Assembly: GCF_000002985.6 (NCBI RefSeq)
Contig: NC_003281.10
Location: forward strand, 13,020,001-13,084,000
Length of the DNA: 64,000 nt
Reading direction: 5' to 3'
From: Caenorhabditis elegans
Taxonomy: Eukaryota; Nematoda; Chromadorea; Rhabditida; Rhabditidae
The stretch's first letter is position 1. Every line of letters begins with the position of its first letter. The position numbers and the translations under genes were made by a program. Below, piece by piece: positions 1-64,000 of this stretch. The notes beneath the pieces are model-generated. The model saw only the letters and a program-made list of their open reading frames with translations. It had not been told where the DNA came from and ran no database searches.

Positions 1-117
1 GGACAACCAGGACGTCCAGGACAATCCGGTGGATCCGGAAATCGTGGAGTGTGTCCAAAGTATTGCGCCATCGACGGAGGAGTCTTCTTCGAGGACGGAA
101 CCGTTCGCAGAAAGTAG
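1..117 (+). CDS. col-98: Cuticle collagen, C-terminal end (partial)
   Basis: The window opens inside a Gly-X-Y collagen domain (GQPGRPGQSGG...). Reading frame 1 continues into the C-terminal cassette of nematode cuticle collagens, with GVCPKYCAIDGGVFFEDGT visible, and stops at TAG 115-117. The two cysteines in CPKYC are the conserved C-terminal pair that crosslinks collagen trimers in the cuticle. Only the last 38 residues are present; the start and most of the gene lie to the left. The symbol is recalled from this gene order (collagen followed by two CYP13A genes) and is not verified; the family call is secure. Confidence 0.9.
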   Translation, partial: GQPGRPGQSGGSGNRGVCPKYCAIDGGVFFEDGTVRRK

Positions 118-201
118 AGAATCTTCGATGTTCATTGTGAATTTTGTATCACTGCCTTGCCTTTATTCACTTCAGGAATTTTATGTTTTACTTGTAATCT
201 C

Positions 202-207
202 AATAAA
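202..207 (+). terminator. Poly(A) signal of the collagen gene
   Basis: AATAAA lies about 85 nt after the collagen stop in AT-rich sequence, a normal position for a worm 3' end. Confidence 0.7.
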
Positions 208-360
208 AATGAACTTTCAAATTAATAATAACAAACTAATTTTCTAGTTTTACATCAGATATCTGCTGAGCTTCTGCTCCTCTTCCGTCAAAATTAAATC
301 AAATTGGCTGAGCAGCGGCCCAGTCAACTAGCGAAGTTAGGACATAGGTTTTCTTTTTTT

Positions 361-780
361 TTTTTGTTGAAATGGGCAAATTGCCGGAATTGAAATTTCT
401 GGCAAATTGGCAAATTGCCGGAATTGAACATTTGCCCAAATCTGCAAATTGCCGGAATTGAAATTTCTGGCAAATGGGCAAATCGCCAGAATTGAAATTT
501 CCGCCAAATTGTGATTTTGCACTTTTTTCTGGAAATTTCAGAATTTCAATTTCAATCGGCAAATTTGTACGCATCCTATTTTGAAAAGTAAGCAAATTCT
601 ATGAAAATATCTAAAGAAAACGGGAAAAAAACTCAAAAAGACACTGTTTTTAGTGTTTCCGTTTTATAAAAAATGCCTCTAAACATTTCCGACAAATTTG
701 ATGATCCGGCAAACGACACACCGGCAATTTGCCGACGAAAAAAGTTGCCAAACGGCAATTGTTACTGGATCTTATAGTGA
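361..780. repeat. Composite TTGCCG repeat element, copy 1
   Basis: A block of irregular TTGCCGGAATTG / GGCAAATTGGCAAA units (361-540) is followed by a unique core containing GTACGCATCC, TTTTGAAAAGTAAGCAAATT and CTATGAAAATATCTAAAGAA, and then by more GGCAAAC / TTGCCG units to about 780. The same core with the same kind of flanks recurs at 19255, 22255, 23540 and 24060, so the whole is one dispersed element. No coding content is seen between the collagen and the first P450. Confidence 0.7.
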
Positions 781-961
781 TCAAATTTTGGAAAACTCAA
801 GTACAGTCAGAAAAGCAGTCAGAACCCAGGGTCTATTAAAACATCTTTTACACATTGAAAAGTTACATATACTTGAAAAAAGGAGACATAGAGAAAAACT
901 CAGATACTGTCTCTGACAATTTTTCTGCTTTGTGCCACTGAATGGTAAACAAGCTGAAAGG

Positions 962-968
962 TATAAAA
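962..968 (+). promoter_or_regulatory. TATA box of first P450 gene
   Basis: TATAAAA lies 41 bp upstream of the proposed ATG at 1009. The downstream paralogue has a TATA-like motif in a comparable place. Confidence 0.5.
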
Positions 969-1008
969 ACTATTGCAATTTTTGACAGAATGGTATTTGA
1001 AATCAAGG

Positions 1009-3949
1009 ATGATTATTCTACTGTTTGTGGTTTCCAGTGTAGTTGGAATTGTTAGGTTAGTTTTGTTTTTTTTTCAGATTTAGTATCGTAAATGGGGAAA
1101 ACTTTAAATATCATTTTTTTAAACTTGAATCTACGAGAATGGCTAAATTTGAATTAAAAAGTATGTTCATTATAGTTGCTCTATTTATTTTTTGATAATT
1201 GGTACGTCTATCAAGCAGAAAATGTTTTTTTTTTTTAAGTTTTTAATATGTACTCCAGCGGTTCATCTACGTAAAATAATGTTCTATAAAATAAAAATAA
1301 AAGCGCGGCAATTTAAATTTTAATGGAATTGTTCTGACTTTGATAAGTATTGAGCTACGTGCCAGGGATGGGAGGCAAATCGGCAAATCGACCATTTGCC
1401 GAAAATGAAAATTTCCGGCAAATCGGCAAACCGGCAATTTTTCGACAAAAAAATTTGCCAAATGGCAATTGACGCCCACCCCTGATATTACGTTAATTCT
1501 TTAATAAAATTTCAAAACTTTTATTATAATCTTACAGTTACTATTTCTGGACATGGACCTATTGGAGACGTTGTGGAATTCCTGGCCCACAGGGTTACCC
1601 GTTCTTAGGATCAGCTTTAGATATGATGGATCACGAAAACCCTCCATTTTTACAACTTAAAAAATGGACAAGCCAATATGGAAAAGTTTATGGAATTACT
1701 GAAGGACTTTTGAGAACACTGGTGATCTCTGACACCAATTTGATACATGAGGTTTTTGTGAAACAATATGATAATTTTTATGGAAGAAATCTGAATCCAA
1801 TTCAAGGTGATCCTAATAGAGAAAAGAGAGTGACCTTATTCTCAGCTCAAGGCCATCGGTGGAAGAGATTGAGGACTATTGCGAATCCCACGTTTTCCAG
1901 TAATAATTTGAGGTATTAAAACAATTTCCTCAAAATAAAAAATGCTAATTTCAGAAAAATACAAGTTACTGTAGAAGACAGTGCTCTCGAACTTTTGAGG
2001 CACATTGAGCAGCATACAGCAGGCGGGAAAGCTATTGACGTTTTGGAGTAAGTTTAGAGGTTTTTTGAATGACAGAAAGTAGACAGTAAAACTGTAAAAA
2101 ACATTTTAAAAAGTTATATTTTTTTGTACGTATTTTTTTTTTAATTTAGCAAACCTCTTTAAAAATTAGATAATTATTTTCAAAATCCCGCGCAAATCAC
2201 TTACTTAATTTTGACATTTTCGGGGTTTCCAGATAAATTAATTGGGTGGGATTTCCTCCGTAGTTTTATTTATTTAAAAAAAATTGATAATTTAAAAAAA
2301 AAGTAAAACATGGATAATTTTACTTGAATTTCTATTGTTTAAGGAAAACAAATATTTAATTTGCGCGGGAATTCAAAAATAAATATCTCCTTTTCTATTA
2401 TTTTTTGAAATTATCTACGTTTTATATCATTTATTGAAGAAAAAGAAAAATAGGAAAACACAAAAATGTCAAAATTAGGTAATTAATTTGCGCGGGAGTT
2501 CAAAAATAATTAGCTCTTTTTTTTTTAATTTTAGCAAAATTGAACTTCATAAAAAAAATTCATTAAAAAGATTAATTAAAAAATTAAAAAAATAGAAACT
2601 TTAAAAAAATTGTTACAGTTATATTCGGCCATTACCGTCTATTTTCTGGCATTTAAAGCACAATTTTTCTTGACACACTTTTAAACAAACTAAAAAAAGT
2701 TGTAATCCTTTAACTAAAACTTTCAGATATTTCCAAGAATTCACAATGGACGTGATTGGACGCATAGCAATGGGACAACCAGACTCACTAATGTTCAAAA
2801 ACCCATTACTACCTTGTGCTCGAGACGTTTTTGGCAAACCACGGACCGCTTTATTTCTATCTGGAATTTTATTCCCATGGATTGGTCCGATGATTCGAAA
2901 AGTTGTATTCTATTTCACAAATGTTTTTAATAATCCAGCAGCACAAATTATGTATCAAACTGCAAATGCGGTGGAGCAAAGGATTAAGCAAAGAATGGCT
3001 GAAGAGAAAGCTGGAATTGATCCAGGGGAGCCCCAAGATTTTATTGATTTGTTTTTGGACGCAAAATCGGATGACATGGAATTAGAGAATAATGAGGATT
3101 TTACAAAAGCCGGAGTGAAAGTCACTAGACAATTGACAAAAGATGAAGTTGTTGGACAGTGCTTTGTATTTTTAATTGCTGGATTCGATACAACAGCCTT
3201 ATCACTATCATATTCTTCATTCCTCCTGGCAACTCACCCAAAAGCTCAGAAGAAATTACAAGAAGAAATTGATAGAGAATGTGCAGATCCAGAAGTTACA
3301 TTCGATCAACTATCAAAGTTGAAGTATATGGAATGTGTTATAAAGGAGACGCTCAGAATGTATCCGCTGGGAGCTTTGTAAGTTTTAAATTCCAATAATT
3401 TTTTTTAGGCGCTCAAGCTTTTTTTCAGATGCTCAAGCTACTTTTTTAGATGCTCAAGCTATTTTTTTTAATGCTCAAGCTATTTTTTCTTGTATCTTGA
3501 AAATTAGTAATTTCCAGAGCAAATTCTCGCCGTTGTATGAGATCTACTAAAATTGGAAATTATGAAATTGAAAAAGGCGTCGACATTTTATGTGACACGT
3601 GGACACTTCACTATGACAAAAGTATTTGGGGAGAAGATGCTGAAGAGTTTAAGCCTGAAAGGTATGACTTTGAAGCTACTACTTATTAATTTAAAAATTT
3701 GTAAGATGGGAATCAGGAGACGAGCATTTCTATCAAAAAGGAGGATATATTCCATTTGGATTGGGACCTCGACAGTGTATCGGAATGAGATTGGCCTATA
3801 TGGAGGAGAAGCTTCTTTTGTCACATATTCTCAGAAAGTATACATTGGAAGTTTGCAATAAGACCCAGATTCCGTTGAAGCTTATTGGTTCAAGAACTAC
3901 ACAACCGGAAAGTGTCTGGTTGAATTTGACGCCGAGGGATGATAATTGA
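1009..3949 (+). CDS. cyp-13A11: Cytochrome P450, CYP13A-type (first tandem copy)
   Basis: Exons: 1009-1055, 1538-1912, 1955-2047, 2727-3377, 3518-3661 and 3706-3949. They join in phase to 517 aa, normal for a microsomal P450. The N-terminus is a hydrophobic ER anchor (MIILLFVVSSVVGIV) followed by the proline hinge GIPGPQGYPFLG. The I-helix AGFDTTALS, the ExxR motif ETLR, the FKPERW motif and the haem loop FGLGPRQCIG are all present, with the haem-ligand Cys at about 461. The family are haem monooxygenases of the ER membrane that oxidise lipids or xenobiotics using reductase electrons; the substrate is unknown. Intron 5 (3662-3705) is only 44 nt and ends in an unusual TTTGTAAG acceptor. The gene is a tandem duplicate of the next P450. 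The symbol is recalled from gene order and is not verified. Confidence 0.9.
1378..1470. repeat. TTGCCG-family block in intron 1 of first P450
   Basis: Short GGCAAATCGGCAAA / TTGCCGAAAATG units lie in the 482-nt first intron (1056-1537). They are the same motif family as the larger composite elements, without the recognisable core. Confidence 0.6.
2165..2520. repeat. Inverted-repeat element in intron 3 of first P450
   Basis: The left arm (about 2168-2222) contains CCCGCGCAAATC and TTAATTTTGACATTTT. The right arm (about 2462-2518) contains AAAATGTCAAAATTAGG and TTTGCGCGGGAG, its approximate reverse complement. A related half occurs at 47340-47400. This looks like a short non-autonomous element inserted in intron 3 (2048-2726), which the second P450 lacks: its equivalent intron is only 49 nt. 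Confidence 0.55.
3403..3497 (+). repeat. Tandem GCTCAAGCT repeat in intron 4 of first P450
   Basis: Four units of about 27 bp read GCTCAAGCT followed by a T-rich run, several ending like TTTTTCAG or TTTTTTAG. The array lies between the donor at 3378 and the real acceptor at 3517, so it supplies several decoy polypyrimidine tracts. Confidence 0.7.
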
Positions 3950-4565
3950 ATTACGGGTCTTTTGTACATATTAATTTTAGTATACTTTGTGAAATATTCT
4001 AAAATCTTTATCCTCCAAATTTTTTAGTATATAAAATGCTTCTTAAAAGTCTGTAGAACCAATTTTTAATTTTTTTTTAAACTGGGTTACAAAAATTTTT
4101 GTCTTAAGATAGAATGACTCAAACAAATTTCGATTTCAAAAATTAAAGCCAGCGTCTTTCAAAAAAGCAAATAGCGTCTCATTTACAATAACCAACACTG
4201 GAAGGAATACAGGAAGGGAGAGCACAACAGAGCAAGCGGGAAGACTGTAGGTCACACTAAACCGACAGAGGCCGCATAGATCAAACTGAAGATAAGACAT
4301 ATTGTGTGTAAAGGACCTCACAACAATTCTATAGAAATATGACTTCATCTACTGATTGGAAGTCCAAAATTTGCATCAGCAATCACAAAATTAATAATTC
4401 TGATCACAAATAGTCAGAAAAGAAGTCTCACTGAAACTCTACCCACAAACCAAAAAATTGATAGACAACTAGAAATTGGAGACTTAGACAGACCGGCAAA
4501 TAACTTTTGTGACCAAATAGTGATTTGTGGGGAGTATGACGATAAGGTAGTAAACCAATAAGATG
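3950..4565. other. Intergenic region between the P450 copies
   Basis: AT-rich 3' flank of the first P450 and upstream region of the second. No supported exon is seen on either strand; 4130-4560 is non-repetitive and may hold the second gene's promoter elements. Confidence 0.5.
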
Positions 4566-4573
4566 TATAAATA
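4566..4573 (+). promoter_or_regulatory. TATA box of second P450 gene
   Basis: TATAAATA about 65 bp upstream of the ATG at 4632, placed to start a short 5' UTR. Confidence 0.55.
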
Positions 4574-4631
4574 GGAAGAGAGTTTATTTGGTTTTGTAGA
4601 CCATTCAAGTTTTGAGTTTAAAAAAATTGAA

Positions 4632-7600
4632 ATGGCAATTATATTTCTTGCTATTTTAACTTCAATTATTGGAGTTTTAAGGTTAGTTATTGCAGTTTTT
4701 TGTATTTTAAAATTAAATCAAAACAAAAACTTTGCAGCTTTTACCTCTGGACATGGAGTTACTGGAAGCGTCGTGGAATAGCTGGACCATCTGGCTATCC
4801 AATTCTGGGAAGCGCTTTGGAAATGTTGAGCTCAGAAAATCCACCATATCTCCAACTGAAAGAGTGGACAAAGCAATATGGAAAGGTTTATGGAATAACT
4901 GAAGGACTCTCAAGAACACTAGTGATTTCGGATCCTGATTTGGTGCAGGAAGTGTTTGTGAAACAATATGACAATTTCTTTGGGAGAAAGCTGAATCCAA
5001 TTCAAGGAGATCCGAATAAGGACAAGAGGGTCAACTTGTTCTCGTCTCAAGGTCATCGATGGAAGCGGCTGAGAACTATTTCGAGCCCAACTTTTTCTAA
5101 TAATAGTTTGAGGTGAGTTTCTATACTTGATATTAGGCCCGAGTCTACAAAATGCAATTTTAAAAGTTTCCTAACTTTCAAAAAAAGTTACCAAAATGGA
5201 TGTGTTATGAACTAAAAGATTTAGAAAAATATTTTTTTTAGTATTTGGATTTTTTAAATTTCAGTTGGAAAAACAGACGGATTAAATTTATATTTCGTTT
5301 AAAATCAGATTAAATTAATACTTTGATACGATTTGATTTTGAGGTATAATTTTTCAAAATTACATAAATTTGTACATAGAACAACTATTTTTCGTTTATC
5401 TGTACATATAGATAGAATTACACTCACTACCAAATAAATATCGTAGAGTACTAAAATGACCAAATAAAATAGTAAGACTTTTCAAAAAAACTTTTGATAC
5501 TTTTTTATTGACTGTCATAATTTTGAAAGTCTGCAAAAATACATTTAAATTGTTTGTATTTAATTATTATAGGTGTTTCCACCTGTAACAATGATCGAGA
5601 TTAATACAAAACCCATGATTGAAAAATTTTGAAATTATGTATATTTTTTCGGGCGCTTTCGACTATAATAAATGTATCTAAAGTCCAAACTCCCACTGAA
5701 CTATTTTTGAATAAATGTATGAATTTTCAAAAAAAAAAAGCCCATTAGCTTGGAATGCCAGTGTTTCATTAAAAATTAATCTATATATAGACTATAGTCA
5801 GCGTTTTTTTTTTTAATTTTCAGAAAACTGAAAACAACCGTCGAAGAATGCGCCGTGGAACTATTGAGACACATCGAGCAACACACTGATGGCGGGCAAC
5901 CAATTGATTTATTGGAGTAAGTATCAAAAATAGAACTGATTTTATACAATGTTGGGCATTTTCAGTTTCTATCAAGAATTCACTCTCGACGTAATTGGAC
6001 GTATTGCAATGGGACAAACCGATTCTCAAATGTTCAAAAACCCGTTGCTCCCATATGTCAGGGCAGTATTTGGAGAACCACGAAAAGGGCTTTTCCTCTC
6101 CGGATCACTTGCTCCATGGATTGGACCGATTCTCCGAATGGTTATGTTTTCATTGCCGAATATAGTGAAGAATCCAGCGGTACACGTGATTCGTCATACT
6201 TCAAATGCAGTGGAACAAAGGGTTAAACTGAGAATGGCCGATGAGAAAGCTGGAATTGATCCAGGAGAGCCCCAAGATTTTATCGATTTGTTTTTGGACG
6301 CAAAATCGGATGACGTAGAATTAGAGAATAATGAGGATTTTACAAAAGCCGGAGTGAAAGTCACTAGACAATTGACGACTGAGGAAATTGTTGGGCAGTG
6401 CTTTGTATTTTTAATTGCTGGATTCGATACAACAGCCTTATCACTATCATATTCTTCATTCCTCCTGGCAACTCACCCAAAGGTTCAGAAGAAATTACAA
6501 GAAGAAATTGATAGAGAATGTGCAGATCCAGAAGTTACATTCGATCAACTATCAAAGTTGAAGTATATGGAATGTGTTATAAAGGAGACGCTCAGAATGT
6601 ATCCGCTGGGAGCTTTGTAAGTTTGAAATTCCAATAATTAGGGTTTGAAAAACTAATTTAACTAACTTTTATAGAGCAAATTCTCGATGTTGTATGAGAG
6701 CTACTAAAATTGGAAATTACGAAATCGATGAAGGCACAAATATTCTTTGCGACACATGGACACTTCATTCGGATAAGAGTATTTGGGGAGAGGATGCTGA
6801 AGAGTTTAAGCCTGAAAGGTAGGTCTAATTTAGGATAGTGCCAGGGTACCGTAGCAATACTTGGGGGATGCTATAGGATTTCTGTAGTTTAGAAAAAAAC
6901 ACATTTTGTTTTTTGATAGAATAGTGACTTGGGGGTACTGTAGGAGAACTATAGGATTACTGTAATTCTGGAATAAAAACAAGGTTTTGGTCTTTCAAAG
7001 AGATTAATATTTTGCAGTTTGAGAATAAATGTTTGGATGAAAAGAGAATGTAAAATCCAGGAAAAAACACAGTTTTGCTCAAACTCACTACTACTACCCT
7101 CTGCTAGAGCATATTAGAATCAGGGGTGCGCAGCAATTGCCGTTCGGCAATCGAATTTTCGGCAATTTCGGCAATTGCAAAAATTGCCCATTGCCGCGCA
7201 GCCCTGTGCTGGGGTACTGTAGAACTACTGTAGTTTTGAAAAAAACACACACTTTTTGTCGTTTGAATGAATAGTGACTTGAGGTACTGTAGTGGTATTG
7301 TAGGAGTACTGTAGGATTACTGTAGTTTTTGAAGAAAAATTGAATTTTGAAGATTTAGTGGCTTGAAGGAAAACTCTATACGAAGGCCAGCTTTGAACTT
7401 TTTGAGATAATTCATGGGAAAATTAAATTCAAATATCTTCTAATTCCGTTTTGCAACAAAATGCTTCACGAAAGAAGATTATAACTTTCTGAAAATTACT
7501 TCTTGAAATTCTGAAATTTCTAGTCGATATGAGGATGTTTAGAACATTTTCTAAAAATTAATAATAAAATTGGCTCTAAAATTGTTTTTCATAAATAAAC

Positions 7601-7933
7601 TGCAAAATCAAAATAAAAAACCATATAATCATAAACTTGAATTGTTCACTAATTCTTATGTACCAATGTTTTAAAAAAAGTAATTTTAGATGGGAATCAG
7701 GAGATGAGCATTTCTATCAAAAAGGAGGATATATTCCATTTGGATTGGGACCTCGACAGTGTATCGGAATGAGATTGGCCTATATGGAGGAGAAGCTTCT
7801 TTTGTCACATATTCTCAGAAAGTATACATTGGAAGTTTGCAATAAGACCCAGATTCCGTTGAAGCTTATTGGTTCAAGAACTACACAACCGGAAAGTGTC
7901 TGGTTGAATTTGACGCCGAGGGATGATAATTGA
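4632..7933 (+). CDS. cyp-13A12: Cytochrome P450, CYP13A-type (second tandem copy)
   Basis: Exons: 4632-4681, 4738-5112, 5824-5916, 5966-6616, 6675-6818 and 7690-7933, giving 518 aa in phase; intron positions match the upstream copy exactly. Visible features are the N-terminal anchor MAIIFLAILTSIIGVL, hinge GIAGPSGYPILG, I-helix AGFDTTALS, ExxR (ETLR), FKPERW and haem loop FGLGPRQCIG with Cys about 462. The likely role is an ER-bound haem monooxygenase; substrate unknown. Exon 6 differs from the upstream copy at one base in 244, and the end of exon 4 is identical, while exons 1-3 and 5 are clearly diverged. Introns 2 and 5 (711 and 871 nt) are repeat-filled. The symbol comes from remembered gene order. 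Confidence 0.92.
5452..5525. repeat. Dispersed 'AAAATGACCAAATA' repeat, copy 1
   Basis: Contains AAAATGACCAAATAAAATAG and TTTTCAAAAAAAC, followed by TATTGACTGTCA. Similar 60-80 bp segments lie near 9913, 40160, 43409, 45139 and 48988. It sits in intron 2 (5113-5823) of the second P450. Confidence 0.55.
6880..7335. repeat. ACTGTAG-rich repeat in intron 5 of second P450
   Basis: Irregular units such as GGGGTACTGTAGGA, ATTACTGTAGTTTTG and GAACTACTGTAG recur, interrupted at 7130-7205 by a TTGCCG-type block. No coding content. Confidence 0.6.
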
Positions 7934-8059
7934 ATTATTATGGGTCATTTTTGATATTGTAAATGTTTATAATTGATATCCAAATCCAATATATTGGATA
8001 TAAATTATTTGTTCTCATGACAGTCTTAATTTATAGAAAAAACGGGAAAAAAAATTTCA

Positions 8060-8212
8060 AAATGGCAAATCAGCAAACCGGCAATTTTACTTGTCAAACG
8101 GCAATTGCCGCCCACCCTGTTTCGGCAAACGACAAATCGGCAAATCGGCAAACCGGCAAGTCGGCAAATTGCCGGAATTGAAAATCCGGCAAGTCGGCAG
8201 TTTGCCGAAAGC
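8060..8212. repeat. TTGCCG-family block between P450 and the minus-strand gene
   Basis: Units such as GGCAAATCGGCAAACCGGCA. It lies in the convergent 3' flank (7934-8442) of the second P450 and the minus-strand gene; nothing else is seen there apart from a short GCCTAGCCGCC stretch near 8330. Confidence 0.65.
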
Positions 8213-8442
8213 CTCTTGAAAGTCTTGATTTCAAATATACATTTCTGTTCAAAAATTACAATTTTTATAGATTTAGAATCTTACAAATCTTCATTATGGA
8301 AACATTTTTCCTAGGCATGTAGGCAAAAATGCCTAGCCGCCTTTAATGTGGCTTACGCTTGCCTGACAAAATGACGCGCGCCGCTGGAAATCTTTATCGT
8401 ACGAATAAAATACAAAACTAGTAGATCTCTTATTTCCAAATC

Positions 8443-9664
8443 TCAATTTTCCGTGTTTTTCTCAGCAACCGGCTTCACCGCAAATGATTGTCTTCTCATT
8501 TCCTGATTCTCAGCCATTAGCTTCATCACATGCTTCTTGACATCATCTGAATCCATTGAGCCTCCATCTTCCAGCCATTTCTGCACCTGACACGTCGACT
8601 CATCCGGCTCCACGAGCAAATCCAACGTTCTCGCGTCTTGCCAATTGCTCTCGTCTTCTTCGTCGCCGGTAGCTTCTTGTCTGAAAATTTCAATATTTCC
8701 TGGGACAAGCTACCAATATCCTTACCCCATCATAAATGCATCGGCAACTTCCGTCACAAAATCCACTCTCCGTTTCATTTTTCCCAAGTTTTTAATAGTC
8801 TTTCTGGTGTCCTCATCTTCAGATTCAAATCCAACGTGCATAGCAGTGCCGACTTTATTTTTCACCGAGATGACACTTTCAGACGACTTGCTTTTTCCGA
8901 TTTTCTGGAAAAAAAAAATTTTCTTCAAAAAATTGATCCAATTTACAAACTGATCATTTGAAATTAGTGCCAAAATATAGAAAATCACTTGATTTTTCTA
9001 AAAAAATTACATTTATTTCAGCTGAAACATCTGAGAAAATGCTGCATTTTCTCAGATGTTTCAGCTGAAATAAATGTGCTTTTCCATATTTTTACACTAA
9101 ATTTAAATGACAGTGGCCCGGGGACGAGGTTTACAACCTTCACGGCCACCTCTTCCATTTGCAGAATTTCTGCTCCAAACTCACAATTTGTGGCTTCAAA
9201 TTAATCTGCGGTTTCAGTTGAAAAGCCCATCCCATGACTTTATCCAACGTGGCAATTCCAAAAGTCCATTTGGAAATCGATTGAAAAACGAAGAAATATG
9301 TCATATAAACGGCAGCTTTCTCCTTCAATGAGCCCGTTATCGGAGCGATTCCGGAGCCTTTCGTCTTGAATTTCTTGAGAACTTCTAGAGAAACAGCGAA
9401 AACTAGAATATATGCCAGGTAGAGATGAAAGAGGAGGTATGCAGTGATACAATCAACTGGGTATTGGATTGAAATCGGGATGATCACACGGATATACGAT
9501 GTGTATATTGAGTAGAACTCGGAGAATCGGATTCCTGAAAATTTGAGCAATTTGTTTTGCCATTTCTTGCCAAGTGACTTACCATTTGACAACGCTTTTG
9601 TACACTTGACAGTCACTTCTTTCCCAGTATTCCATAGAGATCGAGCCTTGAACTGAACATCCAT
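8443..9664 (-). CDS. Unrecognised multi-pass membrane protein
   Basis: Exons in transcript order: 9583-9664, 9185-9534, 8726-8904 and 8443-8680, joining in phase to 282 aa. Introns are 48, 280 and 45 nt with good GT/AG sites (GTAAGT, GTGAGT, GTAAGG donors; TTTCAG or CCAG acceptors). Residues about 40-80 (YIRVIIPISIQYPVDC through YLAYILVFAVSLEVL) are strongly hydrophobic, probably two membrane spans; about 101-132 may hold another. Residues 145-282 are hydrophilic, first Lys/Ser-rich, then acidic (EDEDTRKTIK, GDEEDESNWQDA), and end in a helical tail. I do not recognise the family. The exon 2 frame could read 39 nt past 9185, but the GTGAGT donor there gives the phase needed by exon 3. Confidence 0.7.
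9009..9077. repeat. Perfect 69-bp palindrome (34-bp arms, 1-nt centre)
   Basis: The left arm 9009-9042 and right arm 9044-9077 are exact reverse complements about T9043, from ACATTTATTTCAGC inward to AAAATGC. It lies in intron 3 of the minus-strand membrane-protein gene, so the pre-mRNA would fold into a perfect 34-bp hairpin. Confidence 0.95.
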
Positions 9665-10064
9665 TTTTGTGATTGATTTTGGAGATTATAATTTGTAAGG
9701 AATAAATTATTTTTCAAAGAATCTAGACGCCACGTGAATTTATTTTCAAGATTTTTCCAGGGGTTTAATTTATTTTCAAGGGTCACGATAATTTATTTTT
9801 TAGAAACAATCAAGGATAATATTGTTATTTTTTACGTGAAAATAGCATATAATTGATGTTTCCTGCTAAAAAATAAGAAACAATATTGTTTTTTTTTTGG
9901 TTTTTTTGTTGGTAATGACCAAATAACATAGTGAAAAAATTTTAAAAAAATTTCTAGATTTTATATGATTTTTGAAAATTGGAGAAATCTAATTTTTTGC
10001 GATTTTATTGGAAACCGTATATCGAAAAAAATTTCATTCGAATTTTATGCTCTACAACAGGGAT
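9665..10064. other. Upstream flank of minus-strand membrane-protein gene
   Basis: AT-rich, with short repeats of AATTTATTTTCAAGG near 9735-9800 and an 'AATGACCAAATAACATAGT' repeat copy at about 9913. No exon seen. Confidence 0.4.
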
Positions 10065-10665
10065 GGATAAATCCGGCAAATTGTCGGAATTTTTGACTTC
10101 TGGAACATTGCCGATTTTCCGCCTTGCCGGAAATTTTGATTTTTGGAAAATTGCCGATTTGCCGATTTGCCGGAAATATTGATCTTTGACAAATTTCCGC
10201 CTTGCCGATTTGCCGGAAATATTGATTTTCGGAAAATTGCTGATTTGCCGGAAATATTGATTTTTTTGGAAAATTGCCGATTTGCCGGAAATTTTGATTT
10301 TCTGAAAATTGCCGATTTGCCATAAATTTTTATTTTCGGAAAATTGCCGATTTGCCGGAAATTTTTATTTTAGGAAAATTGCCGACTTGCCGGAATTTCA
10401 ATTTCGACAATTTGTCGTTTTGCCGAATTGCCGGTAATTTTAATTTTCGGAAAGTTGCCAATTTGCCAATATGCCGGAAATTTTGATTTTCAGAAAATTG
10501 TCGTTTTGCCGAAAATTTAGATTTTCGGAAATTTAATGCAGTCGCCTTTTTCCGGCAAATCGGCAAAAATTTTGATTTTCAGAAAATTGCCATTTTGCCG
10601 AAAATTGCCGATTCGCCGGAAATTTCAATTCCGGAAAATTGCCGACTTGACGGAAAAATTGTTTG
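10065..10665. repeat. Long TTGCCG tandem array
   Basis: About 600 bp of imperfect units of roughly 35 bp (GGAAAATTGCCGATTTGCC followed by GGAAATTTTGATTTTC). It is the longest, most regular block of this family in the window. The open frames across it are low-complexity by-products. Confidence 0.85.
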
Positions 10666-10669
10666 CCGC

Positions 10670-11082
10670 TGGCCCCCGGTCTACAGTACACATTCCTCTT
10701 TTTTGCGTCATCTCAACTATTAAAATCTGATGCCGAACAAAGCATCCACACTCTCTGCATGCACAAAAAATCCATTCAAATGCATATGAATCATGGGAAT
10801 ACGGTGAACTGATAGAGTGTGATAAAGTGAGAGAGCTGCAGAGATTTAATGTATTCGGCTCGCCTCTTCGCCCATCACACCAACGAATCATTCGGTCTTC
10901 AAGGCTACCTCGGACATGGTTGGCCCAACATTTTCTTTTATATTTTGCTAATTTTCTATTTGAATTTTAAATAATAAAAATAATAAATATTAAAAATAAT
11001 TTGCTTCGAGGATGTGAACCCTTAAGAATGTAAGTGTTTTAGTTAATGAAATTTTATGAAATTTAAAAACATAAATTTTCAG
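10670..11082. other. Non-repetitive intergenic stretch
   Basis: 10670-10920 has more balanced base composition than its surroundings. I see no splice-bounded exon, so it may be regulatory for the small spliced transcript downstream; 10920-11082 is AT-rich. Confidence 0.3.
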
Positions 11083-11800
11083 TTCAAAATGCTTCAGCTT
11101 CCTGATGCACGCAGTATGCGACAGTGCCAGTTTCTGCGTTGGGATCGTCTGAAAAGTGTAAGAGGTAAGATTCATGACAGTGTCAGATTCACGAATAATT
11201 AAATTTTACAGTGAGTACAAAAACGGAGGGTGTGGGTGGCTGAATGATAATATTGGTAACAAGTTTCGGCATGGTTTTCCGTGAATCTGAAGGTAAGAGC
11301 TTTTTTCAAAATGAATATTGGTTTCTTATAACTCTCGCGCTTACTTGTTGATTTGAAAGTTTCAAAGCTGCAATTTTTGAGGCCAGCCACATCGGAATTC
11401 AGGTCCATAGATAGCCACATCGGTCAACCGCTATTGCCCGCTAGCGCCCGCCAAATTTGCGTAACTCGCATTTTTGATTTTCTGTGAAATTAAATCAAGC
11501 TTGTAGGTGCTCAGGTAGGCGCATATTTGCCTACGTTCGTGGATTACTCTAGACGAACCAATGATCTCAAATTTCAGCAAAAGCTTCGGCTATGGCCGCA
11601 GGAACAGAAATAAGGATTGGTGAGCTTCACTCAGTACGGAATAGGACTAGCTTTTGCTTCGGCATCGTCTTCGTTAAAATCCAGAGGTAAGAATTTTGAT
11701 AAACTAGAATAAATTTTATACCTTTTCCTTTTTTTTCAGCACTTCAACGTGGGAAGTACGAACAAGTACGAACCCCCAACTGAACTCCAATAATTTTTGA
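11083..11800 (+). CDS. Small spliced gene, predicted 72-aa protein of unknown function
   Basis: Four exon-like blocks have consensus splice sites: 11083-11164, 11212-11292, 11578-11686 and 11740 onward, each with CAG acceptors and GTAAG donors (introns 47, 285 and 53 nt). An open frame starts at ATG 11244 and runs through the last three blocks in phase to TGA 11798-11800 (MIILVTSFGMVFRESEAK...NSNNF). The first block carries a separate short upstream frame of about 35 codons ending in block 2. Splice sites are better supported than the protein, which resembles nothing I know. It could be a noncoding transcript. It lies about 280 bp upstream of the WSN gene on the same strand. Confidence 0.4.
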
Positions 11801-11964
11801 ATTTTTATATTTCTCTATTAAATTATGGTATGTTTTCTGTAATGTAAATAATTTTTTTAAAATTAGTTCCTATTATATTTAAAATTCAAAACAATTATAG
11901 TAGTACATCAAAATTTTGTAAAAACAAGCCCGTAACCTACGGTAGACAAGAAAAAGCGGAAATA

Positions 11965-12030
11965 GCTGGTGACAGCGAGCCTACATGCCTACATGCCTAC
12001 ATGCCTACATGCCTACGTGCCTACATTAGA
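11965..12030 (+). repeat. TGCCTACA tandem repeat
   Basis: Five or more copies of CTACATGC or close variants, just upstream of the WSN gene. The motif belongs to a family (GCCTAC / GTAGGC) that recurs at 16.5, 28, 34.4 and 41.7-42.2 kb. Confidence 0.75.
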
Positions 12031-12096
12031 GAGACGTGAAAAATAATTGGCCCTTAAATTAAATAAATTTAAATATTTTTCAGTTATAGCGTCAAG

Positions 12097-15000
12097 ATGT
12101 GGTTTCACAGGACCAATATTATCTGGATTCTTATCTCGTTTTCTTGTATGACGTCATGCCATTCTACCAATCAAACAGTTACCGCTGGTGCAGGAAGCTC
12201 TTCTCCTGGTAAGAAATCGCCTGCTACCGCCCGCTACCGCCCGCTACCACCCGCTACCGCCCGCTACCGCCCACTACCGCCCGCTACCACCTGCTACCGC
12301 CCGCTACCGCCCGCTACCGCCCGCTACCGCCCGCTACCGCCCGATACCGCCCGCTACCGCCCGCTACCGCCCGCTACCGCCCGCTACCGCCCGCTACCGT
12401 CCGCTATCTCCCGTACGTTCGGTATGTCCGATACCGCCCGTGTCGCATGTTACCGCCCATACCGCCCGCTACCACCTGTTACCGCCCGCTACCGCCCGCT
12501 ACCGCCCGCTACCGCCCGCTGTCGCATGTTACCGCCCATTACCGCCCGTTACCACCCACTACCGCCCGCTACCACCTGCTACCGCCCGCTATCGCCCGCT
12601 ACCGTCCGCTACCTCCCGCTACCGCTCCGTTATGTCCGCTACCGCCCGCTACCGCCCAGTACCACCGTTACCGCCCGCTACCACCGCTACCGCCCGCTAC
12701 CGCCCGCTACCACCCGCTACCGCCGCTACCGCCCGCTACCACCGCTACCGCCCGCTACCGTCCGCTACCAACCGCTACCGCTCCGTTATGCCCGCTACCG
12801 CCCGCTACCAACCGCTACCGCTCCGTTATGCCCGCTACCGCCCGCTGTCGCATGCTACCGCCCACTACCGCCCGCTATCGCCCGCCATTGCTTTCTCAAT
12901 TCAAAACTAAACGAAATTCCTTTTTAGTGGATAAACTTGCTGATATTGTTACCAAGATGCAATCACTCGCTCGCCTAGTTAACGGAATCTCCTTGGAAAT
13001 TGGATTCATCGATGGATCCATCCCATCTGACGACGCAATTGCTGAACTCCTCTACACAGATCCTTCCAAGCTTCAGGAGATGATGTCTGTGAATTCCAGT
13101 GTGGCAAATCGTATAACTAATGGCTTTGACACTATTTATTCCGACATATCCAGCGCTCCAGACAATGTTAAAATTATGGAAAAACGGTTGGCGGTCCTGG
13201 AGGACATTAGTCTAATCCTCGACACTGTTAGCCTTGAGAAAGTAGACAGCAAAGACTATGGAACAAAACTTCGCGACGTTGGAGAGTTTGTGAATAAATT
13301 TACCCAGATCCATGAGAAATATTGGACGGAGATGAAGAAATATCTTGATGACATGCACCGAATCTTCACTCACCTTGTGACAGATTCTCCGACTGACTCA
13401 GAAATTGAACAAACGGTAGAGTCGTTTCCAGACTATGTCAAGACATTTGAGAATGTGCAAAAAGCAGTGCCATACTTTGAGCAAGTTGTTACAGTTTTAC
13501 GGAGAGCCAAGGAGATTGATAATATGTTCCTGGTTTTTCGACCATTGATATTTGAAAGTCAGCTCCGTTCTCAGCTTGCATCTACTGGAAAATACGACCA
13601 GGAATCTATAGATCTTCTGGGTAAGCTGTTCGAAGACGTTCTAGAGTTTTCTCAAGACTCAAAGTCTTTTCTGGAAAATCTTGAATCCATCGAAAATCTG
13701 ATTTGGAGTAAGGCTACTACAACAAACTTACCAGTTCAACTTATGATTGGATTCACTGAAGGATCAAAAGATATTGAGCTGCTTCAAGAATCTTCTGGAA
13801 GCATTTTAAATTCTTCAAGAGTATCTAGTAGCCTTGAAACGGCATTTAAATCCTTCGGCAGTTTTGGAAAGGATATTTCTAATTTTGAATCGTCATGGAA
13901 ATCCACGCTCAAAAGAGCAAATCAAAGCTCACTTGATGAAATGAAAAATATGCTAAAAATAATGTCTTCGTTATCGTATTTTAAAAGTGTCTCCGCTCAC
14001 CTGGAAGCAATCACAAAATGTGATGCATCTGGGAGTTCCTCAACAGAAAGTCTGACTGAGTTACCTGTGATTTACGCCAATATGAAATTTTTGGATCAAG
14101 GATTGAAAATGCAAAGTAGTTTTGATTACATTAATCAATTCAAAGATCTTTCCTTATTGATCACACGTTTTACAATTGGTCCGGAAAAGGATAAAATACA
14201 GGAAGCAAGGAGTGTTATTGCATGGTTCAATGTACAGAATGCAAACAGAATACAGAACGCAAGGAAATTTGTGAGCGATTTTGAAAAATTGCAAACTTCG
14301 ATGACAAAATTGGGCGATCTTCTCAAAATTGTTGGGGAGTCATTTTCTAAAATCGAAGGCTATCAAAAAATGATAACTGATCCAAAGCATTTGAGCTTTT
14401 ACCAGTGCTTAACAGCAGCTAAAGATAAAGAAGGAGGCGTTAGGGCATTGCTTGAAAATTTTGCAGTATTCAGAGCAATTCCTAGTTCAACTATTGCTAA
14501 TACAAAATTAGTTGTAGACGGTATCACTGATTCTCAGCACAAGCTTCAAGCACTTCGTTCGATGGCTTTGAAAATGAAGAGTGTTGATGGAAGAGAAGCA
14601 TTGGCTTTGAAAACTTCATTTCCGGATTCTCAAAAAATTGCATTTGATTTGGGATTGGCTGTACTTGGAGTCTCAACCATCAAGAAAGTTATAGACAATC
14701 GAAGTGAATTGGCACCTCTGACGAAAGAATTGAAAGATATTGAAGAAGCAGCCGGGAACTCTACAGAAGATATTTCAACGTTGCAAGATCTCAAATCTTC
14801 TGTTATCTCGATGTTCAAAGGAATTGATGATTTTCTTTCATCTGACTTTTCTAGCGATGGAAAGATCTTTGAGGAAGCTGCCAAGATACCTGGAATCGCA
14901 GGTTTTAATTACAAATCATTGAAGGCTGCTGTAGAAGCAGTTGATACGACTGGCAAGTTTTCCGGAATTGTCAATGCCCTGGAGGTTATTACAAATTTGG

Positions 15001-16344
15001 ACTTGGACTTTGAAAAGTATGATATTAAATCAGCTTCTTCTTCACTGAAAGCACTGGATGCGTTTTTCAATAAATACGAAGCAACCTTATTTCCACCAAC
15101 TACTACGATTCCTCCAGCTACACCTCTATCATCACCTGCTCCTTCAAATCAATCTCCGCCATCTCAACCTCAACCAGGACCCCGAGGATCCTCGCCACCA
15201 GCACCGTCGGCACCTTCGGCACCTGAAACTGATACGAATAGTCTTGCATTGGTCGACTTAACCGATTCACCTGCTGATCCGACCCCGGAAGTCTCGGGAT
15301 TCATGTGGTTCATTTTGTGAGTTTTTTTTTTTAATTTGGGAGCTGGGACTCCTTCAACAAGAGTTATCATTGGGGCGCGCTTGCTAACCTTTACGTTTTC
15401 TACTACTGCAAATCAGTTTTTAAAGTGAACTTTTGGATACTACGGAGCATATTCAGAGTTTTCAGGCAAAACGGAAAGTGCAACGCGTTTGGGAGATTTT
15501 CAATCAAAAAATTTAGTACGGAAAACGCTCAGCAGCAAATTCAGGTAGTGCGCATTTTTTGAAGCGAAAATTGAAATTTTCTAGACTTTCCATTATTTTT
15601 TCCTATTTTTTAGTAAAAAATTTGAATTCCTCGCGCAATTTTACATTCAAACATTGTTTTTCTGGGATTATAGCTTGATGTTTTAATTTCCCGGGGTACG
15701 GTAGCCCCAAAAATACGCAAACACCGAGAGGCTCACGACAAAATGCACATTTTTTTCTATTCGTGGCGTTAGCGGTCTGAAAATTGAGTCCCGGGGACAG
15801 AAAGTGATGAAACACTCTAAAATCGACTCAGCTCTTGAATTTTCTCGAAATTTGGATCTGAAAAAATCCTTTTTTTTCAGAAAATTCGCGAAAAATCTCG
15901 AAAAAGTCGAAAACACCCTCGAAAAATTTTAAATTTAGTGCAATTTTTGAGTTCGCAACGAAATTTCGCTTGGACAAACTTTTAGCCGAAAAATTTGATT
16001 TTCGGTGTACTGTAACCTCAAGTGTACGCAAACACTGCGGATCTTACGACAAAATGCACATTTTTCCTTTTTTTTTGAGGCCAGTGGTCTGAAAAATTAC
16101 CCCCCGGGGTAGAAAACTACGGGAAATATGAAAATCGACTTTAAAATAATTTTCCAGGATATCATATATTTTATTCTTTGTGATGGGCACTGCTGGTACC
16201 GTGTTTTTCGTGAAGCGGTTCTTGAAGACGGGTCAAAATGTGAAGCCAAAAACTCCAAAGAAGAAGATCAATGGAAACTCTAGTGCAAAGGACGATGTTA
16301 CAAGTCATCATAATTCCGACCCGCTGAGAAGTGCAAGAAGCTGA
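12097..16344 (+). CDS. WSN-domain type I membrane protein
   Basis: Exons 12097-12208, 12928-15316 and 16158-16344 join in phase to 895 aa. Residues 1-23 are a signal peptide (IIWILISFSCMTSCHS). Residues about 38-110 are a WSN domain (DKLADIVTKM, then LARLVNGISLEIG, DGSIPSDDAIAELL), a nematode family of unknown function. A long helical region of about 650 residues without cysteine clusters follows, then a Pro/Ser-rich stalk (about 765-820), one membrane span (GFMWFILISYILFFVMGTAG) and a 40-residue Lys-rich tail. A TTTTTCAG acceptor 14 nt before the ATG suggests SL trans-splicing. It is related to the ectodomain of the minus-strand phosphatase at 29617-35317 but has no phosphatase domain. Role unknown; probably surface adhesion or signalling. 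Confidence 0.85.
12215..12890 (+). repeat. 10-bp GC-rich minisatellite in intron 1 of the WSN gene
   Basis: About 65 imperfect copies of CCGCTACCGC fill the intron between donor 12209 and acceptor 12927. Because 10 is not a multiple of 3 and the unit has no stop, all three forward frames stay open and read as a 10-residue RYRPLPPATA-type repeat. Introns 2-3 and exons are normal, so I treat this as intronic DNA. Confidence 0.9.
15317..16157 (+). other. Intron 2 of the WSN gene with a degenerate internal duplication
   Basis: Two diverged modules of about 140 bp, near 15690-15830 and 16005-16130, share GTACGCAAACAC / ATACGCAAACAC, ACGACAAAATGCACATTTTT and CCCGGGG. No coding content. Confidence 0.55.
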
Positions 16345-16960
16345 AAATTCCAATTATTGAACTGTAAAATGTTATGTCTCTGAAAATGAATGATGATTTT
16401 GCCCGGTTTTTCAGAATTAAAATATATTTTTAATGGAAAATTTCGATAGTTTTGGTCAATTTTGATCAAGGTTTTTTATAATTGCTCAAACTGGGGTTTT
16501 CATGGTAGGCAGGCGCAGTTTCACCTGCCTGGAACCTGCCTTCCTTGCGCCGGCCTTTTGCCTCTATGCATTTTGACATGAATTTACAAATTTTTAAAGT
16601 TTTCATTTTTATCAATTCTCATCAATCTGATGAAATTCAAATTAATAGTAAGAAATTAAAACAAGTGGCATGAGGCGCGGATTGAGGAGAGAGGCAGGCG
16701 GCGGTTGCCTTAAGGTCAGGCAGGCCATGTAGGCGTTTTAACGTTTTAACGCCTACATGGAAACGCCTACATAGTTCAAACAGTTGAAAACTTTTTTGAA
16801 TGAACGGAAAATAATGATTAAAAACACTTATGTGGGGCTGAAATTATTTTAATTTTTTTTAATTTTTAGGAAATTAGGCACACCACTGGAAATTGTTTCC
16901 TAGAAGTCTTTTTTAAAGAAAATTCAGTGAAAAATCCACAAATTCCAAGTAGAATATTGT
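16345..16960. other. 3' flank of WSN gene with AGGCAGGC-type repeats
   Basis: 16500-16560 and 16690-16770 carry GGCAGGCAGG / GCCTACATGG units, including a short inverted repeat of GGCGTTTTAACG. No exon supported. Confidence 0.5.
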
Positions 16961-17559
16961 TGTTTGATCAGGGTCACATTTTTAAAAATATGTCAATTCC
17001 AGCTTGTTTTTTTTCAAATTTCTCCTTCTCTCTCTCAAACTCTCACAATTTCCCATCTTGCTGCAACAACTCAAAAATCCGTTGAAATATACATAAGTGT
17101 ATGTGTCATCTGGCATACACGTGTTTGGTGCTCGCGGAGCATTTCACACATTTCCCCCAGTGTGACCTTCTCCTACATTTTCCCTTACCCACAGGAGAAC
17201 ATCTCTTGTCAAACTGCTCCGCTTCAAACTATCCGTCCAATCTGACCTTCTAATGGGCACCAACAATGTGAATTCGTGTGAGTTTTGAAATTGGAGATTA
17301 CTTCCAGGGAGTATATGGGCCGTAGAATGTAGAAAAAGGGATGAACTTTTTAGTGTCGAGAAGGCTTTTTTTCTTCTTGAAAACGACATAAAATTGATCC
17401 CCCTTCTATGAAGATTCGTACATGAGGGGATTACTGTGCGTCTAGTCGTTTATCATTATTTTTGGGGCTCAACTGACCGTGGGCGGGCAGCAACTAGTCT
17501 TTGTTAAATTTTGGGAATAACTATTCTATTTTAAATTTTTTAAAGCTGCATTTTTCCAA

Positions 17560-18045
17560 CTAGAAAATTTTTCCTTAAAAATTTTTATTTATCCCAAAAT
17601 TTTCTGTTTAGTAAAATACTAATGCAAAAATTTGAATTTACCGCTAAATTAAAATACAATTGAATTCCCGCCAAAAAAAAACCAGAAAAAAATAATTAAA
17701 TTTTTCGACCAACATTTTCTCAAGAAAATTTAAAATACCACCAGGTTTTAATTTCTTGCCAAATTATTTGCAAATCTGAATTTTAACATTTTTTGTTGGG
17801 AAAATTTAAATTTTCCGTCAAACTGTTCAACAGAAAATTTGAATTTTCCGCCCATTTATCTGAGAAAATTTTAATTTCATGCCAACAGCTTTTTAGAAAA
17901 CATTTTAATTTCCCGAAAAAATTAAATTTCTCGCCAAAAATTCTCATGACAAAGTTTGATTTCCTGACAAATTTTTTAAATAGAAATTTGAATTTTTCGG
18001 CAGATTTGTTAAAGAGAACATTTGAATTTCCGCCAAAAATAGAAT
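17560..18045. repeat. Degenerate tandem repeat GAAAATTTGAATTTTCCGCC
   Basis: Poorly conserved units of about 35-40 bp centred on AAAATTTGAATTTTCCGCCA run for nearly 500 bp. The open frame through it is low-complexity. Confidence 0.6.
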
Positions 18046-19254
18046 TTATTTATTCCATGATTAATTTGTTGATGAGTCCGAAAAAAAATAAGGAAGAAAA
18101 AACTTGACACGGAGTTTATTTTCTGGAGTTGTTTTTTATTTTTAAGAAATTGGGAATGTGGCGAGGAAGGGGTAAACTATTTCGAATGACTGAAAACGAA
18201 TAGAGTAGCTTTTTTTTAAATTTTCTTATTTTCAAAAACAGGTTGTAGGAACCTGAATATCTATCTAAAAATTCTTTTAAAAAATCTTGATTCGAATTTC
18301 GTGCCGCAAAATAATTTTAGTTATTTTTTTCAATTTTTAATACATTTTTTAAAAATCTACTTCCCTAATCAAAGTAACCAATTTTATTTTAATATTATCC
18401 TTTCAACTCAAACTTTGCTCATCTCAGACATAGTAAGAAGCATGTCAAAAATCCGAGACTAAACATGAAAAAGAGCTCAAAAAGAGCAATTTCTCTGTTA
18501 CTTTGACCCAACACGCCTCGTTTTTCCTATCAATCAAACTCTTAAAAACCCCCCAAAATTTCCGAACATTTTTGAAGAAAGTGGGTCGTTTTTTGGATTA
18601 TTTTTGTCCTAGGAAAGTACGTTTTTTTTTGTTTTTTTTTCTGGGATTTTATAGGTTGTTTTGAAGTTTTTTGAATGTCAATTTGTTTGATGTTTAAGGA
18701 GAAACTCTAATTTTTATTTTTATTTTCTTATTTTTTTAAAGCTTCCAAAAATGTCTCCAATAATTTAAAAAACTAAAAGCAAACAAATAATGTGCCTCTA
18801 ATCTAATTTAATTTCTAAAAAAAAAAGAATTCCTAAAACTCAGAACGTCACCAATAAAATGCCCACAAAATTCCGGAACAAAAGAAAACGAGCAATTTGT
18901 TTTTTTTTCTTTCTTTGCTCCAGACTAATGGGGCTTAAAAAGAAATAAAATAAACTTGAGTGACCCAATCAAAAAGCTAATAGCTCATCAATCGTGTGTG
19001 TGTCCCTTGTCCCATCAGTCATTTTTTCTTGTTACAAAAAGTTTAAAGACTAGTGAAGCTATTTTTAAATAACAAACTCAATCATGTCTCAACTTTGTGA
19101 GTTTTTTTTTTAATTATTGTAACTCAATTTCAATTTTCTCAATATATTTTCCCCCGAAAATTTATAATAGTGCGTAGGAAACCCCTGAAATGCTAATTGA
19201 CTAGACCAAAACTGAACCAAAATAACCAAAAACTTTTTTTCAAATTTTTCAATT
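18046..19254. other. AT-rich intergenic sequence
   Basis: Homopolymeric A/T runs with a few unique stretches (18400-18560, 18950-19060). No splice-supported exon, RNA gene or clear repeat seen. Confidence 0.4.
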
Positions 19255-19745
19255 GACGGAATTGAAATTTCCGGCAAACCGGCAAATTGGCGTTTTTCAA
19301 ATTTTCGGTAAATTCGACAAACCGGCAAATTTGCCCTATTTGCCAAATTTGCCGGAAAAACGACAATTGCCAAAAATTTTTCCGGCAAATTGAAGTTTTA
19401 CAACTTTTTTTTTGAAAATTTCAGATTTTCAATTTTAATGTGCAAAATTGTACGCATCCAATGAATTTTCCTACATCTATTTTGAAAAGTATGCAAATTC
19501 TATGAAAATATCTAAAGAAAACTGACAAAAAATTAAAAAAGGCACAGTGTTTCCGCCTTATTCCGGCAAGTTTATTTCCGGCAAACGGCAAATCGGTAAT
19601 TTGCCGAAAATTAAAATTTCTGCCAAATGAGCAAATTGGCAAGTTACAGGAGTTGAAACTTCTTGGCAAGTCGGCAATTTGGCAAATTGTCGATTTGCCG
19701 AACTTGTCGACAAAAATTTTTGCAGAACTACAATTGCAGCCATTT
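19255..19745. repeat. Composite TTGCCG repeat element, copy 2
   Basis: TTGCCG-type flank, then the core with GTACGCATCCAATGAATTTT, ATTTTGAAAAGTATGCAAA and AAATATCTAAAGAAAACTG, then a second TTGCCG-type flank. Same orientation as copy 1. Confidence 0.75.
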
Positions 19746-19937
19746 TTATTTAGTTTTCCACGATATTTGTAGGTTGCTATTGTATTCTTTAAGTTGGCAA
19801 ACTCTGATCATGTCCATCGAATATTTTCCTAGTTATTAAAATTCTAAAAACCTTTGCTCCCCGCTTTCTTTCAATTACTTTGATGCATTGAAGGAATATA
19901 TAAAAATTGAGTGAGTTCAAAGACTTTAAATACAAAA

Positions 19938-20180
19938 TCAATCTGCAAAATGTTCCAATTTCCACCCGGAACCAATTGACCTTCCATTTCTTTTTATGAC
20001 TACGACACACTTCCGTTTTGGTTCATAAATCTTTGCAGAAAAATTGAAAAGAGGTGTTTCCATGTTTCCAAGAAAAAAAGGCAGCAAGTAAAAATTACCA
20101 CAGCGGGATATCAAGAATTTTTCGGAACCTGGACCACCAATCGAAATTTTCACTTTTTCTCTAGACTTCCCTTTCTTCAT
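19938..20180 (-). other. Unspliced minus-strand open frame, 80 codons
   Basis: A frame with fairly ordinary composition (starts MKKGKSREKVKISIGGPGSEK) lies upstream of the plus-strand start at 20367. There is no splice-site, homology or poly(A) support. It may be chance; recorded because the region is not repetitive. Confidence 0.12.
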
Positions 20181-20366
20181 TTACTACTACTAAATAATAT
20201 TCCAATTATACTTCTTCTCTCTTTTCTTATTTAATTAAGACAAGTGAGACGAATAACGAGAAGATCTAGTGGCCAACAAACAATTTCTTGAAGGCTGGCT
20301 CTTCTCAAGAAATATATATATATTTTTGTTTTTCTGAATATTTTCTGAATATTTTCTTGTCTAAAA

Positions 20367-23300
20367 ATGAACAACTTCCACCCAAACCCTGCTACTTTTG
20401 CTCTATCCTCTGCGGCTAAAATGATGGTTCCAGGTATGTGAAATTTGAGAGTTTACTGAACAGGGTTTTAGGTTTTTTTCCAAATTTGGCGGAAATTAAA
20501 TTTTTTTTTGATAAAAGTTTATATAACTTCGAAATATTTTTTATGTCTGAGAACGTTCCTGGATTCTTTGTGGGGATTCCAGAATTTTTTAAAATTTTTC
20601 AGAAGATTCTAGGGGATTCAGGATTTTTTCGAAATTTTCCAAAATGATCTATAACATTCCAGAATTTTTTTTTTAATTTTTCAGAATGTTCTAGAACATT
20701 CCAGAATTTTTTAAAATTTTCCAAAAGGTTTTAGAACATTCCAGAATTTTCTCGAATTTTCCAAAAAGGTTCTAGAACATTCCAGAATTTTCTCGAATTT
20801 TCCAAAAAGGTTCTAGAGCATTCTAGAACTTTCTGAAGTTTTCCAGAAGGTCCTAGAACAATTCAGAATTTTTTGAAATATTTCGAGAAGGTTCTAGAAC
20901 ATTTCAGAATTTTCTGAAAAATTCCAGTAGGTCCTAGAACAATTCAGAATTTTTGAAATATTTCCAGAAGGTTCTAGAACATTCCAAAATTTTCTGAAAA
21001 TTTCCAGAAGGTTCTAGAGCATTTCAGAATTTTTTGAAAAATTTCAGAAGGTTCTAGAACATTCCAGATTTTTTTTAAAAATTTCCAAAAGGTTTTAGAA
21101 CATTCCAGAATTTTCTCGAATTTTCCAAAAAGGTTCTAGAACATTCCAGAATTTTCTGAAATTTTCCAGAAGGTCCTAGAACAATTCAGAATTTTTTGAA
21201 ATATTTCCAAAAGGTTCTAGAACATTTCAGAATTTTTTGAAAAATTTCAGAAGGTTCTAGAACATTCCAGATTTTTTTGAAAACTTTGAAAAGGTTCTAG
21301 AACATTCCAGAATTTTCTGGAAATTTTCAGAACATTCTAGAACATTTCAGAATTGTCTTAAAATTTTTGTAAGGTTCTAGAACATTCCAGAGTTTTCTGA
21401 AATTTTCCAAAAGTTTCTAGAACATTCCAGAATTTTTTGAAGTTTTCCAGAAGGTCCTAGAACAATTCAGAATTTTTTGAAATATTTTCAGAAGGTTCTA
21501 GAACATTTTAGAATTTTCTGAAAAATATATTTTTTATATCCTTTGCGGTTTTTTGTTAATCTTTTAGTACATACCGAAATTTTGAGTAACAATTATATTA
21601 CCTTGTGAATGTGTTTTCTCCGAACATGTACATACAATTATAATTGCTTGTTGAACTTTCCTTGCTCTTTTTCCTTCAATTTTTGGCCTCTGCCCTTTTT
21701 TCAACTCAAGCCCGTCACTTAAATGTCTAGAATTCCAAAATTGGGGTCAAACTTGTTGAGGGTGTCCTCCAGCCATGTGCTCTCCTCATATTCAGTAAAA
21801 TGATATTTTTGCAGGCGGCACGTACGGAAGTGTTTGTGGGAGGGTAAATTGTGAAAAGACAATAAGAGAGTTGACATTTTTTTGTGCAAAAGAAAATGGA
21901 AGGGATTTTGAAGAAAATTGTTGGAATGCAATTTTGAACAGAAATCAGAATTTATGAGCAATTTTAGTAAATTATTTAGGACCAAACTTCCTCATTTTAC
22001 TAATAGAAAAAAAGAACACCGAGGGGCTTTCTACAATAATTAAATCTTTTGAAAACCAGGAAGGGTGACAAATTTCATTTTCAACAAAAAGATCCTGGGC
22101 TCTGTGAGCCAGATTTTTTTTCAGCGAATTTTGTTAGCACTGTCTTTTTTTCGTTTGTTTTTTGTCTATTTTTGGAGCTGTCAAAAGTGCCGAAATTGAA
22201 AATACCATGTACCCCTGATTCAAACTTTGTTGTTATATATGTAAATTAAAAATTGCGACAATTTGCCGTTTTCCAAATTTCCGGCAAATTCGGCAAACTG
22301 GCAATTAGCCGATTTGCCGAAAATTTTCGGCTAATTGTGGGTTTGCACATTTTTTCTGAAAATTTCGGAATTTTAATTTCAAACGAAATAATTGTACATA
22401 TCCTATGAATGTTTCTACATCTGTTTTGAAAAGTAAGCAAATTCTATAAATATGTCTAGAAAAAACGGGGGGAAACATTTTCAAAAAGACATAGTTTTAA
22501 GTGTGTCCGTCTTATAAAATACCCCTCTAAAAACGTCTGGCAACTTTAAATCCGGCAAAATGCCGAATTGCCGGAGTTCTAAATTTCCAAAAAATTCCGC
22601 AAACCGGCAATTTGCAGATTTGACAAATTTGCGCCGCCCCCCCCCCCCCTGGCATGTACGGCGAGTTTCAAAATTTGTCCAGCTCGGCAAATTCTGGAAA
22701 CTTGCCGAAATTGTTTTTCGGAAATTTTTGCCGTTTTCGGTAAACTGCAAATTCGGCGAATTTGCCGGTGTGAAGAAGAAGCTGTAATTTTTTTATTGTC
22801 TAGTGTATTATTTTTATAAGAATGCAAGTCTATAACCAAAAGCCATTGGTCACAGCCTGCCAGATGTCAAACTTTTGTCTCTTCTTCTTCTTTTTTCATG
22901 TGAAATCAAAGTAACAAGTGTATGACAGATCCTCTCTTGCCTCCCTCACAAGCCTATTTGACATTCCAATCTCCACCACACTTGCTCATCAATTATTTAT
23001 GCAAAAGTCAGAAGGATGAGTGATGATGTAAATGGGTGTGCGTCGCCACAGAACATGTCACGCAAATTGAGAAGGACTTTAACTCGCGAAATATCACGGA
23101 AAATTGAGAGATTTACGGATAAATGATGAGAAAAAGAACTGGAATCTAATTTAGGCGGGAAGAAAAAAGTCTAATGATTGAACACCACAAGAGCTGAAAA
23201 CTGAAATTTTCTCTGAAGCTCGAGGGGCAGGAGGCGGAGTTCCCCTCTTCTTAGTGTTCCATTTGAATCTGATACTTTGAAGCTATTCTGGGCTCTCTTT

Positions 23301-26300
23301 TTTCCAGGAAGCGGGGGCTCTCTTTTCGGGTGACATTTTGATAAAATTCTATTGTCCGGCCAGAAACAAGATGTGTGAGTTTTTATTGCCAAAATAATAA
23401 AATATTATTGGAAAAAATTGTCAAAATATATATAATTTTTTGAAAGATGAAAAAATCTCTTTTTCGGATTTTTCCATTTTTTTTGAAGTTTTATATTTTT
23501 GGAATTTTATGATCAATTCATATTTCAAATATTAATATTCAAATCAGAGTGGGCGGCAAATTCCAGTTTGCCGATTTACTGAAAATATGGCAAACTGCCG
23601 TTGGCCGGATTTAAATTTTCCGGAAGTTTTTCGAGGGATTTTTATAGGACGGAAACACTTAACACTGTGCTTTTTTTACATTTTTTTTCGTTTTCTTTAG
23701 ATAATCGAATTCGCTTAAATTTTAAAATAGATGTAGGAACATTTATTGAATGCGTACAATTTTGCAGATTAATATTGATATTCTGAAATTTACAAAAAAA
23801 AATGTGCAAATTTTAAATTCCGACGATTTGCCGGTTTGCCGATTTGCCATTTTCATATAAATCTATTGTCTGGTCAGAAACAAGATGTTTTAGGTTTTTT
23901 TGCCAAAATAATCAAATCTTATCGTAAAATTTTTTTTATAAATTGCCTTGAAAATTGAAAAAATCTCAGATTTTTCCTTTTTTTTTTGAAGTCTTGGAAT
24001 TTTGGAATTTTGGAATTTTATGATCAATTCATATTTTAGTTATTAATATTCGTTTGGAAAATCGAAAAACTGCCGGTTTGCCGGAAATTTTTATTTTCGT
24101 CAAATTGTGTTTTGCCGGATATCAGTTTGTCGGAAATTTTTAGAGGGTTTTCACACCTAAAACTGTGCCTTTTTGAAACACCAACACACCTAAAACTGTG
24201 CCTTTTTGAAATTTTATTCCCGATTCTTCTTTATCGGTGTACGGTATGATTTCTTTAGACAATTTGATCGAATTTGCTTACATTTCAAAATAGATGTAGA
24301 AACATTCATAAAATGCGTACAATTTTGCCGGTTGAAATTGAAATTCTGAAATTTCCAAAAAAATGTGCAAATCGTCAATCTGCCGAAAATTTTCGGCAAT
24401 TGCCGTTTTTTGCAGCAAATTCGGCAAATCGACAATTTGTCGGCTGGCCGATTCGCCGGCCAATCGTGATTCAAATTTTGTAGGGGCTCGAACATGCTAT
24501 AAGGATTTCAAAAAAGTGGCAAAACTTCTGTAATTGCCACTTTTTGAGTGTCAAACATATCTTTTTTCCAAAATTAAAAAAAATGTTTTACTATGATAGT
24601 AATTTGTAGCACCATATAAGTGGTTTTTAACATAAATAACGCAATTAAAATAAAATAAAACTCGTAGAAAAATGTTTTTTGATCTACTTAAAAAATTATC
24701 TATTGATAAAAATTTTACTAGGTTAAATATTTGGCTGTCAAATTTTTTGTTGAATTCCTTTTGGAAATTGAATATTTTATTTTATTTTTGTCTCAAAATA
24801 TCGCAAATTTTGATTGAAAAATTCGATATCTTAATGGTAATTTCACCAAAATCGTACACTTTCGGTCTTCAAACATAGTTTTTCTTTAAAAATGTATTGT
24901 ATGACGTTTTATCAATATATAACCTGATTAGAATCTCCTTCTCCTTGTTCTTCTGAATTCTTTCAGAACTCCCAATGTCCGGTCCATTAAACCTCTCCGG
25001 AAAAAACTCCCCGCGGAGCCATTTAGAAAGGAACTTAGTCAGTTGTTACGAGACAAAAAAAAAACGAGGAAAATTTATTTAAAGTGTGAAGTAGTTGGAC
25101 AAATTTGAGGGAATAAAGAGTTATTGTTAGGAAAATGTTTTAGAAAAATTTTTTTGGGGAAATAATGATTGTTGAGACTTTGATGTTGAACCCATAAGCT
25201 GGTTTGCTTGATTTCTACTAACCTCGACTCAGTTTAAAAAAAATTTCCAATTTTAAAATTTCCACAATTTCCAGACTACGAAATGTACAAAATTCACCGC
25301 CAAGGTCAACAACTGAATGGTGTCAATGGAAGTGATCAGCAGAAAAAATTAACCAAGAAGGTGGGTAAATCCCTTTTTGAAATAAAAATAAACTTCCAAA
25401 AAATTTTTGGTCGGAAGTCGACCAAAAATTTTTTTTCAAAGATTTTTTTTAATAGCATTTTAATTTCTTGTTGAACCTATATTAAATACTCAAAAAGTCA
25501 CATTTTCTGAAAATTTCGAAAAATCTGGATTTTTTGATTTGATTGAATAGCAAGACTAGACCGTCTAAAACAATTAAGAGTGTTCAAAAATTTTAGTCAA
25601 AGTTATGGTAAATTGTTAAATTTTTCAAAAATGTGGACATTTTGAGAAATTTCAAAATAACATAAAGATAATAAACATGTGGAAAATAATTTTTCAAACC
25701 ATTTCTAAAATAATAAAATAAAATCTAAACTATTGTGGCTTTTTAACAGTTAATTTTCAAACAAATTATGAATAGTTTTTTAATGATATTTTGTAAATTT
25801 AGCACAGTTTTAAAAAATTCAAAACTGCAAAAAAAAAAAGTTTAAGTTGTCTAAAATCTTCATTTTCGTAATCATTCAGTCATTCCACATCAGGGACATG
25901 CGGCAAATTTGGCGAATTTGCCGAATTTGCCGAACTTGGTACGTTGGTGACCTACAGGTTTTCTGATTTTCTCTGTGTCCCCCCTTTCGGTGTGTCCATG
26001 CCTGGCCGATGGGAGGCAGAGCAAATCGGGAAGACTGTAGGATGCTATGTGCCAAGTTATAGATATAGATCGTACTATAGATAGGCATCAGGGGTGTGCG
26101 GCAAATTTCCCGAATTTGCCGTTTGTCAAGCTCGGCAAATTTTGAGATGTGTCGCACACCTTTGTTCTACATGTACGAAAATTTAAATTTTAAAAATAAA
26201 TATAGCTTTTTTCAATGCCAAAAGACTCGAAATATAACCAAATAAACGAAGTTTGTTATAAAAATTCTTTAAAATGTCTTAAATTTTTTTTGACAAAAAA

Positions 26301-26763
26301 TTCCAAATTTCGAGCCTAATTACAGATAAAATCTCCCCATCTATTTCCATTTAAACTGCTACAAAAATTTTTGAGAAAGTGCAATAAGTTCTCGTTATGA
26401 AATTTGGCCAATTAGATATTCATAGCCGCCTAAAATCAGCCAAACCTTTTTTTCCTCCCGAGACAAAAATCAGATGGACCGGAACAAACTCCTTCTGCGC
26501 AAACACACAAACCGCATTAAAATCCTATTCATTTTTTTTGCGCAAAAGTTTAAAATTTTTTGTCCAAAAATAAGGCGGTCATTTTAATCCTCATTCCATC
26601 CTTCATTGGCATCATCCAAATGCCTGCTCTTGGAGCACTCAAAATCCCAAAACTTTCTAAAAACGTCTCGAATTACTTCTCTCCAGCTTTAGCCACTCAA
26701 TGCACTCTGACAAATTGCTCATTGCCATCGTTTGGAGATTTTTGTCTAGTTTTGGATTTTTAA
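20367..26763 (+). CDS. Tentative multi-exon gene with long introns, unknown product
   Basis: Exon 1 is 20367-20433 (MNNFHPNPATFALSSAAKMM...), ending phase 1 at CAG|GTATGTG. A second block begins after TTTCAG at 24967 (ELPMSGPLNLSGKNSPRSHL) and could end near 25044. Block 3 is 25275-25360 (YEMYKIHRQGQQLNGVNG) with CCAG acceptor and GTGGGT donor, and its entry phase suits exon 1 or block 2. Its phase-0 exit can join an open block at about 26571-26763 (hydrophobic AVILILIPSFIGIIQ, stop at 26763) or one after the acceptor near 26321 ending about 26400. I do not recognise the protein, and the 3' end is uncertain. Intron 1 is over 4.5 kb and carries the heat-shock-element array. Confidence 0.35.
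20570..21525 (+). promoter_or_regulatory. Array of about 23 heat-shock-element-like units
   Basis: A roughly 40-bp unit repeats for about 950 bp. Its conserved part reads GGTTCTAGAACATTCCAGAA, which is TTC-nn-GAA-nn-TTC-nn-GAA, four inverted nGAAn pentamers in perfect HSE spacing. Units decay to CCTAGAACAATTCAG or TTTTAGAACATTCC. Known: tandem HSE-bearing repeats in Caenorhabditis are carried by Helitron transposons and bind HSF-1. Inferred: this is such an array, sitting in intron 1 of the tentative gene at 20367. Confidence 0.75.
21719..21845 (-). other. Possible minus-strand terminal exon
   Basis: The minus strand reads HFTEYEESTWLEDTLNKFDP ending DI-stop at 21719, with coding-like composition in a unique stretch. 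No clear acceptor precedes it. A plus-strand block with good sites (TTTTTGCAG at 21814, GTAAAT at 21844) overlaps it, so the strand is undecided. Confidence 0.18.
22255..22790. repeat. Composite TTGCCG repeat element, copy 3
   Basis: Core with GTACATATCCTATGAATGTT and TGTTTTGAAAAGTAAGCAAA, flanked on both sides by TTGCCG-type blocks; same orientation as copies 1 and 2. The right flank is interrupted by a 13-C run at 22637-22649. Confidence 0.75.
22850..23400. other. Non-repetitive island inside the long intron
   Basis: Balanced composition, free of the surrounding repeats. No exon with splice sites is supported. It is a candidate regulatory segment for the gene starting at 20367. Confidence 0.3.
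23540..23850. repeat. Composite TTGCCG repeat element, copy 4 (reverse)
   Basis: The core is in the opposite orientation to copies 1-3 (TTAAATTTTAAAATAGATGT, TGAATGCGTACAATTTTGC), with TTGCCG blocks either side. Confidence 0.7.
24060..24475. repeat. Composite TTGCCG repeat element, copy 5 (reverse)
   Basis: Reverse-orientation core (TTACATTTCAAAATAGATGT, AAAATGCGTACAATTTTGCC) between TTGCCG-type flanks. A 27-bp internal tandem duplication, ACACCTAAAACTGTGCC, sits near 24150-24210. Confidence 0.75.
25361..26320. other. AT-rich stretch with two short TTGCCG blocks
   Basis: TTGCCG-type units near 25900-25935 and 26095-26150; the rest is A/T-rich. It lies within the tentative gene. Confidence 0.4.
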
Positions 26764-26889
26764 GAATTTTTTTGCCAAGCTGAATACTTATGTAATGCTT
26801 GAAAACATAAAAATATAATTAAAAAATTTCAATTTTGTTTTTTTATTTTTTTTAGGCCTTTGGGAATGTTTTAAACAAATTTTTTTTCT

Positions 26890-27180
26890 CCGATGTTCAC
26901 AACAAAAGTGACACAAGACTCAGCGACCGACATCTCACAGGTCCGATTTTGGAGAAAATATAAAAATGGGCCTGTGAGATGTCGGCCGCTAATTCTTGTG
27001 TCAATGTTGTTGGGAAAAAATCGAAAAAAACTCATTGTTTTTGAAAACTTTACCGAAAAGCAAGAGGATTTTTTTTTCAATTTTCACAACAATTGCAACA
27101 CAAGATTCAACGGCCGACATCTCACGAGTCAATTTTTTACGTTTGCTCCAAAATCGAACCTGTAAGATGTCGGCCGCTAA
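26890..27180. repeat. Inverted-repeat pair with CGGCCGACATCTCAC ends
   Basis: Two adjacent hairpin units. The first runs from GACCGACATCTCACAGGTCC to GGCCTGTGAGATGTCGGCCG (about 26927-26987). The second runs from GGCCGACATCTCAC to GTAAGATGTCGGCCG (about 27110-27178). A related half-site, GAAGATGTCGGCCGC, occurs at 36150-36164. Confidence 0.7.
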
Positions 27181-27554
27181 GTAATTGTAATAGAATATTA
27201 AATTAAATATGAATAATGTGCTTGATCGACATTTTTTTTGGCTTTCAAGTTTCCATAAATACTTCTTTTTTTTTCCAAACTTTTGCAATTTTTTAAACAT
27301 ATATAATTGAATTGAACCATTCACTCAAAATCACCAGCCCACTTTCCGCAAAAAAAAAACGAATTGGCTATCGTAAAATAATAATAAAAATGAAAAAGCA
27401 CTCAACTTTTTTCTTCTAATTTTTCATAGCTTCTTCGAAGATCATTTTTCTTTTTATCATTTTTCCTTCACTCGTGGCAAGACCTTCTCATTCTCAAGTT
27501 CTCATTGGAGCGCACTTTCCCACCTTTACTTGATTATTCAGAAGTGCAGAGTAT

Positions 27555-29349
27555 ATGAATGCATTTTTCGAGTATTTTGACGAAAACGGTCTTCCACCGC
27601 CGAAAGCGGCGCAATCGAAAAAGGTTCGATTTGATTTAGAGAAGGTAAATGTTATAGTGAAACAGAAATCCCAATAAAGTTTGTTTTTCTACCCAAAATT
27701 TCAGAACACATTTCAGAAATCAAAAGGAGTCTCGGAGGATGATGATGAGGATGAGAAGACGAAATGTAAGGTGGCAACTATTCGAATCGAGGATCATGAT
27801 GAAGAAGTGGAAAAGAAGAAAGTTGAAAGGAAAAAGCGAACTCAAGAGGATATGGTGGCTGATTTTGTCAAGATTTTGGAGCAAATGAGTGAGTGATAAG
27901 GTTTTTATGTAGGTACAAGTAAGCCTACATTGTGCCTGTGCCTATGTGTGTATTTCACATCGAAATTGAGAAACTAGGCAGTAGGTAGGCCCTTGGATAG
28001 GCAGGCGTAGATTTGGCAGCTTAGACTTGAAATAGGTATTTTGGCAAGCAGGCACTTGATCTGGTATGTGTAGGGGAAGCACTGAGGCACGCAGGCAGAC
28101 ACAAGTTAGGTACTTAAACAGACAGGCGGGAGGCAGGTAGGCATAGGTAGAAACTGAGTCAGCTAGACATGAGGATGGCATTGAGGGGTAGGCTCGAGGT
28201 AGGTAGGCAGGTAGGCATGAGATAGGTAGGCAAACGGTAGGCACTTGAGCAGGCAGACACAAGGTAGGTACTTAAACAGGCAGCCTTAAGGGAGGTAGGC
28301 AAAAGGCAGACGCTAAGACGCCAAGTTACTTTGATAGGCAGGAGTAAGGCAGAGTAGGTTCATTGGCATATATACATGAGGTAGGCACTGATAGGCAGGA
28401 GATAGGTAATTTGGCAGGCAGGCATGAAATAGGCAGGCAGAGGTAGACATTGAGGCAGGTGGAAGATTTCACTTAAAATTTGAAAAATATGAACTGGAAA
28501 TTTTTCCGTTTTGTTCAAACTTTTTAAAACGTTTTTTAAACAAAAATTTTCACAAACTTAATTCTAAAATTTTTCAGTGAATCCACGCCAGGCAGTAACC
28601 TCAATAATATCTGCTGGAATGGGGGTCGCCGCAATTACAGTAGCCATCATCTTTTTCGGAAGTCTACCAGAAAGTGCACAAAATGCAAAACAACTTGTGG
28701 TTGTTCTGGCGGTGTATGGTATTCTACAAATTGTTCTGGCGACTGCATTCTTCATCACATGCATGCAGACAACGATTGCCGTCTCGAAGGGAGTTAAGGT
28801 AATATATTTTTTCTTTTTGAAATTTTCAAGAACTAAAAAGAAGAGATTGTTAAGTAAGTGTCTGAAGTCATGAAACATTTGCGAACCTACTTTAAGCTGT
28901 AGTCCGATTCCCTATTTTTCTATTTCAATTTACGATTCAATTTTCAGGACGCATTTCAAATTGTTGTTGGTCTTCTGGTTGCTTTAATTTATGTGGCTGT
29001 TACACTCATATCGTTGGCTGTTGGAGTCTTTGGTAAGTTGCTAGATTAATTAAGATTAGATTCATAAGATTAGATTCACTATTTTAGAAAATTATTTTAG
29101 AATTTTAGTGAATTAGAGAGAGGCTTTTGCTATTTTTTTTTTTTGCTTGCTACTAAACCTACGACTTTGGAAACAAAAAATAATAAATCATTTCCAGGTT
29201 TCTACAAAACCCTGTGCATAGTATCATTTGTGGAATACGAGGATCTCGAATCACAATTCTACTGTCCGCCGCCCGTATTCTACACATCTTTAACCGTATT
29301 CATACTTCATATCGTTCTTATTGTCGCCAAATGTTGCTGTTGTAAATAA
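27555..29349 (+). CDS. Predicted four-TM membrane protein
   Basis: Exons 27555-27644, 27705-27888, 28578-28798, 28948-29032 and 29198-29349 join in phase to 243 aa. TTATTCAG 14 nt before the ATG is a likely trans-splice acceptor. Residues 1-92 are hydrophilic and very charged (EDDDEDEKTK, EVEKKKVERKKRTQED). Four hydrophobic spans follow at about 98-119, 132-154, 168-193 and 221-238, and the protein ends in KCCCCK. The N-terminus is probably cytosolic. The Cys cluster next to the last span could be palmitoylated (inference). I do not recognise the family. The gene converges with the WSN phosphatase gene, whose stop is 268 bp away. Intron 2 is filled with GTAGGCAGGCA-type repeats. Confidence 0.8.
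27905..28462. repeat. Degenerate AGGTAGGCAGGCA array in intron 2 of the four-TM gene
   Basis: About 550 bp of imperfect units such as GGTAGGCACTTGAGCAGGCA and GAGGTAGGCACT. It is the same family as the GCCTAC arrays at 12.0 and 41.7-42.2 kb, in the reverse sense. Confidence 0.8.
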
Positions 29350-29616
29350 TAATTACTATGTTTTTGACCATCAATCGACCTCATATTATGTACATTCATA
29401 AAATTTTTAAGAGTAAAAGTTTGAAATTCATTTGGTGCACATTGAGAAACTATCATGCCCCTCTCTCGCCCGGAAAATTCCCTCAAAAATGTCAAAAAAA
29501 TCACAAGTCAAAAGCTCGGTTGCTCCCTCCTTCAAAAGGCCTCTAAATTTGAACTTAAAACATAAAGCACAAAATAAAGTTTTTCATTTACAATAGACAG
29601 TTCACTTTTCCTTCTC

Positions 29617-32600
29617 TTATTGACTTTTCGGTTTCTCCTCGACCTTCTTCTGGGCCCGTTCGTATTTCCTGACTTCGTAGTTCGGATGTGCCTTCTTAAA
29701 CTCTTCCAACTTCTTATCACAATAATCTTCCATAATAACTGTTGTGTCATTCATGTTTGCAGCTCTTTCCGCTGTAGGTCCGTCATTATTATCGTGATAT
29801 TTATCAGCAAGTATTTGTTCGTGGTAATAGGTGATAGCATCAAAGCTTCGCCAATACAACACTCCTTCCTTTGCCATGACTCCTTTCGTGATGCACACGA
29901 TCAAATACATGAGTTGCTGTGCACTTTGAACGGCTCCAAAACGACAGTTACGGACAGGGCACACAACTGAAAATTGAATAAAATACTTATACTTTGCTTC
30001 AAAATAACATACTGCTAAGCAAGTTGGTGGTACGTTCAGTAGTACACAGTTGAATTCCATACTTGATAGCCACGAGAGTTCCAGTACGTCCGACTCCTGC
30101 CGAGCAGTGCACCAGAACACTTGTCTTGTAACTTTCGCAGAATCTGATGATGTCCAGTGCATAGTCAGGATTTTTCGGAGCTCCGTGATCTGGCCAGGCA
30201 GTGAAATGAAGAACACTGACAGTCTTTTTCAATTTCTTGTCCTGCCTGAAAAGTATAGCAGATTTATTTGAATTTGGCTTAGAGGAGACCTAACGGTTAA
30301 AAATTTTCCAAATCTCAATCAGCATACTCATTTAACTGTGCAGTCACTAACCCTGAATTGAAAAATTGACTGCCTTCGGGCCTCAGATCGCCACATTTCT
30401 ACGAATGTCTTTTTTTTTTCAAAAATCCCATCAAAAACCGCGCCGGCCGCCCAAGAGCCGCCCAAGACCTAAACCTGATCTTAAACCTAAGCCTGAGCCT
30501 AAGTCTAAGTGTAAGCCTCAGTCTAAGCCTTTAAGTCTAAGCCAATCCTCAGCCCATAATCTTTAAAAAAGGTTCAGTCAAATACCCACCATTGATCGTT
30601 CTTGTATTCAAGGTTGTACATTACAAAACTCTTCTTGTCGGTGAAATTTTCCAATTTAGTATTGATAGACTTTGTCGTGACCGTGTACCTTCCAAACGTC
30701 ATTTTCTCGCCAACTTTTTCCGAGTAGTATGGTGCAAATTTCCTATCTAAAACGAAGATTTTTAAATAAAGATATTATTTCAAATCAGTCAAACCGTCCG
30801 ATTCGATCACAGATGCCAACTGAGCCACAATTCCCACATCATACTGATCAATTACAGCCCAGTGCTTCTCCAGTGTGCTCTTTTTGGGTTTTGGCGGCAC
30901 CTTCGATATCTTCTCAAGATGTTCTGTACCATCCATAGGTCCCTGAATCATGGATTTTCTTGAATATAGTGAACATTTCGAAAACTCACTTGAGCCATAA
31001 TCCACGAGATCTCTCCAAACTTCATTACATTCGCATTGATGAAAGGATCGGGAAATCCTACCAGTTTTGCCATAGTCTTAGGTTCACAAAGGAACAGTGT
31101 GTGCCTGAAAAATTAACTTTACGGTAAATGTATTTTTAAAAAAACAATCAAACCGTCTCTGAGAAATGTTCGCTTGAGTGTTCGTGCTAACCATTACGTC
31201 CAACTTCCATATGGTATCGTATATACCTTCAGCCCATTCTTGGGGGCTCTTCGTACATAGCTTCGCCGCTGCCACACGAATACCTTGAACCACAACATCC
31301 GAGAGAGCAAGACTCTCCTCGGGCATCACTGAAAGTTACTTAATTAGGTTTAGAATTTACGCTGAAAATATATTTTTTTTGATACCGTTGCCAATTTTCC
31401 ATATGAGTATAATTCCGAAACTAGGAATGATAACATAAAATGCTCAACTAATCGAATATTGCTCGTAATCATGAATATTTGTTCTATATTTTTGAATTAT
31501 TTACAAAAGTCATGGCAATAAATACACATTTCTACAAATGATCAGCATGAATAACAACTTACTTTGGGTATCTTGCAGTTGGAAACTTTGAAGTGATGGA
31601 TGATCAGCCTGAGTTTCATCGACACTAAGCTCCTTGACAACTGGAGCAGGAGCCGGAACAACAGGAGCAGGAGCCGGAACAACAGGAGGAAGGACCGGAA
31701 GTGGAGCAGGAGGATCATCAGGTTTATCTTCCTTCTTCTTCTTCTTTTGGAAAAACACGAAGAATAGAATCACACCGATTATTGCAACAACTAGGAGACC
31801 ACCAACTGCACCACTGAAAAAATAAATTTTAAATATTTAACAACAAAAATCTAAACTTACATGATATACAATAGCATATTTGACTCTTCTGGAGTAGCTG
31901 CAGGTGTACTCGATGCCACAGGTGGAAGCAATGGAGGGCTCGAAGGTGACGGGTTTCCATTCAAGGATCCTTTGTTGTTGGGTATCGGCACAGGAGCAGC
32001 TGCAGTTGGGTCAGAAGTAGTAGGTTGTGGACGGAGAGCCGCAAGATTCGAAGCATAGGAAGCAAAGAATAGATCCATGGCCTTCAAGGTAGCAGGTGCC
32101 TCTTTGAATTTGTATTTCTGGAAGTCTAAATCCATCGTGGAAAGTTTCTCGAGAGCATCGATGACTGATGAATACTTTGTGCCATCCACTGCTTTGACTG
32201 CATCCATAATTGCAAGAAAATCAAATCCAGTGAAACCTTTTATGCTCGAAGCTTTATCAAAAATCTTTCCATTGCTCTCGAAATCTAGTGTACTTCTTTT
32301 CCTCTTCAATCCCTGGAATCCGTTGATTGTCTTGACAAATGTAGTTATCCCCGAGAGTGTCGTAGAAAGAGATTCTGAAAGATCTTTCAGTCTCGAAAGA
32401 CTCAGTGTCAGTGTTGTGTTAGATTTTGAAGTTTCGATGATTTCAGCGTGTTGCTCCTTAATTGTTTCCAACTTGACTCGATTATCTTGAACTTTCTTGA
32501 TTTGTGACAGTCCTTGAACTGCCATTCCCAAGTTAAATGCAGAAATCTGTGAGTCTGGAAGTGAACCATTGAGAGCTAATGCTTCTGGACTTGTGACATT

Positions 32601-35317
32601 CTTGAATCCTGTGCCAGAAACTTGCAAACTCTTCAGACTTGGTTGGGAACTGATCACACTATTTACAATAGCATTTTCAGAAGGATTGGAAAGACTCCGA
32701 ATGCTTTGAATGACTGATATCATCTGAATCATGGGCATACCATCATCTGCTAGGTCATTCAAACAATCATAAAATTTCAAAAAATGAGGAGCATTGACTT
32801 CGTTGTGGTAACTACCAATATTTTTGAATTTTCCGTTGACTTCGTCGGCAAGCTTCGGCATTTCACCAACTGCTGATTGAAGAGCATCCAAATCCTTTTT
32901 GAAATTTACCAAGATTTCCAGAACTTTTTCGAATTTTGGCTCACTTTTCATATTTTTAATCACAACAATTTTCCCTTCATCTGTCGTAGGCGGATTGACT
33001 AGAATGTCTTTCAAAACTGTTAGGTTTTTGAGTTCATTCAAGTATTCAAATCTGCTCAATTGTCTAACTTTGAGATTAAGTTGATTCATAAGCTCCACTA
33101 CTTCGCTTATTTCGGAAATGTTATACTTTGGATCATGAAAATCAGAACCGCAATTTGCAAAACTGTCAGTTGTATTGATGATCGAAGACACATCTGGCAA
33201 CGTTGTTATCTCTTCTTGGATCTTCGATATTTCCTCCATTGAATGTTGATTGTTCTCATCTTTCATAGACTGCCATTTGGATTCAACTGGAGCAAGGAGT
33301 ACCTTCAGAGGATTCAACAATCCAAAACCTTTTACGAGATCACTTGCGATCACAGAATGATTAATAATTCGATTCTTGATCCAATTGTGGTATACAGCTT
33401 GAATTAACTCTTCCAAATCAAGTTTTCCCGATGGAAGTCCGGCAATGTACTTGTAAGACAGCTCCAGGCCATTTACATGACTACCGATAACTTTTCGCAA
33501 AGCTTTTAAGACTGGTAGAAGAGATTGTGAACTTTGAATCGACTGGTGAACATTTTGGAACTGCTCTTTCAGTGCGTTCATCAATTCATCCTCGTAGCTT
33601 ACTTTGGCGACAAGCATATCTCGAAAAGTTTTCTCAGCAAGTAAAAGTTCCACGAATGAGTTTGCATTTTCAAATGAATTTTTCAATTTGTTAATAGTAT
33701 CAACAATATTGGAAAAACTCAAATCCTTATCTTCTAGTATTTTTAGATCGCTGACAATTGCTTGAAAGTAATTAGAAACGTCTTCCACAGGTTTTCCATC
33801 TTGCCAATTGCTAATCTTATTTAACAAAGGTATTACTCTGCCAGTAGATAAAATGAGTTCACCGTCAATCGACAAACGTAACTTCGAAAGGATGTCAAGT
33901 TCCGTTTTATACTCATCTTTTCCAGGTAATGTAGAGTAGTTCCTCATAATAGAACAGCCCTGCCTAACCTTTTCAAGAACAACCAACCGATTTTGAATTG
34001 CAGTGACCAACGGCGAAGTATACTGGAATGCAGTTGACCGATCTTCTAGTTCTTTCAAGCCGGTTTTGATGGCTGCGGGATCCATTGAAATCAACTCTTG
34101 CAGCTTGACAGGTCCAAGATGGAGAAGTTCCGCGATTGCATCATCAGACGGTATGGATCCATCGATAAGTCCAATTTCTAAGGAAATTCCATTGACCAGT
34201 CGAGCGAGGGTTGCATGTTTTCCAGGACATCGGAGAGCTTGTCATCTGAAAAACAAATGATATGAAATTTTGAACAATCTTTAATAATTGATTTTTCTGT
34301 TTATTTGAATTGAATATTTTGTTAAAATCAAGTTTCAACTTTCAAAAACCGCCAGCAAAACAGCGAAAAGAAGGAGAATCATTAGAATAATTTCGACAGC
34401 TTCTTAGGCATTCAGGTATTCGGGTTGGCAGCAAGCAGGCAATATTAGGTAGAGTAGGAGCTGGCAAGGCAATGTGTTTCAAATTTCCAAAACACAGCCT
34501 AGACTGGGGCTACGTGGAAATACGTGGAAGCCTTCCACTTTATCAATTGAGCACGTTTTCATATTAACACGTTTCATGGCAATTTTAAAATTATGAAAAA
34601 TATAAAAGTCATAAGTTTAATTTCCACGTAGCTCCAACTCATGATGATGTGCAAAACGCTTCTAGAAAGATAGTAGTCTCCTAAACGCCCTTAAATATGA
34701 CGCCACCTACGGTATACATAGGTGTACTTGACTTCTGATGCCTATTTCAAGTCTGATAAACTCTTAGCTGATTATTTAAACTAAGGGTCACTCTTACATT
34801 GAGAGTGATCTCACGTAAAACACAAGGCTGGCTCAGGTCGCCTCTACCTACTCGGCAAATTGATCCTCATGGAGCGCGGTCGGGGCGCGACTAGATTACT
34901 GGTTTGCGATCCAATCACACGTTAATTTCGTACATTTTTCAAACTCAGAATGCACACGGAGCAGACTCGATTAGAGCGCGAATGTGGCACGTAAAAAGCG
35001 CGAGAAAAAATGTTACTGGAGCGCCTCGACCGTGCAACAGGAGGAGCAACTTGCTGAGTACATAGCAAGCCTAATAGGTTCATAAAAAGCCGCCGCAAAA
35101 TTGTTTCAAACCACATAGTTCAAGAATTTGTAGAGAGCATATCATTCTTACTTGGAGCACGACGGAAACGGTGAAGAGCAGGCAGGCCAGTGTAGAAGTC
35201 CGTGTCAAGATTTGGTGATGATGTAATGATTGCTGAGTTGATCGGTTCTGAGGACGTCGCCTGTTGGAAGCAAAGTAATATCCAGATAACTGGAATGCAA
35301 ACGGCACGGAGCCACAT
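29617..35317 (-). CDS. Receptor-type protein tyrosine phosphatase with WSN ectodomain; frame break in WSN domain
   Basis: Exons in order: 35152-35317, 31861-34245, 31563-31813, 31154-31328, 30990-31104, 30795-30942, 30590-30746, 30013-30245 and 29617-29966, about 1,326 codons once the frame break is allowed for. The order is signal peptide (1-23), WSN domain, long helical ectodomain, membrane span near 848-875 (GAVGGLLVVAIIGVILFFVF), Lys run, Pro/Ala-rich linker, then a PTP domain with FINAN, WPDHG (about 1150) and the catalytic loop HCSAGVGRTG (Cys about 1180, Arg about 1186), and RFGAVQSAQQ near the Q-loop. The usual KNRY substrate loop is not evident. Exon 2 starts in one frame (DKLSDVLENMQ) and continues in another (LARLVNGISLEIG), so one base is missing near 34205-34215, or an acceptor 8 nt downstream (ACAAG|CT) is used. 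Confidence 0.85.
30455..30548. repeat. Degenerate telomere-like repeats in a phosphatase intron
   Basis: AAACCTAAGCCTGAGCCTAA and similar units, variants of the nematode telomere hexamer (CCTAAG on this strand), within the intron between PTP exons 7 and 8 (30246-30589). Confidence 0.65.
34246..35151 (-). other. Intron 1 of the WSN phosphatase gene
   Basis: A 906-nt intron containing a GCAGGC-type stretch (34400-34470), a TACGTGGAA direct repeat (34510-34530) and a GC-richer segment (34790-35060) rich in GAGCGCG-like words. No alternative exon is supported. Confidence 0.5.
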
Positions 35318-35326
35318 GTTGTATAT

Positions 35327-35975
35327 CTGCAAAATATACAACTTTTAGACACTGAAAACAAAACAAAAAAGAATAACTTACCGATTAATCACTTGTTTCG
35401 TTACAGATGGCAATTTGAAAACGAACGAAGTTGATGACAAAATCGAATATTGATTTTTCGATTCTTTGATTTTGATTTGATTTTTGATCAAAAAGATAGA
35501 TAAGAAAGGTAGAGCAGAGTTTATGGGGTGTCACGGTAAAATAAAAATACAAAGAAAGTTGAATGTGGTTACAAATTGGAAAAAAAATGCCACGCGAAAA
35601 TAGTTTTTAATTTTTAATTTTTAATTTTAATTTTTAATTTTTAATTTTTTCAAGTCAACAAATCTTTCAAATTGTCCTGTTTCACTTCATTTTATGGCAG
35701 TGCTCGCCATAATTTTTAAAATATTTTTGATATTTTTTATCTCTCTCTTCTTTTCATTACTTTATAAGTTCCGTACAAAAAAAAAGTTCAATAAACGTTT
35801 TCAATTGTAACACGGAACTGTTTTTCCCGTTCTTTTTCCTTGCAAATCTCTCACTTTCTTTTTCTTTTTAAAGTAAAAACCTCCACCAACATTTCTACCA
35901 TTGCGCCGAAATATTGTTTGAAAAAAAAACCTGTTCAAATTGGAAGGAAGTGACTGAAAGAGGGATCTGAAACTG
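35327..35975. other. Upstream flank of the WSN phosphatase gene
   Basis: A CAG acceptor at 35327-35329, 9 nt before the start codon, suggests SL trans-splicing or a 5' UTR intron. Beyond it the sequence is AT-rich with a TTTTTAATTTT run at 35608-35650. No exon seen. Confidence 0.4.
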
Positions 35976-36165
35976 TGTGTTCAACTTTGAAAAATTATAT
36001 CTCGGCTGCCTGTAGCTTTATCAAAAAATTGTCCACTAAGAAAAAACGCACACAATATTTTTCTATATTTTGGTAGTTTACAATTTTTTGATAATATGTA
36101 AGACAACCGAGATATACATAAACCGTCAAAGTGGAGATATAGGAACCCGGAAGATGTCGGCCGCA
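35975..36165. repeat. Inverted-repeat element 'TTTGA..ATATCTCGG', copy 1
   Basis: Left arm CAACTTTGAAAAATTATATC then CTCGGCTGCCTG; right arm ACAACCGAGATATACATAAA then CCGTCAAAG. The arms enclose about 100 bp. Related copies are at 43690 and 45505. Confidence 0.65.
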
Positions 36166-36344
36166 TGCACTCGAAATTTGAATAATTTTTTTAGCTCTTT
36201 CATATTGTAGTTGTTTTACTCTCCAACCGCAACTTTTTTGGGCAATTTTCGCGCAATTTTTCATGGGTTTTGCCAGACTTTGGAATGTCTACTTTTTTCT
36301 GAATTCTTGAATTTTTTTAAATTTCTTTTTTCTCTTTCCCCCAC

Positions 36345-36605
36345 CCAGCCTAAGCTTAAGCCTGGACCTGAGGCTAGGCCTAAGCCTGAGCCTAAGCTTA
36401 AGCATAAGCCTAAGCCTGAGATTAAGGCTAAGCCTAAACCTGTGCCTAAGCCTAAGGCTAAGCCTGAGACTAAAGATGAGCCTAAGCCTAAGCCTACGCC
36501 TGAGCCTGGGCCTGCTGCTAAGCCTAAGCCTAAGCCTAAGCCTAAGCCTAGGCCTAAGCCTAAGCCTAAGCCTAAGGCTGAGCCTAAGCCTAATAGAAAG
36601 CCTAT
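36345..36605. repeat. Interstitial telomere-like array (CCTAAG / TTAGGC type)
   Basis: About 40 units of CCTAAG and close variants (CCTGAG, CTTAAG, GCTAAG), with a pure run near 36523-36575. The complementary strand is the nematode telomere hexamer TTAGGC. The open frame reading KPKPKPKP is a by-product. Confidence 0.9.
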
Positions 36606-36749
36606 CTTCCAGTTTCTCTTTTTATGACATTGTGAGTTCATAATTTTTGGCAGAAAATTAACTTTTTTCTTTTTTTTTGCTTTAGATTCAGGACAAATAT
36701 CTGACAAATATTTTAATTTTTGCTGTTCCCATTTTTATTTGTCTTTTTT

Positions 36750-38689
36750 TCAATTTGAAATCTGAATAAATGAATTACTAAAACAATCAAAATTTTGCAT
36801 TGTTTGTTCAGCCAGTACGGTCTTGGACGTGTTGAGCCATTTCCCACTTTTCCATCCCTCAACTCGGCCGGAAATTGAGACCACATGTGATTGTTGATCT
36901 AGAAAAGAAATAGAGAAATTTTTCAACAAAAAAAACACGTGATCCGTCGAAAAGGAGACGAACGGTATACAAAAAAAAACTTGTGACATTGGGTGGAGAA
37001 GAAGGTGTGAATAGAAGAAAAATGAATAAGAATAGAATTCAGTTGATTGCGAATTGAATTGACAGAATGTTAGTAATAAAAGAAAAAAGAACAAATGACA
37101 ATTTAATTTTAAAAAAAAACATAACATTGTGAACTTCTAAAAGATTATCTGAAAATGTTACAAAAAAAAATTTTAGATTTCGATTTAAGTAACTTAAATA
37201 CAAATTTTTAAATTTTTTTTTTTTTGAAATCGGCCATCATGAAGAAACGTCTTGTACGGGATACGCCAAAAAAATTATTTGTTTGAAATTGGATTTAGAA
37301 TATTTTTTGCATGTTCGAGGTCTAATTGGAATATTTTTTGAATATCAAAAACAATTTTTTTTCTAACAAGTAAAAATATTAGTAGAGTTTATCCAAATTA
37401 AAAAAAATTTTGCATTTACAGTCAAAAAAATTTATACGAGTTTGTGCTCATTTCTGCTTTTAAAAATTAGAAATTTTGCAAAAATCAGAACTCGTTACAA
37501 TATAGTTAGAGTATAAGTTATTTTAAAAAAAGTTTTTTTTGGTAATTTCTAAATTAAAGAGTTTCCACTGTTTGAGTATAAGCTTAAAATATGAAAAAAA
37601 ACAGCTTTTAAAAGTTTTTAAACGTTTTTTCGAGCCATGGCTCTGATTTTTTTTGCAAAATTTAATAACACTTTATGGAAAAAGTAGAGATTAAAAATTT
37701 GTGAAAAAATCAAAATTTACTTTTTCAAATTTTTAAAGTGGGATTTTGCTTCAAATTAGAACTAGAACTAGAACATTGATTAAATTTTTAAATATTTTTT
37801 TTTTCAATTTTGTAAGAAAATTTAAAATGGCTGAAACGTATTTCGTTTTTCTGATAAAATTTAGATATTTTTCTGATTTTGTTAAGACCGTCAGAAAATA
37901 ATAATCGAAAAAAAAACAGTTAAATCCGTTTGAAATATATTATTGCAAAATTGAAAAATCTTTGAAATTTTTGAAAATTTTAATAAATTTTATAACTGTT
38001 TGTAAAATTGGTCAAAAATTCCATGTTTCTGTATAAACTTCGTTTTTTTTGTGTTTTTTGTGTCTAACAAAGCAAAACATTTCCATTTTCCAAATTGAAA
38101 ATTTTTCCTGCAGAAAAATTATCTCCCAAAAAACTTTTCACGCGGTGTCATTTTTCCAGTTCCTCGTACATTTATCTATCTCTTCACCAATCTCCCATTT
38201 TTCGACCTCTTGTTTTCAGTTTCCTGCTTCTCAGTTTTCAGCTTTTACAGCCCGTTCTCCATATGTTCATCTATCATCTATTTCTTGTTTTCTCTTCCCG
38301 TCTGTCTCTGTCCATATTTACTTTTTCTCTTTTTTTTTCTTTGGAAAAAAAAGACAATTTCCATCCATAAATACTCAATTCAATGGGGGAAGTGCGGGAG
38401 AAAGGAGAAAGAGATGAAGAAAAATCGAAAAATGAAATGGAATTTAGAAATGGGCACTGTTTGAAATGAATTATGATGAAGAAGAAGTAATGAAAAAAAA
38501 TTTCAAAAAATAATAGTTACTAATAGAAACACTATAATAATTATTGAAAATTTACAAAAAAATCTATTCGGAGGTGTCAAAAAAAACTTCAAGCCAAATT
38601 TTCAGGGTTTCAGAATTGTGGTAACTTACTCGACAGAACGACTAAGACTACTTTCCTTGGTAGGCACAAATCAGGCCCCCGGCGCCTGC
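36750..38689 (-). CDS. Weak candidate for the 3' end of a minus-strand gene
   Basis: Two blocks with good splice sites: 38630-38689 (TTTTTTCAG acceptor, GTAAGT donor, 60 nt) and 36750-36902 (TTCTAG acceptor). They join in matching phase to an open frame reading KVVLVVLSN then QQSHVVSISGRVEGWKSGKW, ending at a stop at 36750. AATAAA on the same strand lies at 36734-36739. No upstream exons were found, and the first block resembles GGCAGGC-type repeats, so it could be chance. The product is not recognised. Confidence 0.25.
36910..38625. other. AT-rich stretch without supported genes
   Basis: Long poly-A/T runs, with a pyrimidine-rich block (38150-38350, CTCTTCACC, TTTCTTTGG). Open frames here have no splice sites or coding character. 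Confidence 0.4.
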
Positions 38690-39114
38690 CTGAAAAAACT
38701 TTTCAGTTCAAATTATGTATCGAAGTGGCTGAAAATTGTTAGTTTTTAACGGAAATTTGTTTTTCAATCTCTCAGATGTTCTAAGAATTTTTGTATTTTT
38801 TAACTTATATTGTTGAAAATTTGGGTTAGTGAGTTTCAGACCATTCTGTAGAAAAAAAATGGAATTTTTTTATGCAAAAATTTATGCTGAAAATCGTAAA
38901 ATCTGATAACTGAACAGTAGTTTTTAATTATGGAATTTAGAAAAAAAATAAATTTAATTAGAATTGTCTTCTCATTTTCAGTGAAAATCCACATTTATTG
39001 GAAATAAATCTCAATTTCTGGGGAAAAATTTGACGGTCTTTTCAGGAAAGTAACAATAATATTCCTGAAATTTTAATAATCTAAAGTGATTTCCCTTTCT
39101 GGGGAAGCGTAGGC

Positions 39115-39152
39115 TAAGGCTTAGGCTTAGCCTTAAGCTTAGGCTTAGAGCA
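39115..39152. repeat. Short telomere-like island
   Basis: GGCTTAGGCTTAGCC and GCTTAGGCTTAG, the TTAGGC motif on the plus strand, so opposite in orientation to the 36.3-kb array. Confidence 0.75.
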
Positions 39153-39349
39153 CTAGTTGTGTTACCCAAAATTTACAAGTAAGAATTAAAATATTCCTTC
39201 TCTTTTCTGCTTCGAATTTTTCCTATCAACATCACAATTCCCAGACTTTTTAAAAATTTTTCAAGTAGATCATTTCCAACGCTTTTTTTCTCATTCTTTG
39301 CATAAATATTCGCTCAACAATTTTGTTGTTCTCCCTCATCCCTACATAG

Positions 39350-39725
39350 TTATGTTTATATAGACAAATGACGTCATTCGGCTCCCCTCCCCCCAATATT
39401 TTTTTTGTTTCCCACAAAAACATTTAAATGCCTCATCCTCTGCACTTTTGAAATATTCCGGTGAAAACCCATGAATGATACGAATTCATTTTTCGTATGA
39501 CAAAAAAGAGAACATTTGATAAGTGATAACCGAACCGTCAAGTGATAAGAAACAGCAAAATGGGTGTCTTTCTGATGAAAGAAATACTGATAAGAATGTG
39601 GAAAGCTTTTGGGTGACCATTCCCAATTTTGTGTGGGCAGAAAGTAGTGGGAAAATGATAGCCGATGGAGGGTGTGCACTGGAAATTTTGAATTTGCAGA
39701 GGAGTTTTGGGAATTAAAAGTGTAG
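39350..39725. other. Unique stretch with TATA- and CRE-like words
   Basis: TTATATAGAC (39356-39365) and ATGACGTCATTC (39367-39378) sit next to a non-repetitive segment. It could be a promoter in either direction; no first exon was identified. Confidence 0.25.
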
Positions 39726-39767
39726 TGTTGTTTAAAAAAAAAATTAATTTATACAATTAGCTAAGAA

Positions 39768-40025
39768 ATATACTCGGAATTTGGCTCTAACTTTTTGCCC
39801 AAAAATATTAACTTGGGCAAAAGTTGGGCAAGACTTTGGCAAAACTTGGATTCAGGCTGCACCAGAGTTTAACCCAGGTTTAACCTAACTCTTGCTGAAC
39901 TAAATTTTGATGAAGCCTGAATTCAAGTTTTAATAATGTCTTGCCCAACTTTTGCCCAAGTTTTGCCAACTTCTGATCCAAGTTAATATTTTTGGTCCAA
40001 GCTTGGATTCAAATGCCGAGTGTAT
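39768..40025. mobile_element. MITE-like inverted-repeat element
   Basis: The element begins near TATACTCGGAATTTGG and ends near ATTCAAATGCCGAGTGTA, with TIRs matching over CTCGG / CCGAG. The interior halves are imperfect inverted repeats (ATATTAACTTGGGCAAAAGT against CTTTTGCCCAAGTTT...TTAATATT). About 255 bp, no coding capacity. Confidence 0.65.
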
Positions 40026-40159
40026 GTATTAATGTAATATTCTAATGGAAAATAGTATTACAAATTTTCAAAAACGTCTTGGAAACTGGAAGAAGATACC
40101 TGGAAAAAATTTGAAATCTAACACAAAATGAATTAGAATTTGTAAAGGTGGAACTACTC

Positions 40160-40230
40160 CTATGGTGCCAAAATGACCAAGTATCATAGTAAAACTTTCC
40201 AAAAAAAAGTGGAAATTTTTTATTTACTGT
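40160..40230. repeat. Dispersed 'AAAATGACCAAGTATCATAG' repeat copy
   Basis: Matches the copies at 5452, 43409, 45139 and 48988, with the TTTCCAAAAAAAAGTGG and TTACTGTCAAAA continuation. Confidence 0.6.
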
Positions 40231-40744
40231 CAAAAAGTGAGTTTTTGCCAATGAAAAAAATTTGGAAGTCAACCAAAAGAAGTTTATTTTTCTATGATTT
40301 TAATGCCTTAATTTTGTTTTAATTATGCGTTAAATAATTCTACTTAAAAGCTCTGTTTTTTCAAAAATTCGGCATTTTGCCAAAACTTTCTGCCGAAATG
40401 TTTTGGTATTTTTTATTATGATATTTGGTATTTTTCGATTATTGTAAGTGTGTTTAAACAAAATCCTAACTTGCGCTACGCCACATTCAAGGTGGTCCTA
40501 AACAACTGTAGATTTTTCGAAATTTTCAGTAAAAGTTATGGTAATTATCCCGATTTATACAAAAATTTGAGGGTTTTTTTTTGTTGAAAAATTTGCAAAA
40601 ATTATAGCAGATTTGAACAAGTTCAAAAAAATCGCTAAAAAACAATTTTGTGGTCGACGTCCAAAATTATATGAACAGAGTTTCCACTACTTTCTCTGAA
40701 AAAATTAAATTTCTAGATTTTGATTTTTTAAACGTTTTATCATG

Positions 40745-40935
40745 CCACGTGGTGTCAGGCTGTCCCAATACAGCTTGATCTACAAAAAATGCGGGAATTC
40801 TTTGCCCAAAAAAATGTGACGTCAGCACGTTCTTAACCATGCAAGATCAGTTGAGAACTCTGCGTCTCTTCTTCCGCATTTTTTATAGATCAACGTAGAT
40901 CAATCCGAAATGGAACACTCTGACACCACATGTCA
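40745..40935. repeat. Inverted repeat with 'GTTGATCTACAAAAAATGCGGG'-type arms, copy 1
   Basis: The left arm contains CAGGCTGTCCCAATACAGC and GATCTACAAAAAATGCGGGA; the right arm contains CCGCATTTTTTATAGATCAA and GAAATGGAACACTCTGACA. Further copies lie at 47800-48120. Confidence 0.7.
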
Positions 40936-41699
40936 TGTCAGTTGGTCATTTTTCCAACAAACAATGTTTTATTTCAGCTTTCCAAATAAATTTCAAATAT
41001 TTTTTCTCTATTCTCAAATACTCCAATTTCCATTTTCGTAATGCCAAATACAATGTTGCAAAATTCTCACCGAAAAATTTGAATCCCTTGCTCAGAAATC
41101 CCCCGAAAATGTCAAAAACATCATCATCAAAAAATAGTGCTCTTTTTGTCTCTTTAGAAGCTGCTGCTCATGTAAATCTGGGTTCTCTTCTCTCCGTCTC
41201 TTCATCTCAAACACTATTTCTCTTAATTTTCAATTCAAAAAATAGTGTGAAAATGATAGAGAGACAGAGAGCGCATTAAGAGGTTGGGGCGGAGATGAGA
41301 TACGCAGAGAAGCATACAAAAACAAACTGTCAAGCTATCTGCGTCTCTGTCGTTGTTTCATCTCTAGCCACTCAGTCAGTTGACTTACTTCTGTTTAGGA
41401 CACGCGTGTCCCTCTTTCTCGCTGGAAAATTGGAATTCAGAAGACACACAATTTCTCGAAGATGTCCAGAATAATTACCAATGCTATTTGAAGCTTCGTT
41501 GATTTCAACAAGGAATTTCAGAATTTGCAGATTATTTTTTTTTCGGTTGGTCAAATCAAATTGTGTCAATTTCCGAAAAACTAAAAAAAATAAAAAGATT
41601 TTTCGTTTGGATCCGAAAATCTGGACCAAAATTCAAGTGAGATTGAACAAAAAAATTATTTTTAAAATATTTCAAACTTTGAAAAGGAAAATTTTTAAA

Positions 41700-42245
41700 A
41701 AATACATCAATGGGCCTACCACAAGCCTGGATACCTACATGCCTACTTCGAGCCTGCCTACCAGTGCTTGTCACAAGCCTGCGTACCTAAATGCCTACTT
41801 CAAGCTTGCCTAGCTGCGTGCCTACTCCGAGCCTGCCTACCTAAGCTCTTTTCACAAGGATGTGCGCCTACATGCCTACTTCAAACCTGCTCACCTACGT
41901 GCCTTCTCCAATCCTGCCTACCTAGATTCTTGTCACAAGCCTGCCTACCTACCAGGGCTGAGCGGCTGTCGGCTGGCGCAGCCAGCCGACAGCCGAAGTT
42001 TTCACGATTTTCGGCTGGTAGCGGTAGTACCTACCTTCTTCTCATAAGTCTGCGTATCTACATGTCTATTCCAAGCTTACCTATCTACGTGCCTACTCCA
42101 ACCCTGACTACCTACGTTCTCGTCACAAGCCTGCGTACCTACGTGCCTACTCCAAGCTCATCTGCCTACGCGCCAACTCCAAGCTTACCTACCTACATGC
42201 CTACTTCAAGCTTGTCTATGTACCTCCACCTTGCCTATTAGGTTG
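41700..42245 (+). repeat. Degenerate GCCTACCTACGTGCCTAC array
   Basis: About 540 bp of imperfect 50-60 bp units (GCCTACTCCAAGCCTGCCTA, TTGTCACAAGCCTGCGTACC). A 33-bp GC-rich hairpin is embedded at about 41964-41996. The open frames across it are by-products. Confidence 0.8.
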
Positions 42246-42249
42246 GCAG

Positions 42250-43400
42250 GCAAACAGGATTTTTTGTGCCTTTTTCCGAAATTAAAAAAAAATTTCAAGT
42301 TCTCAAAGTCGCTCGTAAATATTTTAGTTTCAGAGTTTCCACCTGCAAATTATTTTTTCCAAAGAAAATTGAAATATCCGAGTGTACCTGAAAAAAGTTG
42401 AGTTTTAATTGTCTGCACCCCCACCTCAAGATCCCTGGACTTGTGTGTTTTAGTTTAACAAATGCAGTCCCTTCTCTCTATCTATACATATCTGCGTCTC
42501 ACCATTTCCAGTCATCTTTCGTTTACCCTCACTTGTTTCCTTTTTCTTGCACCCCCATCCCATCCCATCGCCCCTCCACTCCTCGCCCCTTCGGGGGGCC
42601 TCCGACGAGGGGCGATTCGTCGGATTGTCTGCGACTCTACCATTTTGCACAGTGTCTTGGATTCGGAGGAGAGTAACTACTCGATGCCATCATCAACGCA
42701 TACACACAGCGCAAGGGGACAACAATCGAACAATTGGTGGTGGGGTGGCGGGAAGAGAGATCACATGAAAGTTAGAGACGTAACTCTGTATAGGAGACCG
42801 TCGGGACGTTAGACACAGCTGTTTGTGAATGAAATTGAGAAGGAAAAGGAAACGAAGCACAAGGAAACACACACAAAAAATGGAGAAGAAGAAGAAGAAA
42901 ATGGAGAGGACAAGAACTGTACGGTATTTATTTGGTTTACTATTCCCACCTTTCTTCAAAGGGGGACCCCTTGGGATCTTTCGGGACCCCCTTCGGAGGT
43001 GGCGGCAGGATTTCTAGACATTTCAGATCTTCAGACTAGCGGCTTTTACCTCCACCAGAAAAAAAAAGTTGCAGTTCTATGACTCAGGACCTTTGATTTC
43101 GCGGAACTCAAATTCTGGAGAGAGCAGAACAACCGGAGAGAGAAGTCAGCTGACAAGCGGCGCGCGCCGATCAACGATCTGACTGATTGCCCGCAGGTGT
43201 CTCAACTAGATTATGTTGCAATTTTGATAAACTTCTAACAGTTCGGGTGAACGTAAAAAGGAAAATGTTACAGTTTTACAGTCGTACTGGGAAAGAAAAT
43301 ACACGATATATCAGGTTTTGGAGTTTTTGTTTGATTAAGTTGTTACCTGAAATAAAACATTAAATTTGGAGTATAGATTTCAAAAATATATAAGATTAGT
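42250..43400. other. Unique, relatively GC-rich region without a supported gene
   Basis: 42420-43200 is non-repetitive, with C-rich and GA-rich tracts (CATCCCATCCCATCGCCCC; GGAAAAGGAAACGAAGC). Several overlapping open frames occur but none is bounded by convincing splice sites. A promoter or enhancer region is more likely than coding. Confidence 0.3.
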
Positions 43401-43404
43401 CTTA

Positions 43405-43475
43405 TGATGGTACTAAAGTAGCCAAATTTCATACTAAACATTTTCGGAATTTTTGGAAATTTTTTTAGAGTCAAG
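43405..43475. repeat. Dispersed 'GTACTAAAGTAGCCAAATTTC' repeat copy
   Basis: A diverged member of the AAAATGACCAAATA family, recognisable from ATACTAAACATTTTCGGAA and the following TAGAGTCAAGAA. Confidence 0.4.
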
Positions 43476-43689
43476 AATGGTGAAAATTGAGTTAACACTG
43501 TCGCAAGCTGGAGCTCCTAAAATTTTGAATTTAAAATATTTTAAGCATAATATAATTTAAATCTTGAACTGGGAGACCACATTTTTAAAAAAATCATTAA
43601 CTTCCAAAAAAAAATTGTGAAAACTGAATTTTCAGCTCTTTTCCTCGAAACTGTGCGGTCCAACAGTGTAAACGTATTAGTATTGCACC

Positions 43690-43870
43690 CGACTACTTAA
43701 CTTTGAAACGTTAAATCTCGGTTCATCTTAAAGATATCAAAATGTTATTAACTATAAAATAATAGAAAAAGAAATAGCAAATATTTTGTTAGTTTACAAT
43801 TTTCAAATAGAACAAACGATAGCTGAGATATAAGCTGTCAAAGTTGAACAATGGAGTGCAATAATAATAG
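43690..43870. repeat. Inverted-repeat element 'TTTGA..ATATCTCGG', copy 2
   Basis: Left arm CTTTGAAACGTTAAATCTCG then GTTCATC; right arm AGCTGAGATATAAGCTGTCA then AAGTTGAAC. Also framed by TATTGCACC and GAGTGCAATA, which extend the inverted repeat. Confidence 0.65.
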
Positions 43871-43874
43871 AGGA

Positions 43875-45130
43875 AATATGGTATTTTTATAACACATTTT
43901 TTTTACAATTTATACATTATTAAAATAAAATTGTGCGTTTTCTCTGTATATTTTTTTTTCAAGTATTTAAAAATTGCATCCGAAAATTTTCAAAACTTTA
44001 GAAAGTTTGCCAAAGCTTCAACTAAATATTTTCAAACATTTCATATGTAGTATCATAAAAATGTGAAGTCAAATTAGTGACATTTTGAATAATTTTCTTG
44101 GATACCAGAGTCAATTCGTGATGTGCGGATAATGGCTCACTGAGCACATAATAGCAAAAAGTTGACAATTTGTGAATCCTGCGTCTTCAATAATTTTTTT
44201 TGATATGAATAAGTATCAAATTTCCCACAAGATTTTTTTTCCATCTAGAAAATATGCCTCCATTCTTGCATCCCCCGTTTTCTTTTTCTTCTCAGTGACT
44301 GAAAAATAGCCTTCGGGAGGTAACATTTTTTTGATTTATATAGTTTCGAATCAGTATCCTCTAGACCCTACATAAAAGTATCAAGTGTCTCTGAGAAAGT
44401 CCATAGATCAAAGCGCCTACGTCAACTCACGTGGGGTGTGGAGTACCTGAACAGATAGAAGTTTTATACTTGAGAAGGTGGGAGTCATGTAAAATTCGAA
44501 AGAATTCCAAAGATATGTATGATTTATTCCATATTCAGGAGTTTATTGAGATGTGTAATACATAGTAGTTGTGCTTAATCAGAAATGCATTCCTAATTTG
44601 CTCACTTCACAAATTCGATGCTCAAAGATCTGTCAAAATTCATCAGATGACTCTAAAGGAGCCGAGAGGGGGATTATCAACCATCTGCATACAAGGTCCT
44701 CAATGCGAAATGACGCGTCGTAAAAAGAGATGATTGACTCATTTGTTAATAGGCATTGTGCACCTGGAGCAGCATTGCACATAAAAGAACCCATAGAATT
44801 GGATAATTTGGGGATAATTAAAATTTTTATTTAAGAGCCCATATAGCAAATTCTATTTTCGGGCAACGCGATATTTTCCGCTTTCCTTGCCAATTTCCAA
44901 TTTTCTCCCCTCTCTCTACACCCATTTACTCAATGTCTTGTGATCTTTGGAAAGTCACACGTATTTTTCACTCTATCGTTCTCCTCTCGACTCGTTGTCT
45001 GATTGAAATTGGTGACAGTGAGAAATAAAAGGGCGAATGAAGGGTGAAAGATTCAGAATTGATAAAGATAAATGTTTTTTGTTGGTTATGAGTAAGGTTT
45101 TGAAAATCAGGTAACATGATTCTTGGGATT
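43875..45130. other. AT-rich intergenic sequence
   Basis: No supported exon, RNA gene or ordered repeat. 44250-44760 is the least repetitive part. Confidence 0.35.
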
Positions 45131-45138
45131 ATTTGAAG

Positions 45139-45200
45139 TACCAAAATGACTAAATATCATAGTAAAACTCTTCAAAAAAAATTGTTCACAGTCGAAAATG
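45139..45200. repeat. Dispersed 'AAAATGACTAAATATCATAG' repeat copy
   Basis: Same family as at 40160 and 48988, including TAAAACTCTTCAAAAAAAAT and CACAGTCGAAAATGG. Confidence 0.6.
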
Positions 45201-45504
45201 GCAATTACTGAATTATGCCGTTTTTTGAGAGAACGTCAATTTTTACAGTGTTTGAATAACTATACTTGAAACATAAATGTACCATAAAATTTTGGCGGCA
45301 AAATCTGAGATTTTTCCAATTTTCAAAAAAGCATACAAAATTCAGAAATTGTTTTTTGAATTTTTTAAACTACTATATTTGGTCTTCAAAGTGAATCTTC
45401 AAAGTGTCTATATTTTAATTTATGAAAATAGAAAAGAACCATAAATCTTCCAATAATTAACCCATGTAAATAGACACCATATTATCCATATTAGACTTGT
45501 ACCA

Positions 45505-45665
45505 CTTTTTCTCTACTTTGACGACCCATATCTCGGTTGCCTTTAGTTTTATCAAAAAATGTGTCACTACGAAAATATGGAAAAATAATTTTCACGTAGT
45601 TTGTTAGTTGAAATTTTTTAATGAACCCAAACGCAACCGAGATATAAGCTGTCAAAGTTGCAAAA
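45505..45665. repeat. Inverted-repeat element 'TTTGA..ATATCTCGG', copy 3
   Basis: Left arm TTTGACGACCCATATCTCGG then TTGCC; right arm GCAACCGAGATATAAGCTGT then CAAAGTTGC, with about 95 bp between. Confidence 0.75.
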
Positions 45666-46041
45666 ATTGCACATTTTTTAAAAATTTAACCGGGCCCAGA
45701 TTGCAAAAAGGCTTGGCCTATGTCCTATATCCCCGAATAACGTGGATCTCAAAATGTTACCTTACTATAGGAATACATTTTTCAAAAATTTTGCACAATC
45801 TAGTCACCGCTACCATACGAAAACACAAAAGTTCTTGGCCGAACGGAGACTTATGCTGTGCACACAAACCGGTCGCCTCTCAATTTGGTGCACGCATTCC
45901 GAACAGTCCGTGGGTCATAGTGACGTCATTTGTCATCTGGCACGTTGCCATCTTTCTTCTTCTTCATTGCAATCAGGAGAGAAAGAAGAGGACACGCGCA
46001 ATGTCGAATATACATTTACGCTGTAACACACACACATTTAT

Positions 46042-46061
46042 CCCCCCCCCCCCCCCCCCCC
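46042..46061 (+). repeat. Poly-C tract, 20 C
   Basis: Uninterrupted run of 20 C after a short CACACACA stretch; the minus strand is G20 and can form a G-quadruplex. Confidence 0.95.
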
Positions 46062-46487
46062 GCCGTCTCTTATTCGATCGAAGGTTACAAAATTAGAAGA
46101 GTTTCAGTCATGCGGATTTGGGATTTTGGGATATTGGGAATTAAAGCTGATAAGAGTATGAAAAGATCTAAATTTAAATTTAAGTATTCCCATGGATTAC
46201 AATCTAAAAATACTACCCTCCACCTTGTGATGAGACCGGAAAAACAGATTTTTCAAGGAAATGAATTTATTAAAATTGTGAAAGTTATAGGTACCAAAGC
46301 CCGTCCCAGATGACATCAACAATCAAAATATCCATTTAATCTCCAGACGAGGAAACCTACTCTGCTGGATTTTACACTAAAAGTCGCAGTAAACAACTTC
46401 AATAATAGCAGAGACAAAAATAATATTATTAGCTGGTCCTCACTTATTTGAAATGTTATACAAATTAACTATTACGAGAGCAGAAAA

Positions 46488-46850
46488 CTTTGAAAATGCG
46501 TATTGTGCAACATATTTGACGCGCAAAATATAACAATATCTCGTAGCGAAAACTACAGTAATTCTTTAAGTGACTACTGCAGCGCTTGTATCGATTTACG
46601 GGGCTTGATTTGAGACAGCGATACTCCATTTTCCTTAGTTTTTTCTTGTTTTGTCATTTTACAAAACAAATATTTTGTTGATAAATCAATTAATTAATTT
46701 AAAAAATCGAGCCCGTAAATCGACACAAGCACTGCAGTTGTCATTTAAAGAATTACTGTAGTTTTCGCTACGAGATATTGTTATATTTTGCGCGTCAAAT
46801 ATGTTGTGCAATACGCATTCTCGGAATTTTGTGTTCTCGTAATACGATAT
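46488..46850. repeat. Long inverted repeat with 'CTCGTAGCGAAAACTACAGT' arms, copy 1
   Basis: Left arm about 46493-46615 (TGCGTATTGTGCAACATATT, CTCGTAGCGAAAACTACAGT, TCGATTTACGGG); right arm about 46710-46830 is its near-perfect reverse complement. The spacer holds CCATTTTCCTTAGTTTTTTC. No coding capacity; a palindromic non-autonomous element. Confidence 0.85.
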
Positions 46851-47799
46851 ACTTCAATTTCAATTGAAACTATGTGATCGCAATCAGGTTTTCAATCAAC
46901 AAACTGACATTTTTCAAAGTTTATATTGTTCTGATGGGCATGTAGACACACCGGCGCACCCACAAGTACACAGTTTCAGTTTGTCGGACAATTTCTGCAA
47001 AAGTTCGTTTGTTCGCACTAACGACTGCCCATCATCATCAAGATAATCGTCTGCCGTTTTTTTTTCCTCTAAATGAGGCACTTATGAGAAAAATGGCAGG
47101 TGTCAGTTTGTGGAGAAGACCGCAAATAGGATTTTTATCAGATTATCAGATTGACGTTTTTAAGATTTAAGAAAGAGTTTCTGAAATAGTTGTATTATGC
47201 TCATTTTGGATAATAATGGGAGTTTGAAGGTGAAGTAGTGTTAAAAAAGACCGTAATAATTAAAAAAAACGGTTAAAAAATATTTAGAAAATTTTATAAT
47301 TTTTTATGATTTTTAAATTTTGCAAAAAAGAAGTTAAGTGATAATTATTTTTGAATCCCCGCGCTAACGAATTACCTAATTTTGACATTTTCGCGTTTTC
47401 CAGCTATATCGTTTGCAAAATTTTCAGAAAGTTTTCCGGTGAAAAATTGGCTTTACCGGAAGAAATTTGCTGAAAAAAAAATCAAATTTGCCTTAAAGAT
47501 CGGTAATTTTACATGAATGTATAATATAATTTTTCTGGAAAATTTTTTGAAAATTGACTTAAAAATTCGTTGAAGAAGAATCAGAAATTCTAAAATAATT
47601 ATCTCTTTTTTAAATTTTTGCAAAATTGAAAAAAAAAATCACAAAACATTTTTAAAAATGTTGTAAATTTTTTCAAGCAGTTTTATTTGATAATTACGGT
47701 AATAAGGTATAATTTTTTGACACTACTCAACTTTCAATAGAGTATTTCCATAAAGAACCTTATTTATGAAACATTGAACAGCATTACATAGTGTTAGTC

Positions 47800-48125
47800 A
47801 GGCTGTCCCATCACAGATTTGATCTACAAAACATGCGGCAATTTATTTTCCAAAAAATGTGCCGTCAGCACGTTTTTAACCATGCAAAATCCGTAGTCCC
47901 AGGCTGACCCATTACGGTTTGATCTACAAAAAAGCGGGAGTTTTTTGCCTAAAAAATGTGACATCAGCTCGTTCTTAACCATGCATTATTTTCCCGCATT
48001 TTTTGTAGATCAACGTAGATCTATCCGAAATGGGACACTCTGACACCACGTGTGGAGAACTCTGGGTCTTAACTTCCGCATTTTTTGTAGATCTACGAAA
48101 CCGAAATGGAACACTCTAACATGTT
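47800..48125. repeat. 'TCAGGCTGTCCCATCACAG' inverted-repeat copies 2 and 3
   Basis: Two adjacent partial copies of the family at 40745: 47800-47890 and 47900-48125 (GATCTACAAAAAAGCGGGAG...CGCATTTTTTGTAGATCAAC). Confidence 0.65.
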
Positions 48126-48384
48126 AACAGCACGGGAAGCACCCTAAACGAATTCTACCCGGAAATGCAGAATCACCAAAAAAAAAGAAATTTTCATTAG
48201 AACATGTGGGACTATTTTATTGCCTCTGTTTAACATTTCCTATTTCCCCATTTCCACTTTCAGCTGCTTCACAGCCTCATGAACTTTGATTTGTTACTTT
48301 TCCATCTTTACCAATTCTTCAAACTGGTGTGTTGTGTGCCGTTTTGGAGGAGAGAAGGGTCCGACACACACACACGCGGTTTTA

Positions 48385-48480
48385 TTATTAGAAGGCTACT
48401 GCTGCTGCTGCTGCTGCTTCTGTTGTATATATGTGTGTGTGTGTGTTTCGCTCACGCACTCACAAAACGCTCACACACAC
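48385..48480 (+). repeat. Microsatellite cluster (CTG)n and (TG)n
   Basis: About seven CTG triplets at 48399-48418, then TGTGTGTGTGTGTG at about 48431-48446, then CACACACAC. Surrounding sequence 48250-48720 is GC-richer and promoter-like, but has no supported exon. Confidence 0.8.
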
Positions 48481-48779
48481 ACTCATTTTCTCCCCCATCG
48501 TGGGTGCGCGCGCCGCACAGAATATTCCATGCTTCAACAGAAATGCCTGCGTCTCTGGAAAAAGCGAGCTATTCGGGAGTTGTGGGACGACGCTCGCGCG
48601 CATACACGGACACACGAAAACAGGCGGAGAGGCGAGAGAATTGGAGAGGCAGAGACCTCCCACCATGCGTTGAAAATTATTGACCTGCTGACTGGATATG
48701 GAAAATGTTGGAAAACGAATCGGCAATGAGGGATTGGAAAAAACGGTCATGGATTGTTGGGCAGGAAATTAAACAATTA

Positions 48780-50560
48780 AATAGTTAAATACAAAATTGT
48801 TTTACTTTACAGTCCGTCAGAATTTTTATAGGTACCCTTCCGAAATCTAGAACTGCACAGGACCAAAGTACAGTAGATTACAATTTTCAGGAGGCCATTC
48901 GTTAAAATTTATGCTTCCAGGAATAAAGTTCACCCGTCCAGTAGAATTTATGCCAAGGAAGTAAAATTTTAAAAAAACTTAAAAATGGAGTAGCGCCAAA
49001 ATGACCGAATATCAATATACAACTTTTCAGAAATTTTTTAAAAAATTTTTATTTTCTGTCAAAATGTGACAATTATTCAGTTTTTGCCACTTTTTGGAAG
49101 TCGACCAAAAAAACAAATTTTTTTTTCTACATTTTTATACTTTAATTTTGTTTTAATTATTTATATTAAAACATTGTTGAAACATGCTCATATTTTTCAA
49201 AATTTTGGCAATTTGCCAAAATTTAGTCCGGAAATTATGAAAAATCTAGAATTTTTTGGAGTGTTTTATTATGGTATTCGATCGTTTTGGATCATTATAA
49301 GTGTATTTAGACCATTACTTCATGATCTTCATAGAGATTATTATTTTTATTTCAAAATGATTTTCACTGACGGATGTTTCAGAGCATACCAGACATTCTT
49401 AAGATAATTCCACTAATTTATTATTATTATTACATACATATACATAAACTATATAATTTAAATGTCTCTTTAAAAAATATTATTGTTATTCAGATGTCTG
49501 TATTTCTCTGTTCATCAGCGATAGAATACTACGTATCTCCACAATTCAGCCAAAGGCAGGCAGTATGGGGACAACTTGCAAAACAATCATTTTTGTGTGT
49601 GTTCGTTATCATCACATTGACCATAGTAATATGAATGTACATGTGTGTTTCACAAAACACAAAAAACATTTTTTTTTTTTTGAAATATATGTAACTCATG
49701 TGGGCGATATATTGTTTGATGTACAAAAAAATTTATCGAGTTTGGGCATAATTGGTGCCAAAAGGAAAAGCTTACAAAACTCATCAAACTGAAATGAATA
49801 CAGAACAAAAAAAATTATTTAATTGGCCAGACTCAATTTTGGAATATATAAAAGTTAAAGTTGGCCCAAAAATTCCTGCATTTTACATATTATTCTGACA
49901 AGAGCTGAGCAAGAAAGTTCCCATAAACAGCCAACACCTCAAAATTCAAAATTTCGTTTTGTTACTGTTTCACAAACATTTCGCCTCCTCGTTTTGTTTA
50001 AAATACAACACTACACAAAGATGAATCATATAGGGTTACCCTTATTGTGCTAAGGAGTATAATACTTTTAGCGAATTAATTTATATACATACATTATACT
50101 GTTCAGAAATTTCGACCCTTTTGTAATGGATTATTTTTTAAGTATCAATCGATATGTGAAATAAATTTTTTTTTTGTGCGAAAACTTTTTACCTGAAAAA
50201 TAGTAAAATACAAGATTTGACTAGTCAAACTATTTATATGGATATTTTACACCGACAATATCAATTATAACGTGCCCAAGTTTTCCCAATTTTTCCCAAT
50301 TTTTTCTAAACTTCCATGTAATATTATAATTTTTCAACAATTTTTCCGGAAAACAAGAGCGTAAGAAATGAGAACAGGCATAGAGGTTATCGATTCAACA
50401 ATCAAAAACATTTAGAACCTGAAACATACGCAATTTTGGAGGTTTTTCCACTGGAAGCAGCCGCATCATGGTGCACAAATCGATGAAAAGGAGGGAACGA
50501 AGAGACTGCTGGACAGCGAAATTAAACTTTTAAAAAACTTTCAGAATTTTGAATTTGACA
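48780..50560. other. Intergenic sequence left of the HEXIM-like gene
   Basis: Contains an AAAATGACCGAATATCAATA repeat copy (48988-49080) and AT-rich DNA. No supported exon. Confidence 0.4.
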
Positions 50561-50639
50561 GTCTCAGAGTGTTCTTTGTATTCTTGTCGGTCTAGTCATG
50601 TATTTTTCATCGAAATTCAGCAAGGATAAACCACTATTA

Positions 50640-51008
50640 TTTCCGTTCGGAAGATGGTGCGCGCTCGTCAAAAACGAGAGGCGGCGCTGCATTTGCGGAG
50701 GAATCGTCGCGTCGCGGTCGCGCGTCGTATATATAGAGACGCGGTCCAGTGCGATCTTTCTAGTTTGCAATCGGTGTGTCGCACGACGGCGCGCTGTGTT
50801 TGGTGCACTGAAGAAGAGAGCGCATTCACTCTCGCCTGCCTCCACAGAAGACGTGCACGCGCGCGCGCTTCCTCACAAGTGCTCGACGATTACGGTAGCG
50901 CTTGTAGAAGCACGCCACATCTAACAAAGACTAAATTGACTTCTAAATCCACCCCCTAAATAATTTGGGGTTCATTCGAAAGCGCTCGACAAGCTGTTTA
51001 TTACTATC
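50640..51008 (+). promoter_or_regulatory. GC-rich promoter / 5' UTR region of the HEXIM-like gene
   Basis: About 300 bp of CpG-containing sequence (GTCGCGTCGCGGTCGCGC) in an AT-rich neighbourhood, with TATATATA at 50728-50735. No acceptor precedes the ATG closely, so transcription probably starts here without nearby trans-splicing. Several overlapping open frames on both strands reflect base composition. Confidence 0.45.
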
Positions 51009-53583
51009 ATGGCCGATTATTACGGACTTTTTACTAGTGATACGAGATCCGTGTCTGACGGCGAGTCCGACGGTGAACGCCGACTTCGTAGAAGTCGTCG
51101 AAAACGCGGCGGCGGTCGTTTCAGACCCTACTCGCCAGACTATTCTGACGATGAGAAGACGAAGCCGACTAAGAAAAATCAGAAGAGACCTGACAAACAG
51201 GACAGGTAGGTGCTTGCTCGGAAAAGGAGACTGAACTTCATGGATGCCTGATGATCTAAAGTGTTACAAGTAGATTATTTAGCCAAAATATCTAGTTCAA
51301 GTATTTTCCTTTCGACCTTTTGTCCTTAACTAGTTCTTCACATTCCTTATAAAAAGTAGGTATATTCCTTTGTAATCCATCTCTTTCAGATTCGGAATGG
51401 CTCCACCCAACAGTACCCAGTTCTTATTAGAGGATCGTGAAGCGAGAGCAGATGCCGAGTTTGAGGTTAGAATACACAACACTGATAGTGATCTACCACA
51501 AACCAATTTGGCGGTTTGACTAGACCTCCAAAATTGTTGTTTCCGTCAAAATCTACTATGGAATTCAGTGTTACCACGTGATTCGCGTGACTTGAATCTG
51601 AATTCCAAAGTGCACTTCAAAATGCCCGGATTTTTGCCAAATTTCTTGAGAAGCCCCGTTTAGGGGTTCTGATTGTGATTCTGAAAAAAAATTTCAAAAA
51701 TCGATCAGAATCGAGCCGTTACGCCCGTGTGCAAACGCCACCTTCTTTTCTCTGCGTCTCTTCGTCTCCAATGCATCTAGTCCCCTCGGAAGAGTGAGCG
51801 GCCCGACTGGGGGCGACCTTATAATGAGATGGGAAGACGGAGAAAAAGGACGAGAGGAGAAGAAATTTGACGAGAATTGGGTGTCACGTTTTCTGAAAAA
51901 AAGAAGTGAAATTGCACCGTAGTCCAGTACGGTATCTCCACGAGATATCAGATCCTTTTTCCCGACCCTAACCCTAGATTTTCCAGAACGAGCAGAAATT
52001 CGAGGCTGCCGAGCGTCGCCGGGTCCGAACAATGAGCGGATCCTACGAGCATATGCGCCCGGCCTATTGGTGCACAATTGAGCCTGCAACAACGACGGCG
52101 GACTTTGGAAGCGACGACAACAACGATCTTGACAGCACCTCCGGTGAGAGCGAGGCCGATCGAGAGATGGAGCGAGAATTCGAGACCGACTACCTGGAAG
52201 TGAAGCGTGAACGGATTCAGAGTATGACTAGATCGCAGGTATGCGTTGTTTTGCGTTTTTAAAAGAGTGGGGGGGGGGGGAGGTGGAAAGAAGGGCTGGG
52301 AGAGAAGAGATGGAAAGTGAAAATGGAAATGGCTGTTGCTGGTTAATGGGGAGGGATGGTTACGGTATGTTCCGATACTTTTTCTGAAATTTTCAAATTC
52401 TCTGGAGCTGGGGTACAGCTATTTTCATTTTCTCATTCAAAAGAGAGGGTTACGGCAGATCATGTTTCATTTCCAAAAGTGATGAAATATGAATCAAGAC
52501 ACGATAATGCGTATTGCACAACATATTTGACGCGCAAAATATAACTATATCTCGTAGCGAGAACTACGGTAGTTTTTTAAATGACTACTGCAGTGCTTGT
52601 GTCGATTTACGGGCTCCATTTTTTAAATTAATTAATTGATTTATCAACAAAATATTTGTTTTGTAAAATGACAAAACAAGAAAAAACTAAGGAAAATGGA
52701 GTATCGCTGTCTCAAATAGCGCTTGTGTCGATTTACGGGATCAACAAATTTTTGAAACGAATTGTGGCATCGATATTCAGATGGCATCGATAAATCGAAC
52801 GGAAACTCTTTTTGTAAGCCATGCCCGTAAATGGACCCTACAGCACCGCCCGGCAAGTGGTACATCTATGCAAATGCGCTCTACTGATAATTTGGGTGTA
52901 GACCAGGTTTGGGCACTAAAAAAGTTTTGGGCCAAAAAATTTAGAATTTATTTTCGGACATTTTTTATATGCATCACAAAAAAACTGGGCCTCGGTCAGG
53001 TATACGGTAGACAAATTGCGTACGCTTGCCGGGCCGTGTGCAGTAGCCATTTAAAGAATTACTGTAGTTTTCGCTACGAGATATTTTGCGCGTCAATTAT
53101 GTTGCGCTAGACGCATTCTCAAAATTTTGTGTTTCCGCAATAGACCGTAGTTTTTATATTAGTCGTACCCCTTTTTGCTCGGATTTTACGAAATTTTTTG
53201 ATAAAACCAATGGCAGCCAAGATATGAACAAGGTAAAAAATAATTCTCACTACCATAACCCTCTCTTCTCATCTTGTTTTTTAAAAATATTTTTTTTAAA
53301 ATTTGTGGGCGTAGAATGAGCAACGGACAGGTAAGTGTCAGGCATAGGCGGAAAAAAAAAATTATTTCCCTGTACCAAGAACCCCACGTGAAATCTTATA
53401 GAGTCTGGCATCAGCTCCCCGCCCGACCATACAGAGACATAAAGAGAGTGATAAAGTGTTTGTGCCAGGAGAGATGAACACCTTCAGATGCCTTCAGACC
53501 TTCAGACCATCAGATCAGCATTCCAGAAATTTCAATATTTTTTCTCACTACTAGGACTTTTATTACACTCTACATACCATGCA

Positions 53584-53636
<53 letters not shown>

Positions 53637-54027
53637 CATCTATGGGTACTTACTGGCCGCCGCGCAGCTCATTCAAGACCTGACAGCTCGCCGAGCCTTA
53701 GCCCTAACATATATATTTGCTCATTGCTCATCACCATCATCATCACCGTTCAACGTTTTTTGCCCTCTCCCCGCCCCGTCTTTTGTTTTCTTCTTGTGCG
53801 GTACTCGCTATCTCTAACTAATATCAACATTTTTTCAGCTCGCCGCCGAACTTCTCGAGAGAGATCAGGACACGCAAGTTCTGACACGAGAGTTAGGATC
53901 CAAGGAGACCGAGAATCGACACCTTCGGAGCCTTCTCTCCGCACATGGGATCTCTCCGGATGAGCCAGTGACGTCGACCACAGCGATTGTAGTTGGACAG
54001 TCGAAATCACCAGTTGTTGCCAACTAA
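51009..54027 (+). CDS. HEXIM-family protein (predicted P-TEFb inhibitor of the 7SK snRNP)
   Basis: Exons 51009-51205, 51390-51465, 51987-52238 and 53839-54027 join in phase to 237 aa. Residues about 25-36 are an arginine-rich stretch (RRLRRSRRKR), the place of the HEXIM RNA-binding motif. Residues about 68-80 read GMAPPNSTQFLLED, matching vertebrate PYNTTQFLMDD. An acidic region (DFGSDDNNDLDSTSGESEAD) is followed by FETDYLEVKRERIQSMTRSQ, matching the FSETYERYHTESLQNMSKQE start of the HEXIM coiled coil, then a leucine-rich helix (LAAELLERDQ, ENRHLRSLLS). HEXIM binds 7SK RNA and inhibits CDK9-cyclin T, restraining Pol II elongation. The PYNT tyrosine is proline here (PPNS). Intron 3 (1.6 kb) carries repeats. 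The match is from memory of human HEXIM1, not an alignment. Confidence 0.82.
52269..52280 (+). repeat. Poly-G tract, 12 G, in HEXIM-like intron 3
   Basis: Uninterrupted run of 12 G on the sense strand, 30 nt after the exon 3 donor. Confidence 0.95.
52500..53135. repeat. Inverted repeat with 'CTCGTAGCGA' arms, copy 2, in HEXIM-like intron 3
   Basis: Left arm about 52505-52612 (TGCGTATTGCACAACATATT, CTCGTAGCGAGAACTACGG, CGATTTACGGGC), then the family spacer in reverse (AAGGAAAATGGAGTATCGCT), then about 280 bp of unrelated sequence, then the right arm at about 53040-53130. An expanded or interrupted member of the 46488 family. Confidence 0.8.
53590..53632 (+). repeat. (AT)n microsatellite
   Basis: About 20 AT dinucleotides after an ACATACATATAT lead-in, in HEXIM-like intron 3. 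Confidence 0.9.
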
Positions 54028-54159
54028 TTTACTCCCTTAAAAACGTAAAATTCCCCGCTTCCCCTTCGCAAAAAGTCTGCTAGTATTCCGGCTGTTTAAG
54101 AAAAATAAAAAATAATCCGGTAGTCGTTAATCCTAGACTTCATTTTATCCTGTTTTGTA

Positions 54160-54165
54160 AATAAA
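54160..54165 (+). terminator. Poly(A) signal of the HEXIM-like gene
   Basis: AATAAA 133 nt after the stop codon; an earlier AATAAA-like word near 54104 is an alternative. Confidence 0.6.
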
Positions 54166-54297
54166 AGCTCCATGCAAAAACAATGCACATGGGCTCTGGG
54201 GCAGATAGAGCACATTTGCATTGTTTTGAAAATCAATTTTTTCATGTTTTTAATCCTGTTCTTCTTCTTCTTTTTTTCAAGCACAAAACTTGTTCCA

Positions 54298-54315
54298 CCC
54301 CCCCCCCCCCCCCCC
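54298..54315 (+). repeat. Poly-C tract, 18 C
   Basis: Uninterrupted run of 18 C just downstream of the HEXIM-like gene. Confidence 0.95.
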
Positions 54316-54729
54316 TCATTTAGCATTTCCCTTGTTTCATTTTTCAATTTTTGATTTACTTGTTCTCCCTGAGGTCTCCCCCCGATTATGGGTACTGTTT
54401 CTTCCCTGAGGCTGGTACCTCCTTTTTATTCTTTTCGCTTCGAAACCCATCCCGTTAAAAAATCCTCATCATCCACGTGGTTTTTATACATTTTGGACAC
54501 GATGATCACTGCTTTTTTAGCATTACGGGTATCCTTTTTTTCGATGAATTCGAAATTCTCACCCATTCTTCCTCCCGATTATTTTTTTTTGTTGCCCTCG
54601 CCTGAACGTTTGTGTGCCCCTTTCGATCCACCGTCCTCTTTTGGTATTTTACACGAAAAAAATTGAAAACATGAAAAAATATATAAAATCATTAAACCTT
54701 TGTTATCTTGTCAACTCTACTGAAAAACT

Positions 54730-57700
54730 TGTTTAAAAAATTTGAAGATCAGAGCACATTTGAAATTCCATATTCTCCATAATTCTCAGTTTAAAAAAAT
54801 TTGAACATCAATACACATTTGAAATTCCATATTCTCCATAATTCTCAGTTTAAAAAAATTTGAAAATCAATGCACATTTGAAATTCCATATTCTCCATAA
54901 TTCTCAGTTAAAAAAAATTTGAACATCAATACACATTTGAAATTCCATATTCTCCATAATTCTCAGTTAAAAAAAATTTGAACATCAATACACATTTGAA
55001 ATTCCATATTCTCCATAATTCTCAGTTCAAAAAAATTTGAAAATCAGTGCACATTTGATATTCCATATTCTCCATAATTCTCAGTTTAAAAAAATTTGAA
55101 AACCAGTGCACATTTGAAATTCCATATTCTCCATAATTCTCAGTTTAAAAAAATTTGAAAAACAGTGCACATTTGATATTCCATATTCTCCATAATTCTC
55201 AGTTTAAAAAAATTTGAAAACCAGTGCACATTTGAAATTCCATATTCTCCATAATTCTCAGTTTAAAAAAATTTGAAAATCAATACACATTTGAAATTCC
55301 ATATTCTCCATAATTCTCAGTTTAAAAAAATTTGAAAAACAGTGCACATTTGATATTCCATATTCTCCATAATTCTCAGTTTAAAACAATTTGAAAACCA
55401 GTGCACATTTGAAATTCCATATTCTCCATAATTCTCAGTTTAAAACAATTTGAAAAACAGTGCACATTTGAAATTCCATATTCTCCATAATTCTCAGTTT
55501 AAAAAAATTTGAAAAACAGTGCACATTTGATATTCCATATTCTCCATAATTCTCAGTTTAAAAAAATTTGAAAAACAGTGCACATTTGAAATTCCATATT
55601 CTCCATAATTCTCAGTTTAAAACAATTTGAAAACCAGTGCACATTTGAAATTCCATATTCTCCATAATTCTCAGTTTAAAACAATTTGAAAAACAGTGCA
55701 CATTTGAAATTCCATATTCTCCATAATTCTCAGTTTAAAAAAATTTGAAAACCAGTGCACATTTGAAATTCCATATTCTCCATAATTCTCAGTTTAAAAA
55801 AATTTGAAAAACAGTGCACATTTGATATTCCATATTCTCCATAATTCTCAGTTTAAAACAATTTGAAAAACAGTGCACATTTGATATTCCATATTCTCCA
55901 TAATTCTCAGTTTAAAAAAATTTGAAAAACAGTGCACATTTGAAATTCCATATTCTCCATAATTCTCAGTTTAAAAAAATTTGAAAATCAATACACATTT
56001 GAAATTCCATATTCTCCATAATTCTCAGTTTAAAAAAATTTGAAAAACAGTGCACATTTGATATTCCATATTCTCCATAATTCTCAGTTTAAAACAATTT
56101 GAAAAACAGTGCACATTTGAAATTCCATATTCTCCATAATTCTCAGTTTAAAAAAATTTGAAAAACAGTGCACATTTGAAATTCCATATTCTCCATAATT
56201 CTCAGTTTAAAAAAATTTGAAAATCAATACACATTTGAAATTCCATATTCTCCATAATTCTCAGTTTAAAAAAATTTGAAAAACAGTGCACATTTGATAT
56301 TCCATATTCTCCATAATTCTCAGTTTAAAAAAATTTGAAAATCAATACACATTTGAAATTCCATATTCTCCATAATTCTCAGTTTGAAAAAATTTGAAAA
56401 ACAGTGCACATTTGAAATTCCATATTCTCCATAATTCTCAGTTTAAAAAAATTTGAAAATCAGTGCACATTTGAAATTCCATATTCTCCATAATTCTCAG
56501 TTTAAAAAAATTTGAAAAACAGTGCACATTTGATATTCCATATTCTCCATAATTCTCAGTTTAAAAAAATTTGAAAAACAGTGCACATTTGAAATTCCAT
56601 ATTCTCCATAATTCTCAGTTTAAAACAATTTGAAAAACAGTGCACATTTGAAATTCCATATTCTCCATAATTCTCAGTTTAAAAAAATTTGAAAAACAGT
56701 GCACATTTGAAATTCCATATTCTCCATAATTCTCAGTTTAAAACAATTTGAAAAACAGTGCACATTTGAAATTCCATATTCTCCATAATTCTCAGTTTAA
56801 AAAAATTTGAAAACCAGTGCACATTTGAAATTCCATATTCTCCATAATTCTCAGTTTAAAAAAATTTGAAAAATAGTGCACATTTGAACTTCCATATTCT
56901 CCATAATTCTCAGTTTAAAAAAATTTGAAAACCAGTGCACATTTGAAATTCCATATTCTCCATAATTCTCAGTTTAAAACAATTTGAAAAACAGTGCACA
57001 TTTGATATTCCATATTCTCCATAATTCTCAGTTTAAAACAATTTGAAAACCAGTGCACATTTGAAATTCCATATTCTCCATAATTCTCAGTTTAAAACAA
57101 TTTGAAAAACAGTGCACATTTGAAATTCCATATTCTCCATAATTCTCAGTTTAAAAAAATTTGAAAAACAGTGCACATTTGATATTCCATATTCTCCATA
57201 ATTCTCAGTTTAAAAAAATTTGAAAAACAGTGCACATTTGATATTCCATATTCTCCATAATTCTCAGTTTAAAACAATTTGAAAACCAGTGCACATTTGA
57301 AATTCCATATTCTCCATAATTCTCAGTTTAAAACAATTTGAAAAACAGTGCACATTTGAAATTCCATATTCTCCATAATTCTCAGTTTAAAAAAATTTGA
57401 AAATCAATACACATTTGAAATTCCATATTCTCCATAATTCTCAGTTTAAAAAAATTTGAACATCAATACACATTTGAAATTCCATATTCTCCATAATTCT
57501 CAGTTTAAAACAATTTGAAAAACAGTGCACATTTGAAATTCCATATTCTCCATAATTCTCAGTTTAAAAAAATTTGAAAAACAGTGCACATTTGATATTC
57601 CATATTCTCCATAATTCTCAGTTTAAAAAAATTTGAAAAACAGTGCACATTTGAAATTCCATATTCTCCATAATTCTCAGTTTAAAAAAATTTGAAAAAC

Positions 57701-60700
57701 AGTGCACATTTGATATTCCATATTCTCCATAATTCTCAGTTTAAAAAAATTTGAAAAACAGTGCACATTTGAAATTCCATATTCTCCATAATTCTCAGTT
57801 TAAAAAAATTTGAAAATCAATACACATTTGAAATTCCATATTCTCCATAATTCTCAGTTTAAAAAAATTTGAAAAACAGTGCACATTTGATATTCCATAT
57901 TCTCCATAATTCTCAGTTTGAAAAAATTTGAAAAACAGTGCACATTTGAAATTCCATATTCTCCATAATTCTCAGTTTAAAAAAATTTGAAAATCAATAC
58001 ACATTTGAAATTCCATATTCTCCATAATTCTCAGTTTAAAAAAATTTGAAAAACAGTGCACATTTGATATTCCATATTCTCCATAATTCTCAGTTTAAAA
58101 AAATTTGAAAAACAGTGCACATTTGAAATTCCATATTCTCCATAATTCTCAGTTTAAAACAATTTGAAAAACAGTGCACATTTGAAATTCCATATTCTCC
58201 ATAATTCTCAGTTTAAAAAAATTTGAAAATCAATACACATTTGAAATTCCATATTCTCCATAATTCTCAGTTTAAAAAAATTTGAAAACCAGTGCACATT
58301 TGAAATTCCATATTCTCCATAATTCTCAGTTTAAAAAAATTTGAAAAACAGTGCACATTTGATATTCCATATTCTCCATAATTCTCAGTTTAAAAAAATT
58401 TGAAAACCAGTGCACATTTGAAATTCCATATTCTCCATAATTCTCAGTTTAAAAAAATTTGAAAAACAGTGCACATTTGATATTCCATATTCTCCATAAT
58501 TCTCAGTTTAAAACAATTTGAAAACCAGTGCACATTTGAAATTCCATATTCTCCATAATTCTCAGTTTAAAAAAATTTGAAAAACAGTGCACATTTGATA
58601 TTCCATATTCTCCATAATTCTCAGTTTAAAAAAATTTGAAAATCAGTGCACATTTGAAATTCCATATTCTCCATAATTCTCAGTTTAAAAAAATTTGAAA
58701 ACCAGTGCACATTTGAAATTCCATATTCTCCATAATTCTCAGTTTAAAAAAATTTGAAAATCAATACACATTTGAAATTCCATATTCTCCATAATTCTCA
58801 GTTTAAAAAAATTTGAAAATCAGTGCACATTTGAAATTCCATATTCTCCATAATTCTCAGTTTAAAAAAATTTGAAAAACAGTGCACATTTGAAATTCCA
58901 TATTCTCCATAATTCTCAGTTCAAAAAAATTTGAAAATCAGTGCACATTTGATATTCCATATTCTCCATAATTCTCAGTTTAAAAAAATTTGAAAACCAG
59001 TGCACATTTGAAATTCCATATTCTCCATAATTCTCAGTTTAAAACAATTTGAAAAACAGTGCACATTTGAAATTCCATATTCTCCATAATTCTCAGTTTA
59101 AAAAAATTTGAAAACCAGTGCACATTTGAAATTCCATATTCTCCATAATTCTCAGTTTAAAACAATTTGAAAAACAGTGCACATTTGAAATTCCATATTC
59201 TCCATAATTCTCAGTTTAAAAAAATTTGAAAAACAGTGCACATTTGAAATTCCATATTCTCCATAATTCTCAGTTTAAAAACATTTGAAAAACAGTGCAC
59301 ATTTGAAATTCCATATTCTCCATAATTCTCAGTTTAAAAAAATTTGAAAAACAGTGCACATTTGAAATTCCATATTCTCCATAATTCTCAGTTTAAAAAC
59401 ATTTGAAAAACAGTGCACATTTGAAATTCCATATTCTCCATAATTCTCAGTTTAAAAAAATTTGAAAATCAATACACATTTGAACTTCCATATTCTCCAT
59501 AATTCTCAGTTTAAAAAAATTTGAAAAACAGTGCACATTTGAAATTCCATATTCTCCATAATTCTCAGTTTAAAAACATTTGAAAAACAGTGCACATTTG
59601 AAATTCCATATTCTCCATAATTCTCAGTTTAAAAAAATTTGAAAAACAGTGCACATTTGAAATTCCATATTCTCCATAATTCTCAGTTTAAAAAAATTTG
59701 AAAAACAGTGCACATTTGAAATTCCATATTCTCCATAATTCTCAGTTTAAAAACATTTGAAAATCAATACACATTTGAAATTCCATATTCTCCATAATTC
59801 TCAGTTTAAAAAAATTTGAAAAACAGTGCACATTTGAAATTCCATATTCTCCATAATTCTCAGTTTAAAAAAATTTGAAAAACAGTGCACATTTGAAATT
59901 CCATATTCTCCATAATTCTCAGTTTAAAAAAATTTGAAAAACAGTGCACATTTGAAATTCCATATTCTCCATAATTCACAGTTTAAAAAAATTTGAAAAA
60001 CAGTGCACATTTGAAATTCCATATTCTCCATAATTCTCAGTTTAAAAAAATTTGAAAAACAGTGCACATTTGATATTCATATTCTCCATAATTCTCAGTT
60101 TAAAAAAATTTGAAAAACAGTGCACATTTGATATTCCATATTCTCCATAATTCTCAGTTTAAAAAAATTTGAAAACCAGTGCACATTTGAAATTCCATAT
60201 TCTCCATAATTCTCAGTTTAAAACAATTTGAAAATCAATACACATTTGAAATTCCATATTCTCCATAATTCTCAGTTTAAAAAAATTTGAAAATCAATAC
60301 ACATTTGAAATTCCATATTCTCCATAATTCTCAGTTTAAAAAAATTTGAAAATCAATACACATTTGAAATTCCATATTCTCCATAATTCTCAGTTTAAAA
60401 AAATTTGAAAATCAATACACATTTGAAATTCCATATTCTCCATAATTCTCAGTTTAAAAAAATTTGAAAATCAATACACATTTGAAATTCCATATTCTCC
60501 ATAATTCTCCGTTTAAAAAAATTTGAAAAACAGTGCACATTTGATATTCCATATTCTCCATAATTCTCAGTTTAAAAAAATTTGAAAAACAGTGCACATT
60601 TGAAATTCCATATTCTCCATAATTCTCAGTTTAAAAAAATTTGAAAAACAGTGCACATTTGATATTCCATATTCTCCATAATTCTCAGTTTAAAAAAATT

Positions 60701-63700
60701 TGAAAAACAGTGCACATTTGAAATTCCATATTCTCCATAATTCTCAGTTTAAAAAAATTTGAAAAACAGTGCACATTTGAAATTCCATATTCTCCATAAT
60801 TCTCAGTTTAAAAAAATTTGAAAAACAGTGCACATTTGATATTCCATATTCTCCATAATTCTCAGTTTAAAAAAATTTGAAAAACAGTGCACATTTGAAA
60901 TTCCATATTCTCCATAATTCTCAGTTTAAAAAAATTTGAAAATCAATACACATTTGAAATTCCATATTCTCCATAATTCTCAGTTTAAAAAAATTTGAAA
61001 AACAGTGCACATTTGATATTCCATATTCTCCATAATTCTCAGTTTAAAACAATTTGAAAAACAGTGCACATTTGAAATTCCATATTCTCCATAATTCTCA
61101 GTTTAAAAAAATTTGAAAATCAATACACATTTGAAATTCCATATTCTCCATAATTCTCCGTTTAAAAAAATTTGAAAAACAGTGCACATTTGATATTCCA
61201 TATTCTCCATAATTCTCAGTTTAAAAAAATTTGAAAAACAGTGCACATTTGATATTCCATATTCTCCATAATTCTCAGTTTAAAAAAATTTGAAAATCAG
61301 TGCACATTTGAAATTCCATATTCTCCATAATTCTCAGTTTAAAAAAATTTGAAAATCAATACACATTTGAAATTCCATATTCTCCATAATTCTCAGTTTA
61401 AAAAAATTTGAAAAACAGTGCACATTTGATATTCCATATTCTCCATAATTCTCAGTTTAAAACAATTTGAAAACCAGTGCACATTTGAAATTCCATATTC
61501 TCCATAATTCTCAGTTTAAAACAATTTGAAAAACAGTGCACATTTGAAATTCCATATTCTCCATAATTCTCAGTTAAAAAAAATTTGAAAACCAGTGCAC
61601 ATTTGAAATTCCATATTCTCCATAATTCTCAGTTTAAAACAATTTGAAAAACAGTGCACATTTGAAATTCCATATTCTCCATAATTCTCAGTTTAAAAAA
61701 ATTTGAAAAACAGTGCACATTTGAAATTCCATATTCTCCATAATTCTCAGTTTAAAAAAATTTGAAAATCAATACACATTTGAAATTCCATATTCTCCAT
61801 AATTCTCAGTTTAAAAAAATTTGAAAATCAATACACATTTGAAATTCCATATTCTCCATAATTCTCCGTTTAAAAAAATTTGAAAAACAGTGCACATTTG
61901 ATATTCCATATTCTCCATAATTCTCAGTTTAAAAAAATTTGAAAAACAGTGCACATTTGATATTCCATATTCTCCATAATTCTCAGTTTAAAACAATTTG
62001 AAAAACAGTGCACATTTGAAATTCCATATTCTCCATAATTCTCAGTTTAAAAAAATTTGAAAACCAGTGCACATTTGAAATTCCATATTCTCCATAATTC
62101 TCAGTTTAAAAAAATTTGAAAATCAATACACATTTGAAATTCCATATTCTCCATAATTCTCAGTTTAAAAAAATTTGAAAAACAGTGCACATTTGATATT
62201 CCATATTCTCCATAATTCTCAGTTTAAAAAAATTTGAAAATCAATACACATTTGAAATTCCATATTCTCCATAATTCTCAGTTTAAAAAAATTTGAAAAT
62301 CAGTACACATTTGAAATTCCATATTCTCCATAATTCTCCGTTTAAAAAAATTTGAAAAACAGTGCACATTTGATATTCCATATTCTCCATAATTCTCAGT
62401 TTAAAAAAATTTGAAAAAAAGTGAAAATTTGGAATTCCATATTCTCCATAATTCTCAGGTTTAAAAAATTTGAAAATCAATAAAAATTTGGAATTCCATA
62501 TTCTCCATAATTCTCAGGTTAAAAAAATTTGAAAAACAGGGGACATTTGGAATTTCATAATCTCCATAATTCTCCGGTTTAAAAAATTTGAAAACAATAA
62601 AAAATTTGAACTTCCATATTCTCCATAATTCTCAGGTTAAAAAAATTTGGAAAACAGTGCAACTTTGGAATTCCATATTCTCCATAATTCTCAGTTAAAA
62701 AATTTGAAAAACAGTGCACATTTGAAATCCATATTCTCCATAATTCTCAGTTTAAAAAAATTTGAAAAACAGTGCACATTTGATATTCCATATTCTCCAT
62801 AATTCTCAGTTTAAAACAATTTGAAAAACAGTGCACATTTGAAATTCCATATTCTCCATAATTCTCAGTTTAAAAAAATTTGAAAACCAGTGCACATTTG
62901 AAATTCCATATTCTCCATAATTCTCAGTTTAAAACAATTTGAAAAACAGTGCACATTTGAAATTCCATATTCTCCATAATTCTCAGTTTAAAACAATTTG
63001 AAAAACAGTGCACATTTGAAATTCCATATTCTCCATAATTCTCAGTTTAAAAAAATTTGAAAAACAGTGCACATTTGAAATTCCATATTCTCCATAATTC
63101 TCAGTTTAAAAAAATTTGAAAAACAGTGCACATTTGATATTCCATATTCTCCATAATTCTCAGTTTAAAACAATTTGAAAACCAGTGCACATTTGAAATT
63201 CCATATTCTCCATAATTCTCAGTTTAAAACAATTTGAAAAACAGTGCACATTTGAAATTCCATATTCTCCATAATTCTCAGTTTAAAAAAATTTGAAAAA
63301 CAGTGCACATTTGATATTCCATATTCTCCATAATTCTCAGTTTAAAAAAATTTGAAAAACAGTGCACATTTGAAATTCCATATTCTCCATAATTCTCAGT
63401 TTAAAAAAATTTGAAAATCAATACACATTTGAACTTCCATATTCTCCATAATTCTCAGTTTAAAAAAATTTGAAAATCAGTGCACATTTGAAATTCCATA
63501 TTCTCCATAATTCTCAGTTTAAAAAAATTTGAAAAACAGTGCACATTTGAAATTCCATATTCTCCATAATTCTCAGTTTAAAAAAATTTGAAAAACAGTG
63601 CACATTTGAAATTCCATATTCTCCATAATTCTCAGTTTAAAAAAATTTGAAAAACAGTGCACATTTGAAATTCCATATTCTCCATAATTCTCAGTTTAAA

Positions 63701-64000
63701 AAAATTTGAAAAACAGTGCACATTTGAAATTCCATATTCTCCATAATTCTCAGTTTAAAAAAATTTGAAAAACAGTGCACATTTGAAATTCCATATTCTC
63801 CATAATTCTCAGTTTAAAAAAATTTGAAAAACAGTGCACATTTGAAATTCCATATTCTCCATAATTCTCAGTTTAAAAAAATTTGAAAAACAGTGCACAT
63901 TTGATATTCCATATTCTCCATAATTCTCAGTTTAAAACAATTTGAAAAACAGTGCACATTTGAAATTCCATATTCTCCATAATTCTCAGTTTAAAAAAAT
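54730..64000. repeat. 59-bp satellite array, about 157 copies, continues past window
   Basis: The unit contains CAGTTTAAAAAAATTTGAAA, then ACAGTGCACATTTGAAATTC and CATATTCTCCATAATTCT. It repeats with a strict 59-bp period for 9.27 kb. Variation is confined mainly to three places: TTTAAAAAAATTT or TTTAAAACAATTT; AACAGTGC, ACCAGTGC, ATCAGTGC or ATCAATAC; and TTGAAATT, TTGATATT or TTGAACTT. The left edge is enriched in an ACATCAATAC variant. There is one single-base deletion at about 60075 (GATATTCATATTC) and one noisy zone at 62400-62740. Not coding and not CRISPR: there are no unique spacers. Confidence 0.98.

What the first reader, a model, noticed from the sequence alone, without database searches (positions are those of the whole stretch)
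51009..54027. A HEXIM-like P-TEFb inhibitor in a nematode, with the PYNT motif altered to PPNS
The protein has the HEXIM order: basic RNA-binding stretch, xPxNSTQFLLED, acidic patch, then the FExxYLEVKRERIQSM coiled-coil start. The two most conserved HEXIM blocks are on separate exons and in the right order. In human HEXIM1 the PYNT tyrosine and threonine and the downstream Phe are important for CDK9 inhibition; here the Tyr is Pro and the Thr is Ser, while the Phe is kept. The coiled coil is shorter (237 aa in total against about 359 in HEXIM1). It may inhibit CDK9 by a changed contact or have a different target.
Basis: partly seen in the sequence, partly recalled or inferred. Interest (0 to 1): 0.78.

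Follow-up and report, generated by a model that had tools for sequence, protein, structure and literature searches.

The report
Known worm HEXIM with altered motif
This is the roundworm's own version of HEXIM, a protein that in other animals restrains the enzyme releasing RNA polymerase; it was already described, but its enzyme-contact motif changed in two steps in one branch of the nematodes, which makes one wonder how the brake works there.

Summary
A four-exon gene at 51009-54027 (+) with GT/AG junctions encodes 237 aa matching Pfam HEXIM over the whole model (82.9 bits, E 3.4e-23). The protein equals a C. elegans database entry, there named "Smad nuclear-interacting protein 1". Published qPCR primers for Y39E4B.6 match exon 4 exactly.

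It is already known: Verstraete et al. 2014 (PMC4227133, section 8) showed by two-hybrid that ceHexim binds cyclin T CIT-1.2 and that F156L abolishes this; F156 is Phe in this model.

What I add is the motif's history. Of 143 proteins held (from capped lists), 116 read PYNT, 14 PSNT, 9 PPNS, 4 unmatched. A 40-row tree needs two changes: Tyr-to-Ser once at the base of the clade-V-type rows, PPNS once within Caenorhabditis after C. bovis. The basic-region-to-PYNT spacer is 34 residues in 109 of 113 measurable PYNT rows and in 0 of 9 PPNS rows. The PPNS block is nearly invariant in those nine (14 of 15 columns), so it looks remodelled rather than decayed. Inhibition of worm CDK-9 and a worm 7SK RNA remain unproven.

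The parts
51009..51205 (+). Exon 1: start codon, Ser/acidic patch, basic (RNA-binding-type) region
   Evidence: splice model; identical to P0001
51078..51128 (+). Basic region, aa 24-40 (RRLRRSRRKRGGGRFRP)
   Evidence: Translation; 12 of 17 columns invariant in 9 Caenorhabditis
51390..51465 (+). Exon 2: carries the PYNT-equivalent block
51403..51414 (+). PPNS, aa 71-74, in place of PYNT
   Evidence: aligned; block aa 69-83 has 14 of 15 columns invariant in 9 Caenorhabditis
51987..52238 (+). Exon 3: post-PPNS helix, RxRxxS, acidic stretch, cyclin-T-binding start
   Evidence: the only exon that matches PF15313 alone
52020..52037 (+). RVRTMS, aa 103-108: R-x-R-x-x-S (AGC-kinase-type consensus, recalled)
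   Evidence: present in 9 of 9 PPNS and 14 of 14 PSNT rows
52170..52232 (+). Cyclin-T-binding start of the coiled-coil domain, aa 153-173, with F156
   Evidence: F156L abolishes binding to CIT-1.2 in two-hybrid (PMC4227133)
53839..54027 (+). Exon 4: most of the coiled-coil helix (aa 176-210) and tail, stop codon
   Evidence: helix 173-210 predicted, pLDDT about 92-95; Y39E4B.6 qPCR primers at 53907-53926 and 53995-54014

Best explanation
It is the C. elegans HEXIM orthologue (ceHexim, Y39E4B.6). Most likely it works as other HEXIMs do: it dimerises through the C-terminal coiled coil, docks on cyclin T (CIT-1.1/1.2) through the FETDY start of that domain, and places the stretch around PPNSTQFLL in the CDK-9 catalytic cleft. 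Shown elsewhere: binding to CIT-1.2 and its dependence on F156. Shown here: family membership, conservation of the blocks, the history of the motif. Inferred: dimerisation, kinase inhibition, RNA control. I infer that N73, T75, Q76, F77 carry the kinase contact in this lineage, that Ser74 replaces Thr by keeping a hydroxyl, and that the lost Tyr and the lost spacer helix mainly alter the self-masking of the motif (in human HEXIM1 the PYNT motif is the hub of inter-monomer autoinhibition).
For: Pfam HEXIM full-length match; profile match of the HEXIM alignment A2 to human HEXIM1 structures; two-hybrid data and F156L in PMC4227133 section 8, F156 present. N73, T75, Q76, F77, L78, L79 are invariant in the 17 aligned clade-V-type rows and PPNS block columns 14 of 15 invariant in 9 Caenorhabditis while the spacer aa 41-68 has 5 of 28. 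Label PYNT/PSNT/PPNS needs only 2 changes on a 40-row tree, both branches 100/99. PYNT as autoinhibition hub and helix 171-194 in human: passages of PMC12901311; PYNT to CDK9 T-loop: passages of PMC10083321. Predicted helix lies before PYNT in P0031 (121-144, pLDDT blocks 78-87) but after PPNS in the worm (76-107, pLDDT blocks 59-76), whose spacer is coil with pLDDT blocks 44-49.
Against: No kinase assay of the worm protein was seen. Rfam 7SK gave no match in this genome at E up to 10, without a positive control. The worm 7SK candidate is disputed. Overall identity to PYNT-type relatives is about 30% outside the core, and the PDB search with the clade-V profile finds HEXIM1 only at E 0.075. 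The two structure models rest on shallow alignments (17 and 14 rows) and have pTM 0.30 and 0.31.
Confidence: 0.8

Rival explanations
1. A HEXIM that binds cyclin T but no longer blocks the kinase: with the PYNT Tyr and Thr changed it acts as a P-TEFb tether or carrier.
For: PYNT is otherwise invariant in 116 of the 139 rows with a readable motif, and human T205D (PYND) impairs binding and repression (passages). Only cyclin T binding has been shown for the worm.
Against: The block is among the most conserved of the protein in Caenorhabditis, TQFLL with the Phe is kept, and Thr to Ser is mild; a merely decayed motif would drift.
Confidence: 0.12
2. Not a HEXIM but a coiled-coil protein of another kind, as its database name Smad nuclear-interacting protein 1 suggests.
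For: The name; weak single-sequence match to solved HEXIM1.
Against: Only Pfam family reported is HEXIM, full length; no FHA domain reported (an FHA domain in SNIP1 is recalled); a graded series of relatives joins it to named HEXIMs.
Confidence: 0.02
3. The reading of PPNS is an artefact of assembly or gene model.
For: I saw no cDNA.
Against: The same letters in 9 of 9 PPNS-group Caenorhabditis proteins from separate records and inside one exon (51403-51414).
Confidence: 0.01

Closest known systems
ceHexim / Y39E4B.6 of C. elegans (Verstraete et al. 2014, PMC4227133; Marz et al. 2009, cited there, not seen)
   Same: Same gene to the extent I can tell: residue F156 fits, and primers printed for Y39E4B.6 lie in exon 4. 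That paper aligns its PYNT region with human and fly HEXIM (legend and text read; figure not held).
   Different: Nothing in the object itself. New here is the phylogenetic placing of the motif change and the spacer measurement.
Human HEXIM1
   Same: Basic region, PYNT-like block with downstream Phe, acidic stretch, cyclin-T-binding start of a C-terminal coiled coil.
   Different: PPNS for PYNT; shorter and variable spacer (29 residues here; 34 in 109 of 113 measurable PYNT rows held); shorter predicted coiled coil; shorter N-terminus.
HEXIM of hookworms and other strongylids (for example P0013 Necator)
   Same: Tyr of PYNT also lost; RxRxxS also present.
   Different: PSNT, Thr kept; spacer 34 in four rows.

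Membership tests
HEXIM (PF15313) | Profile match over the curated cut-off | tested here: met
   82.9 bits against 29, model 1-142 of 142
HEXIM (PF15313) | Basic region before the PYNT block | tested here: met
   aa 24-40, RRLRRSRRKRGGGRFRP, aligned with basic regions of other HEXIMs
HEXIM (PF15313) | PYNT motif, letter for letter | tested here: not met
   PPNS. I do not treat this as excluding membership: the flanking TQFLLED block is intact, and a supported tree shows the two steps from PYNT
HEXIM (PF15313) | C-terminal cyclin-T-binding, dimerising coiled coil | tested here: inconclusive
   Helices 147-170 and 173-210 predicted with high pLDDT in a monomer model; dimer not modelled. Cyclin T binding is published
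HEXIM (PF15313) | Binds 7SK RNA | not testable with these tools
   Rfam 7SK: no match in this genome, no positive control; worm 7SK disputed in print
HEXIM (PF15313) | Inhibits CDK9 | not testable with these tools
   Needs a kinase assay
SNIP1 (the name given in a database) | FHA domain (recalled) | tested here: not met
   Only PF15313 reported at E up to 10

The most novel reading that the evidence does not exclude
In Caenorhabditis the HEXIM switch has been rebuilt. The PYNT Tyr was lost at the base of clade V, then Thr and the fixed-length spacer helix were lost within the genus, so that the RNA-released self-masking described for human HEXIM1 is weakened or gone; control may have passed from a canonical 7SK RNA to phosphorylation at the conserved R-x-R-x-x-S (S108), in an animal reported to lack NELF.
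Probability: 0.2. Interest if true: 0.65.

Novelty: already known. Interest (0 to 1): 0.35.

Why it matters
C. elegans is reported to have lost NELF (passages of PMC11482795) and its 7SK RNA is disputed, yet it keeps a HEXIM whose motif block is nearly invariant in its genus. That makes it a test of what HEXIM does without canonical pausing. The stepwise PYNT, PSNT, PPNS series supplies natural variants, in intact proteins, for asking which residues mask the motif and which block the kinase.

Tried and rejected
Different target than P-TEFb: not favoured, because CIT-1.2 binding is published. Motif decay: rejected, block conserved. SNIP1: rejected. Structured RNA in the 5' region 50740-50960: no support, z -0.36, 69 of 200 shuffles fold as well; Rfam over 50300-54800 gave 20 matches up to E 5, none reaching its family's gathering score, most on the AT repeat near 53580. 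Repeat of 50600-51010 elsewhere in the genome: only itself. Partners in the genome: Bin3/MEPCE-type domain found as two exon matches at one place on C2; La domain at three places, which of them if any is LARP7 not determined; NELF-B (COBRA1) and NELF-C/D (TH1) no match, but no control genome rang either, so absence is not shown. A last script tried to list the F156-equivalent motif by a regular expression in 23 rows and matched none because the pattern was wrong; I do not use it, the alignment shows F156 in all 17 rows.

Limits: one search scored only the 7992 candidates sharing most words; one search found 487 proteins and listed 120. The 143 proteins held are therefore a capped set. No named Strongyloides, Bursaphelenchus, Meloidogyne or Pristionchus protein is among those listed, so the exact branch of the Tyr loss is open. 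The tree used 40 of 143 rows, chosen by me: 9 of 9 PPNS, 9 of 14 PSNT (P0016-P0019 and P0021 left out), 22 of 116 PYNT; the 4 unmatched rows were left out. In the tree P0031 and P0032, unnamed, do not group with the other nematodes.

Full report
Identity. The window lies at C3:13,020,001-13,084,000 of a 100,286,401-base genome in 7 contigs, which is the size of the C. elegans reference (recalled). Four exons, 51009-51205, 51390-51465, 51987-52238 and 53839-54027, join at GT/AG sites into a 237-aa frame, identical to protein P0001 of C. elegans, recorded on a 13,783,801-base contig under the name Smad nuclear-interacting protein 1. Pfam HEXIM matches it over the whole model (82.9 bits, E 3.4e-23) and gives one match in the genome. 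Primers printed for Y39E4B.6 in PMC6048318 (one passage seen) match exon 4 exactly. By single-sequence phmmer the protein does not find human HEXIM1 in the PDB; the clade-V profile A1 finds it at E 0.075, below an unrelated H-NS match; the broader profile A2 finds it at E 2.8e-11.

Prior knowledge. PMC4227133 (section 8 read in full, other passages seen; [quoted passage not shown] Position 156 is Phe here. Marz et al. 2009 is cited there for nematode HEXIM and 7SK; I did not see it. The gene is therefore known. My literature searches covered only the open-licence library; in the passages I read I found no discussion of the PPNS change, but Figure 3B of PMC4227133 should show it.

History of the motif. 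Of 143 proteins held after three searches (lists capped, 120 of 487 shown), 116 read PYNT, 14 PSNT, 9 PPNS and 4 were unmatched (P0020, P0022, P0036 lack the stretch; P0108 reads PYNTTQY). PPNS: seven named and two unnamed proteins, the named ones all Caenorhabditis (C. elegans, remanei, tropicalis, brenneri, nigoni, sp. 36, japonica). PSNT: Nippostrongylus (two), Ostertagia, Necator, Diploscapter, Angiostrongylus (two), Dictyocaulus, Strongylus, Ancylostoma, C. bovis, Auanema, and two unnamed. On a 40-row tree the three labels need two changes, the least possible; the PSNT+PPNS group and the PPNS group each have support 100/99, and C. bovis (PSNT) branches next to the nine PPNS rows at 99/96.

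Spacer. Counting residues between the aromatic-x-Pro-x end of the basic region and the motif, 109 of 113 measurable PYNT rows have exactly 34 and 4 have 28 (3 not measurable). PSNT rows: 34 in 4 of 10 measurable, others 23-30 (4 not measurable; P0017, with 30, may be a gene-model fault, inference). PPNS rows: 19, 24, 25, 25, 26, 29, 29, 31, 36, none 34. In human HEXIM1 this stretch holds a helix (171-194; passages of PMC12901311). AlphaFold models from shallow alignments place a helix there in the PYNT-type P0031 (121-144, pLDDT blocks 78-87), but in the worm the spacer is coil (pLDDT blocks 44-49) and a helix of medium confidence follows the motif instead (76-107, pLDDT blocks 59-76). Both have low pTM (0.30, 0.31).

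Constraint. Within the nine PPNS proteins, block 69-83 has 14 of 15 columns invariant, basic region 24-40 12 of 17, cyclin-T start 153-173 14 of 21, coiled coil 174-214 27 of 41, against 5 of 28 in the spacer 41-68 and 3 of 40 in 113-152. The new motif is thus kept; the spacer is free.

A further conserved point. R-x-R-x-x-S (aa 103-108) stands between motif and coiled coil in 9 of 9 PPNS and 14 of 14 PSNT rows, with chance about 0.10 and 0.12 per sequence by shuffling, and in 44 of 116 PYNT rows, chance 0.02 (rows are related, so not independent). Of 23 PYNT rows that I picked as nematode or possibly so, 11 have it; 6 filarial and 6 Trichuris/Trichinella rows do not. It fits the AGC-kinase consensus (recalled). 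No phosphorylation data were seen.

Mechanism. In human HEXIM1 the PYNT motif is reported to contact CDK9 and mask its substrate site (passages of PMC10083321), to be the hub of inter-monomer autoinhibition, and to be freed by 7SK binding to the basic region (passages of PMC12901311); T205D impairs P-TEFb binding and repression (passages of PMC1183248). F208 and Kobbi et al. 2016 are recalled; that paper is not held. The worm keeps N, T, Q, F and the cyclin-T start, so I judge inhibition of CDK-9 by the same route most likely, with a changed masking step.

RNA and pausing context. Rfam 7SK found nothing in this genome at E up to 10; weak hits in 3 of 14 prokaryote controls were below the cut-off, and there was no positive control. 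PMC8406779 (passages) says that a Caenorhabditis 7SK candidate is debated as a possible U8 homologue, but elsewhere in the same paper that two 7SK copies were found in C. elegans with one seen by Northern blot; I could not check the sources. C. elegans is reported to have lost NELF-B and -C/D (PMC11482795 passages); my own searches for these were silent, but so were the controls.

Noticed in passing
window 54731-64000: A 59-bp tandem repeat of about 157 copies (96% matches) starts about 700 bases downstream of the gene and runs off the window's end.
   Followed up: no
window 50640-50960: The region upstream of the start codon resembles, by eye, the N-terminal part of P0020, an ORF on a 1037-base unnamed contig that runs into a remanei-like exon 1; in C. 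elegans that stretch is in another frame, so this points to DNA-level conservation of promoter or 5' UTR. It holds TATATATAG near 50728. No structured RNA found.
   Followed up: partly
window 52020-52037: R-x-R-x-x-S (aa 103-108) conserved in 23 of 23 PPNS and PSNT rows, a possible AGC-kinase site.
   Followed up: partly
database entry P0001: The public name Smad nuclear-interacting protein 1 does not fit the Pfam result.
   Followed up: yes
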